64,000 bases of DNA from Meghimatium bilineatum (lineage: Eukaryota > Mollusca > Gastropoda > Stylommatophora > Philomycidae): positions 30,946,617 to 31,010,616 of the forward strand of contig CM067306.1 in NCBI GenBank assembly GCA_034231615.1. The letters are read 5' to 3'. The notes below the pieces were generated by a model that ran no database searches, had not been told where the DNA came from, and worked only from the letters and a program-made list of their open reading frames with translations. Position 1 is the first letter of the stretch. Each line of letters opens with the position of its first letter. The translations under genes and the position numbers were made by a program. This document shows, in pieces, positions 1-64,000 of the stretch.

Positions 1-1117
1 GTAAAGAATGCTCTTTTAATCATGGAGCTCTTCCCTTGACTTCACTTATCCAACGATGACAAGAAAAGCGGGAGGGTTGTATGGGTGGGCAGGCTCTCAG
101 TGGGTAGAGTTCACATAGTGCATCTAGCAACAGTCATTGCGACTGTAACATGTGTACTGCATCGTTATCTGCCGTAGGTAAACTCAACAAACTATCGGAC
201 GCCATGTTGTATCAAGGGCTGAACCGATAATCAGTGACATCACAAAATTTCAGATCGGAGCAGAGAAGTGTGATAGTAGACCCGTATCTTAGGAATGTGC
301 CAAATATAGAATGATGTGACATGAAATAAAAGATCCTTATTATAAAATAAATGAGTGATGAATGCAAATAGTGTTTTATAATTGGAGTGACTTGATTGAA
401 CTTCAGACAAAACTATAAGGGCAGACTTAACACTCTGCTGACCAGCAATCCAGAACATACTTATCTCCCATTACCAAGAATGTTCACAAGTTTTTTTAAA
501 AAAATAACAGCGCTGTCTTGAAATATTTGTAGAAAACTGAAATCATGACATAGAGCTTTGAAATTTTGAATATTTCATAATCAATATTTGCTTTCAATGA
601 AGGCATTTTATAAATACCAGAATTATTTCAAGTACATGTTCATATTTATTATAATGCTGAGTGTAATTTTACAATACTTTCAACATATTGGGCACACCCG
701 CAAAAATTTTGAATTATAGAATGTACTCACTAACCATGTTAAAATGCTCTAGTTTATGAGCATGGCCATAGTTAAATGACATGTCCCAGATGATCTATTT
801 TTAATAATACATTGCTAATTTTGCTGTATTACTGAAGCATCATAAAGGTTTTTAGAAACATTGAAGTTGGCCACCAAGTGTATATAATGGAAATTGTGTT
901 GTCATCGAACTTAGTCAGTAACGTGGTCATCTTTTTCAGCTGGTAAGCTGAAATATTAGGACTGTGCAACCTTATAACTTATAACAGAAAAATGAGATCT
1001 ATTTACTAAGACAGTTAGTAACCTACGTCCGATTCTTAGTCTGTGCTTTGGAAGATCCATAATGACATATGTCATTGAGTGGGTAACATTTATCTATCTA
1101 TCCATTCTCTGCTTTTG
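1..1117. other. No gene recognised
   Basis: AT-rich noncoding DNA. I looked here for the first ankyrin exons of the downstream ORP1-like gene and for RT motifs and found neither. The short open frames have no recognisable domain. Confidence 0.5.
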
Positions 1118-1565
1118 ACGTCGCAGGGGATTGAATCAGTTTTTGGGCTATGGCACATTTAGATGCTTGATATGCAGTAATATTGCATAGGTGTCAACTA
1201 GTACAGATTTTTTTTATTGATACGGATTTTGGGCTCCAAAATATAAAAAAATGTTTGTGTAATTTTTTATTTTAAAAAAGGTAATTTGGTGATAAATTAC
1301 AGTGAATAGTGCTAATGTCGACGACATTTTTATCGTGCACATAGTGGAACGTATTAATGAGCGAAAAATTTCTATTTTTAAATTGCTATTTTAGGGCTAA
1401 ATACAGATGTTTTTATTGACATATGGAAATAAATTGTTCAAAATATGGATATATTGTGACGTATCAAAATGTTGGTAACTCCTTCAATCCACTTTCTTCT
1501 TGGTCTCTGCCTCTTGCTATTTCTATTCTCATGTTGTATGCTCTTGTTGCTTGTAACATTTATAA
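1118..1565 (-). mobile_element. LINE fragment, C-terminal RT tail (WIEGVTNIL family)
   Basis: The minus strand reads RPRRKWIEGVTNIL near 1475-1515, the same C-terminal signature as the copies at 30478-31660 and 46316-47110. This is the tail that follows the reverse transcriptase domain in many non-LTR retrotransposons. The DNA also matches those copies in its 3' part (around 1118-1187). The copy is broken by a foreign block at 1190-1461 that the other two copies lack. It is 5'-truncated and dead. Confidence 0.75.
1190..1461. mobile_element. RepF TIR element nested in LINE
   Basis: Begins GGTGTCAACTAGTACAG directly after TA and ends with a decayed inverted end before TA. A second, better preserved copy lies at 9231-9471. 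Comparison with the two other LINE copies shows this block as an insertion. No coding capacity; probably a mariner-type MITE because of the TA target. Confidence 0.6.
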
Positions 1566-1917
1566 CTGCAACAAAACTCACATTGCATCACATTGATCTA
1601 CTGCCTGTGACATTCTAGTGATTGCAATGATGAGAGATGAGCTTGTAAAGAAGACATCGATAGACAGGGAGTTAACAATGGATAATAACGATGTGTCAAA
1701 ACTGCTTCACTAGTGGCTACTAGATGTGGGCACTGTGATTAATGACACATTGTGTCTGAAATGGGGGAATTTGACATTAAACCTGGGACTAGTAAAAATG
1801 GATACCTTAAAGGCAGAAAGTTTAATCAGCTCACCATTAGAAATATTATCATGCACACCTTTCAACATCTGGTGGAACTGATGGCCTATGGATTTTTCTG
1901 AAGTGCAAAAACATTAG

Positions 1918-1977
1918 TTCATAACTTATTATTTCATAACTTATTATTTTATAACTTATTATTTCATAACTTATTTC
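1918..1977. repeat. Short tandem repeat, ~15 bp x 4
   Basis: Four near-identical copies of ATAACTTATTATTTC. The rest of 1566-2180 shows no recognisable feature. Confidence 0.8.
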
Positions 1978-2184
1978 TTCATGATCAAACTTTGTAAGAG
2001 TTATCACATTTTGCCTAATTCATTTATGATCACAAGCTTTCGGGAATTTTTAAACTCAGTATATGTAATCATCATAAACATAGCATACCAACATGACAGA
2101 GAGGGAGGAACAGACAAAGATGTCAGAATAAGAACACAGAAAGCAAGAGGAAACTTTACTGCTTTAGAAAAATTCTAAAATATA

Positions 2185-2599
2185 TGGGAATCAAAAGAAA
2201 TTACATCAAATAGGAAAACTAAGAATATTTAACTCAAATATTAAATCAGTGCTGTTGTATGGCTCAGAAACATGGAGTACAATAAAAGAGACAACAAGAA
2301 AACTACAAATATTCATCAATGAATGTTTGCATAGAATATAAAGTTTGAAATGGTATAAGACTACCAGTGATGACTTATACACAGAACTAAACAAACTCCA
2401 GTGGAGGAAGAACTAAGGAAATGGTGCAGGAAATGAATTAAGAAGATTAGCTGAAAGCATATTGTTATACTGGCATTATTATGGAACTCACTGGGAAAGG
2501 AAAAGAGGAAGACTAAGAAATATCTTGAAGAAAGAATTAGATGCACAAAGGCTTGATAGAATATTGAAAGAGCTGGAAGCAATAGCTAAAGATAGATAA
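2185..2599 (+). mobile_element. LINE fragment, RT C-terminal region
   Basis: The plus strand reads LRIFNSNIKSVLLYGSETW, the conserved stretch just after the RT catalytic core of RTE/CR1-like LINEs. It is followed by an in-frame stop, a frameshift and a charged tail ending RILKELEAIAKDR then a stop. 5'-truncated and inactive. It ends about 125 bp before the first visible exon of the ORP1-like gene, so it lies in an intron. Confidence 0.8.
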
Positions 2600-2723
2600 A
2601 AAACATGATGGGTTTGTTGAAGTCATATGCTCCTCAGGGTGCTTAAAGGTGAATAGATAGTATGTAGTCACATTCTTAAGTTATATTACAAATAATATTT
2701 CTAATTGTTTACCATTCTACCAG

Positions 2724-2868
2724 CTGAGCCAGAATAAAGGTCTAAACATCAACGCACAAGATGCATATGGGAACTCTGCACTTCACTTGGCAGCGATGCG
2801 TGGGCATGGTGCTGTGGCTGTCTGTCTTTTGCAGCATTGCATCGACTCTAACCTCAAAAACAAATCAG
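2724..2868 (+). CDS. OSBPL1A: ORP1-like exon: ankyrin repeat
   Basis: Acceptor TTCTACCAG, donor CAG/GTCTGG (a weak donor). Encodes LSQNKGLNINAQDAYGNSAL and onward through the TPLH-like helix pair to DSNLKNKS. This corresponds to the last ankyrin repeat before the PH domain in ORP1. Ends in phase 1; the next exon restores the Gly codon of KSG, which supports the weak donor. A second AG nine bases on could also serve as acceptor. Confidence 0.88.
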
Positions 2869-5800
2869 GTCTGGCAACATTTAGGGATATTAGAAGCTGG
2901 TACTGTTGTGATGTTTGGAATAGTTTGTTTGTTGTGTCTTTTGGAACTTAACCATTATCTGCAGTACAAACTGTAGTATCAGCTTTGACAACAGTGACAA
3001 ATTAATGATGTCACTAGTTGGTTTTTTTCTTGTATTGGTGATGTTTATGGATGTTGTCTACCATCATGAATGTTATCTTCTTCTTCTTCTGCATTCACTC
3101 TCACATAATCAGCACAAGTATTGATGTGATTTGAGCCAGAGAGGATGAAGTACTTTGTGTTACTAGTTTTACAATGGAGCTGCATTATTTGTCTTTTGCG
3201 CTCATTCTCAAACTCCCACTGGATCTATCTTGTAGTAAGACAATGATCCTACAAGATTTCCAGTAGGATGTAGTCGAGAGAATGGAAATGCCATTTTATT
3301 TGTGCCAATGGCCTGACACATCCATCTTTGGTGGGAAACTTCCATTAAATATGGCAGATAAAAATGAATGTATTTTCCTATTTCTGATATTTTTAGCATT
3401 TTTTCAAATTTCCACTGGATTTCTCTTGTTGCAGGACAGTAGTCTTAGATTTTTCCAGCAGGGTGTAGTCCAGAAAGCAGATATATATTCTGTCCCAGTT
3501 TTATTTAAGCCAATGGCCCAACACATTTGAGTTGGCAGTTCTATCATTGGTAAATTAACAGATTTATTCCTGAAAGCAATGTCAAACTACTCGAGTATTG
3601 TGCCTAGAAATTCTAAATGGATTAATTGCCTCTGAAATTAAATGCCACAGAAGGATGTTTGTGAATACCATGTATATCTATCTATATCCATAAACCTATA
3701 ATCTGTCAGTATGGGTACCACATTGGATGCAGCAATACATACAGTTCTCCAGCTATTTCTATCTTCAACAATGCAGATGAGTAAAGAAAACTATTGACCT
3801 GTCCAGTCCATCTTTGACTGTTCCCTTTTGTAGTGGAAAAATGAGTCAAGAATTGTTAAGAACATTAAATGTGAAAGAAGGTTGACTTCTAAGCAACATA
3901 ATAACAAGAAAACTGAGCGTTATTTAGTCATATAAAGTGGCAGAGAGATAAATAGTGCATCTTGGATGGCCATGTCACCAAGTTCAACTCCTGTCATAGG
4001 CAATTGCGCATCCAGATCGTTCTGAAAGCAATGTCAGCCTACAGAACATATTTATGTTGCCTAAAATATTACTACAACCAAAAAAATTATGGATTGATTG
4101 CTAAATTCTGAATAATCTTCTTTTGCCTTCACTCTCTGACAACCAACTCGAGCGTTTGTATGATTTCTGCCTGGGAGCATGAACGGCTCTTGTTTCACAG
4201 TGGAGCTGCATTATTTTGCACCTTACAGCCCAGCACATTTGTTTTTAGCATGATTCTGAATAGTATATGCTACCAACTTTCAAATGACAGAACAGCTGTT
4301 CAAATGACAGAAAAGCATGGACAAAACCAGTAATGGAAGGCATTCTTGCTCGTAAGATGGAAAATGCTATGAGCAAAAGATATCTCAGAGAGTTTAAACA
4401 AGTCCTTGGCTGTGGTAGGTCAAATTGCCCAAAAAATTCATGAATAGTTCAGAGCATTTGTAAAGAAGACTATGTTCTGAAAAAAATGCCACATTAATTA
4501 AATATTAATATTAGATTATAATATTAGATTAATTAAATTTAAGGCAACAGAGACAGAGGGTGACAAAGTGAGAAAATATTAGACAGTTTGACAACCTGGC
4601 ATGGCAGGGAAACAACAACGACCTTGATACATAATACTGTGGACAGAGAGCTATGGAGAGCCATGACCGCCTACGCCAGCCGGCATGGCACCTGATGATG
4701 ATGATTATATTACCATCATGCCATTATTTGTTCCATGATCAAATATCTACTCTCTCTTTCTCTCTCTCTCTTTCAAAGGTCAGATCTCCAGAATCTTTCT
4801 GTCTCTTGTTTTGATGGTGCACTCTGACAAACTGTATCCTGTCCATCTCATGTTTCCCTCCCATTTGTATCTGCTGACCTCTTGCTCATTGCCTCTTGAC
4901 TCATCTTAAACAATGTCTTCAATGCGGTGTCAAGTATTTTAATATGTTAAATTTGTTTGATTTTTATTTCATGGACTAGATATTAACATCTTTCATTTAA
5001 CTACCTTCTGTCAACCTTCTCCTTGTTACCTTCTGTCACCCTTGTCCTTGTTACCTTCTGTCAACTGTCTCCTAGATACCTTCTGTCAACCTTCTCCTGA
5101 TACCTTCTGTCAACCTTCTCCTGGATACCTTCTGTCAACCATCTCTAGATACCTTCTGTCAACCTTCTCCTAGATACCTTCTGTCAACTTTCTCCTGACA
5201 TCAGAAGCCTAGTACATTCAAGATGTCTCTGCTAGAAGAGGAACTTGTGTATTTTGTTATCAGGGCAAGTGGCATCAGATGTGGCAGACAATTATAAAAT
5301 TAAACAGATTTTAGGACTTCAACCAATCAAAGAGATTCACTCAAAACCACAGCGATTTGAGGGACCACTACTCAAGGTAGGCTTTGTTTTATGCAGAGTT
5401 GTGATGTGTTGTGTATACATTTATCATAGATTAGCTCAGGAAATGATTCTAAGTTGTCTCCCAACTCAGAAAGTAGAGAAACTCATTGTCACCTGTGTAG
5501 ACTAGGAAGCTGACCACACTATATTGGTGATCAAAATCCAACATACTGACATTGTGCTATGCCCAGACTAAGAATAAATGGGTGTGGTAAAAGTTTCATT
5601 TAGGTTTTCATTGTGTTATAAATAGCATACTGTTGAAATTTCTAACTAGTTAACGTCACGGAATTCTGTGGAACACCGATCAAATCAATTTATGCTGTGA
5701 TGTCACATCTTCCGATGCAGACAAGATTTTTTTTTAAACTTAACTTAAGCAGGTTAAATATCACAACTGCTGCATCAGCTAATTTTAAATACTAATTCTA

Positions 5801-8800
5801 ACCCTAATTCAATCACACACTGTGCATGCCTAATCACACTGCAAAGGTTAGGTAATACCACTCAGTAGAATGAAACTAGAACAAGGTTCAAAGTGAAGAC
5901 TCAAAAGAAATGTGTGCCATGGTTTCTTCTCTTTGTCTGCGCATTCTCAAACTTCTGTCGATCAGCAGGATGTGGTCTAGAGACCAGATTTAACTTCATC
6001 ATTAATTACAGGAAGGTCGTGAAATATGCACATTTTCACAAGAAATATCCAGCAAACAAAAGCAAGAAAGAAAGACAAGACACATCCAACTTCAGTACTA
6101 CATTTTGAGTTTTCTTGACAGTGTAAAGGATTGAGTGAGTAGCCAACCCCATTCCCTAAACCTCATTAATCACCTCTTATTACATGCATGGTTTGTTTGT
6201 TTCCATCCACAAAAATTATGAGTAATAACATTTCGTATTTCTTTTGTGTAGTTGATTTAGATAGGTTCTACCAGGTCTGTAGATGGAGGGAGTGGAGTTT
6301 GAAACCCCCTCCAGCAAATCATTTATTTCACAAAGGTCATCAAAAAAAGAAATACGAAAAAGTACAAAAGACATTTTTTTAAGGTAAATCTCCTTCTTTG
6401 AGGAGAACATAACTACAGCCCTGGGTTTTAGAGAGCTTTATTTCATACCCAGAAGGCCCCCAACGTTCAACTGTCTGCAATACTTTTAGAAGAAACGTCT
6501 TTCTCACAGGGGTTAAAATGTAATTGAATAGATGAAGTTTATGAGGGGGTTTAACAACAGGAAAGATTCATTATATAATGTTATCTACTGGGAGTTTGCA
6601 GTTCTATGATGATTGATCTGATTGTCCTCTGATGAGACCTTCCGCATACTGGACTTACTTGGTAGATCTCAATGTTATTATCCTTTCTCTCTGCCTTTCT
6701 CTCTCTTATCCTCTATGCCTTTACAAGCAACCTTTACCAAAGTTACCATATGTAATTTACTGTCTGAATTATGTAACTTGGCGAATTTCTTGTATAGGAA
6801 ATGTCTTAAATCTGATGGATGATGGATTTTAAAAATCTTGTGTATGAATGTTTGCTTACAATATTTTTCAGAAGTCCCGGTTCGTTGGTTATAAGCAAGT
6901 TTGGGTTGTATTAGACAGAGGTGTGCTTTCATACTTTCAGAACAGGTAAGATCAAACATGGTTATTCAATATTACAAAGTTAGGAGATGAAGAAAAAAAT
7001 GAAGATTGTACATTTTCTTATTTTTCTTTGTTCATTCTTATAAACAGGTTAGGAGTGCAAAGGGTACCGCACTGCTCTCAGCGCACCTAGGGTAAGGAGA
7101 TAACTAGGATCCTAAAAGTACCTCGTCATGGTGTACCTTCACTTAGATATGGTGATCTTAAGAGTACACATTGAATCTGGAAAATACAACTTGCGCTAGA
7201 GGTCAGCGTTGTATATGTGAAATTTCTTTTTCTTTCGTTCACTTGAAACATGTCTGTATCTGTAATTCTGTCTCCTGAATAAAAACTTACTGTCTTTTGT
7301 AGTTCATACAGTGGCTCATAGAGCTTTGATTCCAGTGTTTTTTCCTCTGGCCAATATGTCTGCCTCAGCGTTTCATACTCAGAACAATCTTTGAAGTATA
7401 TGTTTGGCACTCTGTGCTGCCTGTCCACATGTACACATTGCCATGTTGCCAATCTTGAACTTTGTGTACATGTGACTGCGGAGTTGCTTGTGTCCTGTTC
7501 TGAGACATAGAATTACAACCTGTTCTGATCTGTTCATAATGTGATAGTCATCTTGTGTTGGTGTTTCTGGCTTTCTTATTGACTTGATCATTTGTTTTTT
7601 CTGATGGTAGGTGATTGGTACATCTCGTTGGTCTTCGGCAGCACCTTTCTTTGCCAGTTTGTCTGCTTTTTCATTTCCTGATATTCCACAGTGAAAAGGT
7701 ATCCCCTGCATGGTTACGCTATACTGGTAAGACAGTTCAGTAGTTTTTGCAAGCCTGTTAGTTTTCCAGACTTGTATGGGAAACAATATAGCGGTAATGA
7801 AGCCACAACTGTCCAGCATGAGACCAACTGATGTAGTGCTGTTCATGCTTGACAACACATAATATCAAACATGTTAAACGAGCCTGACCCAACTCTACTC
7901 TAGAGTTTTTCCTATACTGGAATCTTGCTCTCTGAGAGAAAAGGTTCAGTACCTGACGAGCACATGCATAACTCATATAAGGAGTTCACCTGCAGAATAA
8001 ACTCCTAGTCCCCGGTGCTCCTAAATATGTATATAGACTCAGAATTGGATGAGAGGGTTCATGATGTCGGTGAATGACACCTTGGCTAAGAGGGCAAATT
8101 TTCCCTAGCCCAACTTTTTTTATCAAGTTCTTCCTAAACTGGAACTAGGTTCATGGATGAGAAAATTTTGAGGACCCGATGGAAACAGTCATATTACATG
8201 AGAGTTCACTGGTTGCAGAACACCTTGTTCAAGATAAACGTGAATGCCAAACCTTCTCGGTGTAGAGTCAATACACCTGGCGACAGATAGGATGCCTGTC
8301 ACGGATAGAGACACAGAGACTCAGGACATGACAATCCTTTTGACTTGAACATTTGGTTGCATGCCTGGAGCAATAGAGAAGTTCGGCATAACCAGTAGTC
8401 AATTGGTGGCACGGAATGAGCACAGTGAACCCTATCTTGGCTACAGTGGCTAGGAGCAGTGCATAGGTTGAAACCTACCTTCCTGGAGGTGTGATAGTTA
8501 TTCTCTGTTTCTGTCCTGGGTGGGCCAAAAATCCACAGACTTCCCAGCAATATAATGCCATTTAATGGCATTAGGTCAAAGGGCATGGGCCCATGGACCA
8601 CTGGATCAGCAACCAACCAACCAACCAAAAACAAATGCTATAGACATGTATTGGGTTTCTGTTACCACAGAACATAAGATTAATGTGTTTGTGCATGATA
8701 AAATTAATGTATTAGTGAGTCAACAAGAATGACTGTTAACAGTCATGAAACTTCATGCAAACTCCAGTGACACAGGCATGTGATGAGACATTCCTTAGTG

Positions 8801-11800
8801 ACAATATGTTCTTCAAGATATGGTGGAGGGTGAAAAAAGATTAGGTGGTTAGAAGAGGATGGTTGGATAATATCAAGGACTTGACAGGGTGTTAAGTTTC
8901 CAAAACTCATCAAGATGGTAGAGGATAGAGATACGTGGAAATCTTTCTGTACCAAATATCTCACTGTGACACCACTACGGCCCTGATGGGTTATGGTTTT
9001 ATTATTATTACTATTTTTACCTGATAGTTCTGTTTCTATTTGCCTATTCCATCAGGGGCGATGCATCAACTGGTTCCAGACGTAAAGGAATGAAGTATCT
9101 GGATGAAGCAAAGGTGTTGGTAAGTCACATCTTGTTTTTATCTTCTGGTCGTACTAAGATATGATTATTTTGAAGCTAACCTGTAAACTATGGCACAACA
9201 CATTCCATTCTCTGTACTACATTCTACATAGGTGTCAACTAGTACAGATTTTCCGTATTGATACAGATTTCAGGACAAATAAAAAAGGTAATTTAGTCTT
9301 AAATTTCAATAACTATTACTAATGCAAATGTTTTTAATCTCACATGCACATATTGAATGTATGGATAGGCTAAAAAAAAAAAGGTTTTTTGGTGCTAAAT
9401 ATGGATGTTTTTATTAAAATATGCACAGAAATTGTAAAAAATTATAATTTATGGAAAAATATGTTGACAACTATGCATTCTTCCAATTTTTGAAGTCTAA
9501 GAACTAATGTAGAAAAACAATAGACATTATTTTACTGTTAAAATACACATTTTATGTTCTTCAAAACAAAGCTTCTTTTTCTGTGATCAATTGTTAAACA
9601 GTCCAATATTGGTCATTTATAGGTCAGTTTGTTTTAGGTCCTCTTAGGCAAAATAAAGTGAATCTACCATAGGTCCCCTGAATAGTTTTAGGCAAGTATC
9701 ACAAGATACTAAATTACCATTGACGAAACAGTTGAAACAGTAGAACTTTTACACGTTGCCAGTTGAAACAGGCTATTTTCCATGTTCTTTAGATGTACCT
9801 CTGTTTCCCAGCTTATCGCTCACTCAGGTAGGAAGAATCAATGATAGAAACTCATGATAAAAACTAAACGATGGGTATATTAATTCTCATGTATAATGGA
9901 AACATGTAAAAACAGTTCTAGGCAAAATCTCTCACTATCTTGTAGCTGTCTATTAACTAGTAAATCTGAGCCATGATCTAGTTGTTGGTTGACTTGCACA
10001 ACCCAGGTATATCAACATTCCTAAATTCTAGCTACAATACTTTTAATACTAATCCAACTTTAGGTCTGATCACTCACTTCTGATAACTAATCACTTCCTA
10101 AACTTTGAAAAATAATCTCTATTCTACAAAATGCTTGAATTCACAATCTGTCTCTAACTGGTGAACTCCTTCGTGAATATATGAATGTCACTATTATTTA
10201 GTAATAAATATCTTCATAACTTCATAGTGGCTTGCCTCCATCACTTCTCTGGAATATCTACTTATGGTAATATCAGTAGTCTTGTCGTCCAAAAGAAAAG
10301 TATCTCACTCGGTTGTGTCTATGTCATGTTTATCTGCAGTTTATCTTCTCAAACGTCCTATTCTCAGAAAGAGAAAAATACTCTCAGAGAAAGAGAAGAA
10401 CTGACGAGATCCCCACTCTCCAAGTAAGATGAAACTGCCAAGCTATCCCTCCAACTGAATATGTTTCCTTATTTATACATGTTCCTATCTAAAGCAAGTG
10501 ATAACATTTAATTCCTGACATCATACTTTCTACAATCAATTCACAATATTTGACCTCCTCAAGACTTTCATACATGTCAGCCATTCAGCTTTCTCCAGCT
10601 CACAGAGTAAACAGCTAGATAAACTTCAATGAAAAATGTTCAATCTCTCACAATTTCTTCTTCGCAGACAACTAAGACTGACTCAAGTACACAGACGACC
10701 AAAGCTGACTCAGGATCACACACAAAGACTGACTCAGGATCACAGACTACTAAGTCAGACTCTGGTTTACAGAACGCTAAATTAGACTCAAAGGAAATTA
10801 GAATCAAATTCTCTGATGGTTCATCGCACACTCTCCAACTAGAATCTCCTAATCTGTCTCAGGTAACATTGCAGGTGAGTAGAGAGACAGGTAACTTTAA
10901 AAGGGAAGCATTGGTAGTATAGTGTCTTAAGTCTCTCCCCTCTCACTCCCCTGTCTTCTGGCAAGTAGCTGTGTGGTATGGTAAAGGCAGGATACCATAC
11001 CGACCTGTCATAAATAAAATGTGTTTAGAAGCCAAAATTGGATGAGGTATTCATGATGTCAGTAAAGAAAACCTCGGTTAAGAGGACGAACTGTATAACT
11101 TGCTAGTGCTTTCTATTGTGTTATATGGTTGTGAGAGTTGGATGCTCACTGTGGACATGGGGAGAAGATTGTAGGAATTTGAATACAAGTGTCACAGATG
11201 AATTCTCCACATCTCCTATAGAGAACATAAGACAAATTTGTACATAAGAAATAAAATAGAGAGATATATATACAGGTTCTCAAGAACCATTACTTTCAAT
11301 AGTGAAATGACAAAAACTTGCATCGTTTGAACATGTATGCTGACATTATTTCTTGATAAAAACAATACTACAGGGAACCGTCTAAGGTGAAAGAATCAGA
11401 GGAGGAAATACAAAACCATGGACAGACAACATCAAGGACTAAACAGTCAGGATTTTTTCTCAATCATCCGCATCACCGATATAAATCGTTGAAGGATTCT
11501 TGATTAGAAACTAGCATCATAGCAGGCGGGGTATTCCCATAAGTGATCAGCTCTCCGTTCCAGCAATGATTTCCTATAACATGTTCGCCCATGCCACAAT
11601 GCTAGGTTGTCACGCATCTTCTCTCTTGGTCTTTCCCTAAACCTCTTGCTCTTCAACTTGCCTGTTGTTACAATGTGTTCCATCTTTCCTCTTCTCATGT
11701 GTTCAAAAAATGTGGACTGTCTCTTTCTGATGCGAGTAAACAGCTCTCTTTTTTTAATTAACTTCTTTCAAGATATCTTCATTACACTTTTTATCTGTCC

Positions 11801-14800
11801 ATGATGCACTTAACATTCTGCTATAAAACCATTTCTCTGCTGCCTCAAAATAATTTTGCACTATTTTTCTGAGTGTCCATGATTGACTTTCATACATCAG
11901 AATTGGTTATTTATGTTCTTCTTCTTCTGCGTTCATTCTCAAACTACCTCTGGATCTCTCTTGTAGCATGACCATGTTTCTAATAGATTTCCAGCAGGAT
12001 GTAGTCCAGAGAATGGAAATGTGCTGTGTCACCATTTTATTTGCGCCAATAGCCTGACACATCCATCTTTGGCTGAAGTTTTATATAACTTCTAAGAACC
12101 CTCTTTCTCACCTAAATTGACAAAGATGTATTACAGTGACATCTCATTATAACAACTTGTATGTAATAACAGAATTTGCTATATAAAGTACAAACAATAT
12201 ATTATAAATATAATTGAGAATTGTGAAAAGTGTTGTTATATAGACAAATTTGTTATAAAAGTATTTGCTATAAATGGATTTCACTGTACTAGGATATTAT
12301 TCATCTTGTGAAATGTTGTGTCATACGGATGTTTATCTCATTTCAGAAATGGTTAAATGCACTGCAAGAGCATATTGCATTTAGCACACACTATACACAC
12401 CAAGGAAAGGACATTGTTGACAACACATCAGATGATATTGTCTCACTTGGCACCATGCAGGACTCTCTGCAGGTATGAAGTTGACAGAAAATATATCAAG
12501 AAAACAGATACAAACAAAATAAATACAAAAAACAAACATAAAAAACATGCCAAAAACATATATACAAAAAACTACACATAAAACATGCACAGAAAAATAT
12601 CAAGAAAACATGTAGAAAACATGCAAAAAATGTACGCTGAAAATGTATGCAGAAAACACACACAGAAAACATGCACTGAAAATATACACAGAAAACAAAT
12701 ACAGAAAACTGTGGCCGTCTGTGATAGCGAAGCATGACAACGAAATGGTCAAGCATCTATGTCTGTGATTAGCTTTGAGCTTAGTGACTAGTAACAGTGC
12801 TCTTCCTGTGTTATATATGGGAGAACCAGTTAACCCTTACAGCTGGATTACTAAACTAGCAATATTGTTAGACATCCATCGTTCAGCAGAAGTGGTAGAA
12901 ACACTGAACATATTAGTTACCAATGCCAAAGCCAGATGTGTCACACCAATGAAAAGAATAAGACAATGACAAAGTGAGTTTCCATTATCTGGACTACATC
13001 CTGCTGAAAATGCAAGACCATTGTCCTGCTTATAAGAGAGAATTAACGGGTTTGAAAAAAATGTAGAAAACATATACAGAAGCCAAATAGAGACTTAACT
13101 TTCCTATTCTTAACTAATAATGTGCAACAATGGTGGACAAAATATGACCTGCCAGGCTATTTTTTTCTGTACACCCAAGCTGATCTACATGTATCATATG
13201 CTGTGGCTACAGAGTTAAAAAATACTACTTAAAACTCCAAAATTACCATGCTGTGGCTACAGAGTTAAAAAATACTACTTAAAACTCCAAAATTACCATG
13301 CTGTGGCTACAGAGTTAAAAAAATACTACTTAAAACTCCAAAATTACCATGCTGTGGCTATAGAGTTAAAAAAATACTACTTAAAACTCCAAAAGACTGA
13401 AAATAAGTTGTTGGCCCATACCACATGAAAAAAGCTCAATCTGGTCCACCAACTCATAAAGGTTACCCTCCATTTATGTAAAATCAAGTGCCACATGAGT
13501 AGGCGATCATGTTTCTTCCCAACTCTCTGTCTCTTGTGTTGTTATTAAGTTCAGTTGGTGACATGTTTTTATGTCATGGTGACAACCCATCCACTAGTTT
13601 CTCTCTTTGTCTTTCCCTGTCTCTTCTCCTCTTGATCTTTCCGGTGCTTGCTAAAAGTTCAAGTTTTGCTTTTCTCATTATGTCCTAAATATCTTGAATG
13701 AAAATTATAATTTTTTCCATAATTTATCTTTTTACTCCACCATCTCTGAAGACTACTACCTTACTTTTCTTGGTAATGTCTATGAAATTTTCATCATTCT
13801 TCTCGAAACCACATCTCAGTTGCCTCCAGATTATCTTGAGCTCATTTGTTTACCATTCTTTGGTGTACACCTGCTAATACCACATTTTAGTAGTAGCCAC
13901 ACGAGAGACTGATATTTCAAAATCTGGAGCTGATGAAAAATAATGAATCAAATTTTCAGAGGTACTGTGTAAGTGCTTTGCTGCTGTTTCTGGAACTCTT
14001 AGATTTTCCTGAACTGTGCATCTATGGAGACACTAAGTGTGTAGACAATTTTGCTAAGAGTTTACAATATTTTTCTACCCAGAATGCCCAGGCTCATCGA
14101 ATACACTTAGACAAACAGGTGAACTCTTTCAAACAGACGATAGAACAAATATCACAGTATATCAACGAAGAGAGCAAGAAGAAGGGAGCAGCTGTGGTGA
14201 CTACTGGTAAGTGTGAAATAAGTTGTTACCTGTTTGACTCTATACCTTCTTCTTCTGTGTTTGTTCTCAGATACTTACAGATATGCAGGATGTTGTCTGG
14301 AGAACGGAAAGCGTGTCATTGTTTACAACATGGCTGTAATATCTGTACTTTTCAACCTGGCACATCCAACAGCTGTATAACTTTGGGTTACTTTGATTGG
14401 GTTACAGAATGGGATAACCAACTCCATCAACAAAACCTCCTTACTTTCCTCTTACAGTGTACATGACAAGTAATAGTGGTGACAACATACTCTGCTCCCC
14501 TTTCAGGCCCTGCCAACACACAGGGATGACTCTATAGCAAAATGTTTCACATTAGAGGTCTATACAAACATCCATGTTTCACATTTATGGTCTATACAAA
14601 CATCTCATGTTTCACATTTGAGGTCTATACAAACATCTCATGTTTCACATTTGAGGTCTATACAAACATCTCCTGTTTCACATTTGAGGTCTATACCAAC
14701 ATCTCATGTTTCACATTTGAGGTCTATACAAACATCTCATGTTTCATGTTTGAGGTCTATACAAACATCTCATGTTTCATGTTTGAGGTCTATACCAACA

Positions 14801-15826
14801 TTCAAGGTTGTATATCTTATAAATACTATATTAAGTAATAATGTTACTTGTTTTTTTATTATTGCGGCACACCCCACTTTGTTGGACATCCTCTGACATT
14901 TTGGTTATTTATATATACTGGGAGAGGGGTTCAAACACCCTAGGAAAATAGGACATGACATGTAGCCATAGGTAATTAATAAATCAGAAGGTAATAACCC
15001 CCTCCCACCCCTCAAAAATTTTCTCATTTAAATATCTTCAAAATTTCTACAATAATTTAATCAAAATTCCCACAATAATCAAAATTGCCTCAATAATTTA
15101 ATCAAAATTCCAACTGTAATTTAATCAAAATTTCCACAATAATTTAATCAAAATTCTCACAATAATTTAATCAAAAAATTTAATGAAAATTCCCACAATA
15201 ATTTAATCAAAATTCCCAAAATATTTGAGGGATTAGCCTTTTTTCGGTTCATGTTAATCAAATGTGGCCTATTTTTTATGGAACTAATCTCACACATTAT
15301 TTAACGAAACTAACTTTTGTTGAAGGCGCATGCAACATAGCATCTATTGATCTTTGTATAACGCACTGAGAGACCCCCCTTCCCACTCCCCTGGAACACC
15401 CTATGGGGGGAGCTCTCAGTGCATTATGCAAAGATCAAATTAGTGCTAGCAGAAGCTTCACCTTTTTTATCTCTGCGTCACGGAAGCTCATTGAAATCAA
15501 ACCTACTATTAAAAATATGGACTGTTATCATGTGATGAGGCCACATTTGCCTAAAATTCACCTTTTTTCACTTGAGGAACCCCTACCCTCTTTCTCTTAT
15601 CTACAGCCCTGCCAACATCTCATGTTACCCGTGGTCCATCTCGTGCACAGCAGCTAAAGGGTTAAACAAATAATAAAACCAGATGATTTATTTCTGATTT
15701 TATCAAATATTTTTTCCAGCTGATCTGCGGATAGTGACCGCCAAATCTTCTGAAATTTTGAAGTCTTCCCATGACATGTGTCAAGCACTCAACCACTGTA
15801 TGGTATTGCTTACTCAGCAAGAGGAG
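2724..15826 (+). CDS. OSBPL1A: Oxysterol-binding-protein-related protein 1-like gene (partial, 8 exons)
   Basis: Exons at 2724-2868, 5264-5376, 6872-6945, 9056-9119, 10668-10874, 12347-12472, 14083-14206 and 15720-15826 total 960 nt (320 codons). Every junction is AG/GT and the phases chain without a break (1,0,2,0,0,0,1,0). Residues 10-48 are an ankyrin repeat (GNSALHLAAMRGHG, SNLKNKSG). Residues 78-217 are a PH domain, opening QRFEGPLLKKSRF, then KQVWVVLDRGVLSYF, and closing KWLNALQEHIAFSTHY. Residues 244-320 are helical. Ankyrin plus PH plus helix in this order is specific for ORP1 of the OSBP family, which in vertebrates binds Rab7 on late endosomes and contacts the ER. The PH domain carries a Thr/Lys/Asp/Ser-rich insertion in exon 5. 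Earlier ankyrin exons and the ORD lipid-transfer domain are not in view, so the product is incomplete here. Confidence 0.9.
3085..3540 (-). mobile_element. SINE-A cluster (2-3 copies)
   Basis: Two clear copies (3200-3340 and 3405-3540) and a diverged one (3085-3200). On the + strand each starts with a TTC run, then CATTCTCAAACTCCC, a block near GGATGTAGTC and ends near TGACACATCC. Read on the minus strand the element ends in GAA repeats, as a SINE tail would. Confidence 0.6.
3711..3760. mobile_element. TIR-MITE end fragment
   Basis: GGGTACCACATTGGATGC matches the terminal inverted repeat of the complete MITE at 20782-20938. Confidence 0.4.
3960..4095 (+). mobile_element. SINE-B copy (tRNA-type)
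   Basis: Shares the block GCAATTGYGCATCCAGA, the AAAGCAATGTCA block and the ATATTTATRTTGCCTA block with copies at 17510, 45265 and 63090. The B-box region has decayed (AGTTCAACTCC). Confidence 0.65.
4320..4695 (+). mobile_element. LINE 3' end (EKILDSLTAWHG family)
   Basis: Reads KILDSLTTWHGRETTTTLIH and DRELWRAMTAYASRHGT then a stop, followed by GATGATGATGA. This is the C-terminus and 3' end of a non-LTR retrotransposon also seen at 11500, 36060, 41465 and 44880. The upstream part is frameshifted, with AT-rich DNA inside (4490-4545). Confidence 0.75.
4760..4930. repeat. Interspersed repeat shared with 55295-55425
   Basis: Shares GGTGCACTCTG, CTCATGTTTCCCTC and nearby blocks with 55295-55425. 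Nature unknown. A CT-rich simple repeat lies at its left edge (4750-4775). Confidence 0.55.
5001..5199. repeat. Minisatellite, ~25 bp x 8
   Basis: Eight copies of TACCTTCTGTCAACCTTCTC plus a short variable end, about 65 bp upstream of an exon acceptor. The pyrimidine-rich strand is the transcript strand. Confidence 0.85.
5264..5376 (+). CDS. OSBPL1A: ORP1-like exon: ankyrin-PH linker and PH start
   Basis: Acceptor TTGTTATCAG, donor AAG/GTAGGC. Encodes GQVASDVADNYKIKQILG, the usual closing helix of an ankyrin stack, then KEIHSKPQRFEGPLLK, the first strand of the PH domain. Preceded in the intron by a pyrimidine-rich minisatellite at 5001-5199. Confidence 0.9.
5377..6871. other. Intron, mostly unrecognised
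   Basis: Only a short decayed SINE-A piece (about 5925-6000, CATTCTCAAACTTCTG then AGCAGGATGTGGTC) is recognised. The remainder shows no coding or repeat signal I can name. Confidence 0.5.
6872..6945 (+). CDS. OSBPL1A: ORP1-like exon: PH domain core
   Basis: Acceptor ATATTTTTCAG, donor CAG/GTAAGA. Encodes KSRFVGYKQVWVVLDRGVLS and YFQNR, the strand 2 to strand 3 region of the PH domain, with the basic KSRF and the buried Trp in WVVL expected for OSBP-type PH domains. Ends in phase 2. Confidence 0.92.
7056..7866 (-). mobile_element. R1 repeat copy, split by a LINE
   Basis: The outer parts (7056-7215 and 7776-7866) match, on the minus strand, 16840-17030 and 23100-23280 of the other two R1 copies in the correct order. 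The LINE block between them is absent from those copies. No protein was recognised in R1. Confidence 0.65.
7216..7775 (-). mobile_element. LINE fragment with RNase H end
   Basis: The minus strand reads IPFHCGISGNEKADKLAKKG, the last motif of a LINE-encoded RNase H. It is followed by a region with CTCGQAAQSAKHILQ, a CxC...H cluster, and an AACGAAAGAAAA tail. Same family as 18395-18700. Flanks carry a near-repeat of TTTCMCATA, a likely target duplication. Frameshifts make it inactive. Confidence 0.8.
7867..8789. other. Intron with unclassified repeat pieces
   Basis: 8035-8095 shares a block (AATTGGATGAGRGGTTCATG-like) with 11036-11095. The perfect palindrome around AATGCCATTTAATGGCATT (8554-8572) recurs at 28810-28850 with the same flanks. 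No coding signal. Confidence 0.5.
8790..9020 (+). mobile_element. LINE 3' end with ATT tail
   Basis: Decayed copy of the end seen at 28185-28400: GAGGGTGRAARRAGA, GAGGATAGAGATRYKTGGA, GTGACRCCWCTACGRCC, GGGTTATGG, then ATTATTATT. Confidence 0.65.
9056..9119 (+). CDS. OSBPL1A: ORP1-like exon: PH domain
   Basis: Acceptor ATTCCATCAG, donor TTG/GTAAGT. Encodes RGDASTGSRRKGMKYLDEAKVL with the first codon split from the previous exon. It matches the PH strand 3-4 segment in position; the sequence is less conserved than its neighbours. Confidence 0.82.
9231..9471. mobile_element. RepF TIR element (complete copy)
   Basis: 241 bp from GGTGTCAAC to GTTGACAAC, inverted ends matching at 8 of 9 bases and flanked on both sides by TA. 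The left flank (9185-9228) is a SINE-A piece. No coding capacity; mariner-type by target site. Confidence 0.7.
9472..10667. other. Intron, nothing recognised
   Basis: AT-rich sequence without recognisable repeat families or coding signal up to the acceptor of the T/K/D/S-rich exon. Confidence 0.5.
10668..10874 (+). CDS. OSBPL1A: ORP1-like exon: PH loop with T/K/D/S repeat
   Basis: Acceptor TTCTTCGCAG, donor CAG/GTGAGT. The first 36 or so residues are a degenerate repeat around TTKTDSxTQ and TKxDSGSQ. The rest, KEIRIKFSDGSSHTLQLESP, gives the late PH strands. The repeat is in-frame and without stops, so it is probably a tolerated loop expansion. An earlier GT at 10861 could be an alternative donor. 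Confidence 0.82.
11090..11470 (+). mobile_element. LINE fragment, RT C-terminal region
   Basis: Reads LVLSIVLYGCESWMLT, the conserved region after the RT core, then stops and frameshifts across a typical C-terminal tail. Intronic and dead. Confidence 0.7.
11500..11690 (-). mobile_element. LINE 3' end (EKILDSLTAWHG family)
   Basis: The minus strand reads RGKMEHIVTTGKLKSKRFRE, then REKMRDNLALWHGRTCYRKS and ADHLWEYPACYDA, a diverged relative of the tails at 4320 and 41465. Confidence 0.65.
11929..12078 (-). mobile_element. SINE-A copy
   Basis: Well-preserved: TTCTTCTTCTGCGTTCATTC at the left, TTTCCAGCAGGATGTAGTCC in the middle, GCCTGACACATCCATC at the right. Confidence 0.7.
12134..12286. mobile_element. 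pogo/mariner-like MITE
   Basis: 153 bp between TA dinucleotides, with inverted ends CAGTGACATCTC and GATTTCACTG. Inner TTATAACAACTTG and TTGTTATA blocks are shared with 58240-58410 and 63505-63676. Confidence 0.75.
12347..12472 (+). CDS. OSBPL1A: ORP1-like exon: PH C-terminal helix
   Basis: Acceptor TATCTCATTTCAG, donor CAG/GTATGA. Encodes KWLNALQEHIAFSTHYTHQG, the PH C-terminal helix with its invariant Trp, which is one of the strongest matches to ORP1, followed by an acidic linker. Confidence 0.92.
12480..12720. repeat. Low-complexity repeat around GAAAACATGCA
   Basis: Irregular array of AGAAAACATGCA/AAAAACATATA-like units right after an exon donor. Spurious open frames on the minus strand come from this. 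Confidence 0.75.
12770..13060 (+). mobile_element. SINE-A long copy
   Basis: Shows the 5' block (AGCTTTGAGYTTRGTGAC, GGAGAACCAGTT) followed by the common body (GAACATATTAGTTACC, GGACTACATCCTGCTG). The 3' GAA tail is lost. Confidence 0.6.
13201..13395. repeat. Tandem repeat, 50 bp x 4
   Basis: Four nearly identical 50-bp units starting CTGTGGCTACAGAGTTAAAA at 13201, 13251, 13301 and 13352; the last two carry one extra A. Low divergence implies recent growth. Confidence 0.92.
13495..13690 (-). mobile_element. LINE 3' end fragment (same family as 48225-48430)
   Basis: Shares GCGATCATGTTTCT, CTTTGTCTTTCCCTGTCTC and CTTGATCTTTCCG with 48225-48430. The minus strand encodes the basic, Arg/Lys-rich tail typical of LINE C-termini, with stops. 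Confidence 0.5.
14083..14206 (+). CDS. OSBPL1A: ORP1-like exon: helical segment
   Basis: Acceptor TTTTCTACCCAG, donor CTG/GTAAGT. Encodes NAQAHRIHLDKQVNSFKQTI and onward to a Lys-rich stretch. It lies where ORP1 has its LDREISNF helix after the PH domain. A longer open frame (13933-14466) runs through both splice sites and is not the protein. Confidence 0.88.
14245..14470 (-). mobile_element. SINE-A copy
   Basis: TTCTTCTTCTGTGTTYGTTC start, GGATGTTGTCTGGAGAACGG middle, TTTCAACCTGGCACATCC, and the extended part with AACTCCATCAACAAAACCTC that other long copies share. Lies 40 bp after an exon donor. Confidence 0.6.
14543..14805. repeat. Minisatellite, 33 bp x 8
   Basis: Units TGTTTCACATTTGAGGTCTA then TACAAACATCTCA. 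33 bp is 11 codons, so open frames of 92-98 residues appear on the plus strand; they are not genes. Confidence 0.92.
14855..15230. repeat. Repeat shared with 63725 and an AT-rich tandem array
   Basis: 14860-14930 shares TTGCGGCAC, CTCTGA and TTATTTATA blocks with 63725-63790. 15045-15222 is an irregular tandem repeat of AATTTAATCAAAATTCCCAC, about eight units. 15230-15719 shows nothing recognisable. Confidence 0.65.
15720..15826 (+). CDS. OSBPL1A: ORP1-like exon: helical segment, last exon in window
   Basis: Acceptor ATTTTTTCCAG, donor GAG/GTAAGT. Encodes ADLRIVTAKSSEILKSSHDM and then CQALNHCMVLLTQQEE, matching the helix before the FFAT-like region in ORP1. It ends in phase 0 with a strong donor, so a further exon must exist. 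I could not find it before 64000. Confidence 0.88.
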
Positions 15827-16039
15827 GTAAGTCATGTGTCATGTTGTTAATTCTTTTGAACAAAAGTTAACTCTGGATGTTGTGGTACTTGGATTACCAG
15901 ATCTGTGATTTTTTGTATTGTTTTTGTATTGTTGTTTGGTTGCTATCCCCAGAAAGTGCAAGCAATTTTCTCTTACTTCTTTTGTACAGTGGGATGGTTT
16001 CTCACAGCTTTCTTTCATATGCAGGAGACTTCAGCTTTC

Positions 16040-17260
16040 AGCTTAGTGTATAACCTATTGAAGGAGCCTTCTACTCAGGGGGTATATGTCACGAGACGAG
16101 CTGATAGTTTGCCTGGGTCACCCATTGTGTGTCTTTCCTCCAATGAGGCACTTCGCAGTCAGCAAGCTATTCCTTATGTAGGAAAACCATTCCATTATCA
16201 TCCTTCGTGTCCCTAAGTCCCAGACCTAATTTCTTTTGTATGAGCCGGTTGGGTAACGGCAGCAGTTGAATTAGACTCAGGGTTGATATACCTTCCTAAA
16301 TGAGACGCTGCTTTACCAAACACGTCGGGAGTATGTGATTTGACCTTTGCATTCCTGTATATCACACACTTGACTCATTCGTATGCAATGGCCTTCCAAT
16401 ACATCGTCAGACATGGCCTGTGTTTTGACTTTCCGTCATTGTGTTTATCACCCAAAGAAGTAGGTAAATTGCTCCTATCCCAAACGAGGAGCTTCGCAGT
16501 CTGCGAACACGCCTCATGTAAGAAAGGTATCATTCCCCTTTGTGGTCTTGGGTACTGAACCAATTCTCTCTGTATGAACCATGTTGGGCAATGGCGACAG
16601 TTGAATTAGACTAGGTTTGTGATGCCCTTGAAGACAATATTTGCATCTCATCTACATTGCCCACAGAGTCAGAGTCTCAACACTGCTTTGGACAGAAGTT
16701 CTGAACAATATGCTCCCCGACATTTGCTAAATGCTTTTCCAATGAGGAGCTGTATTCAAACCTTTTTCCATACCCAGGAGTGCATGTTCAAGTTGACGTA
16801 TTCAATACCCGAGTCATGACTCCTACTTTGAATGGGGTCAATTGTGGTGGGACATGTGGGCTTCTGTGTGTGTTCTTGAGCATGAACAGCACTTCCGCCA
16901 GTCTGTCTCATTCTGGACAATTGTAACTTTGTTGTCATTATATTGTTTCACATACACAAAGCTGCCCTCTAGCGTGTGTTGTCTTTTCCAGATTAATTGT
17001 GTACTCTTCAGATCATATCTTAGTAAGAACTACCCATATTGAGACATTGACATTGGCCGCCCCTCCAATGTTTCTGCATTTTTAGCCAGCCAAGACAAAA
17101 TATTACGTTTCTTTATAGACAATTCTCATTCCATCTACAGCCTCCACTTCCTTGGACACGAACTAAAAGTGTTGGCCAGAAACACAACACGAGAAACTGC
17201 ATTTCTGTTTCCAGAGTGCACCATGAGGAGGTACTTTTAGGATCTTAGTTATTTGCTGAT
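16040..17260 (+). mobile_element. R1 repeat copy
   Basis: About 1.2 kb collinear with 22440-23640. Shared blocks include TCCCAGACCTAATTTCTT, GCTGCTTTACCAAACA, CAGGAGTGCATGTTCAA, ATGTGGGCTTCTGTGT and GCCCCTCCAATGTTTCT. No conserved protein frame; open frames differ between copies. Confidence 0.7.
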
Positions 17261-17509
17261 CCTGGGTCTGCATGAGAGCAATGTGATACTTTTTGCACCC
17301 CTTTTTCATCATTAAAAGCATTGATATAACCAAATTGAACTTTCGTTCACAACTGAAAAGAGAAAATATCACCATAAGAGGTACATTTTAATTAACCAAT
17401 GTTCGTGACCTTTTGACAGCAACAGGCCTTCGAACTATGTCACTGAGGCTATTATCACACAGTAAACAATATATTATATCAATTATATTATATTAGTACA
17501 GTTATCAAT
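17261..17509. other. Unrecognised
   Basis: The end of R1 similarity, then short AT-rich unique sequence. Confidence 0.4.
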
Positions 17510-17675
17510 AAAGTCCATGATGGTCAAGGTATCGGGTTCGAATCCAGACACAGGCAATTGTGCATCCAGACCATTCAGAAAGCAATGACAAACTACTGAA
17601 AATATTTATATTGCCTAGAAAAACACTACAGCCAAAAAAGGTGTGGTTGATAGCTATTCCTGAATAGAATATGCT
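17510..17675 (+). mobile_element. SINE-B copy with intact B box
   Basis: Contains GGGTTCGAATCC, a perfect tRNA-type B box, then GGCAATTGTGCATCCAGACC, AAAGCAATGACAAACTACTG and AATAGAATATGCTACC. Best copy for defining the family. Confidence 0.78.
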
Positions 17676-17869
17676 ACCTATTTTTTTTAAACCAATATAT
17701 GTTTCAATTCCCCGGAATTACGAGTAATACAGCTCTTGTATCCTTTAGTACATTGGGAAAGTTTCTCCAGAGCTTTATTTCATAGCAGTATGAAATTATT
17801 TGTAGGCATCTGTGGCTATGTAGATGGTATGCAAGACAGCAGCAAAAATAAACAGGACAAACATATTTT

Positions 17870-18165
17870 ACCATGGTTAGCTTTGAGGTTGGTGACCAGC
17901 CTATGAGTATGGAAACCAGTTCTCTCATATGGCTGGACTAATAACGATATGGTTACAGTCATCCATCATTCAGTGGAAGAAACACTGAACATATTAATAA
18001 CCATTGAAGTTGAATGTGTTGGGCCATGGACACAATTAAACAGTGACACAATGCATTACTATTCTCTGAACTGTTCCTGCTAGAAATCTAGTAGCAACAT
18101 TGTCTTACTATAAGATAGATCTGGTGGGAGATTGAGAATGAATCCAGCAAAATGTATTTGATAAG
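17870..18165 (+). mobile_element. SINE-A long copy
   Basis: 5' block GGTTAGCTTTGAGGTTGGTG, then GAACATATTAATAACC, CACAATGCATTACTATTCTC and GAGATTGAGAATGAA. Confidence 0.65.
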
Positions 18166-18394
18166 TCACCTACTTGGAGGAGATAAACTGTACACAGTAT
18201 ATAAAAACAAGGGCACAGAGAAAACATCAAATGAGAATTAGTGATGTTTGTTGAGTCCTGAGTGACTGTTCATTCTGTTTATCATATGACCCTGATACAT
18301 TTAATAATATCATTGCATGTCACTTTGATCACAAGCAAAATGTTTGTAGAATAATCTGGTCTTGAAGAAATTTTATACCCTTCTATTTATCTTC

Positions 18395-18700
18395 ATCTTC
18401 ACCTACTTAACAGACAAGAACAGGTCATCATATTTCGACTGAGAACTGGACACAATAGACTAAACAGCCATATGTATACAAAATTTAAAATTGGCACAAC
18501 AGCAAAGTGTAATTGTGGACAAGTCAACCAGACTTCAGAACATATCCTTCAAGAATGTGCAAACTATGACACATTAAGATGCACATACTGGCCTTCTGAT
18601 ACACCAATGAATGTTAAATTTTATGGTACAAAACAAGAAATGGAAAACACTGTCCAATTTATACAAGAAACAACACTGCAGATATAGACATTATTAGCGA
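18395..18700 (+). mobile_element. LINE 3' end (RNase H family)
   Basis: Reads RQEQVIIFRLRTGHNRLNSH, MYTKFKIGTTAKCNCGQVNQ and TSEHILQECANYDTLR, a CxC...H...C cluster, ending in AACGAAAGAAGAA. Same family as 7216-7775 but starting after the RNase H motif. 5'-truncated. Confidence 0.85.
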
Positions 18701-18734
18701 ACGAAAGAAGAATCTTCATCTTCCTATTATCTTA

Positions 18735-18925
18735 TACAACAACCCAGCCAAAGACGGATGTGTCTGGCCATTGACGCAAATAAAACGGCGACACAACACA
18801 TTTTCATTCTTTGGACTAAAAATTTCCAGCACCCTGCTGGAAATCTAGAATGGATCATGGTCCTGATCATGTACAAGAGAGATCCAGCAGGAGTTTGAGA
18901 ATGAACGCTGAAGAAGAAGAAGATA
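18735..18925 (+). mobile_element. SINE-A copy with GAA tail
   Basis: Clear body (GATGTGTCTGGCCATTGACG, AGAGATCCAGCAGGAGTTTG) ending GAACGCTGAAGAAGAAGAAG, which shows the 3' orientation of the family. Confidence 0.75.
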
Positions 18926-18929
18926 TACA

Positions 18930-19040
18930 ACAACAGTGCTTATATATAACAACAATGTTTATATGCAACAAGAGTGTTTATATACAATAACAGTGATTAT
19001 ACGCAACAAGTGTTTATATACAACAGTGTTTATATACAAC
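18930..19040. repeat. Irregular tandem repeat TATATACAACAA
   Basis: About six imperfect units of TGTTTATATACAACA directly abutting the SINE-A tail at 18925. Confidence 0.75.
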
Positions 19041-19323
19041 CGAACAGTTTTTAAGCCTCTGTTAGAATACTCAGATTTATATGAGAGTTCCAGAAAACTG
19101 TATAGTGCTTCTTACTAATTTATCTACAAATGCCCATCAAGGCCAGCTGCTTGCTGTTTAGACAGGGATTAAGTTTGTCACAAGTGTCTTGAAAAACTAA
19201 GCCTGACTAAGACCAACCACTTCTAAAGTAAGACCATTGTCTGCCTTAACAAGGGCAAACAGCAGAGATACAAAAGGAGTGTTGCAGCAAAATACAAAAC
19301 ACATGAATGACAACAGAAATGAA

Positions 19324-19352
19324 TGATGTTTCGACGTAAAAGTCTTCATCAG
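19324..19352 (-). other. Hammerhead-like hairpin motif (minus)
   Basis: The minus strand reads TCTGATGAAGAC, loop TTTTAC, then GTCGAAACATC. GAC/GTC can pair. Sits in an AT-rich block (19190-19560) whose downstream part contains ATTTTGCTGCAACAC, similar to sequence after other copies of the motif. Confidence 0.5.
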
Positions 19353-19949
19353 ACAAAACCTTTGACCAAAAAAAACAACAAGAAATGAATATTGCAAACA
19401 GTGAATCGTAATGTAGGAGAGGAACAAAAGATGATAAGGAGATAAAATGACAGAAAGAAAAACAAGGAGAAAAAAATACAAATACAGCAAGAACAGAAGA
19501 GAGAGTAAAAGGAAAAGCATCAGAACAAATATAATAAAAGAAGAAAAATCTAAGTAATGTCAAAGAAAAAACTACTTACTGTTAGCTGAAATCTGATGTA
19601 ATCAAACATAATGGTTGAGTTCTGCCTTAACAAACAAAGTCAAGTCCAAAGAGGACTCATGTTTTCTCAGTTGCAACAAGAGTCTGGGACAGCGGGCATT
19701 GCACTGAACCAGAAATATTACATCACTCACTATGATACATTGTTAAGTGGATGCAGCTTGGGGGTGAGGGGAGATTATCAAAGATTATGTATGTAGTACA
19801 CTGTTCCTGCCTGCCTACTCCTAACCCTGTTATCTATATATTCCCTGGATAGCTAAATTCCCAGCATGAACTCTAAGTCCGATAGCTTCTTTTGTGATGA
19901 AATGGTTACAACGAATCCAGTTCTCATATCAGTAAAGCCTATTTTTATT

Positions 19950-20240
19950 AATTTTGTATTCATTCTCAAACTCCCATTGGATTTCTCTTTCTGCAAGATT
20001 CCCAGCAAGATGTAGTCCAGTGAACTGAAATGCGTTGTGTCGCTGATTTTATTTGCGCCAAAGGTTCGACACATCAGACTTCAGCATTGGTAACTAGTAC
20101 ATTCAGTATTTTTACTACCTCCACTGAAAGGCAGACGTTTGTAACCATACCGATAGCAGGCTATAGTTGGCCAGCCGTACAAGAGAACTGGTTCCTGTAC
20201 CACCGGTCACCAAACTCAAAGCTAACCATGGCCATGGTTG
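19950..20240 (-). mobile_element. SINE-A long copy
   Basis: Full body plus 5' block: CATTCTCAAACTCCCATTGG, GATGTAGTCCAGTGAACTG, GACACATCAGACTTCAGC, TGGTAACTAGTACATTCAG and CAAACTCAAAGCTAACCATG. Confidence 0.7.
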
Positions 20241-20389
20241 CTTGACCTTTTGTGTTTCTATCGATACAGTCATAAACATATTATAAACTATCATAGCCTA
20301 TTATAAACAGTACAGCATGTTTGTATTTCAAATAATGCAACTTTAGTGTCATTATACAAGTCTATTACTATCATATCACTGTGATACTA

Positions 20390-20700
20390 GTGTCAAACCT
20401 GGACAATGACAGCACAAGACAAGCGAAAACAGAAATACAATATCTGAATATTGTCTTGAATATCTGAAGTGTCAAAATTAAAAACGATAACATCAGACAT
20501 ATAAAAAAATACCAGTATTAGAATACATAAAGAGACAACAGATTAAGTGGTTTTTATACGTGTCCAGACTACCAACAGATAGTATTCCACAAATATCCAT
20601 GACATTTAGACACCACAGGCATGCCATTTAAAAGATGGACTACAGAAATAAAAAAGACTACGGGGAACAAGCCTACAAACAGCACACAGGGAGGTCATCT
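20390..20700 (+). mobile_element. LINE fragment, C-terminal tail
   Basis: Reads EYIKRQQIKWFLYVSRLPTD then SIPQI, a common LINE tail after the RT domain, with stops and frameshifts. Confidence 0.6.
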
Positions 20701-20781
20701 CCAGAGAACTCTTCTATTCCTACACCGTGTGGCACAAAATGGCCACAGAGTATAGATCAAACACCCAGAGTGAGGGTCATA

Positions 20782-20938
20782 GGGGTACCACACTGGATGT
20801 ATCAACACATCCTGCAGGATGCATCATGGGTTCAACCTCCCCCACCCCCCCCAGCAAATCGGAACATGCCTTTTAGTACTAAAAACTCGGCAACAAGTCA
20901 ATTAACTCTGTGTGTTAATGCATCCAATGTGGTACCCC
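20782..20938. mobile_element. TIR-MITE with TA target duplication
   Basis: 157 bp bounded by GGGGTACCACACTGGATG and, inverted, GGGGTACCACATTGGATG, with TA on both sides. About 21-bp TIRs with two mismatches. The inner part has a C-rich run (20839-20850). The right flank matches a LINE 3' end (CTGACTGGTTATGG). Confidence 0.78.
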
Positions 20939-21179
20939 TAAAACCCTGACTGGTTATGGATTTATGAATATTGATCTATCTTTGACCCTGTCTCAGGGCT
21001 GGCGACCACAGTACAGTTTATTGATGAAATCCATATCAAATCTGACATGAACTGGAGAATTATGAAGAGGAAGAAATTCATTGTATTTGAAATAGCGCAG
21101 TAAACGCATATTCAGTAAGGAAATGTCGGGTTACCTTTAAAAAAAAGGTTATTCGCTCATTTTTGTAAGATTTTTGTGG

Positions 21180-21305
21180 CCAAAGACTGATGTTGTCAGG
21201 TCATTGGTGCAAATAAAATGACGACACAATGCATTTCCATTCTCTGTACTACATCCTGCTGGAAATCCAGTGGGAGTGTGAGAATGAATGCTGAGGAAGA
21301 ATTTC
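21180..21305 (+). mobile_element. SINE-A copy with GAA tail
   Basis: CATTGGTGCAAATAAAATG, CATTTCCATTCTCTGTACTA, GTGTGAGAATGAATGCTGA then GGAAGAA. Confidence 0.65.
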
Positions 21306-21349
21306 TTTATTTTATTTACTTGAAATTTTTGTGTGACTTTCTTTTAAAA

Positions 21350-21480
21350 TCGTTAAGGGGGGGGGGGGAGAGACTTGACTTTTCGCAAAATTTATAGTAC
21401 TAAAAGTACTGATTTCCTAGAGGGGGGGGTGCTGGGATTGAGCCTCCCTCCTCAATCTATGGGCTTGATTTGGCTTACAA
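21350..21480. repeat. G-tract repeat family
   Basis: G-run, then a block around AGTACTAAAAGTACTGATTTCC, then a second G-run and AGCCTCCC. Related blocks at 24540, 42150, 53930, 59930, 61405 and 61570. Class unknown. Confidence 0.5.
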
Positions 21481-21829
21481 TTCAACATTATCTTACATCA
21501 CCTCTTAGAGGGAAAGGAGATTGCTACCGCCTTCATATAGCAGAGCTATTGAATAGTAAGATCGGTAACTTTTCTACGGCATTAGTAAATGCTATGGGTT
21601 AACTTTAACTTTTTACAGCACGTCTCGGTCTATCCCATACAGTAGTGAAACAACGCGGCCGGCAATTGAACACAATGTCGTGTTTATTACACAGTAGTCA
21701 TACTCAATATATGCCTATGTAAGCTGGTATGTGTGCGTTTTCTTGCGTTTTATTACAATCTGTCTTGTCCTGCGTAGATCTGTGTTAGTACGGAGAAGTC
21801 ATCTGATTCACGATTTAATCATGACCGGG

Positions 21830-22030
21830 CTACAGTACACAAAGTAAACATGACCTGAAAGATACATTTTTATTTCCGTGAATTTCTTTGGTCAGTATTA
21901 TTTTTTTTTATTTTTTTTTTGGTCATGCTATTCCAGATATATAAATAGTGGCCAACGAAAATCACAAAAATAATCAAAAACGTCAGGAATGAAGTCTTGC
22001 AAAGGTCTTTATCCGACGGTCACGATTTAA
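21830..22030. mobile_element. FB foldback MITE
   Basis: Two arms related as inverted repeats around 21930-21945. The right arm reads GGCCAACGAAAATCACAAAA, ATAATCAAAAACGTCAG and then AATGAAG. Same family as 24075, 28790, 39750 and 57302. Confidence 0.55.
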
Positions 22031-22127
22031 TCGAATAATTTCTATAACTATGCAATTTGTCGTTGTGATACTTACACTGACAAAAAATGTAAAACGTCGG
22101 TATAGCTTTCGGGTCACTGAAGTTCAG

Positions 22128-22290
22128 ATATTCTTCTTCTGCGTTCATTCTCAAAGTCCCATTGGATCTCCCTTGTAGCAGGACTATGATCCTACTATAT
22201 TTCCACCAAGATGTAGTCCAGAGAATGGAAATGCGTTGTGTCGCAGTTTTATTTGCGCCAATGGCCTGACCCATCCGTCTTTGGCTGAAG
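22128..22290 (-). mobile_element. SINE-A copy
   Basis: TTCTTCTTCTGCGTTCATTC, CAAGATGTAGTCCAGAGAAT, CGCCAATGGCCTGACCCATC. Confidence 0.75.
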
Positions 22291-22299
22291 TTCAGATAT

Positions 22300-22440
22300 A
22301 ATATGATGTCACGTGTGGGGCGCATTAGTTCTATCGTGGCTATCGCGATGAAGACCTACAGGCAGAATCAAAACAAGCCTTAATATGTGATAATTGGTAT
22401 TATTTCCGCGATTTTCGTAGGTTACTATGTATACGCTGCG
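22300..22440. mobile_element. FB fragment
   Basis: AAACAAGCCTTAATATG and CGCGATTTTCGTAGGTTACT match one arm of the FB family. Confidence 0.45.
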
Positions 22441-23770
22441 CAGCCAGCGAGCTGTTCCTCGTGTAGAAAGATCATTCCATTGCCACCTTATGTGTCCATA
22501 TGTCCCAGACCTAATTTCTTCTATATGAGCCGTGTTGGGTAGCGGCGACAGTCCAATTAGACTCATGGTTGATACACCTTCCTAGACAAGGTGCTGCTTT
22601 ACCAAACATGTCGGGGGTCTGGAATTTGACCTGTGAAATTTACACGAGCTCGATTCGTCTGGTTGTGATGGCCTTCCAATCAGATCGCCAGGCGCAGCCT
22701 GTGTATTCTGACTCTTCGCCATTGCATATGTTACCCAAAAGAAGTAGGTAGAGTACGTCTATCTCGGACGAGGACCTTTGCAGTGGACCTTTGGGTACTG
22801 AACCCAATTCTCTCTGTATGAGTGGTGTTGGGCAATGGCGACAGTCGAGTTGGCTAGGTTTACAGTGACTTGCGATACCACTCTCTACGTTGTCCACATC
22901 GTCCAGGGTCCGAGTCTCAACACTGCTTCGGTCAGACATTTGAAAAATGTACTCCCCGACATTTGTTCAATGCTTGTCCTGCGTGCAATAGGGAGCTGCA
23001 TTCAAAGCTTTTTTTTCATTCGCAGGAGTGCATGTTCAATGTTCAAGTTGGCGTCTCGAGTACCTGGATCATGATTCCTACTTTGAATGGGGTCAATTGT
23101 GGTGGGACATGTGGGCTTCTGTGTATTCTCGGGGCATGAACAGCATTTCCATGGTCGGTCTCGTTCTGGACAATTTTGGCTTCTTTGCTATTATATCGAT
23201 TCACATACACAACGCTGCCTTCTAGCGCGTGTTACTTTTTCCAGATTCAATGTTTACTCATAGTATCACCATATCTTAGCGTGATCTATCCATATATTGA
23301 CATTGGCTGCCCCTCCAATGTTTCTATTTTGTTGGCTGACCGAGACGGAATGCACAGATGTCTTACAATACGGTGTGCTAACAGTGCAGTTGGATGTGGT
23401 TGCGTAGAGAGATCTCTGAGATATTGTCTGTCTCTTTGCAGACTACTGTCATTCCATCTAGAGCTTCCACAACCGCGCACATGGGCCTAAAAGTGTTGGC
23501 CAGAAATGCAACAAAAGCAACTGTATTCCTGTTTTAAGGGGCACAAGGAGGTATGTTTAGAAATTTGGCTATCAGAAAACCTTGGGTCCGCACGAGAGCA
23601 ATGCGAGACCATTTTTTGCACCCCGTGAAAGTGGATGGTGCCATTCTTACGCATCGTAGTACGTTGTGAATGAGTTTTTGATAAAGTCATTTTGGTCGAA
23701 ACATCAATTTTCGGTTGTTATCATATTTGTTTCCAGTGGATAGCAAAACTTCATCACCATGTTCACTAGT
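22440..23770 (+). mobile_element. R1 repeat copy ending in hairpin motif
   Basis: Collinear with 16040-17260 and extending further. At 23679-23707 it carries TTGATAAAGTCATTTTGGTC then GAAACATC, followed by GATAGCAAAACTTCATCACC, which resembles sequence after the Penelope-linked motifs at 52268 and 60891. Suggests R1 could be a nonautonomous Penelope relative; inference only. Confidence 0.6.
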
Positions 23771-24074
23771 TTTATTTGTTAGATTTCAGTTTCGTTGCAG
23801 TTATTACCTATTATATATTTGCAATATGAGTTTCAACGTTTAACAATACATTCTTATTTAATTTTGCAAAGTAAACAAATAGTAGTTTTTCCTAGTTAAA
23901 TAAAGGGGATCCTAGTCCACAACCATCATCTCAGTATATAACACCCTGCATTGTTATATCTGTATAGTTCCAGTTGACTGCCAGTCTCCCGACGGGAAAG
24001 TTCCAATAACTGGAATGGCGAACCGTTTCATGACTGTGTTTACAACATATTACTGTTTACGGAATATTAAAACA

Positions 24075-24330
24075 CCAATAGGTCATGACCTGGCTCTAGT
24101 ATAGACCTCTGAACAGAAAGTAAACAAGACTTCATTTGTGCCTTTTTTATTATTGTCGTCGTGATTTTCGTTGGTCACTATATACTTGGTGTCGCACTCT
24201 ACAAAGAGCCTCGGCCGACCAACGAAATGCACTGAGATAATCCAAATTCAGCCTATCAGGTCATGTTTACTTTCTGTACAGAAGTCTTTACAGTCAACGG
24301 TCGCGAACAGGCAGTATCAACTTTACGAAC
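24075..24330. mobile_element. FB foldback MITE
   Basis: Left arm AAGTAAACAAGACTTCATTT and GTGATTTTCGTTGGTCAC; right arm CCGACCAACGAAATGCACT and CATGTTTACTTTCTGT, inverted with respect to the left. Confidence 0.65.
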
Positions 24331-24539
24331 AAAATATTTTTATCTGGAGCATATAGCTGCATAGAGGAGTGGTTGCACTTATGTCTATAGATCTTAAGCT
24401 GAAAATTTGTGTGTGCGTTTTGTTTGCCATAGTTATCATAAGTACACTGCTGTAGATACGTCGTCAGAAAGGGAGAGGTGTGTATCTAAAGAAAATGGGA
24501 ATTCGCAATTCCCTCTTTTTCATTATATTTTGTATGACC

Positions 24540-24670
24540 TTTTTTGTAGAAAATTGGGGAGGGGGGATGGTTGTTACACCCACTTTTTAAATAAGTTCCT
24601 AGTACTAAATTTAATATATTGATTTCCTAAGTGGGAGGTTTGAAGCCCAAACCTCCTCCTCATCTACGGA
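24540..24670. repeat. G-tract repeat family
   Basis: GGGGAGGGGGGATGG, then CCTAGTACTAAATTTAATAT, GATTTCCTAAGTGGGAGG and CCAAACCTCCTCCTCATCTA. Confidence 0.5.
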
Positions 24671-24734
24671 CTTACTGCTGATGCAGTTTTCCATATCTAC
24701 AATTATTGCAGAAAATTGTTAATAGTTTTTGTTA

Positions 24735-25240
24735 AGGTTTTCTTCTGCAATCGTTCTCAAATTTCTGCAGATAAGCAGGATGTAGCCAGGAGAACGGAAT
24801 GTATTGTGTTGTGGTTCACAGTTTTGTTGCGATATCGGCGTTTTTAGGCCTGACACATCCGACTTCTTCTGAGTTCTTCTTCCGTATTTATGACTAGAAT
24901 TCAGAACCTGGGAGTGAAGCGCGGTGCAGCAAGAAAGGAGTGGTATAATGAATCAAAATAAGTGTTATCAACCAACACAGAACAGGAACAGTTAGTTACC
25001 ACATGCTGGATGACATACTGAAGATGTGATCGGAGCACCCATGTGCGTGTCCAGAGTGTCATGGTGATGATCTGATTTCTAACTAACATCCGACTTCAGC
25101 ATGACTTTTTTTGTCACATTGACCCTTTATGAGATGTGGCAGCCAGTTCCACTCCACAAACCTCCTTAGTTTCCTCATATGACATGCTTGGAAGGTAAAC
25201 GTGTTGCTATTATTTGCTCTCTATTGAATCCCGGCGACAC
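24735..25240 (-). mobile_element. SINE-A copy split by another retroposon
   Basis: Left part 24735-24866, right part 25086-25240. The break carries a 12-bp duplication ACATCCGACTTC on both sides of the inserted block. Confidence 0.7.
24867..25085. mobile_element. Inserted short retroposon with 12-bp TSD
   Basis: About 219 bp flanked by ACATCCGACTTC. A related block lies at 56935-57060, sharing CAGAACAGGAA, TACTACATGCTG-like, GGAGCAYC and AGTRTCATGRT motifs. No coding frame; class unknown. Confidence 0.7.
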
Positions 25241-25344
25241 AAGGGGCGGCGTATTGTCTGATGTGGCTTAGAATTTTATTTCTGATGTCATCTGGGCCAA
25301 ATGATTTCCTATATTAATAAATTCTGGTTAAATAAAAATTAGCT

Positions 25345-25850
25345 CATATGGTGAGTTACGCTGCTTTCAACCACAGATTTTAGTCCAATATGGCTGTATT
25401 AGGTATTAGATATGTTGACTATACTCTTCGCACACCATACATGTCCGTATGTGCTTAGATCTTCGCTTCAGTAAATCTCTCAGGGTATAACGGCTGATGG
25501 CTCTGGTTCCATATGGTTATATCAGAGCTTTCAAACTATCAAAATATAGAGGGTGGTGGCCGTTCTAGTAATTCAGTAACCAATACGTCTGGTTTTACGA
25601 GATTAGAGCCTGTACTTGCTGAGGCGAGGCCCTTTCAATCTAAGACCGATATATCTTGTTTATATCATGGTATGTTTGCTTTTATCTTTGTGATAACATC
25701 TTGGTGTGGTTTGGTTAACTAAAAAGTAAATCTGAGGTACGCTTATTTCAACCGTGGACGTTAGTCCAATTTGATTATATCAGGGCTTTTTACCATCAAA
25801 AAATAATGTATGTCGTAGATCAGGTAATCATGTCACGGCGACCCTTAAAT
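25345..25850. repeat. RepG, three diverged copies
   Basis: Blocks at 25350-25410, 25500-25600 and 25735-25850 share TTTCAACC, TTAGTCCAATWTG, TATATCAGRGCTTT and GGTAATYCAGTMAC. A fourth copy is at 40795-40930. Confidence 0.6.
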
Positions 25851-25857
25851 ACTGCAG

Positions 25858-25960
25858 CTAGTATTTAAACTTATGTAGTTTACTATTTGTTAGTTCCGTT
25901 TGGGTCGATATTGGCACTAGAGCAGTAGTCATTTCTTTCCATCGTTCGCACCTCGTTGCA
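25858..25960 (-). mobile_element. LINE C-terminal end feeding a minisatellite
   Basis: The minus strand reads NARELQQLATRCERWKEMTT then ALVPI, the DxxRWK-type tail also seen at 31043-31296 (LKDLATQRQKWKAMVSALCA). The adjoining 47-bp array repeats its NARELQQLA coding part. Confidence 0.6.
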
Positions 25961-26312
25961 AGTTGCTGTAGTTCTCGTGCATTGTTTATGTTGACCGCCT
26001 TGTTGCAAGTTGCTGTAGTTCTCGTGCATTGTTTATGTTGACCGCCTTGTTGCAAGTTGCTGTAGTTCTCGTGCATTGTTTATGTTGACCGCCTTGTTGC
26101 AAGTTGCTGTAGTTCTCGTGCATTGTTTATGTTGACCGCCTTGTAAGTTGCTGTAGTTCTCGTGCATTGTTTATGTTGACCGCCTTGTTGCAAGTTGCTG
26201 TTGTTCTCGTGTATTGGTTATATTAACCTCCTCATTGCAAGTTGCTGTAGTTCTCGTGTATTGCTTATATTAACCTCCTCATTGCAAGTTGCTGTAATTC
26301 TCGTGTATTACT
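25953..26312. repeat. Minisatellite, 47 bp x ~8
   Basis: Units begin GCAAGTTGCTGTAGTTCTCG at 25958, 26005, 26052, 26099, a shortened one near 26144, then 26189, 26237 and 26284. The first four are identical or nearly so; the last ones diverge. Confidence 0.92.
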
Positions 26313-27649
26313 GATGCCCGATATTGAACTTTCTCTGTTGATTGTTCTGTTTTTCTTTTGGGCGAACCACTTTTCTTTTTCCCTCTGCTTTCCACGTGAA
26401 AGTTTGTTTATTTTCCATATTTTCTTTGTTTTAGTACCTATTATTGGATTTTTTCAAACATGACTGTGATAAATAACTTTAAGTGGTATATTTTTGTTAT
26501 TGTATATTATTGGCTTTCTTGTTCTATATCGATGCATATTTCTCTTACCCTCGCTGCTTCGTCCACCCTCCACCAATACCTGTAAGATTGTTTTTGAGTG
26601 GTATTGGGGCTGCTCATAACGCATCAGTTTTCTTCGTGTTGACATTTCACCCATGTGAATACCAGGAACTGAACTTCTAGTTCAGAGAGCAAAGAATAGG
26701 ACCACTGTTTTCTTTCAATGCATGTCGTAGGAGGCAACTAAGATAAGTTTGGAAATAGACTGGCAACTTGTAACCTGTGGGGAAAAAACTCATTGTCTTG
26801 TCTTAATTTCTTATTTATATCTTCAATTAAATAATCTCCATGTATGACGAAGGGATGCAGCCAGCGGAACTTTCACCTTTGACATTTTTTGGCAGAGTCT
26901 CACATGTGACGAAGAATGCTCAAATGCGCCATCACCGTAGATGAATTAATAAATCTGAAAGAGAAATAATGAGATAATTGCCCCAGAAGTGTGTGCTTTG
27001 ATCCTGGCAGTACGTCGTAATCCAGGGATAATGGCACACTAGAATACATCCCATCGTGGACTAAACATGCACCCATACCTCCCTCCACCACCACCTCTTA
27101 CATAAGCATGCCTTTGGGACAACCTTGTATGAATCTGGGTGTCGTCTCAGTTACACAACTAAAAAAGAACCTGTGCTTCTGTAAGAAATGCATAAGTTAT
27201 TCGTGGAATTCTGCGTGGGCCTACATGTGTAATTTTTTATTTCTGACATTTCGTTTGCGGTTAGAACGTTATTGAAATCAATGATCGTCTACGCTACTCG
27301 GCACGGTACACGATGATGATGGTGATAAACCAAAAGACATACTAATACATTTAATACCGCACCTGCTATCATTTTAATGTGCCAGTTTGCAAACTACTAA
27401 GCATTGATTATTTGAGAGGAAAGATTATGACGATTATTTCTGCACTATATTCGACTGTGTAACAATGTTCACATGTCGTGCTTGTGTGACTATTTCTACA
27501 CATGTGTAGACGGTAAGTAAGACAAGTTATATGGATTCGGTATAAAATAGGGTTTACATGTAATATGATTTTTGTTACCGCACATAGAACAGTCATCAAT
27601 GAACATCGTTTTCTTCTGGTACAGGCTTTAACCAAAGCAGCCATTGTTT
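26313..27649. other. No gene recognised
   Basis: A decayed block near 26685-26760 (GCAAAGAATAGGACC, ATGCATGTCGTAGGAGGCA) matches the outer part of long SINE-A copies on the opposite strand. 27280-27320 resembles a LINE 3' end (TCTACGCTACTCGGCACGG, GATGATGATGG). The remainder is unrecognised. Confidence 0.45.
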
Positions 27650-27905
27650 CTTCTTATCTTTTCCTGTAGCCACTGTTCTCAAACTCCTGCAGATTATCAG
27701 GATTAGTCCGCAGAATGGAATGTGTTGTGTAATGGTTTACGGCTTTGTTGCGATATCTGCGCTTTTAAGCCTGACGCATCCGACTTCAGCCGGACTTCTG
27801 GGTCACTGTGACCCCCCATGGGATAGGATGGGACAGCCAAAGCCACTTCATAACCTCATTAGTTGCCTCTTGTGACTTGCATGTAAGGTAAACAGTCTTG
27901 CTATA
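27650..27905 (-). mobile_element. SINE-A long copy
   Basis: TTCTCAAACTCCTGCAGATT, GCCTGACGCATCCGACTTC, TGTGACCCCCCATGGGATAG and TTAGTTGCCTCTTGTGACTT. Confidence 0.65.
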
Positions 27906-27929
27906 CTTTGCTCTTCTTTTGGGCTCCGG

Positions 27930-28160
27930 TTATGTTTCTGTTTATCATCCTGTTTCTGTATCCTCCCGGTTATATTTCTGTTTATCCTCCTGTTTCTGTT
28001 TATGTTCCTGTTTGTTTACCCTCCCGGTTATGCTTCTGGTTATCCTCCTGCATCTGCTTATCCTCGTGTCTCTGTTTATCCTCCCGGTTACGTTTCTGTT
28101 TATCCTCCAGATTATGTTTCTATTTATCCTTATATGTCCATGTATCTTCTGTTTGGTTTG
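27930..28160. repeat. Degenerate tandem repeat TATCCTCCCGGTTATGTTTC
   Basis: About ten imperfect units of 20-26 bp. It continues at 28400-28690, the two halves being separated by a LINE end, so the LINE may have inserted into the array. Open frames of YPPGYVSV-type repeats are not genes. Confidence 0.8.
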
Positions 28161-28184
28161 GACTCATTTTCTAAAAAAAAAAAA

Positions 28185-28400
28185 TTTACAAGTAACCGTC
28201 GAGGGTGGAAGGAGAAGAGGACAGAACAAATCCTGGATTGATAACATCAAGAAATGGTCTGAATATGATTTCTCTACACTCCTACGAATCGCTGAGGATA
28301 GAGATGTTTGGAGAGTTTTGTGTGCTGATGTCTCCAGTGTGACGCCTCTACGACCTTGACGGGTTATGGGTCTCATAATATTAGTATTATTATTATTATT
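28185..28400 (+). mobile_element. LINE 3' end inside a tandem array
   Basis: Reads VEGGRRRGQNKSWIDNIKKW and RIAEDRDVWRVLCADVSSVT then PLRP and a stop, a classic LINE C-terminus, followed by ATTATTATTATT. The right half of the tandem array resumes straight after the tail. Confidence 0.85.
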
Positions 28401-28690
28401 AATCTTTCTATTTATCCTCCCGGATATGTTTCTATATCCTCTTGATTATGTTTATCATCACGGTTATGTTTGTGCTTATCCTCCAGTTTCTGTTTATACT
28501 ACTGTTGCTGTTTACCCTCATGTTTCCATTTATCTTTTAGTTTATTCTGCCGGTTATGTTTCTGCGTATCGTCCTGGTTCTGTTTATCCTCTTCTTTCTG
28601 CTTATTATTCTGTATGTTTTTTCTTTCTGTTCACCTTCTGTTTCTCTTCCTGGTTATCTTGTCCTGCTTCTGTTTATCCTCCGGGTTAGG
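28400..28690. repeat. Degenerate tandem repeat, second half
   Basis: Same unit as 27930-28160 (TATCCTCC, GGTTATGTTTCTG), more diverged. Confidence 0.75.
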
Positions 28691-28789
28691 CAAACCTGTC
28701 GAACATCTAAATTTAGCTAACAATTTTGCGAGTTCACCCTTGACTCTCCAATGAAAGACCTGCCACAAGAAGTAAAACAAGCCTTTTTA

Positions 28790-28975
28790 CGTCATGTTTG
28801 CTTCCCAGCAATATAATGCCATTTAATGGCATTAGGTCAAAGGTCATGTTTTACATTTCTGTAAATTTCATCGGTAGTTGGTAGTTGACTCCCATAATAT
28901 ATAGGCCATTCATAGTGACAAACGTAAATCACGACAATAATCAAAATTGTCACATGAAAATTGTTTTAATTTTGC
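28790..28975. mobile_element. FB-like MITE with palindromic core
   Basis: Contains AATGCCATTTAATGGCATT with the flanks seen at 8540-8590, then an FB-like right arm (ACAAACGTAAATCACGACAA, TAATCAAAATTGTC). Confidence 0.5.
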
Positions 28976-29234
28976 TCGCAGATATTCTGATGGTGAGCGA
29001 CGGAACATCGCACATTCATTTTAAGCGTATCCCAAGTTGCTTGACTCCCGGTACTGAAAGTAGAGTAAATAATAGTTAACATTGGAATCTACCATGTATG
29101 TCGTCAACGACAACTAATAATGAATTCGGCGTATGTTGACCATCAAACACAAGGATAATGGTGTATGTTGAGCCTAACCCAATGGCACGAAAATTTTCTG
29201 AAATCGGCTGTATAAGGCTCAAATTTGCATCTAA

Positions 29235-29320
29235 ACTGTAAACAATGACACAAGGCATTCCGTTCTCCGGACAATGCCATGCGTACCTGCAGGAGTTTGA
29301 GAGTCAATGCCGAATAATCT
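29235..29320 (+). mobile_element. SINE-A fragment
   Basis: ACACAAGGCATTCCGTTCTC then AGGAGTTTGAGAGTCAATGC. Confidence 0.5.
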
Positions 29321-29518
29321 ATATAGTCAAGCTGAATGGTATAAATAGTGACAGATTGCGCGAATAAATAAAATAATCGATTATAAAAAAAATCGATTGA
29401 TATTTGTCAAAGCGTAGAAATTTAATTAAAAATCATTAATTGATTTTTTTTTTATGACCTGCAGTCAAATATTGCTTCTCGGCCTCCACTTTTTCACGAT
29501 AAGCGGAGTTTGTAGTAT

Positions 29519-30202
29519 GTAATCTCGTATATAGGGCATACATCAGTGTAGTGTGTAATCTCGTATATAGGGTATACATCAGTGTAGTGTGTAATCTTGT
29601 ATATAGGGCATACATCAGTGTAGTGTGTAATCTCGTATATAGGGCATTCATCAGTGTTGTGTGTAATCTCGTATATAGGGCATACATCAGTGTAGTGTGT
29701 AAACTCGTATATAGGGCATACATCAGTGTAGTGTGTAATCTCGTATATAGGGCCTACATCAGTGTAGTGTGTAATCTCGTATATAGGGCATACATCAGTG
29801 TAGTGTGTAATCTCGTATATAGGGCATACATCAGTGTAGTGTGTAATCTCGTATATAGGGCCTACATCAGTGTAGTGTGTAATCTCGTATATAGGGCATA
29901 CATCAGTGTAGTGTGTAATCTCGTATATAGGGCCTACATCAGTGTTGTGTGTAATCTCGTATATAGGGCATACATCAGTGTAGTGTGTAATCTCGTATAT
30001 AGGGTATACATCAGTGTAGTGTGTAATCTCGTATATAGGGTATACATCAGTGTTGTGTGTAATCTCGTATATAGGGCATACATCAGTGTAGTGTGTAATC
30101 TCGTATATAGGGCATACATCAGTGTAGTGTGTAATCTCGTATATAGGGTCTACATCAGTGTAGTGTGTAATCTCGTATATAGGGCCTACATCAGTGTTGT
30201 GG
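29519..30202. repeat. Minisatellite, 36 bp x 19
   Basis: Units GTAATCTCGTATATAGGGCA then TACATCAGTGTAGTGT, spaced exactly 36 bp from 29519 to 30167. Variation is concentrated in two adjoining positions (GCATA, GTATA, GCCTA, GTCTA). 36 bp is 12 codons and no unit carries a stop in one frame of each strand, so a 233-residue open frame arises; not a gene. Confidence 0.96.
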
Positions 30203-30279
30203 TGTCCATATCACGATACACGGGTAGCTTTTGCGAGCCCATTCATTTATAAAGTTCCGAGGTCACATTGAAAATCAAT

Positions 30280-30430
30280 CGTCAAAAGTAAGCTTTTATA
30301 TTTTTTCCCGTGATTTTCATTGTCTGTCAACACAAAGTGATCAATTAAACTCAATGGAAAGGTCACATAACGTGACTTCTGAAGGATATCATTATGAGTC
30401 CACATGACTGTGTAAACCAGGTTCTCGAGC
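30280..30430. mobile_element. Foldback-like MITE (second family)
   Basis: Shares CGTGATTTTCATTGT, TGAAGGATNTCATT and TGAGTCYRCATGACTGT with 40570-40725. Weak inverted symmetry. Confidence 0.4.
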
Positions 30431-31042
30431 TCGTGATCGACATATCTATCTGTCTCTTCTCTGTTCTAGCTATAAGGTGTAGTAGAATTCAACAAAGATC
30501 GGTTTTCTGGCTATGGCAAAACGTTTGGTCGCTTGATATGCAGTAATATAGTAACGTCTCAGAATGTTGGTAACTCCTTCAATCCACCCCTTCTTGGCTT
30601 TCCTCTGTATCTTGCTGTTTCTATTTTCATTGTATATGCCCTTGTCGCTGGCCAATAGAGGTTCATTCTCATTAAGTGGCCGAACCATTCCAATTTTTAA
30701 ATATATTTGACCACAGATGCTGCTCTAACAGTTCTTGCGATCTCTTCATTTCTCATTTGTTCTGTTTACTGCTTTTCTTGGAATCTAATTTCACACATAG
30801 TAAGATTTCTCGCTTGTTCTTTTGATGGTGTCCATGTCTGACATTGATAACACAATGTTGGTATGAAGATTGAATTTATTATTTTATTTTTGGTTCCCAT
30901 CGGGATAGATTTGTGTTTCAAGCATGTTTTAAGTTCATAATTCACATTGTTGGCTTTTTAAATTTTTATCTCAAGTTCTCTGTATATTCTTCCATCGGCT
31001 GTAAAAATGTTCCGAAGATATTTCAGTCCTGCACTTGCTTCA

Positions 31043-31296
31043 CTTACATCGGCCATGTTCTCAGAATGAACAGCCTAAGAATTCCCCAGCAGTCACTATA
31101 TTGGGTGCCACCTGGATTAAGAAGAAGAGGGAGACCTAGAGAAACTCTACGAAGAACCATTAATAGAGAAGGCATGTCAATAAACCTAAACAATACGCAA
31201 CAATTGAAAGACCTGGCAACACAAAGACAGAAATGGAAAGCTATGGTTTCTGCCCTATGCGCCGCCTATGGCCCTGGAGGAACATAACATAACATA
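31043..31296 (+). mobile_element. 5'-truncated LINE with 10-bp TSD
   Basis: Reads YIGHVLRMNSLRIPQQSLYW and RRRGRPRETLRRTINREGMS, ending in LCAAYGPGGT then a stop and an ACATA tail. Flanked by ACTTGCTTCA at 31033-31042 and 31297-31306. Same family as 47128-47862. It sits antisense inside the LINE at 30478-31660. Confidence 0.9.
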
Positions 31297-31392
31297 ACTT
31301 GCTTCAGTAATTGATCATTTATGTTTATTGTATTGGGTTCTCTGCATAAGGACATTACTTCTGTGGGTTTTTTTCTGTATTGGTCTTCATGT

Positions 31393-31564
31393 CAGTGGCG
31401 TAGCGTGGGTAAATGGCGCTCTGGGCGGATCATAATTTTTCGTCCTTGTGACATTAATAAAATATGTCAGTGATTGTGAAAGACTGGACGAAAATAACAT
31501 TTGCCGCCCTCCCGATGATGCCACCCGGGGCGGTCCGCACCTCCGCCCCCTCGCTACGCCACTG
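31393..31564. mobile_element. TIR MITE (GTAGCG family)
   Basis: 172 bp with perfectly inverted ends except one base: CAGTGGCGTAGCGTGGG left and CCCTCGCTACGCCACTG right. CATGT lies just outside on both sides, a possible short target duplication. GC-rich inner right half (31500-31555). Similar ends are known from hAT-type elements. Confidence 0.85.
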
Positions 31565-31676
31565 CATGTTGTAATTGAGGCATCTTTCGTTGAGTAGATT
31601 TATTATGTTATCTACAGTTCTTCACTTAAAAAGTGGAGTGGGCACTATCGTCATCATATAGTATTTCTCTCTCTCT

Positions 31677-31710
<34 letters not shown>
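31677..31710. repeat. TA microsatellite
   Basis: About 16 TA units. Lies exactly at the 3' end of the minus-strand LINE at 31711-32010. Confidence 0.95.
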
Positions 31711-31714
<4 letters not shown>

Positions 31715-32010
31715 CATTGTCCTCACTGCCAATATGCATGCCTCTCGGTTCTCTGCAAGCTTTCCAGCTTCTTCCAGTGACATGTTTAGAAAGTCTACGA
31801 TGTTTTGTGTCCATCGTTGTCTTGGTCTGCCTTTTTTTATCTTTTCTTTGACTTTTCTGTCCATGATTAGTCTTTCTAAACTATTGTGTCTCTTTATATG
31901 TCTGAAATATGTTAGTATACGTTTTTTTAAATATAGTTGTGAAGGCCAGTCTACTTTTATATTCATATCTTTGCGGACATCTGCATTGGTACGTAGATCA
32001 ATTAATTTAA
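31711..32010 (-). mobile_element. LINE 3' end with microsatellite tail
   Basis: The minus strand reads RILTYFRHIKRHNSLERLIM, KKGRPRQRWTQNIVDFLNMS and EEAGKLAENREACILAVRTM, then enters the TA run. Same family as 49745-49935 and 62206-62830. Confidence 0.85.
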
Positions 32011-32119
32011 GTCAATTGAATGGTAAGTGCGTAGTGGTGTTTTTACTGCTTTGGTAATATTATCAATATGCATAATAATGGTCATAAGACACACCCCTGT
32101 CTAACTCCTGGTGTTACTG

Positions 32120-32510
32120 AAAAGCACTTTGTAAGTTCAGAATGGGTGTGAATCCTGGACAATCACCAACAAAGTGAAAAATAAAATAGCTGCATTTGAA
32201 ACAAAATTTTACAGAAAAATCCTCGGAATATTATGCACCAAAAAGATCACCAATTTAGCTATCTTGAGAGAAATAAATGTAACAGAAAACTGGCTAAACA
32301 CCATTGGTCTTTCCAGAAAAATACATTATTTTGGCCATATCCATGATGGCCTAGAGACAACCATAATGGAGGGGATGATGCCAGGAACACGACCAATATG
32401 CAGCCCAAGAAGAAAATGGACGCAGGACATCAAAGACCACCTTGGCATGTTTATCTCCCCTGAACATGGCAATAACAGAAGCAGGAAGACTGGCTCAAGA
32501 TAGATAGAAG
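32120..32510 (+). mobile_element. LINE fragment, RT C-terminal region
   Basis: Reads KIAAFETKFYRKILGILCTK, NWLNTIGLSRKIHYFGHI and PRRKWTQDIKDHLGMF: the AFE...YRRIL, GHI and RRKWxxDI signatures of LINE C-termini. In-frame for about 109 codons. Confidence 0.85.
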
Positions 32511-32589
32511 TTTCGAACGGCTGTGATGTTTGCTACATCCTGATCAGGATATGCTACATGATGATGATGTGAGATTAAATGCTTGAGGA

Positions 32590-32955
32590 AAGCTGTAGTG
32601 GTCACCAGACTCGATAGATTACAAAATAAAGACATCAGGGAAAGAATATCTTATATGTATAACACCTTGCACAGAATACATAGAAAGGCAGCAGATAAAG
32701 TGGGTTGACTACATTATGAGAATGCATCACGACAAGCTTAAGTACATGCTTAAAACCAAATGAGATCAGGATACAAAGCCAGAGGAAGACCACGAAAAAT
32801 ATGGATAGAAAACGGCAGGAACATCCTAGATAAAAACGGTCATAGCACAGCCGAGGCCACACATCTGGCTTTGGAACACAAGCTCTAGCTCCAATCACCT
32901 CTACGCTTAGCGACAAGAGTGGATAACAACCCACATGGGGAAAGACAATATATGA
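32590..32955 (+). mobile_element. LINE fragment, C-terminal tail
   Basis: Reads DRLQNKDIRERISYMYNTLH and KARGRPRKIWIENGRNIL with stops between. Ends GATGATGAAA. A different family from the one just upstream. Confidence 0.75.
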
Positions 32956-33537
32956 TGATGAAAGTCCTGAATAGCTCTTACAAAAAGAAAGTTTTTGATA
33001 GTGCGCAGTAATCTTAGCCCGCCGTATGAGTGTAGAGAATACGTGGTGTTTGAATTGATTTCACAGACCTCGAATCATAATGATTCAGTATAGAAGTCGG
33101 TGAGACCGGCTTGTTGAGATTTCCCGTGTCTGGGAATATTGTGTAGTAATTACTTAGTGGTCTTGGATACAACACATGCCAAGTCGAAGTCTGAATAGTT
33201 CGCTGGAAGTTGCTAATGACATTATGATTATCGTCAAGATAATCTAGTAGGCCCTAAGACTAAGTCTAGGCAGACGATTCATCATTCATTCAATCATTAA
33301 TGACACTTGACAACACCTTTCAAATCACGGCAATCAACATTCTCAAAGGTAAGCGATATAGAGCCTATAATTAATATTTAAATATTGTTAAATTAGGATA
33401 GAAACATGGACTAGTTGTAAGTTTGGATGTGCTTAGTGAGTGACCCAAGTGTCAAACATTACTCAATAGTTGCACCAGCTGTCGCGTAATGATTGACTAT
33501 TTATTTTATTTAGAACGTCGCGTTAAAGTTTAGCAAA
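32956..33537. other. No gene recognised
   Basis: No repeat family was recognised. A stretch ending CTCAAAG/GTAAGCG near 33347 looks like an exon donor, but nothing else supports an exon. Confidence 0.4.
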
Positions 33538-33815
33538 TTCATGTATCAGTTTTGACCTTAATGGGGAGATCTGTTAGAGAAGCAGATGCTTGTTGTTACC
33601 ATATTTATTTAAGTTAGATATGTCATGATGAAGCACAACGTTTTGTTAGCACGGTGTGTGTGCCGCGGAATGTAGTAGGTCTACTTAGACTCTACTACTA
33701 CTACTACTAGTCTAGTAGTATTGTGGCTAGTGACCAGAAGTTAGCTGACGATATTAGAAACTGCCTCGCAACTTGAGTCAACACGCCTCATGCGGGACGA
33801 ATTTGTATAAGCTGA
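33538..33815. repeat. Local duplication, copy 1
   Basis: About 270 bp repeated at 34233-34490 in the same orientation. Shared blocks: TTTTGACCTTAATGGGGAGA, AGAAGCAGATGCTTGTTGTT, GCCGCGGAATGTAGTA and GTTAGCTGACGATATTAGAA. A CTA microsatellite (33695-33722) is longer in this copy. Confidence 0.9.
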
Positions 33816-34232
33816 ATGGATCTAATTCAATTGTCGGCGAAATGTCGTATCATTTTTTTCACTAATTCATCGGTTCTTCCTAAGTTAATAAATCGTGAGC
33901 AGTAAACAGACATCTAGGGGAGATCAGTATTGCGACATGAGATTCTTGTCATGTTGGGGTTACCGATCTTGTTACTTAGCGACAGACGTCAATCTGTATA
34001 AACATGGCACTTCATCAGGGCTTATTTGTTTCCTATTTAGATCATGTACTTAGCTGACGTTTGCAACATGCCTCCATCTTTTCTTTACTCACTGTTGCCA
34101 AAGGGAAACTAAAGACGCCCTTATCTTGATTAGAGCTACACACTGCATCAATGTTCTTAAACACAAAGAACTACATTTACGAGTTATAAATAAACCCCCT
34201 ATGAAATAAGATGAAATCTTAAATTTCCATTG

Positions 34233-34490
34233 CGAAATTCATTATCAGTTTTGACCTTAATGGGGAGATCTTTTAGAGAAGCAGATGCTTGTTGTTACCA
34301 TATTTATTTGTTAGATATGTCATGATGAAGCACAATGTTTTGTTAACACGGTGTGAATGTGCCGCGGAATGTAGTACTAGACTACTAGTAGTATTATGAT
34401 TAGTGACCAGAAGTTAGCTGACGATATTAGAAACTGCCTGGCAACTTGAGTTAACACTTCTCATGCGAGACAAATTGGTGTAAGCTGATA
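34233..34490. repeat. Local duplication, copy 2
   Basis: Partner of 33538-33815 about 695 bp away. The 417 bp between them (33816-34232) shows no recognisable feature. Confidence 0.9.
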
Positions 34491-34509
34491 CTATGAAATA
34501 ATATGTAAA

Positions 34510-34902
34510 TTGCATAAAAGTAAAGACATAAATTATATGGATTTTTATACCTTAGCCAACATACATAATTGGGGCAGCAAGCTTCAGTTTTCTTGTACAT
34601 ACTTTCCTGTCAGAGGTATCTGTAGCACCCCAGGCCTGCACTATCATCTCAAGAATGAGTGTAACAGTCAGCTATGTATTCTGTGCCATCCAATGAGCCT
34701 CTCCAATTACGTAGGACTAACATTGTTGCCTGATTCTGGACTTTCCCGAGGAATTGTCACATCCTGCATAAAAATGATTTTAACCTCACCCCACGTGCCA
34801 GATGTTCATAACTTGGGCTCTATGTATACTTTGGCAGTTAGGACCATGGTCAAGGCTGGAGCTCATCTTGTATGGTGTGCAATGCTGGGTTTCATAATCT
34901 AG
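34510..34902 (+). other. Open frame of unknown nature (130 aa)
   Basis: A 130-residue frame, Cys-rich in the first half (FSCTYFPVRGICSTPG, NSQLCILCHP). No domain recognised, no splice sites or repeat identity seen. It directly abuts the minus-strand LINE at 34928 and may be part of an unrecognised element. Probability of a real gene is low. Confidence 0.15.
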
Positions 34903-34927
34903 GAACCACAAAATGAAACTTAATTAG

Positions 34928-36050
34928 TTAGTTAGTCATCAGATCATCATCACTGCAAACTGGACACGTCCATAGTTGCTCTGATCTCTCCCTGGGTGTA
35001 TCCATCAATACACTTCCGCTGACAGTACCAGTCCTCTGCTGGTTGAAAATCATTTTTCTGTGCCCTCCAAAATGTTCACTTCCAGCAACACCGCATTTCA
35101 AACCCTGTTCTTTAATCCTGGCCATCGCAAAGGAATCATTGTCCACACTAGTCTCTCGCTTGCGTGCTTTATCTCTTATGGAGTTCAAAGCGTCACCTCT
35201 ATCCATTGCCCCATTGCTCTGTGTCATAATCGCGCATGATGCCAGTTGATCTGCTCTTTCACTATCTTGAACACCCACATGTCCTGGCACAAAAATAAAT
35301 GTAACTACTGTCAATTTGCCTTTCTCAAGGCCTCAATACACTGTTTACGAACGAGACCCACTTGTACCTTCCTAATCATACTCATAGTCCCTCAAGATGC
35401 AGACCTGTATTGCCTTCTGTGTGCCTACCCACTCAAATGCCCTGGTCACCGCCATAATCTCCATGGTCATGATACTTATAGTCACAGCAAAGGCGCCACT
35501 CTCCTCCCTGATAGTTTTACATGTGCACTGAGCTGTGAAGGTCCAAGCACTGGGAACATATCTTATCAGAGAGATCCATCAGTGTATATATAATCACATC
35601 CCCGTCTTTGGCATTCTCACTGACTAAAGCCTACACTTCTTGCTCCACAGCCTTGGTACACCATTATCTTCATTCCCTGCTAAGTGATATTACTACTCTC
35701 AAACAAGTTTCGAAATCTGTGGGTATACCTATCCATTCCGCTCTTGCTGCCACATCTTGCAATCTGCACGCTACCTTTAACTATCTGTATTTCGGAATGC
35801 AATGGGCGTTCCTTGTCTGCATGTATTTGAAGAAACGCTCATATACAGCAATACTGTAATCTGTGCTCTGCTGTTGGAAAGACGAGTAGGTACCGCACAG
35901 CTCGTGTCGATGTATCTCTTGTGCACCCAAGAATGAATTGCATTGTGCATTATGGATTCTATCCAGTCTTTGGATCTGAGTTTAGCTAGGAGTCAACATT
36001 GCCAGTGCATAGTCCACCACAGCCACCACCAAACCCTGGTACAAAAGAAA
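34928..36050 (-). mobile_element. LINE fragment with RT thumb and RNase H
   Basis: In minus-strand order: YQGLVVAVVDYALAML and QRLDRIHNAQCNSFLGA (RT thumb), GDVIIYTDGS (first RNase H Asp motif), FIFVPGHVGVQDSERADQLA (last RNase H motif), and a terminal RSEQLWTCPVCSDDDL zinc-knuckle-like tail. The RNase H places it in the I/R1/LOA-like group. Frameshifted. A second copy of the family is at 58490-59300. Confidence 0.85.
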
Positions 36051-36059
36051 TTACAACCA

Positions 36060-36395
36060 ATTTCTGAACGCAGAAGAAGAAGAATGCTGAGAGTATCATG
36101 GGCAGCTGGAAGGACAAATGAAGATGCGCTGAGTCAAATTCGAGACGGGGGTTACTTAATAATATCAGAAAGAGACAATCTTTATTTATTATTCAACACA
36201 CTAAGAGGATGGGAGGTCTAGAGAGAATAATTGCAACAGGCAAGAAGGAGACAACGTGAGAAAATATTAGATAGTCTGACGTCGTGTCATGGCAACGAGT
36301 TAACAACGACCCTGATTTTTTTAAAAACTGGAAATAGAGAATTGTGAAGCTCCATGATCGCACATGCCTATCGGCACGGCGGCATGATTTATTTA
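36060..36395 (+). mobile_element. LINE 3' end (EKILDSLTAWHG family)
   Basis: Reads RRRRRMLRVSWAAGRTNEDA, then REKILDSLTSCHGNEL and NRELWSSMIAHAYRHGG. It abuts the minus-strand LINE at 36050. Confidence 0.8.
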
Positions 36396-37560
36396 TTATT
36401 GCCAACAAGTATACCTATTTCTGTTTTCTCCATATTTGGGGTTTTACTGGGTGTTTTTGTGTGGTTTTTTTTTGGCGTTTAATGGAAATATGATCTACTT
36501 ATGTAAGGGCCCATATGCGGCGTCACTACCGTAGGCATCTCTGACAATTTTCGAAAAATCATACGTTTCATTGGTAATTTATACTTTACTGTTGTTGTTA
36601 ATCCACCACAAGTGATGATAACCATTTGTTACTTACACTTTTGAAATTCGGTTAGAGTTAATTTGCTTTGTAAATTAAAAAAAATATATACTTTGCAATT
36701 TATACTTTCTCGCTAGACGAAAAGCACAATACTCAGATTGGCCTTCGCGGTTACTTAAATTGGTTTGCACACATGCCTGTATAAAGTTGATCATGGGTGG
36801 AAAAGAGAAAACGGTCTTGAAGTAGCGTTCTGGTCTGCTTATCACCAGGTCAGGCATGTACACCTGAACACATTCACCAGGCATGTACACCTGAACACTA
36901 AGTCAGATCTTGGTGTGCTTCTTTCAGTTTGTGAGCTGAAGCATGGAAGAAACATTCATTATTAGTTTTCCAATTTTTTACACAGTACTTGACTTGTCAG
37001 GTCTTCTGTTATTGTATCCACTGTTCTCTACCTCCATGTGCTACCTGAATGGTAACTCTTCTGCACTCTTTTCTTCTGATGGTTACTCCTTTGATTATTA
37101 TTTATGTCAATGTCCCCCTTGACATGTTGTTCCCAGGTTTGTCACAGTTAAATTCTACGTAGACCTTACTTCATTAAATTATGTTTCAATCATACAGTAG
37201 AAAAATCGACTGAAGGAACAAAATTATAATAATTAAACTACTGGTTTATCAGGCTTGAATCATCTGCACCCTCTTCTGCGACAGTGAAACATGGGCAACC
37301 TGGAGAGGCTGCTAAAAAGCTTTCACATGCGGTTCCTGCGTCGAATTATTGGAATTATCTGGTAAGACAAGACACTAACACTGATGTAGTGGAGAGAACA
37401 GACAATGCCACAGTGTATTCTGTGATCAGTCTGCACAGACTCAGATGATTGGGGCGTACTATGAGAATTTATGATGTAGGACATACTCAATAAGGTATAT
37501 GCATTACTAGAAATACCTATCAATAGTAAAAAAAAAAAATAACTAAAATAAAACATAGAA
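36396..37560. other. No gene recognised
   Basis: Contains a two-copy direct repeat of GGCATGTACACCTGAACAC (36853-36899) and 37225-37500, which has the look of a decayed LINE (GCACCCTCTTCTGCGACAG, TGCGGTTCCTGCGTCG). No host exon seen. Confidence 0.4.
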
Positions 37561-37575
37561 CAAGGACAACTTTCT

Positions 37576-37606
37576 ACGTTGCGATCCAACCGGGACCTTT
37601 TTCAAG
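37576..37606 (-). other. Hammerhead-like hairpin motif, variant (minus)
   Basis: The minus strand reads TTGAAAAAGGTCC, loop CGGTT, GGATCGCAACG. GGTCC/GGATC pairs over five positions with one G-U. GAAACG is changed to GCAACG. Confidence 0.4.
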
Positions 37607-38110
37607 AAACAAATAACAATCAAAACCATAAAAATATCGACAACTAGAATGACTTGTGTGTGTCCGTGAATCTCCCGTGTGTTTGCCGGGGACCGAAAGG
37701 GGAGCAAAGAGTAGCAACACTGTTTACCTTCCTTCAAAAGACAGTCGTTTATTAAAAAGACAAAATTACAGAATTAGACATATTTTAGAATAAATGTTGG
37801 TTTCCTAAATGGGATAGAACAAGCCCTAAAAACCTCCTTAGTCGCCTCTTACGGTATAAGTTGCATGTCACAGTGTTACTAGTATGTGCTACCATTTCGG
37901 AACCGGGTATTATGAGGTGATGCATAGCCAAAAGTTCCCACAGAATATCCATCTCATGACTGAACTTGTCCTACATTTTATACAGAGCTCTCTGAACCCA
38001 GCAACATATTGTCAAACTGTTGCAACCAACAGAAGGCGATAAGCAACATGTCCGCTAGTATGATCAGATAATGATTTCAAAGGCTGATTGATATATTATT
38101 GATTATTGGA
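37607..38110. other. Unrecognised, with a SINE-A outer piece
   Basis: 37825-37900 has ACCTCCTTAGTCGCCTCTTA and TGCATGTCACAGTGTTACT, the outer part of long SINE-A copies. Otherwise nothing named. Confidence 0.4.
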
Positions 38111-38117
38111 CTAGGCC

Positions 38118-38260
38118 AGGTGTTCTCAACCTAATGCTCGCCAGCACCTTTTTATCTCGTATGGATGTGCTCGCGCCATACGAGCTAACAAGTGCTTACG
38201 AGCACTAACCATTACTTGTGGAAATAAACTAACTGTAGTTGTTATTTATTTATATTTTAA
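38118..38260. mobile_element. hAT-like nonautonomous fragment
   Basis: CCAGGTGTTCTCAACC followed by GC-rich text with GCTCGCGCCATACGAGC resembles the ends of hAT MITEs. The opposite end was not identified. Confidence 0.35.
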
Positions 38261-38939
38261 TATTTGTTAGTTCAATAAGTATCATTATTACTTCATCAAT
38301 ATTTATCGATTACATGTAGACACTTCTGAAAAGATACTGAAAATCCATGAACTAGGTGCTACTATAGGGGCTGCTTTATAAATTATGTCAATAATTTGTA
38401 ACCTGCCCGTCCCTCCATGTCAACAACTGGTCAAGAATTCAATGACCCTCCCCTGCTTGATGTCCACAAATTATTTATCCCCCCGACCCCCCCCCCCCCC
38501 CCCCCCGCAAAATGTATGCAAAAAAAGTACGATAAAAATCCATGTTTTGTTTCAAATGTTTAGAAAAATAAAATTCTAACAATTTAAGTTAATTGGTGTA
38601 TTAAAAAACAGTATTGTTGACGTCCACTTTTGTCAACCCCCTCCCTTGTCAACAACTGTCACACGTTTTCAGGCCCTCTTCCTTTCATTTGTTGACGTAA
38701 TTTATGGACAGTCTCATATCATTAGGAAACGGCTAACCCAGTCAACTCAGTCTTCCTCCGTAGATGTGTTGGAGGATCTATTCACTTACTCTAGGCAGAT
38801 GGTGTAGCTGTGTTATCCACAGTTGCCGTTAACTGTAACGGCTGAATCTTTAATTTGAACTCTTATTTAAAGAAAATATCAAGTAAGAAAAGACGATACG
38901 TCCGATAAGAAAACTGAACAGAAGAATATATAGTTATTT
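38261..38939. other. Unrecognised, with C17 run
   Basis: A pure C run near 38488-38507 and blocks GTTGACGTAATTTATGGACA near 38692, similar to the unit of the array at 49937. No gene. Confidence 0.45.
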
Positions 38940-39225
38940 TTATTTCTGTCCTCATGTACCTTTCGGTGTTGAGGGGAGAGTGAGTGTACTGTCTTTTGCC
39001 CTTCTATTTGCCTCTTCCGCTGTTATATTTCCGAGTGTCTCTAATACACTATCTATCCACCTTTTATGAGGGCGTCCAATAGGTCGACTGTTTTCGTAGC
39101 GTATGTTAAGTGTTTTTTGGATAATACTTTGCTCTTTCTGTCTGGTTATGTGGCCGGAATTTAACTTGTTGTTTCTTGGTGTATTCTATTGTTGACGTGA
39201 TCCCTAATTGTTGAAGAAGAATATA
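38940..39225 (-). mobile_element. LINE fragment, C-terminal tail
   Basis: The minus strand reads SGHITRQKEQSIIQKTLNIR, then RPIGRPHKRWIDSVLETLGN and ITAEEANRRAKDS, a typical LINE tail in an open frame. Confidence 0.75.
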
Positions 39226-39749
39226 TAGTTAAAGCATGATTAGTATCATTTAAAAATGTAGGCAGTTGTTCTACTACTGTATGTCTTGCACTTTCTAAAA
39301 GATCTTAAGGTTGAAACTGTCTTGTATACTGTTATTTGTATTTTTTCATACTCATACCCCTATAGTCTGATATTCTGAGTGTTCAGTGTAAAGCTGATTG
39401 ACCATGTGCTTTACGTAAGTACTAATGCTATTGACAGTATGTCAGAGTATTCTACATAACTTCTATTGTTGGTTTTGATGATGATGATGAAGTAATCTCT
39501 TTAGCTGTGAGCAGGTATCTCTTGACATCCCATAGTCTTCCAGACAAAATCACATGTTCATTTCAGTTGTGTGTGTAAATGATGTGCAGCCTAGCCCCAC
39601 GATGTAATGTTGTATAACGGAGGTTCATAGATACATCTTGTCCCGAAGGGAGGCATTCAAGTGCGCTAGTATTCCAGGATTTCCACGTTCTGCCACGTTC
39701 ACAGAACCGTGACATTCGTCTGCACTATCATACCTATACACGGAATTAA
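39226..39749. other. No gene recognised
   Basis: Only a short GATGATGATGATG run at 39476 stands out. Confidence 0.45.
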
Positions 39750-39906
39750 GCCTTCATTCGTTATTTTTTTTAATGATTGTCAGGATTTTCATTGGTAACT
39801 ATTTATGTACTAGGAGTCGCATGCCAAAAATAGCATTGGCGACTCTAAGTATATAAGGCTAACGAAAATCGAGACAATAATTTAAAAAAGTAACGAACCA
39901 AGGCCT
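39750..39906. mobile_element. FB foldback MITE
   Basis: Left arm GCCTTCATTCGTTATTTTTT and GGATTTTCATTGGTAACTAT, right arm GGCTAACGAAAATCGAGACA and GTAACGAACCAAGGC; arms are inverted copies around GCATGCCAAAAATAGCATTG. Confidence 0.75.
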
Positions 39907-40569
39907 GATAATTATGTGCTTAGATCTATACTGCAGATGATCATGACAGAACACACTTTGGGCGCTACCCGAATTAAAGGCTTGACGAAAACGGACGTGC
40001 TGGACCTCTGAAGCCCATGTCTCGGATATGCGGGGGCCTATCGAGGTGCAAATAAAGCAGATCTGCTCTAGAACTAGCAGCCCAGCGCACACCACGCTCC
40101 CCGGCGGAAATCACACATTTTCATGTTGGTTATCAGAGAGTAAACGAAGAAGAAGAAGAACTTCAGGAACAACTTTCTCATTATTATTCTGTCAGTGATG
40201 GCACACAAGTGACTCCCCGTCAATTCGGTATCTGTCACAAAGGCGCAACGTCGCTAACCCGCATCTCTTCGTCATTCATGTGGGGGATTATGTGGTAGAA
40301 GACAAACATAAAAACAATTGAGACAATTATGTTACGATGATTTTTTCACAAGTAACAAGTTGTCAGCTTATCTCTCAACTTTCCTTAGTCGCCTCCTACG
40401 ACATGTCTGGAAATAAGACAGTCGCCCTATTCTTTGCACACTGAGCTAGAAGTCCTGACTCCGGTTGACATGTGCATAAGGTACATATAAGAATATGATA
40501 ATGATAGAATATAAATAACAACGACATATTCTGTAGTCAGTCCCTCGTAAATAATAGTCATGCTAACTC
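39907..40569. other. No gene recognised
   Basis: 40375-40455 is an outer SINE-A-like piece (CCTTAGTCGCCTCCTACGAC, GCCCTATTCTTTGCAC). Otherwise unrecognised. Confidence 0.4.
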
Positions 40570-40725
40570 AGCGCTTTTATCCTTCAAAAATGACGCGAGT
40601 TGACTTTTTCTGTGATTTTCATTGTTTACTTTGTCTCGGCATTCATTGAAAATCACAAGAAGTCATACAGCGTTGCCTTTGAAGGATCATTTCAGTTGAG
40701 TCTGCAGGACTGTATAAAAATCGAT
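40570..40725. mobile_element. Foldback-like MITE (second family)
   Basis: Arms TGTGATTTTCATTG and CATTGAAAATCACAAG face each other across 40626-40665; CCTTCAAAAATGACG and CTTTGAAGGATCATT extend the symmetry. Related to 30280-30430. Confidence 0.55.
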
Positions 40726-40794
40726 GGTTTCGCCGTGTGGTGACCTATGACTCGAACGACAAGCATGCTATGATACCTGGTAAAATATACATCT

Positions 40795-40930
40795 TATGAC
40801 GAGGTGCGTTACTTTCAATCGCGGACGTTAGTACAATTTGATTATATCAAAGCTTTACAACTATAAAAACTAGTGGAGGTCACGGTTTTGGTAATCCAGT
40901 CACCACGACCTCAAGTACTTATTAATAACT
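40795..40930. repeat. RepG copy
   Basis: CTTTCAATCGCGGACGTTAG, TACAATTTGATTATATCAAA and GTAATCCAGTCACCACGACC match the copies at 25500-25850. Confidence 0.65.
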
Positions 40931-41464
40931 GTGTACCTTTTATTGTCTGCTTTGAATTGTATGTTTATATTCGCCAACAGCTGGTGTACTCCAGATCGAT
41001 ACGGTAATAATTAACTTCATCACAAGTCGTCGTTCTGATTGTAATTTGTTTTTAAATTATATCCGTTTTAACTATCTCTGGTAATTTGACTTTTGCTGTT
41101 TAAAGGTTTGTCAAATTTTTTTTTTAGCAGATAGAGTGTACATGTGTTATGATGTTTCTGACCAAAATTGTTTTTGAATATGCAAATTAAACGGGGAAAA
41201 ATATTCTACAACGACAGAAATATGTAAAAACATGAAAGTACGTAGGTGCAACAGTGTTTTTACACTTCTGCTATGCCATCATTATCATCAAGTGCCGTTT
41301 CTGCAATGAAGGTTGTGCAACAACTGTGATATCAAAGCTGTTCAAAGGACGTAGAGTGTTGACTGTACTCTGGTTTCTTATATGTACGGCAGCACCTCTC
41401 AAAAGAGACACTGAAAGAGTGAGAAATGTGTACTTCCTCGCGATTTGATGTATCTATCAATCTA
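40931..41464. other. No gene recognised
   Basis: AT-rich; no domain or repeat family recognised. Confidence 0.45.
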
Positions 41465-41670
41465 TCTTCATGAGACAGGCAAGTTTAGAGAACATAGTCA
41501 CAATAGGCAAAATTGAAGGCGACAGAGGGCTACAACGTGAGAAAATATTAGACAGTTTGACAGCTTGGCACAGCAAGGAAACAACAACGATCTTGATACA
41601 TAATACTGTGGACAGAGAGCTGGGGAGAGCCATGACCGCCTACGCATGGCACCTGATGATGATGATCAAT
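41465..41670 (+). mobile_element. LINE 3' end (EKILDSLTAWHG family)
   Basis: Cleanest copy: QASLENIVTIGKIEGDRG, QREKILDSLTAWHSKETTT and DRELGRAMTAYAWH then a stop and GATGATGATGA. It runs straight into an ATCT-rich microsatellite. Confidence 0.85.
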
Positions 41671-41900
41671 CTATCTATCTATCTGCCTGTCTATCTGTGT
41701 CTCTGTATACTTATCTATCAACCTACCTATCTAGTCATCCAACTATATATCTATATATTTATCCACCGATCTATCTATCCATAATCTATATATCTCTCCA
41801 AGATGCATACATTTTTCATCCGCCCATCTATTTATCTATCTATATATCCATCATAATTCCATCCATCATGTATCCCTATCCATCAATCCATGTCACTTTC
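41665..41900. repeat. TATC-type microsatellite
   Basis: Degenerate ATCTATCTATC and ATCCATC repeats after the LINE tail. 41900-42130 is unrecognised. Confidence 0.85.
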
Positions 41901-42149
41901 AATCCATCTACCCAACCCACTAACCGCAATTGTGATTACCCCCACAATCCACCATCTATTATGTGACACATATACATGTCGGCTTACACACATTCCAATC
42001 AAAGACCGATTTATCCACAAATCGATACCGAACTATAATCAGCCTTGCACAGCAAAGGTCAACTCCGAAGATATTCCTGATTGGTTCTGATTATTATGTC
42101 CAACCAACACAATCTTCTAACAAAAATGATCATTAGTAGGACCGTACAT

Positions 42150-42240
42150 TTGCAGTATTGGGGGAGGGGGAGGGTGTTTAGCCAGGTTAGTAAATCATTG
42201 CATGACTTTTAGTACTAGGAATTTAACCCTTCCCCCCTCC
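42150..42240. repeat. G-tract repeat family
   Basis: TTGGGGGAGGGGGAGGGTG, TTTAGTACTAGGAATTTA and CCCTTCCCCCCTCCCCC. G-rich and C-rich ends face each other. Confidence 0.5.
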
Positions 42241-42279
42241 CCCTAGCCATTAAAACGGTGTAATTATGTACGAAAACTC

Positions 42280-42775
42280 CACGAATGTGTCGGGCCATTA
42301 ACGAAAATAAAACGGTGGCGACACAACGCATTTCCATTCTCTGGACTACATCCTGCTGGAAATCTAGTAGGATCATTGTCCTGCTACAAGAGAGATCCAG
42401 TAGAAGTTTGAGAGAGAAATCTAGTAGGATCATTGTCCTGCTACAAGAGAGATCCAGTAGAAGTTTGAGAGAGAAATCTAGTAGGATCATTGTCCTGCTA
42501 CAAGAGAGATCCAGTAGGAGTTTGAGAGAGAAATCTAGTAGGATCATTGTCCTGCTACAAGAGAGATCCAGTAGGAGTTTGAGAGAGAAATCTAGTAGGA
42601 TCATTGTCCTGCTACAAGAGAGATCCAGTAGAAGTTTGAGAGAGAAATCTAGTAGGATCATTGTCCTGCTACAAGAGAGATCCGGTAGGAGTTTGAGAGA
42701 GAAATCTAGTAGGATCAATGTCCTGCTACAAGAGAGATCCAGTAGGAGTTTGAGAACCCCGAAGAAGAAATGCAC
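42280..42775 (+). mobile_element. SINE-A copy with internal 57-bp array
   Basis: Starts GTGTCGGGCCATTAACG, continues through CATTTCCATTCTCTGGACTA, then its 3' body is repeated in tandem, and finally GAGAACCCCGAAGAAGAAAT. The standard GAGAATGAACGCNGAAGAAG tail appears once at the end. Confidence 0.85.
42361..42759. repeat. Minisatellite, 57 bp x 7, within SINE-A
   Basis: Units start AATCTAGTAGGATCATTGTC at 42361, 42418, 42475, 42532, 42589, 42646 and 42703. 57 bp is 19 codons and free of stops in one frame per strand, giving open frames of 186 and 199 residues that are not genes. Confidence 0.95.
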
Positions 42776-43384
42776 AAAATGGGCGGATTACTTTTGTTGG
42801 GGGTTTTTTAAGATAACCTTGCTTTCTACTCCACCCCCTGCCCTTACTAGAGACATATCTACGGCTGCCCAGCAAGGATTCTAGAGCACTTTACAGCAGA
42901 AGTATTGGTAAGCGCTGATTACCGCCATATCAGTAGCTACGCGACATTGATATTCGATCCACAGCTGTTCAAACCCCTGGCATATTTTTAGCATTTTTTA
43001 AATCTTTGCGTTATTGTTTCTACATTAATAATTTGTTATATTTGCGTAATGATTCTGTGAAGATTTATTAATCAATAAATAAAACAAACTTCATAATCAG
43101 TGCTGGCCACTTGTGTCAAGTTGATGTGTGTATGTATACACACGAGTACACGTGTATGTTGCGAAGATGACGCTGCAAAATTTCAATCCGTGTTGTTCTG
43201 AAAGTTGATCAAGTTCCGGATATGTGAAATAAGTTCTGGTCAGCGATGCCACACATGGGGTTTTTCCTCTATATTTATGGGGTTTTCTCCCTAGATTTGT
43301 GGTATTTTGACCGTCGTCTGGGGTAAAAGTAATCTTTTCCACGCCATTGGGGCGTATTGGGAAATAGGTTATATCTATTCTATA
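42776..43384. other. No gene recognised
   Basis: AT-rich with an AATAAATAAAA stretch at 43073. The 103-residue minus frame at 43097-43408 has no recognised domain. Confidence 0.45.
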
Positions 43385-44065
43385 TAAATAATGACAATGA
43401 ACAAACAACTAGCAGACAGAGTTGATGCCTTTGAGATGTGGATATATAGAAGTATAGAAAAAAACAGTCAAAAAGAGCGAATCATCTTGTGAAAAGAGGA
43501 GAAATACAGCAGCTCAACAGCGGAGAGTAGCTAGAAAGTCACGGGTAGACCATAATCCGTCTACAGTGGTCATTCCATGCCCGAACTGTCCAAGGACATT
43601 TACAGCGCGAATATGGCTTATTAGTCATCTACGAACTATTAGGCATGGTCATAATGGTACTGAATTTTCAAACGTGGATGTAACAAATGGTCATCATCAC
43701 TTGTGATGGAGGAACGCATATATAGAAGAATAGAGAGAACTTTGTGGAAAGAGAAGAAAATTAACAAAGAGGTATGAAGCAATGCTTTGTATGAAAAAAA
43801 GAAACATTACAGGAAATATTCACCGGTCAAACACATACAGTGTTTTGGACATTAAAAGGCATGACACCTTGTTGAAGACATACTTGAAGATAGAGTTGAG
43901 GAAGGGAGGGGCGAGCAAGAGGTAGGCAGAGATACAAGTGCGAGAGAACCATCACGAGATGGACATATTACAGTCTAGCAGAGTGCACCACCAAGGCAAG
44001 AGACGGGATGTTGGATTTCCGTTGCAGCGAACCTTTGTTGCGAAGACGGTACTTGATGATGATGA
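43385..44065 (+). mobile_element. LINE C-terminal region with zinc finger
   Basis: 43385-43450 reads MNKQLADRVDAFEMWIYRSI, the AFEMW block after the RT core. 43568-43660 reads PCPNCPRTFTARIWLISHLR then TIRH, a CxxC...H...H finger found at the C-terminus of some LINE RTs. 43725-44050 starts again with YRRIERTLW and ends AANLCCEDGT then a stop and GATGATGATGA, so two related fragments are joined. Confidence 0.75.
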
Positions 44066-44657
44066 GGAACGCGGTGTTTTGGTAGCATACCCTATTCAGG
44101 ACGTAGCTCCACCATGAACGATTTCCAAAAGTTTACTCAAAAGTCTTATGGAAACGATGGAATTGTGCATTTACTCGTTTCCAATACTGAGGTCCTTGTC
44201 TTATTTAATTACAGTCTGGAATTGTTTGCGACTGTTTTTCAGTGCGATCTGGGGTTATTTCTAAGACCTCAGTGGTAGCACTGGCTCTGTTATACGAATT
44301 CCCGAGTTATATTTGTCGCCCCAGTTTGGGTGGCTGATCTCCGGTGTGACGATGATTAAAGCTGACGCAGAAATACATTATATGTTGTGGTTGAAATTGA
44401 AAAGTATCATTTCACAGTTTGACGGCAGTTCAAGTTTCCGTGTTTACGTCAGGTCGATGTAGTTGTGATTTTTTTTCTTAGCATCAGTGGATACTTGCAT
44501 TTGTTAGTGGGTAAGTTGTCACTTTAATAGAACACAAGTTAGTTAATTTTATAGATCGTCAGACTAACGGACAAAATATGATAAAATATAGATCGCAGTA
44601 TAAGTATACAAAACAGGTAATAATTTGGTTTCGTCCACCGTTACGAGTATACTAAAT
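44066..44657. other. No gene recognised
   Basis: No repeat family or coding signal seen. Confidence 0.45.
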
Positions 44658-44690
44658 CAACGTTTCAGCAATAATGCCTTTCTCAAGATA
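44658..44690 (-). other. Hammerhead-like hairpin motif (minus)
   Basis: The minus strand reads TTGAGAAAGGCA, loop TTAT, TGCTGAAACGTTG. GGCA/TGCT pairs fully (one G-U), a different stem from most copies, which supports selection or descent for pairing. Confidence 0.5.
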
Positions 44691-44879
44691 AATACAAACA
44701 AAAAGAGAACAGGCGATAAATATAAACAGTAAATCGCAAAGTCTAGACTGCAGATATTTCACAAATAAAAAAATTCCAAGATAATGATTGTCAAACTACC
44801 ACGGTACCTTGTGTTATGGTGCTTTAATCAGGGCTGTAGATAAGTCTTCATTAAGGAGGGGGATGGTTTGTCAGATATA

Positions 44880-45080
44880 TATATATATATATATCATCAG
44901 GTGCCATACCGGCCAGCGTAGGCGAGCATGGATCTCCACAGTTCTCTATATCCGGTATTATGTATCAGGATCGTTGTTGTTTTCCTGGTTGTTAAACTTA
45001 TTAATATTTTATTACGTTGTTGCCCTGTCTTTCTTGCCTTCAATCTTGTCTGTTGTAACTATATTATTCTCCAAATCTCC
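44880..45080 (-). mobile_element. LINE 3' end with TA tail
   Basis: Reverse complement of the EKILDSLTAWHG tail: CATCATCAGGTGCCAT-like start preceded by a TA run (44877-44895), GATCCGTATTATGTATCAGG-like block and TTGTTGTTTTCCTGG. Confidence 0.75.
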
Positions 45081-45264
45081 TCATAACGTGGGGTGTGGGG
45101 AGAGAATGGCGAATCTTACATTATTGATTATGCCTCCTATATCTGAAAGCTCCGTCTCCCATATTACTTTTGCAACACCCCCACTTATTTTTGTATTTTA
45201 GTTTTTTTATTGTTTCTTTTGTTTTAAATGTTTTTTCTATTGGTTGGCTCTTTTTTTTACAGAG

Positions 45265-45440
45265 CGCGTCCATGACAGCCAAGGTACGAGGTTCGAATTT
45301 CGCAATTGTGCATCCGGACCGATCAGAAAGTGGTTGCATACTACTGAACGTATTTATTTTGCCTAGAAAATCACTACAGCCTAAAATTATTGGATTGATG
45401 GCCACGTCTTGGAATAGGATATGTTACCGATTTTGTTGTT
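45265..45440 (+). mobile_element. SINE-B copy
   Basis: GAGGTTCGAATTTCG (B box), GCAATTGTGCATCCGGACCG, CATACTACTGAACGTATTTA and GGAATAGGATATGTTACCG. Confidence 0.78.
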
Positions 45441-46119
45441 GTTAGTAAATTATTTTGGATGTTCCGAGAAATGTCTCGAGGAGTAACAATACTCTTTTTT
45501 AACTGTCTATACACACTCCGTGTACATGAACGAGGGTCAAAGGTTGACTGATCGGGCGACCGTAACTAGAGCATGACGTCTTTGAAAATAGGTTGTTTAT
45601 CACATGATCATCAATTTTATATGACATATTGGCTAATGGGAAAACAAGCATTCAATGACTCATATTTGACTATACGAGTGATTTTTCATTGATCGTGTGA
45701 CATATTCTTTCCCAGAACGTAGTCTTCTTTATGTGTGATTTCTCGTTAGAGAACCGACTTATTCTTAGCCTCGGAACTCTTAAGCCACATTTCATCAACG
45801 ATCTGTTTTATATATATGTCATTTGGTTCGAGTCATGGTTACTGATACCCCACGCCCCACCCCTTTTTTGTTTTGTTTCTACCTTACGCTTAGATTCTTG
45901 TTTTCTTTGCGTTCTCTTGACTCCCTGTTAATTAGGCCTTTGTCCGATATCATTACCTTTAATTGCCCGAAGATGTCTTTCTCGCCTCCGCTTCCTTCGC
46001 ACAAAATATCAAAAGATCACAACACACAAACGTGTCCATCCGAAATATGGAAGTGAGATGCCGGAAGGACGGGAAGTACATAAGCAACGTAAATCGTCTT
46101 TTGATGTTTTGTGCTTATC
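45441..46119. other. No gene recognised
   Basis: 45590-45715 has weak inverted symmetry around CATGATCATCAATTTTATAT. No gene signal. Confidence 0.4.
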
Positions 46120-46149
46120 TTGATAAAGACCTTTTGGTTGAAACGTTGA
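46120..46149 (+). other. Hammerhead-like hairpin motif
   Basis: TTGATAAAGACC, loop TTTT, GGTTGAAACGTTG. GACC/GGTT pairs fully with one G-U, followed by TTTTGTGTATTGCAATT. Confidence 0.5.
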
Positions 46150-46315
46150 ATGTTTTGTGTATTGCAATTTGTATGTTTTTTTTGTTTGCACATCATTACC
46201 CTCTAGTTTTTGTGATAGTCCGTCGTGCCTAAGTGGAACGGTTTTAAACATGTGTTTTACATAAGTACAATTATACTGCAGATGGTCATGATCAGAGATA
46301 GTAGGATTTGACACG

Positions 46316-47110
46316 TCACGGCAAGGGTGTGTTAAAAACAATGGAAGGCGTCGCAGGATTGAATGACATTCGGTTTTCGGATATTGCACGATTGGTCGCT
46401 TGATATGCGGTAATACTGTACCATGTCAGAATGTTAGTAACTCCCTCAATCCACCTTCTTCTTGGTCTTCCTCTGTATCTTGCTGTTTCAATTTTCATGT
46501 TGTATTCTCTTGCCGCTGGTCAATAAGGGTTCATTCTCATTAGATGGCCGAACCATTTCAATCTGTTTTTTAATATATTTGACCACTGATGTTGTTCCAA
46601 CAGTCATTGTAATATCATTTCTCACATGATCTCTTCTTGTTCTGTTTGCTGATTTTCTTAGACATTACATTTCACACATAGTAAGCTTTCTCTCTTGTTC
46701 GTTAGTTAGAGAACAATACATTTAATATTATGTTAACATTATGTTCCTAACATTATGTTTTCAATGTACAACTTACACTAATTTTGAAACACACATATAT
46801 CCCGATGGAAACTAAAAGGGAAATATACATTTAATATTATTCCTAACATTATGTTTTCAATGGCAGATCCGGATCCATATCTGACATTGAAAACATAATG
46901 TTAGGATTAATATTAAATGTATGATTTGCCTTTTGGTTTCCATCGGGATAGATGTGTTTAAAAATTGATGTAAGTTCATAATTTACGTAGTTGACTCTTT
47001 GAATTCTTGTCTCGGGCTCTCTGTCCATTCTTCTATCGGCTGTAAAATACTCCCTATATATTTAAATTCCTGCACATTGTATACCCCTGTCTTAAACTTC
47101 GTTGATTTTC
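46316..47110 (-). mobile_element. LINE fragment (WIEGVTNIL family)
   Basis: The minus strand reads YRGRPRRRWIEGVTNILTWY near 46440-46490 and continues through the same blocks as 30478-31030 (CCATCGGGATAGATKTGTK, TTCTTCYATCGGCTGTAAAA). It contains a large inverted duplication (46771-46975). Confidence 0.8.
46771..46975. repeat. Inverted duplication, ~92-bp arms
   Basis: Arm 1 46771-46862 and arm 2 46885-46975 are inverted copies (ACTTACAC... CCCGATGGAAAC ...TTTTCAATG versus CATTGAAAA... GTTTCCATCGGG ...GTAAGT). The 22-bp spacer is itself partly palindromic around GGATCC. Further direct copies of the TTTAATATTATG/ACATTATGTTTTC part lie just upstream (46718-46770). Confidence 0.9.
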
Positions 47111-47127
47111 ACAAAAAAAAACTGATA

Positions 47128-47862
47128 GATTAAAACTCATTGCACGACAAATAGGTCTCCAAATCAATTCAGCAAAAACCAAAAATTATGGACTTCACCA
47201 ATTCACCTAACGAAATTACTTTAAATGGACAACAACTTGAAAAAGTACAGAAATACTCCTATCTAGGAAGCAAATTAACACTCGACCGTGATGTCATGCC
47301 AGAAATTACAACTCGCATTGCCCTAGCATCAAGCGCATTTAACAGACTGTCTAATATCTGGAAGTCAAAGTCAATCAGCACACGCACGAAAATGCGGTTA
47401 TTTAATTCCTGCGTTATTATGGTGCTATCATATGGATGTGAGAGCTGGAAAAGCTCTATCTTCAGAAAAGAAATTACTGAGTTTCGAGAACAAATGTCTT
47501 CGTATGATAACTAACACCCATTGGAGTGAATTCAAATCGACTGATAAAATCAGAGAAGAGACACATCAAAATTTCATCACATATGTTATCAGAAAACGCC
47601 GTTGGTCCTACATCGGGCATGTCCTACGCGCAGACACCAACAGAATACACCACCAATCTCTTGAGTGGATACCTACAGGCAAAAGAGCAAGGGGTAGACC
47701 AAAAGAAACACTCAGAAGAACAATACTTAGAGAGAAAGTAAAACAACCAATATTTATACTATTCAAGAACTGCACAGAATAGCTTTGAACAGACAGAATT
47801 GGAGAGATCTTACTTCTGCCCTATGCGCTAACTTCAGCGCAAAAGGAAAATGAATGATACTG
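47128..47862 (+). mobile_element. LINE, RT thumb to C-terminus
   Basis: Reads RLKLIARQIGLQINSAKTKI, GQQLEKVQKYSYLGSKLT, RMTKMRLFNSC-like and LSYGCESWK, then after a -1 shift near 47455 LSSEKKLLSFENKCLRMI and YIGHVLRADTNRIHHQSLEW. Same family as 31043-31296. One frameshift separates two long frames. Confidence 0.88.
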
Positions 47863-47889
47863 CTGTCTTGCATAGCTATCGGCATGAGG

Positions 47890-47995
47890 TAAGTATGAAT
47901 ACATTTTATTCTATCCGGACGTGGTTTCGAACCTGGCACGCTGCAACTCGGCGATAGTAAGCAAGCTCACTTATATATAAATACAGGGCAAATAT
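47890..47995 (-). mobile_element. SINE-C copy (tRNA-type)
   Basis: The minus strand reads GAGCTTGCTTACTATCGCCG, then GTGCCAGGTTCGAAACC, matching 55940-56020. GGTTCGAAACC is a B box. Confidence 0.65.
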
Positions 47996-48224
47996 TGGAA
48001 CTCGTACAGAGTAACAGCTTGCAGAAGGCGTGTTTCATGTCTCTGTATATCGTATAGACTTTCTCTGTATGGCCTACCTACACACAACTGGTCATGTCCT
48101 ACTACAAAAGTTATCGTCCCGGTTCTCTTGTAGTGAAATGTACTCGTGTCATGCGAGTTTAAAAGAAGGTGCTGACGAACACTAACGATCAGGAATTTCC
48201 TTTACAATTCAAACTTTGTTGTAC

Positions 48225-48430
48225 ATCAATCATTAGACTGGCGTTGGCGATCATGTTTCTCCACAACTCTCTGCCTTGTGTGTTTTTAATAAGTTCAGTT
48301 GATCACATCTTCTTGCGCCACAGCGACAACCCATCCAGAAATGTATCTCTTTGTCTTCCCCTGTCTCTTCTCTCCTTGATCTTTCCGATGTTTACTAAAT
48401 GTTCAAGTTCTGTTTCTCTCGTTATTACCG
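48225..48430 (-). mobile_element. LINE 3' end fragment
   Basis: Collinear with 13495-13690 (CGATCATGTTTCT, CAACCCATCCAS, CCTGTCTCTTCT, GATCTTTCCG). The 201-residue plus frame over it (48169-48774) is not a gene. Confidence 0.5.
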
Positions 48431-48639
48431 AAATAAACGGTGCTACTATCCACAATTATGGGGATGTAAACCGTGGCGTATATATGGTGCAATTAAGATG
48501 TTTATATTGCCAGTTTTCACGTTCACTTTCAACTTCCCTCTCATCTTATTATATGTTATGGAGCTCACACTCAGTATTGCATGTGAGCGGTGCTCGCCGT
48601 CTGAAAAGAATGAGAGCCCCTGTCCTACACACTGCTTGT

Positions 48640-48950
48640 GCACCGTCTGAAAAGGTTGTGAACCCCTGTCCTACGTACCGTACTTCTGTCCTACACACTG
48701 TCCTTTTGCCCAACACATTTTCCTACACACTACCTGTCATTATGTCTTCCACGCTGCTTGTAATTATAGTCTAACACTATTTGTCATTATCTACACACTA
48801 CCTGTTATTATGTCCTACACATATCTTATCATTATAGTCTACACACTACCTGTTATTATGTCCTACACATATCTTAGCATTACAGTCTACACACTTCTTG
48901 TCATTAAGTCTTGTCATAATGTCCTACACAATGTACTTCTTCTAAGCATT
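48640..48950. repeat. Degenerate tandem repeat
   Basis: Irregular units of CCTACACACTACCTGTCATTATGT, here in shorter matches such as TCCTACACATATCTTATCAT, about ten copies of 25-30 bp. Confidence 0.8.
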
Positions 48951-49744
48951 ATAGTACGTGTCATCCATACAGGACTCAACCACTCAGTTCTCCTTGTGCG
49001 GAATCCACCAACTCATACTGCCTATGCATCACGCACTTACAAAATCTCACACATCACCCACGCACACTACCCTCACACATCACCCCCATCTTTCAATCAA
49101 TATCTTCATACAAGCGCACATATTAATATATGTATATTAATTTGGAATCGACCCCAAACCTATTCATACGGTGATGACTATTATCCCGTAAGTAACAACA
49201 TTGCTGAGTGTTTAATTATGATTTCATTGCTCTCTAGTGTCACCTGTTTGTTCGATTTCAAGATTACACGATGTATATGTTACTTTAAGATAAACTAGTC
49301 ATTTGTCAATACGAAGGATACGAAACATTAGATGGTAGGACAATATAAGAGATGGTCAGATATGGAGACAAATCAAACACAGGCATGTCCATAAATTGCG
49401 TCAACATAAACAAGATGGAGGAGTCTGAAAATAGTTGGACAGTTGTTGACAGGATTATTGGGGGGGGGGGGGGGCAGAAATACTGGGTGTTTTTTAAATG
49501 CAACAAATAAGTTTGGATTCATAAACAAATTTCTAAAAATCAGAAATAATCTGATAATTTTTTTTTCGTACTTATTCTGCTAAACAATCTCGTGGGGATG
49601 GGGAGAACCTGTCTACAACTTCGTATATAATTAAGCAGGGGATCCCTGAATTGTTGGGGGGGGGGTTTAATATGCTGACAATGTATGGAAAATAGTTGCT
49701 GTAATTTATGTACAATCTAAGCTATGTGACGTGTTCTGTGTACA
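48951..49744. other. No gene recognised, G runs
   Basis: G runs at 49460-49473 and 49655-49664. CA-rich text at 49040-49090. No coding signal. Confidence 0.45.
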
Positions 49745-49936
49745 ACGTTTGTTCTCACTGCTACTCTATAATCTTCTCGGTGGTTCTGTGCAAGCTGTCC
49801 AGCTTAAGTTTCGTGTTTAGAAGGTCTTCGATGTCATTTGTCCATGGTAGTCTTAGTCTGCCTCTTGTTCTTTTACTTGGAATTTTGCCCGGCATGCTTA
49901 ATCTTTCTAAACCATTGTGTTTACTTTTTTATCCTA
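49745..49936 (-). mobile_element. LINE 3' end
   Basis: Same family as 31711 and 62206: TGTGCAAGCTGTCCAGCTT, GAAGGTCTTCGATGTCATTT and AGTCTTAGTCTGCCTCTTGT read as the complement of RPRxRxxxDIxDxLN. Confidence 0.75.
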
Positions 49937-50104
49937 AATAGTTGATGTAATTTATGGAAAATAGTTGATGTAATTTATGAAAAATAGTTGACGTAATTTA
50001 TGGAAAATGGTTGACGTAATTTATGGATAATAGTTGACGTAATTTATGGACAATAGTTGACGTAATCTATAGAAAATAGTTGACGTAATATATGGAAAAT
50101 AGCA
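49937..50104. repeat. Minisatellite, 23 bp x 7
   Basis: Units AAAATAGTTGACGTAATTTA then TGG. Isolated relatives at 49685 and 38692 suggest the unit existed before the array. Confidence 0.9.
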
Positions 50105-50109
50105 ATTAT

Positions 50110-50380
50110 AATTCCCGAACGGGGAGCAAAGAATAGCAGTACTTTACCGTACATGCATGTAAGAGACAATATATGAGGATTTGAGGTAGAGTTAGTTAAC
50201 TATCCCATTCCATGTAAGGTCAAAGTGATACAGACGTCTTGCTGAAGTCGAATGTGTCAGACCGAAAAGCGCAAATAATCGTATCTAAGCTGTAAATCAT
50301 GACAACGCATTTCGTTATCCGGGTTACACCCTACTAATAGGCATGAGTTTGAGAACGAACACAGAAGAAGAAGAATTTAA
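50110..50380 (+). mobile_element. SINE-A long copy with GAA tail
   Basis: Outer part (GAGCAAAGAATAGCAGTACT, CATGCATGTAAGAGAC), then GTCGAATGTGTCAGACC, GTAAATCATGACAACGCATT and GAACGAACACAGAAGAAGAA. Confidence 0.75.
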
Positions 50381-50394
50381 TATTTGGGTACACT

Positions 50395-51670
50395 CAACCA
50401 TGTTGGGACGCTTTGGGCCGTAACCTGAATGTCTTTGGTGCACCGATGGCCCGTGCTATTGAAGTAGACGTCCACAGGATATCACAAATGGCTTTTGATG
50501 CTATACAGATGTTTACGGAATCGGTCTGCAAGCCTCCTTACAGTTTCCACCTATGTATGTCATGACGCAACGCTTGCATATGATGGCATATATGACGTTG
50601 TAGGACATACATGTGACGCCCTCTTCAACAGTGAATGTGGCTTTACGGAATGTGATAGACCTGGTCTGTGTGACATAGGCACAGATGTAGCAATTGTTGC
50701 ATTTGCAGCTGATGGTGCCGCAATGATTAGGAACGTCAGGCTGGAGGTGAATCCGGACCAGTAGGACCTTGATGTTCTTGTCACGGCTGTAAACAACCAG
50801 AGAGGGGGGGGCGGTCACAAACACATCCCGAGTCTCTGAATCCCACTGGAGAAGAAGAAGGTGACGGAAAAGGATGTGACGAACAGCAGCGCTATGGGGG
50901 TGGAAAGTGAGAACAAGTTTGACCCTATCCGAACAGGAAGAATCCCGGGTGTTCAAGAGGGTGTCCTGACGGGAGATGCTGCACACTCGAAGAAGGGCAG
51001 ACCTGATGACCCTCTCAGGGTTTATGTGACTGGAAGAAATCCGTCATCTCGTAGGCTGTCTCGAGTGAGTAGAAAAGGCTTCCTCCTAACCACTACACAA
51101 GCGCCGGAGAACGAAGTAGTGGAGTGAACTTTTTGTAGTATACCAATGTGCTGAGACATGAGGTTTGGATAGTGGTGGATATTTCCAAGAAGTTCCCAAC
51201 GCGAGATGGAGATCTCCAATGTGAATTTGATGCCTGAGTAAAAATTGTCAATGAAATGTCTGAAGCGTGCCCTATCAGCCTCAGGCATGTCAGTGATGCC
51301 GATTCCATGATCGATATACTTATGGAATAGCAACGTGAATGGTCAACCATAGGATTTATATACCTGGTGCTCAAGGTGATCCATGAACAAGCAGGAATAG
51401 CTAGGTCCCATCTTGGTGTCAATGGCGACCCCACTGATTTTGTCAAAGAAGTTCCCATCGAACTATAAGGAGTTGAGCTCTGCAAGACGGATGAGGGTAG
51501 AGGTAGACACAGAGGGAAGAGGATGCTTGTCGAGGAAGACGGCCTTGTGATATGGATATTATGGGGAGCATAAAAAGACTATAGGAGCCGGGGACATTGA
51601 AATTGAGGCCAAGATAGACAGGGCATGTTTAATGTTTTCCTTGATAGTATATTCCAACCATTAGTGGAGC
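50395..51670 (-). mobile_element. Penelope-like element: RT C-half and GIY-YIG
   Basis: In minus-strand order: STSTLIRLAELNSL, then FFDKISGVAIDTKMGPSYSC (RT motif B, 51390-51470), FHKYIDHGIGI (RT motif C, 51300-51340), HPHSAAVRHILFRHLLLLQW (connector, 50880-50920) and NVIYAIICKRCVMTYIGGNC (GIY-YIG nuclease, 50520-50610) with the following SIKSHL block to about 50400. Penelope-like RTs pair such an RT with a GIY-YIG nuclease. Stops and frameshifts are present, and motif C has YIDH in place of YIDD, so the copy is inactive. The RT N-terminal half is missing. Confidence 0.88.
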
Positions 51671-51689
51671 GATTCCCCACATTCCTAAT

Positions 51690-52330
51690 ACACATGTGCC
51701 TATGTCACCCAGACCAGGTCTGTCACATTCCCTAATGCCACCTTCACTATTAAAGATGGCTTCACGTGCATTTCCCGCAACGTCATCTATGCCATCATAT
51801 GCATGTGGTGTGTCATCACTGACATATATAGGTGAAACTGGAAGTAGGCTCGCAGCCCGATTCCGTGAACATCAGTATAGCATCAAAAACCATTTGGGTT
51901 ATCATGTGGATGTCTGCTTCAATGGCACGGGACATTCAGGTTACCGCAATTAAGTTGTGCTTCTCTGACTACCGAACCCGTCTTGCGCGTGAGAACCGCT
52001 ACATATTCCAAATTTGCATTCTTGAACTCTTCGGGATCAATGATCGCCTGTCTCATGGATGGTATCTAATTGCCCATCGTATCTCTGTTTGTTTCGTGTC
52101 ACATTTATGTAGCTACATTTTTATATTTTTGTATATTCCTTTCCCCGGTGTCCTCTGACCTTGTTACAGCTCTTCCGGTTCAATCTCCACGTTACAGTAA
52201 ATTTGGCGTGTGAAGTCTATAGTTCTTACTTGTCGTTTCCTGTTATGTATGTTCAATTTTTTTTGGCTTGATAAAGGCCTTTTGATCGAAACGTCGAATT
52301 TTGTGTAATTATGTGTATCTTCAGTGATTA
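51690..52330 (+). mobile_element. Penelope-like element: GIY-YIG end and 3' region
   Basis: Reads RNVIYAIIC, then in another frame YIGETGSRLAARFREHQYSI and KNHLGYHVDVCFNGTGHSG, then ENRYIFQICILELFGINDRL: a GIY-YIG module with the IGxTG...R..EH signature and the usual terminal block. At least two frameshifts. About 110 bp after the last stop lies the hairpin motif at 52268-52296. Oriented away from the minus-strand copy, their 5' sides almost touching. Confidence 0.88.
52268..52296 (+). other. Hammerhead-like hairpin motif
   Basis: TTGATAAAGGCC, loop TTTT, GATCGAAACGTCG. Three of four stem positions pair. Followed by ATTTTGTGTAATTATGTG and a block ATTAGCAACGTTTTA also seen after the copy at 60891. 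Confidence 0.55.
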
Positions 52331-53040
52331 GCAACGTTTTATTACACTGTTCCTGGATCTATCCACACTGTGGGAATAATTTTAGAACCAGCTGCCATTA
52401 ACCAACGCTTCACATTGTTTTGATGCCCCGATCTATATCTTCGCTCCCTCTAATATTCTTTTATACTTTTCTATCTCTTCTTCCTCATCCTTTTCAGTCA
52501 TTCTGTCCATCTATGTCTTCTCATAGTTTTTACAACTGCTAACCCTAGCCGGATGTCACGTGCCACAAGTTGCCGTATTTACATTCCGTCTTATTTTCTT
52601 TTCTCCGGCTATGATGCGTCCGATAGTCATCTTCAGATAAGAGAGTTTTATTCAATTTTATTTGACTGTTACTGCTTATAATGTTTTCATTTTGTATTTT
52701 CTGTGTGTAATGTACTTTTTCTACATGTATCAACTCACAATTCCGTCGCTTTCTGATCTCTTCGTATTTTTGTTGCATTCTTGATCTGTCAGCTACTACA
52801 TGGCCGACATGTAGTCCTTCCTTGATTTTGTGGTTCCTATTCTGTTTTTGTTTCTCCATTTCTTGATTGACATTTTTGACCGAAACGTAGATTCTGTGTA
52901 TTGTTTCTCGTAAAACTACTATTTAACGATTTATATATATATATATTGTTCAATATATTAACGATGTTGCCAACGATGAATATATATATATACACTTTCC
53001 AATACATTTTTTACATCGGTAAATAGCGTTACTTTTGAAG
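52331..53040. other. Unrecognised, with a weak further motif
   Basis: 52862-52889 has TTGATTGACATTTTTGACC then GAAACG, a weak relative of the hairpin motif. The 104-residue minus frame (52545-52859) is Lys/Arg-rich, with no recognised domain. TA runs at 52935 and 52980. Confidence 0.4.
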
Positions 53041-53879
53041 TGTGAAACCGATGAGTCCACAGGAACGTAAAATTGACGAGACTCGCCTTAAGGAAGGTTG
53101 AGTTCGGGGTTCTAATCCACCATCATTAAGAAAGAGAACTATGATATTAAAGCGCGTAAGCACTACCTTCTCCAATAAAGACATCTCAACTAAAACGTAA
53201 GCATGACCTGGATAGGGGGGGGGGGAGAGATATCATACGTTCGTCAAGAATGCGGCTTATATTGCTTTGCCGGTTTAAATCCAAGACTTCCACTGAGAAT
53301 ATACTTAGACAAGAATGTAACAGAGCCTAATAAGGAATAGTTAGGATTAGTTAACGGTAGGGGGCGAACATTGAAAACATGGTAATGAAGCTTTGCTAAT
53401 CTCAAATATGGTGGATTCGAAACAGGTTAAAAGGAGAGTAGAAACGGGTAAACTACTTTTAATGACACCAGGAAACTGCTAGCATCTAAACAAATCTCAA
53501 ATAATGAAAGATGTGAAACGAAGCTGATAGGAGGATATAAACTACTACATTCAAAACGGCTAAAAGTACTTTCGGTATGTGACTAAAATAACACAGAACT
53601 TTGATAATGTGTGTGAAGGGGTTTACATAGAATATATTGGTTAAGCGCTGTTGACGTAATCTGACGTTATACGGAAAACCGTGTAAACACATTTTTCAAA
53701 GTTGGGTATTATTTTAGTCACATGTCCAACTTTCATTGAAAACTACAGTGTTTTTTTTTTTTTTTTTTTTTTTTTTTTGTTCTGGAATATAATAGATACT
53801 TAATAATCGTAAACAATAGGACAGCGTAATTATCAATAAACCGTAAAGTTCATCTCTTGCCGTGTCCACAAGAGAGAAG
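53041..53879. other. No gene recognised; T28 run
   Basis: G run at 53215-53225 and a T run of about 29 at 53751-53779. No coding signal. Confidence 0.5.
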
Positions 53880-54410
53880 CAAAGAATTGTAATACGGTGA
53901 CATTTCAGAAATGGTTTTACCCATCTTTAGTACTAAATGTAATGTTCTGATTTAGGGATTTGAAGACCCCAACCTACCGCCTCATATCCACGGGCTTGCC
54001 ATCTACTAATTTTCTGTGGAATTATTAAAGCGTTGAACGTATTAGTTACGACAACCGAAGCCGGATGTGTCTGGTGCAAATAAAACAGTAGCACAACGCA
54101 TATGTTCTCTAGATTAGGGGTTTTAAACCCCTTTGGACTGTGACCTCATCTGTTGCCTAAACTTGATGCCTACAAACGGTTATTAAATTTATATTTAAGT
54201 CATCAAGTCTTTATAAGCTTTATCATAACTTTTGTTGTCTATCGTTCAAGTCGTCGCCACCTTCTTACGACACCCCACCAATTAAAAAGAATCTCTGTGT
54301 CCGGTTGAGAAGACTGATCAAGACCGCATCACGCTGGGAATCTTGTATTGCCATTGTCCAGCTACAAAATAAATTCAGCTGAAGTTTGAGACGAGCGGAG
54401 AAATAATTGT
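53880..54410 (+). mobile_element. SINE-A copy interrupted by a hAT-like element
   Basis: 53880-54115 has the outer block, the G-tract-type block (TTTAGTACTAAATGTAATG) and GATGTGTCTGGTGCAAATAA. 54116-54330 begins TTAGGGGTTTTAAACCCC and ends near GGTTGAGAAGACTGA, like hAT MITE ends. The SINE then resumes (ATTGCCATTGTCCAGCTACA, GAAGTTTGAGACGAGC). Confidence 0.5.
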
Positions 54411-54454
54411 GTAATCAGACTTTTCATGTTTTATCATTTTAACCAGCAATACGC

Positions 54455-54690
54455 ACTTCTTCTGCGTTCGTTCTCAAACTCCCGTAGACTAACTGGACGT
54501 AGTCCGGAGAAAGGTATGTGCTGTGTCATTGTTTACAGTTTGGCTGCAGTATTTGCGCCTTTAAATCTGACACATCCAACTTCAGCATAGCTTCTGGGTC
54601 TTTTTGACCGTATATGGGATAAACAACTCCACCACAAATTATCCTTAGTCGCCTCTTGCGACGTGCATTGCAGGTAACAGTATCACTATT
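54455..54690 (-). mobile_element. SINE-A long copy
   Basis: TTCTTCTGCGTTCGTTCTCA, TGGACGTAGTCCGGAGAAAG, TGACACATCCAACTTCAGC and CTTAGTCGCCTCTTGCGACG. Confidence 0.75.
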
Positions 54691-55294
54691 TTAAGAAAAT
54701 ATATACATTTTATGACGTGATATTTTAAATTTGACCGCGAATTTATCAATATGGCAACCTTGTTTAGCATGGTATTTCTGGGTCACTTTGACTTGCTATG
54801 TTGTGCAGGTATTTAATTCAAAACACAAACCTTATTAGTCGCCCCGTATGACATGCATGACGTGTTGCTATTCTTTGTTCGCATTTCGGACCGACAAGCT
54901 ACCTATAGACGACTCATAGAAAATTTCGTACAGACGTAACAGTGCGTACATACACCATGCAGCATAGAAATTGACAAATAAAACATTAACTCACTTGATA
55001 CACCCCTTCCCAAGAGCACTTGTTTGTTTACACAATAGGAAAAGGTTGCTATGCAAATCCTTGTTTTTATACATAGGGCTACACATCGGTCACAGAAGCA
55101 GACGTTACACTTGGCAGTGTCACAGACGTTTTTGTTGACATGGGGTAACTTCAAGTTGATCAGAAGTTCTCAAACTTGACGCTACTATTCACAGATTGTA
55201 CCACCTTATATTTATCTTAGACCTCCACAATTAAATATCACCAAGTACCGTCTCCGCAACAAAGTGTAGCTGCAGCAGACGTCGAATATCATAG
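54691..55294. other. No gene recognised
   Basis: 54760-54900 has another outer SINE-A-type block (TTATTAGTCGCCCCGTATGA, CATGCATGACGTGTTGCTAT). The Cys-rich minus frame at 54903-55154 has no recognised domain. Confidence 0.4.
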
Positions 55295-55425
55295 TCTCTT
55301 GACTTGGTGGTGCACTCTGGCAGACTGGTCTGTTCATCTCATGTTTCCCTCTCCAGTGTATCTCCACCTATCTCTTGCTCTCCTCCCCCTCCTCTACCTT
55401 CACTCTTCAGCAAAGTGTCATGTCA
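55295..55425. repeat. Interspersed repeat shared with 4760-4930
   Basis: GGTGGTGCACTCTGGCAGAC and CTCATGTTTCCCTCTC as at 4800-4870. Confidence 0.55.
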
Positions 55426-55429
55426 TGTC

Positions 55430-55555
55430 TTCTTCTTCAGCGTTCATTCTCAAACTCCCGTTGGATCTCATTTCTAGCAGGACCATGGTCCTACTAGATT
55501 TCCAGCAGGATGTAGTCCAGAGAGTGGAAATTCCCCGACACATCCGTCTTCGGCG
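55430..55555 (-). mobile_element. SINE-A copy
   Basis: TTCTTCTTCAGCGTTCATTC, TTTCCAGCAGGATGTAGTCC, then a deletion to CCCCGACACATCCGTCTTCG. Confidence 0.75.
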
Positions 55556-55649
55556 GCATGTCGTATGTCTAAAATTTGTATTTGTTTGATTTTATTTCTT
55601 TTAACAGTTTTTTTTAAAAATACACAGTATTGTCAAAATCTCTTTGTTG

Positions 55650-55930
55650 TTTTCTTCACTTTACACGAAGTTTTCCCTATTCTTCTAATATTACCACATC
55701 TCAAAGGCATCAACTTCGTCTGCTAGCTGTTTGTTCATTTTCAATGTTTCTGAGCCATACATTAATGTAGAGTAGATGAAGCATTTTATAATTCTAATGT
55801 TTAATTTGTATAGATGTCAATATTTTCCTCGTGTCATTTAAAGTACGTTTAGCCATTGATGTTCCCCTTTTAACTGTTTCACATCTACCATGAGTTGTGG
55901 TTATTTGCTCAATATATTGGTTAATGATCT
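55650..55930 (-). mobile_element. LINE fragment, RT C-terminal region
   Basis: The minus strand reads INQYIEQITTHGRCETVKRG, TSMAKRTLNDTRKILTS and LNIRIIKCFIYSTLMYGSET then DEVDAFEMWYYRRIGKTS, with frameshifts. Same family as 43385-43450. Confidence 0.75.
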
Positions 55931-55939
55931 ACTCGTGGT

Positions 55940-56123
55940 ATGAGGAGTGAATTAGCTTAGTTGATAATGAGCTTGCTTACTATTACCGTGTTACAGTGTG
56001 CCAGGTTCGACTCATCCAGTAGACCCAGCTGTAAATGGGTACCTGATTGAGTTGAATGGGTACAAATGGGTTGGAGAAGGTAAATACTGCACCATGTACT
56101 GAACTTGCCACCATGTTCTAGAC
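55940..56123 (+). mobile_element. SINE-C copy (tRNA-type)
   Basis: TAGCTTAGTTGATAATGAGC (A-box side), GTGCCAGGTTCGACTC (B box), then AATGGGTACCTGATTGAGTT. It is interrupted by the hAT MITE at 56124. Confidence 0.75.
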
Positions 56124-56317
56124 CAGGGGTCGGCAACATATGGCACGCGTGCCACATTTAGCACGCCAAGCAATTTCAAATGGCACTCAGACTCTTCACG
56201 TTTCCTGTATAAAGTTGATTATAAATCGATTAGCGCGGTTTCCTCGCTCATTTCGGCACTCTGCATAATTTGAAACCTTAAGTTGGCACACAGTTAGCAA
56301 AAGGTTGCCGACCCCTG
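56124..56317. mobile_element. hAT MITE with 8-bp TSD
   Basis: 194 bp, CAGGGGTCGGCAAC at the left and GTTGCCGACCCCTG at the right, a perfect 14-bp inverted repeat. Target duplication TTCTAGAC at 56116-56123 and 56318-56325. These ends and the 8-bp duplication are diagnostic of hAT. Confidence 0.95.
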
Positions 56318-56325
56318 TTCTAGAC

Positions 56326-56934
56326 ACCCTGTACTAAAGCTCATAAAACCTAATAGTTACTGCACATGAAGAGTTATCTTCATTTCCGACGGCAGGTTGA
56401 ATGCTGCCATGTGACCTACCCGCACTTGTAGTATATCTCAATGTATTTTTATATTTAGTACTTGTTTCTTTTAGTTTTGGTGTTTGTTTCCAGTTAAATA
56501 TACGTCCCGTTATTTATAACCATGGTTCTCAACGCTGGCCGTGTTGCCCTGTTCGTACATTTCGAGCCTCTATAAATAAGTTTGTTTTCTGATTGATTAA
56601 ATGACTGTGCTTGGAGGGATTTTGTTGGGATATCTGCGTCGACAGTAGTTGAATTCAATGAAGAGGTTTGTACTGAAAAGGGAATAACTTTCCTTTTGTG
56701 TGTATGGACACACGTATGTTAGGGAAAATGAAAGATCAGACAGACTTGCTAGCGTTGTTACAGTGAGAAGTGGTGATTTGTTGCTAAATTTTGAATGCAA
56801 TCAAGTAGGTATACCAGATGCAAGGTAATATACATAATATTCGATAATATACATGCCTTCAATGTATATGGCTAGAATGGATGGTCTTTGGGGTTACGCC
56901 TGAGGTTTCAAGAAACGATCGGCATATTGGAATG
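56326..56934. other. No gene recognised
   Basis: No domain or repeat family seen. Confidence 0.45.
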
Positions 56935-57060
56935 AAGAGTTACCGACCAACTCAGAACAGGAATTGTAAGCTACTACATGCTGAAGGAAATACTGAATAT
57001 GAGAACGGAGCATCTATGATCGTAACCAGAGTATCATGATAAGGATCTGGTGACTAACAA
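56935..57060. mobile_element. Short retroposon, related to 24867-25085
   Basis: CAACTCAGAACAGGAATTGT, TACTACATGCTG, GAACGGAGCATCTATG and AGAGTATCATGATAAGGATC. No TSD found. 57061-57300 is unrecognised. Confidence 0.55.
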
Positions 57061-57301
57061 TTCTCTTCATTTGAGTAATGTGAAGACTAATATTCCTTCT
57101 AATGTTCTTCTCATTTGAGCAAATCTGAAGAGTTCGCCCATGCTTTATGTGCGCGGATAATACTTTTCGTGAGCTGTACCTTCTAACGCAGTGCGCGGCC
57201 GAACACCAGGTGCGCTCATTAAATGGAATTTTAGACAGAGAACTTATCGATGACCGTTTGACGTATAAAATATCTCTGCAGAGACAGTAAACAAGCCTTC
57301 A

Positions 57302-57452
57302 TTCATTATGTTTTTGGATTATTTTTGTGTTTTCCATTGGTCACTATTTATATACTTGGAAGCGCACGTCAAAAAAACAAAAACCAAAGCGATTCCAAGT
57401 ATATAAATATTGCAGGATTGAAATTTAAAAAATTACAACAATAATCAGAAAC
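57302..57452. mobile_element. FB foldback MITE
   Basis: Left arm TTCATTCATTATGTTTTTGG to ATTTATATACTTGGAAGCGC; right arm GCGATTCCAAGTATATAAAT to AACAAATGAATGCGTTTC is its inverted copy. About 70-bp arms, spacer of about 20 bp. Best copy of the family. Confidence 0.8.
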
Positions 57453-57514
57453 GTAACAAATGAATGCGTTTCGATGCGGAAGTTGTCTATACCGCAAACG
57501 GTCATGATCTGTCA

Positions 57515-57830
57515 CCAGTGTCGGATTTACCTATAAGCTAAACAGCTATAGCTTAGCGCCCCCAAAAATGTTTTTATTTCACTATCTATATATTCTTAAT
57601 CGTTAAAGGGCCCCATATCTCAAATAGATTAGGGCCCCATATCTCAAATAGCTTAGGGTTCCATATTTCAAATAGCTTAGGGCCCCATATCTCAAATAGC
57701 TTAGGGTTCCATATCTCACATAGCTTAGGGTTCCATATCTCAAATAGCTTAGGGTTCTATATCTCAAATAGCTTAGGGTTCCATATCTCAAATAGCTTAG
57801 GGCCCTATCAAGTCTAAATCCGGTCCTGCC
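57515..57830. mobile_element. hAT-like element with internal minisatellite
   Basis: Left GTGTCGGATTTACCTATAAG, right TCAAGTCTAAATCCGGTCCT: weakly inverted ends (GGATTTA / TAAATCC). The interior is the 24-bp array at 57607-57802. Confidence 0.5.
57607..57802. repeat. Minisatellite, 24 bp x 8
   Basis: Units AGGGCCCCATATCTCAAATA then GCTT at 24-bp spacing from 57607. The minus frame gives an 8-residue YLRYGTLS repeat; not a gene. Confidence 0.93.
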
Positions 57831-58239
57831 TGTCACTGTTTTATCCTCGAAATCAGAACTGTGCCCTCATAGACCATCAATATTGAGATCCCCTTTAGAA
57901 TGACGACGTATCAAATTTCAGGTAACTAAAGACATTCTTTCACAGTTGCCAAGAGCAGGTTGGTAGGCGGAAAGTAACATTTCAATTAGAGCATGACTTC
58001 CTAAATTTCCACCTTAAGGTGACATATAAGAGTATGCAGTTCCACACTGAAAATACCTGAGATTCTTTATGTGCACAGGTCGTAGACTATCCCACCCTAT
58101 CTAAGGATGTCTATGTTGAACTCTATATGACAGTTTTATTTCTATATGCATATTCGAATGTCAGTCCTTTGTTATATACAGTCCCCTGAAGTTTCGTGTC
58201 AGTGATTCTAGTTATAGATGTGAGATCTTGAAAGAAATA
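57831..58239. other. No gene recognised
   Basis: No coding or repeat signal seen. Confidence 0.45.
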
Positions 58240-58410
58240 GAGTGGAATCCCGTTATAACAACTTGGTCCGGACCGACACAAAATGTATGTGATTATAGAA
58301 GTTTGCTATATACAGTATACTCAATATAAAATAAATGTAACTGGGGATTTTGAAAAGTGTTATATATGAAAATTTGCTATAAAGGGATGTGATGTAGATG
58401 GATTCCACTG
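58240..58410. mobile_element. pogo/mariner-like MITE
   Basis: 171 bp between TA dinucleotides; GAGTGGAATCCCGTTATAAC left and GATTCCACTG right. Same family as 12134 and 63505. Confidence 0.8.
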
Positions 58411-58489
58411 TATTTGATAGCTTGTTGGAGAATGAAAATTCACTGTGTGAATCAGTAGTTCAGAGATAAATCACCGCTGTCTCAATACA

Positions 58490-59300
58490 CCGCCATTATA
58501 CTCAATAGAAAGTGCAGGCAATACGTCCCTGTGAGCGTGAATGCTGAGGTCAAAGCACTCATTTGCGAACATGCCGACGACGCAGATGTGATTTACACGG
58601 ACGGGTCGGTTATTCGTCACCACAGATGTGATTTACACGGACGGGTCGGTTATTCGTCACCACAGATGTGATTTACACGGACGGGTCGGTTATTCGTCAC
58701 CACAGATGCGCTTGGACCTTTACTGTCAGATCACACGGAACAGCAGCGGAGCCTTTACCGCAAGAACAAGCAGTCTCACAATGGAAGTATTTGTCGTAAC
58801 GCATGCACTTAACTGGCTGGAATTGCAAGCATATTCCCATGCGTGCTTGCTAAGTAACACAATAAATATGATTCAGACACTCAAAACAGGTCATGTAATT
58901 AGGAGATGGGTGGAGTCATTGGAGAGAGCTAGAATGCGGGTATCACTATGGAAAGTAATCATTATCTTTGTCCCCAGACACGCGGGCGTGGAGGAAAACG
59001 AACAGGCCGACAAATTAGCTAGCCATGCTACCATAACAGATAGCCTATGAACCCAGCGGAAATATTCATTGCTCTTCGTAAGTCCGCACGATCAGAGGAT
59101 TTTGAGATGAATGAGCATGGGTATGCGCGATTTGGGATGCAGATGGGCGTGACCCATAGAGTACAAAGGCAACGATTTTTTAAAAAGAGCAATGAATCAA
59201 CGTAGAACCGGAACCATCAGCCGTGATTCCCTGAGAGATATACTGAAGCGGAGATCTGAGCGCATATGGACATGTCCGGTGGGCGAGGAAGATAATAACT
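58490..59300 (+). mobile_element. LINE fragment with RNase H
   Basis: Reads DVIYTDGSV (catalytic Asp motif), then SLTMEVFVVTHALNWLELQA, VIIIFVPRHAGVEENEQADK and LASHA, and finally RDILKRRSERIWTCPVGEED. Same family as 34928-36050 on the other strand. The Asp motif is triplicated out of frame, so the enzyme is dead. Confidence 0.87.
58583..58702. repeat. Tandem triplication, 40 bp x 3, of the RNase H Asp motif
   Basis: CAGATGTGATTTACACGGAC then GGGTCGGTTATTCGTCACCA at 58583, 58623 and 58663, identical. 40 is not a multiple of 3, so each copy shifts the frame. Confidence 0.96.
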
Positions 59301-59389
59301 AATACAGAATACCTAATCACCGCTGTCTGAAAATAATTCAACACTCGAAACGCGATGGCTGAAGTAACACAGCAAGTAACTAAACAAAC

Positions 59390-59481
59390 TGAAATATGTA
59401 TAAGTGTTACTAGTCTGTAAACGGAATATACTAGCAACGAGACATTGCGATAAACGACGTTTCGACTAGAAGCCTTCATTG
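59390..59481 (-). other. Hammerhead-like hairpin motif and downstream block
   Basis: Minus strand 59481-59455: CAATGAAGGCT, loop TCT, AGTCGAAACGTCG; GGCT/AGTC pairs with one G-U. The following TCTCGTTGCTAGTATATTCC and AACACTTATACATATTT blocks are shared with 60060-60134. Confidence 0.5.
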
Positions 59482-59929
59482 GGACGAGTGACACGATAGA
59501 CATAATACTTTACATACAAATACACACATAGTTCAACGACGGTAGGAGGAAAAGATTAAAGCATGGTAGAAAACATGTCAAGGGAAATAAAAAAAATAAA
59601 AAGGAGAGATAACGTCCTGTGAGGTTTGAGGAGAAGAACATAGCAGGAGAGCGCTTTAATGTCTCATTCATTCTTTCCTCTTTCCTTATAATTGTCCTGT
59701 CCACTTCACTCGCTTTCCTTGAAATACCCTTCTCCTATCATGTTTCAATCTTTCCCACCTGTAATCCACTCATCATTTGTGCATTTGTATGTAAAGTATG
59801 CTGTCTGTCGGTCAGGAGTGTAGATACATTTTTAGTAAGTAGATGGCTTTAATCCAATAAAACCGTTATTCGCCCATTTTCGTGTGTGAGTCCCTCTGTT
59901 TGATAAGAAATGTGATGACCTTTTTCGTT
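59482..59929. other. No gene recognised
   Basis: No domain or named repeat seen. Confidence 0.45.
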
Positions 59930-60022
59930 AAGGGATGCGTATTGCCCATTTATTGACTAAATTCCTAATACCAAACGTAATGTTCTGATTTACTGGGGGG
60001 GGGGGGGGGGGGGGGGGGGTAA
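59930..60022. repeat. G-tract repeat family with G23 run
   Basis: AAATTCCTAATACCAAACGT, AATGTTCTGATTTACT, then a G run of about 23. Confidence 0.6.
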
Positions 60023-60059
60023 TTTTTGTATTTGCAAGTCCAGTTCTCACTTCTATAGT

Positions 60060-60161
60060 TAAAATGAATATAAATATGTGTAAGTGTTATCAATATTAGT
60101 AAATAAAATAACTAGCAACTAGACAGCGACAGGCGACGTTTAGACTAAAAGCCTTCATCAG
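60060..60161 (-). other. Hammerhead-like hairpin motif and downstream block
   Basis: Minus strand from 60161: TCTGATGAAGGCT, loop TTT, AGTCTAAACGTCG. Intact TGATGA and a paired stem; GAAAC is changed to TAAAC. Shares its downstream block with 59390-59455. Confidence 0.5.
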
Positions 60162-60890
60162 AACAAAAGATAAACGAAATAAATTTGCCTTGTGTTACCC
60201 CAGTACATTTCCAGTTTCGAGTTGTTTCGCGACACAGGAGCTTTATCTCTTCCATAGTCTCATTTGTGTATGTACGTGCCTTATCTATTCGTATCATGGA
60301 TTAATTTGTTTCGTGAATATTCAACTTTTCCCACATAGGAAGTAACATGCTTGACATAGACCGTGAATCAAAACATTGACTTCTATGCTTTGTCAAACTG
60401 TGTCATGGTATGTTTATTCTTGGTCATTGCAACCGGAAAAAGATGTGTCAACTAGAAAAGTAATTATAAGAAACCAAATTGTGCATTTATACGTATCTGA
60501 CGTTATAATTGACTATGCTAGGTTGCGACATAACTTTTGTCTGAGTGCATGGGGCAGAAATACAATTAATGAAATTGTTGTAGCAATCACCTATCCGTCT
60601 TTCAAGACGATAGTACTATTTTATGCTATAGTAACTGCAATCTACAACCTATAGTGATAATGGATGTGACTCACAAGACCAATCTGAACCTCAAAGAGTC
60701 TTCGACAATATGTACAAGTAATCACATGCCCGCTTGTACCATTAAGTGCTGTTGTATTTTTTAAAAAAAACCGATTTTAGTTCATTTTGCGTTCTTAATT
60801 TCAAGAGTTATTTCCCTGTAAATCAGCACATTTATCTCTCTGCCTAGTGAAAATCAGTAGCGCCACTTATTTGTTTTGCGCATGTAGTCT
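60162..60890. other. No gene recognised
   Basis: The 92-residue plus frame at 60376-60654 has no recognised domain and no splice or repeat support. Confidence 0.45.
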
Positions 60891-60990
60891 CGATAAAGGC
60901 ATTTTGGTCGAAACATCGATTTGTGTGTTATTATGTGTGTCATTAGTCATTAGCAAAACTTCAGTACCCTGTTCCAAGCTTTGCCTGTTG
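60891..60990 (+). other. Hammerhead-like hairpin motif and downstream block
   Basis: CGATAAAGGCA, loop TTTT, GGTCGAAACATCG, then TTGTGTGTTATTATGTGTG and TCATTAGCAAAACTTCAGTA, which parallels 52297-52360 after the Penelope-like element. Confidence 0.5.
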
Positions 60991-61687
60991 GAGTTTTGTT
61001 TTTCTGCAGCGATATCATATTATCGTAAATCAGATGTTTATCGATTGATCCACGAATTTATTCTCAGTTTCCGATAATTAAAAAAGCCTGGCATATAACC
61101 TACATACGGGCCAATGAACACTAAATTATTTCGTTTTCCGGAATAATCATGCTAATGAATGGATGTTATCGGTTATTGCATGATTCTGTTCTAACCAGTC
61201 TGTGTGCACAACTGCAGTTGTGTGACCTCTTATCAAAGTACCGGTACATGAGTGTTTTTGGGTTTTTTTACCACGTGAATATGAGTCAACACTTGTTAGC
61301 TATTTTATTGCACTGTTCTTTCAATGCCTCTGGTTATTGGGTTAAATTGGAAACTAATCACGTCCCTAGGGGCCTATGTAAGAAACCAGAACTTGGGTTT
61401 TAGTACTAGGAATTTAGCCAAATGCAGGGTTAAACAACACCCCCCCCTCTTCCTCCCCCCGCCCTTTAAAAAAAGTTCCCGTTAAAGACTTTAGAAGAAA
61501 TAAAAGATTTTAAAATCATCAAAAATGAAAATGAATTGTGCACGAAAATAAGAGAATGATACATTTTTTAAAGGTAGCATCCATTCCCCCCCCCCCCCCC
61601 CTTGTCCACTTATTTAATACGTGTCTACAGTCCTAAATGTAATGAAGTTTTGCTAATCACTGAAAACACACTGGGAAACGCTAGTCG
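60991..61687. other. Unrecognised, with two G/C-tract repeats
   Basis: 61405-61500 (TTTTAGTACTAGGAATTTAG then C runs) and 61565-61650 (C16, then AATACGTGTCTACAGTCCTA) belong to the G-tract family. No gene. Confidence 0.5.
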
Positions 61688-61713
61688 GTGTTTCGACTAC
61701 AATATCTTTATCA
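61688..61713 (-). other. Hammerhead-like hairpin motif (minus)
   Basis: The minus strand reads TTGATAAAGATATTGTAGTC then GAAACACC; the stem is weak (GAT/GTC-type pairs). Confidence 0.4.
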
Positions 61714-61812
61714 AGAACACATAGCATATGATGGCACTTTCCACGCTCATGTGACAGATCACCATATTCCAAATCAAATGTTTACTCAAATACTCAATAT
61801 TTACAGTATTCT

Positions 61813-61862
61813 CTCTCCCCCCCCCCCCTTCCCACGACACACACACACACACACACACAATT
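61813..61862. repeat. C-run and CA microsatellite
   Basis: C run, then about eleven CA units. Confidence 0.9.
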
Positions 61863-61949
61863 CATAACGGTTTACATTAATGACCTACAATAAATAAAAA
61901 TTAAGTATTCATTAAATGACAAATATTATTACTGACTGCTCTCCTTTTG

Positions 61950-62201
61950 TTCATTTCTTGTTCAATGTTCATTTCTTGTTCAATGTTCATTTCTTGTTCA
62001 ATGTTCATTTCTTGTTCAATGTTCATTTCTTGTTCAATGTTCATTTCTTGTTCAATGTTCATTTCTTGTTCAATGTTCATTTCTTGTTCAATGTTCATTT
62101 CTTGTTCAATGTTCATTTCTTGTTCAATGTTCATTTCTTGTTCAATGTTCATTTCTTGTTCAATGTTCATTTCTTGTTCAATGTTCATTTCTTGTTCAAT
62201 G
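61950..62201. repeat. Perfect minisatellite, 18 bp x 14
   Basis: TTCATTTCTTGTTCAATG repeated 14 times (252 bp) with no substitution seen. Six codons per unit, open in frames of both strands (NIEQEM-type and FNVHFL-type repeats); not a gene. It lies at the 3' end of the adjacent LINE. Confidence 0.97.
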
Positions 62202-62205
62202 TTCT

Positions 62206-62830
62206 TTTCAGAACGTTGTCCTGACTTCACCATGTAAGCCCCTTGGCAAGCTGCCTAGCTTCTTCTAGTGTCATGTTCAGGTTTTCGATGTCCTTTGCCC
62301 ATCGTAGTCTTGGTCTGCCTCTCGTTCTCTTTCTAGGCGCTTCACCCTGTTTGATTAATCTTTCTAAACAAGTGTGTCTCTTTATATATCCGAAATGTGT
62401 TATCTTGCGTTTTTTTAAAGTTCTTCTTCGTCGTTCTTCAGTCTGATATCAGGTTACAGCGTTATTTTGTTTTTGTTCTTTTAAAAAAAAATAGTTTTCA
62501 GGAGCCAGTTTTCTTCCATGTTCAGGTCTTGCAGACGTCTGCGTTGGTTTGTATTTCTGTCTGACATTCTTAGGATCATTCTATACTATTTCATTTCGAA
62601 TGCCGATATTTTCTTTTCTATTTAAGATGACATTGCCCACATCTCATAATCATATGTTTCACTGGAAAAATATAGGATCTTAATAGTTGCAACTTTGATT
62701 TTCTGTTTGCCCCTTGCCATAGATTTTTCATCTGGGATGTTTTTATTACAATAGCTGAGTGTGTTTCGAAAAGTTTGTTTGTTACATGGGGGATTAAAGC
62801 CTCTTCTCGCGGCACGACCATTTCAACATA
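62206..62830 (-). mobile_element. LINE 3' portion with tandem tail
   Basis: In minus order: MKNLWQGANRKSKLQLLRSY (after the RT core), ECQTEIQTNADVCKT, then the C-terminal LNMTLEEARQLAK block near 62245-62290, ending at the 18-bp array. An insertion of about 60 bp with an A-rich run sits at 62425-62490. Same family as 31711-32010. Confidence 0.8.
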
Positions 62831-63089
62831 AGACTGAAGTCCTTGTTGGTTGTATTTGGGCCGAGTGTTTCGAGAAGTGCTTGCTCACGATACTGAAACA
62901 TATCTTTAGATACAGGGATACACTACGAGATATGTGACACGTCATCGTAAATGTAAGACATTTAAAACAGAAACCTATCTGGAGTTACGTTACAGTTCCA
63001 TAAGTTTTCTATATATTTTTGAAATATACTGGTAAAAATTTGTCAAACTGGTTCTGATGTCCTGGAGACATTTTCACAAAGTCTGATTC
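62831..63089. other. No gene recognised
   Basis: No named repeat or coding signal. Confidence 0.45.
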
Positions 63090-63290
63090 TGTAGCAAGGT
63101 GGTACTGAGCGTATGTTGAACACCCAAGGTGCCAAGTTCAAACCCCGCCACGGGCAACTGTGCATCCTGACCGATCACACACTTAAAGTCGATTTACTGA
63201 ACGTATTTATATTAACTAGAAAATTACCACAGCCAAACAATGTGCCGGGTTGATTGCTATGTCCTAAATAGAATATGCCACCAAGAAAAT
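63090..63290 (+). mobile_element. SINE-B copy
   Basis: GTAGCAAGGTGGTACTGAGC (A-box side), CCAAGTTCAAACCCCG (B box), GGGCAACTGTGCATCCTGAC and AATAGAATATGCCACCAAG. Confidence 0.78.
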
Positions 63291-63504
63291 GTAAGAAGAG
63301 ATAACAACGTATGCAATGAGAATTGGCTGTGAGACCATCTCTTTGCATTGACAGTTTTATGTGTGTATTTCTGGTTCGTTTTGTTGGTGATAACGGTCAC
63401 TATTGGACCGTAACGTGGAACACGTCATTATTTCTTTTCTTTTGGGGGTTTTTTAATAGTTAAAAAAAAAATTTTTATTGACATTAGTTTTGTTATTTAT
63501 TATA

Positions 63505-63676
63505 CAGTCAAATCCCGTTATAACAACTTGATCCAGAACAACAAAATATGTATGTATTAACCAAAATTCTCTATATAAAGTACAAAACTAAAGAGTTATA
63601 TACTTTGGGATTTTGAAAAGTGTTGTTATATGGTGGGACTTTTTATAAACGGATACTCTATAGAGGGATTCCACTG
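63505..63676. mobile_element. pogo/mariner-like MITE
   Basis: 172 bp between TA dinucleotides; CAGTCAAATCCCGTTATAAC left, GGATTCCACTG right. Third member of the family. Confidence 0.82.
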
Positions 63677-63719
63677 TATTAGTTACCAGTAACACTAGTA
63701 TTTTATCATAGGTGTTATC

Positions 63720-64000
63720 GCTTCTTATTTTTGTTACTGCGGCACTCTCCACCTAGTCGGAAATTCTCTGATAGTTTGAATTATTTATACTTAGAAAATA
63801 TAAGACCTTACTTCTGTGTAGACAGTGCTCCCATTCAGTTTAACATGTCTGCACAGCAAGTCTAGTTTTCTTAATATATGCTGCTGTATTTGAAAGATCC
63901 TCCGTGCCCCCATACATCTCTCTGTGGATATCCGTCTCTGTAGGCCAGTTGTGAGGATACGTTTTCTAGTTTTACTTGATACCATTGTTGCTGGTGCGCT
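63720..64000. other. Repeat piece and unknown minus frame
   Basis: 63725-63790 matches 14860-14930. The minus frame 63791-63985 (QIQQHILRKLDLLCRHVKL) might be LINE-derived but no diagnostic motif is visible. Confidence 0.3.

Follow-up and report, generated by a model that had tools for sequence, protein, structure and literature searches.

What is the short two-box motif that recurs on both strands of this stretch of Meghimatium bilineatum DNA, one copy of which (52268..52296, plus strand) lies downstream of a broken Penelope-like GIY-YIG gene? The window, by which we mean the whole 64,000-nucleotide stretch analysed (C9:30946617-31010616), was said in a sequence-only reading to contain the motif at ten sites, and all ten are present, each at most 2 bases away from the position given. 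We consider it probable, at about two chances in three, that the motif represents the core of the minimal type I hammerhead carried by Penelope-like elements (PLEs), with the U3-A8 form in roughly two-thirds of copies. What is observed in favor of this reading is the sequence match, the position within the element, the copy number, and the pairing statistics of positions 3-8 and of stem II.

The recurrence itself is far above expectation. A scan of the window with the consensus YTGATRAAG-N9-14-GAAACRTYR returned 8 places with at most one mismatch and 11 with at most two, whereas 20 shuffled versions of it (first-order Markov) averaged 0.6 places with at most two mismatches and never exceeded 3. 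Nine of the ten sites fall within these 11 places; the remaining two, 47541 (+) and 41446 (–), look like chance matches. The tenth site, 37576, carries 3 mismatches, a level at which the shuffles average 11 places, and we accept it as a true site because its flank matches that of a genome locus, L197 (75% identity over 134 nt, E 2.6e-21). With a core profile (about 43 nt) derived solely from genome loci outside the window, 9/10 sites were recovered at E ≤ 2e-4; site 37576 was absent from its list and scored just E 0.05–0.15 with three family profiles. Profiles trained outside the window added two weaker places, one at about 52863 (+) and one partial, at 39298-39368 (+).

The same holds across the genome (1,612,235,226 bases, 1.61 Gb, in 32 contigs), where the pattern TGATRARGN{5,20}GAAACGTYG has 5,539 + 5,490 exact matches, 11,029 in all, versus 10 + 10 (20) for the reversed pattern. 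The sites are short and scattered over both strands, as they would be if a short motif simply recurred by chance in AT-rich DNA, but the comparison with shuffles in the window and with the reversed pattern genome-wide refutes this explanation, to which we assign next to no weight. The 153 distinct copies form 37 flank clusters at E<1e-10, or 26 once loci chosen as mispairs are removed, and a single 29-mer (family B, U3-A8) occurs in 2,068 identical genome copies. In viral contigs, the exact two-box pattern was found in at least 120 stretches; among the matches listed, no consistent hairpin was visible by eye, and we judge those matches to be chance. A 352 bp stretch of apparent 100% identity was discarded, as it was merely the overlap between two query windows.

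Aligned to the type I hammerhead scheme, the left box supplies C/U3-UGAU-G/A8-A9 and one extra A, followed by a stem II of 3–4 bp, and the right box supplies G12-A13-A14-A15.1-C15.2-G16.2-U16.1-Y17-G1.1. The hammerhead-like core that had been proposed is therefore present as described, with the core positions met in order and spacing and with either C3-G8 or U3-A8; CUGAnGA is termed conserved in hammerheads (PMC10085705). The genome search pattern imposes most core positions, so that the informative positions are 3 and 8, which were tallied freely. The frequent A at position 8 had been counted against activity. This objection falls away: A8 accompanies U3 and G8 accompanies C3 in 10/10 window copies (7 U-A, 3 C-G) and, genome-wide, in 9,404 of the 10,134 copies (6,742 U-A, 2,662 C-G, 403 C-A, and 327 U-G; odds ratio 136). 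Control matches gave U-A 0, C-G 2, C-A 0, and U-G 0. We rejected decay as the source of A8, given a 29-mer with U3-A8 that is present 2,068 times without change.

The history of this association is less clear-cut. Within the family B 29-mer we counted 2,068 U-A, 18 C-A, 13 U-G, and 0 C-G, and thus found no recent double switching at 3-8 inside that family. Because the link holds between families and C-G is missing within the 29-mer family, the genome-wide link may reflect one old split. A family-level tally of 3-8 was left out, as it is biased by the 40 loci (39 copies) chosen as mispairs. The extra A that had been noticed before the stem is a near-universal feature, with 10,134 copies carrying it versus 454 pattern matches without it (control 5); the 100 listed matches without it are mostly one base shorter, as though the AAA run had lost one A.

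Between the boxes, the two sides had been said usually to pair, with stems whose differences look like covariation. The pairing stands for 8/10 window copies, which have three contiguous standard pairs, and fails for those at 23678 and 52268. The hairpin is kept with differing stems in other families, for example as GGUCCC-AGU-GGGACC and GACUAGUC. The covariation is moderate, being clear relative to slid registers and weak relative to column shuffles. In 21 family representatives, 78.6% of stem II cells were paired; with the 3-8 pair included the value was 81.9%, compared to 26–46% in slid registers and 77.4% in column shuffles, of which 20/500 reached 81.9%. The covariation score for the same set was 0.427 versus 0.334 shuffled (6/500 reached it), and pairs changed on both sides showed no excess over column shuffles (3 versus 2.7). 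Across 37 draws of families, the one pair of stem II clearly above column make-up was the fourth (25/36 versus 19.9), with no clear excess for the second and third pairs. The hairpin energy was –1.29 versus –0.09 kcal/mol shuffled (n = 153), and 3 bp formed in 109/153 copies. RNAalifold predicted no pair; among 60 sampled copies, the minimum-energy fold contained the pair that closes stem II in 10.

The outer stems are much reduced. Stem I amounts to about 2 bp (C2.1-G1.1 in 20/21 and U2.2-A1.2 in 17/21, with G1.1 fixed by the search pattern). We rejected an extended stem I, since pairing in the 21 family representatives showed no excess over shuffles and flank duplexes were weaker than shuffled ones (–1.16 versus –2.02, n = 153). 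Stem III and the cleavage site, which the sequence-only reading could not place, can be assigned: A15.1-C15.2 would face G16.2-U16.1 without a loop, followed by a predicted GUY/G site (the slash marks the cut), and stem III had been missed because ACGU has no loop. ACGU is self-complementary, so that pairing is possible only with a second copy; its sequence is set by the search pattern. A purine at 15.2 was found in 556 copies (control 55), and the 100 listed are mostly GAAAAG, with 0 GAAAGC and 3 GAAAAU, which gives no real covariation support for stem III. We accordingly rejected stem III by covariation, there being no clear compensating changes among the purine-15.2 copies listed. The suggested search with Rfam hammerhead models found nothing in the window at the gathering threshold, and nothing at a relaxed threshold of E ≤ 10 for the 52268 copy and seven other loci. 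A stand-alone, self-sufficient ribozyme is not supported by the sequence, and cleavage at GUY/G is a prediction from it.

Given no Rfam match and at most one well-supported helix, one may ask whether the motif is a different structured RNA that is hammerhead-like by convergence. We regard this as very improbable. The order and spacing of the core match, the 3-8 pair occurs in both forms known from hammerheads, and PLE hammerheads that have been described occur in the same element class.

The link to Penelope that had been suggested is borne out in the fetched loci and in the window, where the motif follows PLE GIY-YIG genes in sense orientation. An ORF of 921 codons at locus L129 matches RVT_1 (E 6e-4) and, at its C terminus, GIY-YIG (E 1.7e-4), both below Pfam cut-offs; we identify it as PLE because of the RT-then-GIY-YIG domain order, which is known for Penelope-like elements (PMC11167929), together with the tandem array in which it lies. 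This ORF had no match among PDB sequences or in NCBIfam, and no relative was found in the viral and genome contigs searched. The array has units of about 5.38 kb, with the motif in each unit seen (L129 151 and 5538; L130 1012 and 6390). In this family (A), about 2.2 kb separate the ORF from the motif that follows it, and the next open frame begins about 400 nt further on. At another locus (L141, 400– and 441–), two tandem motif copies lie 41 bp apart and have C3 and A8.

The fetched loci and the window contain 26 GIY-YIG 3′ ends, and a same-strand motif is found downstream of 23 of them, at 176–209 nt for 20, at 303 nt for 1, and at about 2.19 kb for 2 (family A). The motif-less ends make up three rows: one reaches the end of L129, with the motif then in L130, and the other two are one place (L128/L149), with no exact motif in the 986 nt available. 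Some rows are repeats (L124/L145, L128/L149, and two pieces in L263); with repeats removed, about 22 distinct GIY-YIG ends are left, 20 with the motif. Because these loci were fetched by the motif, strand and spacing are informative and frequency is not. In a less motif-biased sample, the family A-like GIY-YIG sequences of contig 1 below 62.8 Mb, 9/10 had a same-strand motif 2.16–2.72 kb downstream (three of the ten share one array).

We assigned the window copies to families by profile and flank comparison. The copy at 52268..52296 (+) belongs to family C and is U3-A8 (profile f2 E 1.8e-21). Its core comprises U3 at 52268, UGAU at 52269-52272, A8 at 52273, A9 at 52274, and the extra A at 52275; stem II and its loop occupy 52276-52287 (GGCC UUUU GAUC, with the third pair, C.A, broken). 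On the right side, G12-A15.1 are at 52288-52291, ACGU at 52291-52294, and Y17 at 52295, which puts the predicted cleavage site between 52295 and 52296. This copy is 209 nt past the projected coding end of a frame-broken PLE GIY-YIG C terminus at 51692..52050 (+), detected by tblastn with the L129 ORF in three pieces (E 7e-20). Head-to-head with this plus arm stands a minus arm at 50416..51537, a broken PLE sequence with reverse transcriptase and GIY-YIG (tblastn E 6e-32 and 2e-32), whose open frames had no Pfam match of note and whose 3′ side (49950-50450) contained no motif by profile search. Across the window, the open frames gave no RT or GIY-YIG match in Pfam.

Family C also includes the U3-A8 copies at 60890..60918 (+; position 4 changed; profile f2 E 3.5e-28), 61686..61714 (–; position 16.1 changed; profile f2 E 5e-13), and 23678..23706 (+; profile f2 E 4e-17), the last with a U.U mismatch in stem II and with U2.1-A1.1 replacing C-G. 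A family B copy at 46120..46148 (+; U3-A8, stem II GACC/GGUU; profile f0 E 6e-30) lies beside a GIY-YIG remnant found by tblastn at 45740-45811, and its divergent partner at 44658..44686 (–; U3-A8, GGCA/UGCU; profile f0 E 1e-5) is related to family B. The C3-G8 copies belong to family A, at 59455..59482 (–; positions 4 and 5 changed; profile f1 E 5e-17) and 60134..60161 (–; position 12 changed; profile f1 E 2e-18), or to a distant branch of it, at 19324..19352 (–; nearest L248 and L154; profile f1 E 4e-7). The copy accepted through its L197 flank, at 37574..37605 (–; U3-A8, position 13 changed), is a decayed member of a long-stem family (GGUCC-loop-GGAUC). As for the two weaker places, 52863..52890 (+) is a further decayed copy, of the L267 family (4 mismatches; profile f3 E 0.0015; L267 flank E 1.7e-19), and 39298..39368 (+) retains the right side and 3′ flank only (profile f0 E 1.7e-4; L134 E 1.9e-9). 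Elsewhere in the window, 29494-30252 and 42215-42884 have open frames on both strands that consist of short tandem repeats (TDVCPIYEITHY-like and SSRIIVLLQERSSRSLREK-like).

Strict core positions are intact in 5/10 window copies and changed in the other 5/10, and 2/10 have no 3 bp stem II. Such losses would suit plain fossils, that is, dead ribozyme remnants that persist solely through PLE copying. We think this unlikely, because the identical two boxes recur across 37 flank clusters (a recurrence that is partly built in, since the search pattern picks intact boxes) and because one 29-mer is present in its 2,068 identical copies.

Neighboring motif copies are mostly divergent, minus and then plus: 9/11 within 2 kb among the first 100 places listed, and, by eye, 14/14 for neighbors of the 29-mer family within 2.1 kb among 100 places listed. 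Examples are found at L131-L140 and L201 and, in the window, at 44658 (–)/46120 (+) and 50416-51537 (–)/51692-52050 (+). The divergent arms look like head-to-head PLE copies with their 3′ ends outward, GIY-YIG being present in both L139 arms, and they fit the cutting and extension of both target strands reported for PAc, Poseidon of Anolis carolinensis (PMC11167929). In 7/11 divergent pairs (by eye; L133-L135, L137-L140) one arm stops about 122–135 nt past the motif, and the other runs on into a "tail" that resembles the optional PLE tail (PMC11167929).

How could an RNA with so little of stems I and III be of use to the element? The positions at which copies end bear on this question. Measured by the reach of similarity to at least 3 family members, family C copies end 61–87 or 109–125 nt past the motif (n = 27), family A copies end mainly 64–106 or 139–161 nt past it (n = 34; three others at 34, 48, and 122), and family B copies end 116–202 nt past it (n = 45); the 5′ ends are ragged. 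In PAc, the hammerhead cut falls at +26, and RT begins at 111–118 nt of the ORF (PMC11167929). The PAc RT start is thus 85–92 nt past the cut, which is close to the shorter 3′-end class here. By this comparison, the motif would lie just inside the start point of reverse transcription, in the 3′ untranslated or pseudo-LTR region. Because the motif is shortly before the 3′ end of the element, 5′-truncated copies retain it, which would account for the high copy number. Every recovered copy was, we infer, made from RNA uncut at the motif; copies made from cut RNA would evade a motif search.

These ends are also compatible with a non-catalytic, hammerhead-derived recognition element, in which the PLE RT/endonuclease binds the core and hairpin and binding would place internal RT initiation 60–160 nt downstream of the motif. 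The near loss of stems I and III, the two favored 3′ ends that the motif precedes in families A and C, the probable origin of the recovered copies from uncut RNA, and the independence of PAc insertion from hammerhead cleavage (PMC11167929) all point in this direction. Nevertheless, it is the bases of the catalytic core that are kept, together with the partner swap at 3-8, and PAc insertion required RNA of the initial 172 nt of the ORF and tolerated 5′ truncation to +20 (PMC11167929). We consider pure recognition rather unlikely, though the strongest competitor of the hammerhead reading.

Returning to the hammerhead reading, we favor a weak, dimer- or protein-assisted ribozyme because the recovered copies probably derive from uncut RNA and because the PAc hammerhead, likewise, cuts only with protein and is not required to cut for insertion. 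The motif would descend from a PLE hammerhead. A single RNA would hardly cleave, and two motifs (with ACGU:ACGU as stem III), the PLE protein, or both would be needed. Cleavage at GUY/G would then trim part of the transcripts, and the uncleaved RNA would be the form that is inserted. We put forward tentatively, as a possibility, the more specific idea of a hammerhead whose outer stems no longer fold as units and which acts solely within the PLE ribonucleoprotein. In such a particle, the protein would hold the stem I and stem III strands, the core would be selected in dozens of PLE families, and U3-A8 would be the main form.

Minimal type I hammerheads without helix III have been described in PLE pseudo-LTRs, dispersed by the thousands (PMC7761336; PMC6155905; PMC7229834), and their role in these elements is described as still unknown (PMC7761336). 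The motif is like them in element class, pseudo-LTR position, core, missing helix III, and thousands of dispersed copies. Dimer action has been proposed for them (Cervera & de la Pena 2014 and Lunse, Weinberg & Breaker 2017, as cited in later papers), and tandem motif arrays and a reduced helix are seen here (L129, L130). It is unlike them, as they are described in these sources, in three respects: about two-thirds of copies are U3-A8, nearly every copy has the extra A following A9, and stem I is down to about 2 bp.

The PAc hammerhead is a second point of reference. It cuts only with protein, cutting is dispensable for insertion, and C3 and G8 have been shown to matter (PMC11167929). Shared with PAc are a PLE hammerhead shortly before the RT start sites and an optional tail at the element end (PMC11167929). 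The PAc hammerhead overlaps the start of the ORF and comes with a stem I that has been described; here, in the tandem arrays of family A, the motif precedes the ORF by about 400 nt and follows it by 2.2 kb, and in other families it is about 190 nt past the GIY-YIG end. If such RNAs cleave only with the PLE protein, PLE hammerheads would count as ribozymes that depend on protein; if cleavage never occurs, the core would have been reused as a binding site. The combination of thousands of copies, many families, two core pairs, and scant stem I helps to distinguish the parts that are kept (core, stem II, ACGU) from the part that is not (stem I).

In the hammerhead of CChMVd, an extra A is located between A9 and 10.1. 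This extra A, present in the plus-strand ribozyme of the viroid (PMC3705267; PMC4918200), is the sole feature by which we liken the two. The U3-A8 swap is reported as natural and active in hammerheads (Perreault 2011, PMC3088659); the examples in that source are "several," whereas here the swap is the majority form in the PLE families of one genome. We provisionally conclude that what is new relative to these known systems, in many PLE families of a single genome, is the U3-A8 majority, the fixed extra A, and the near absence of stem I.
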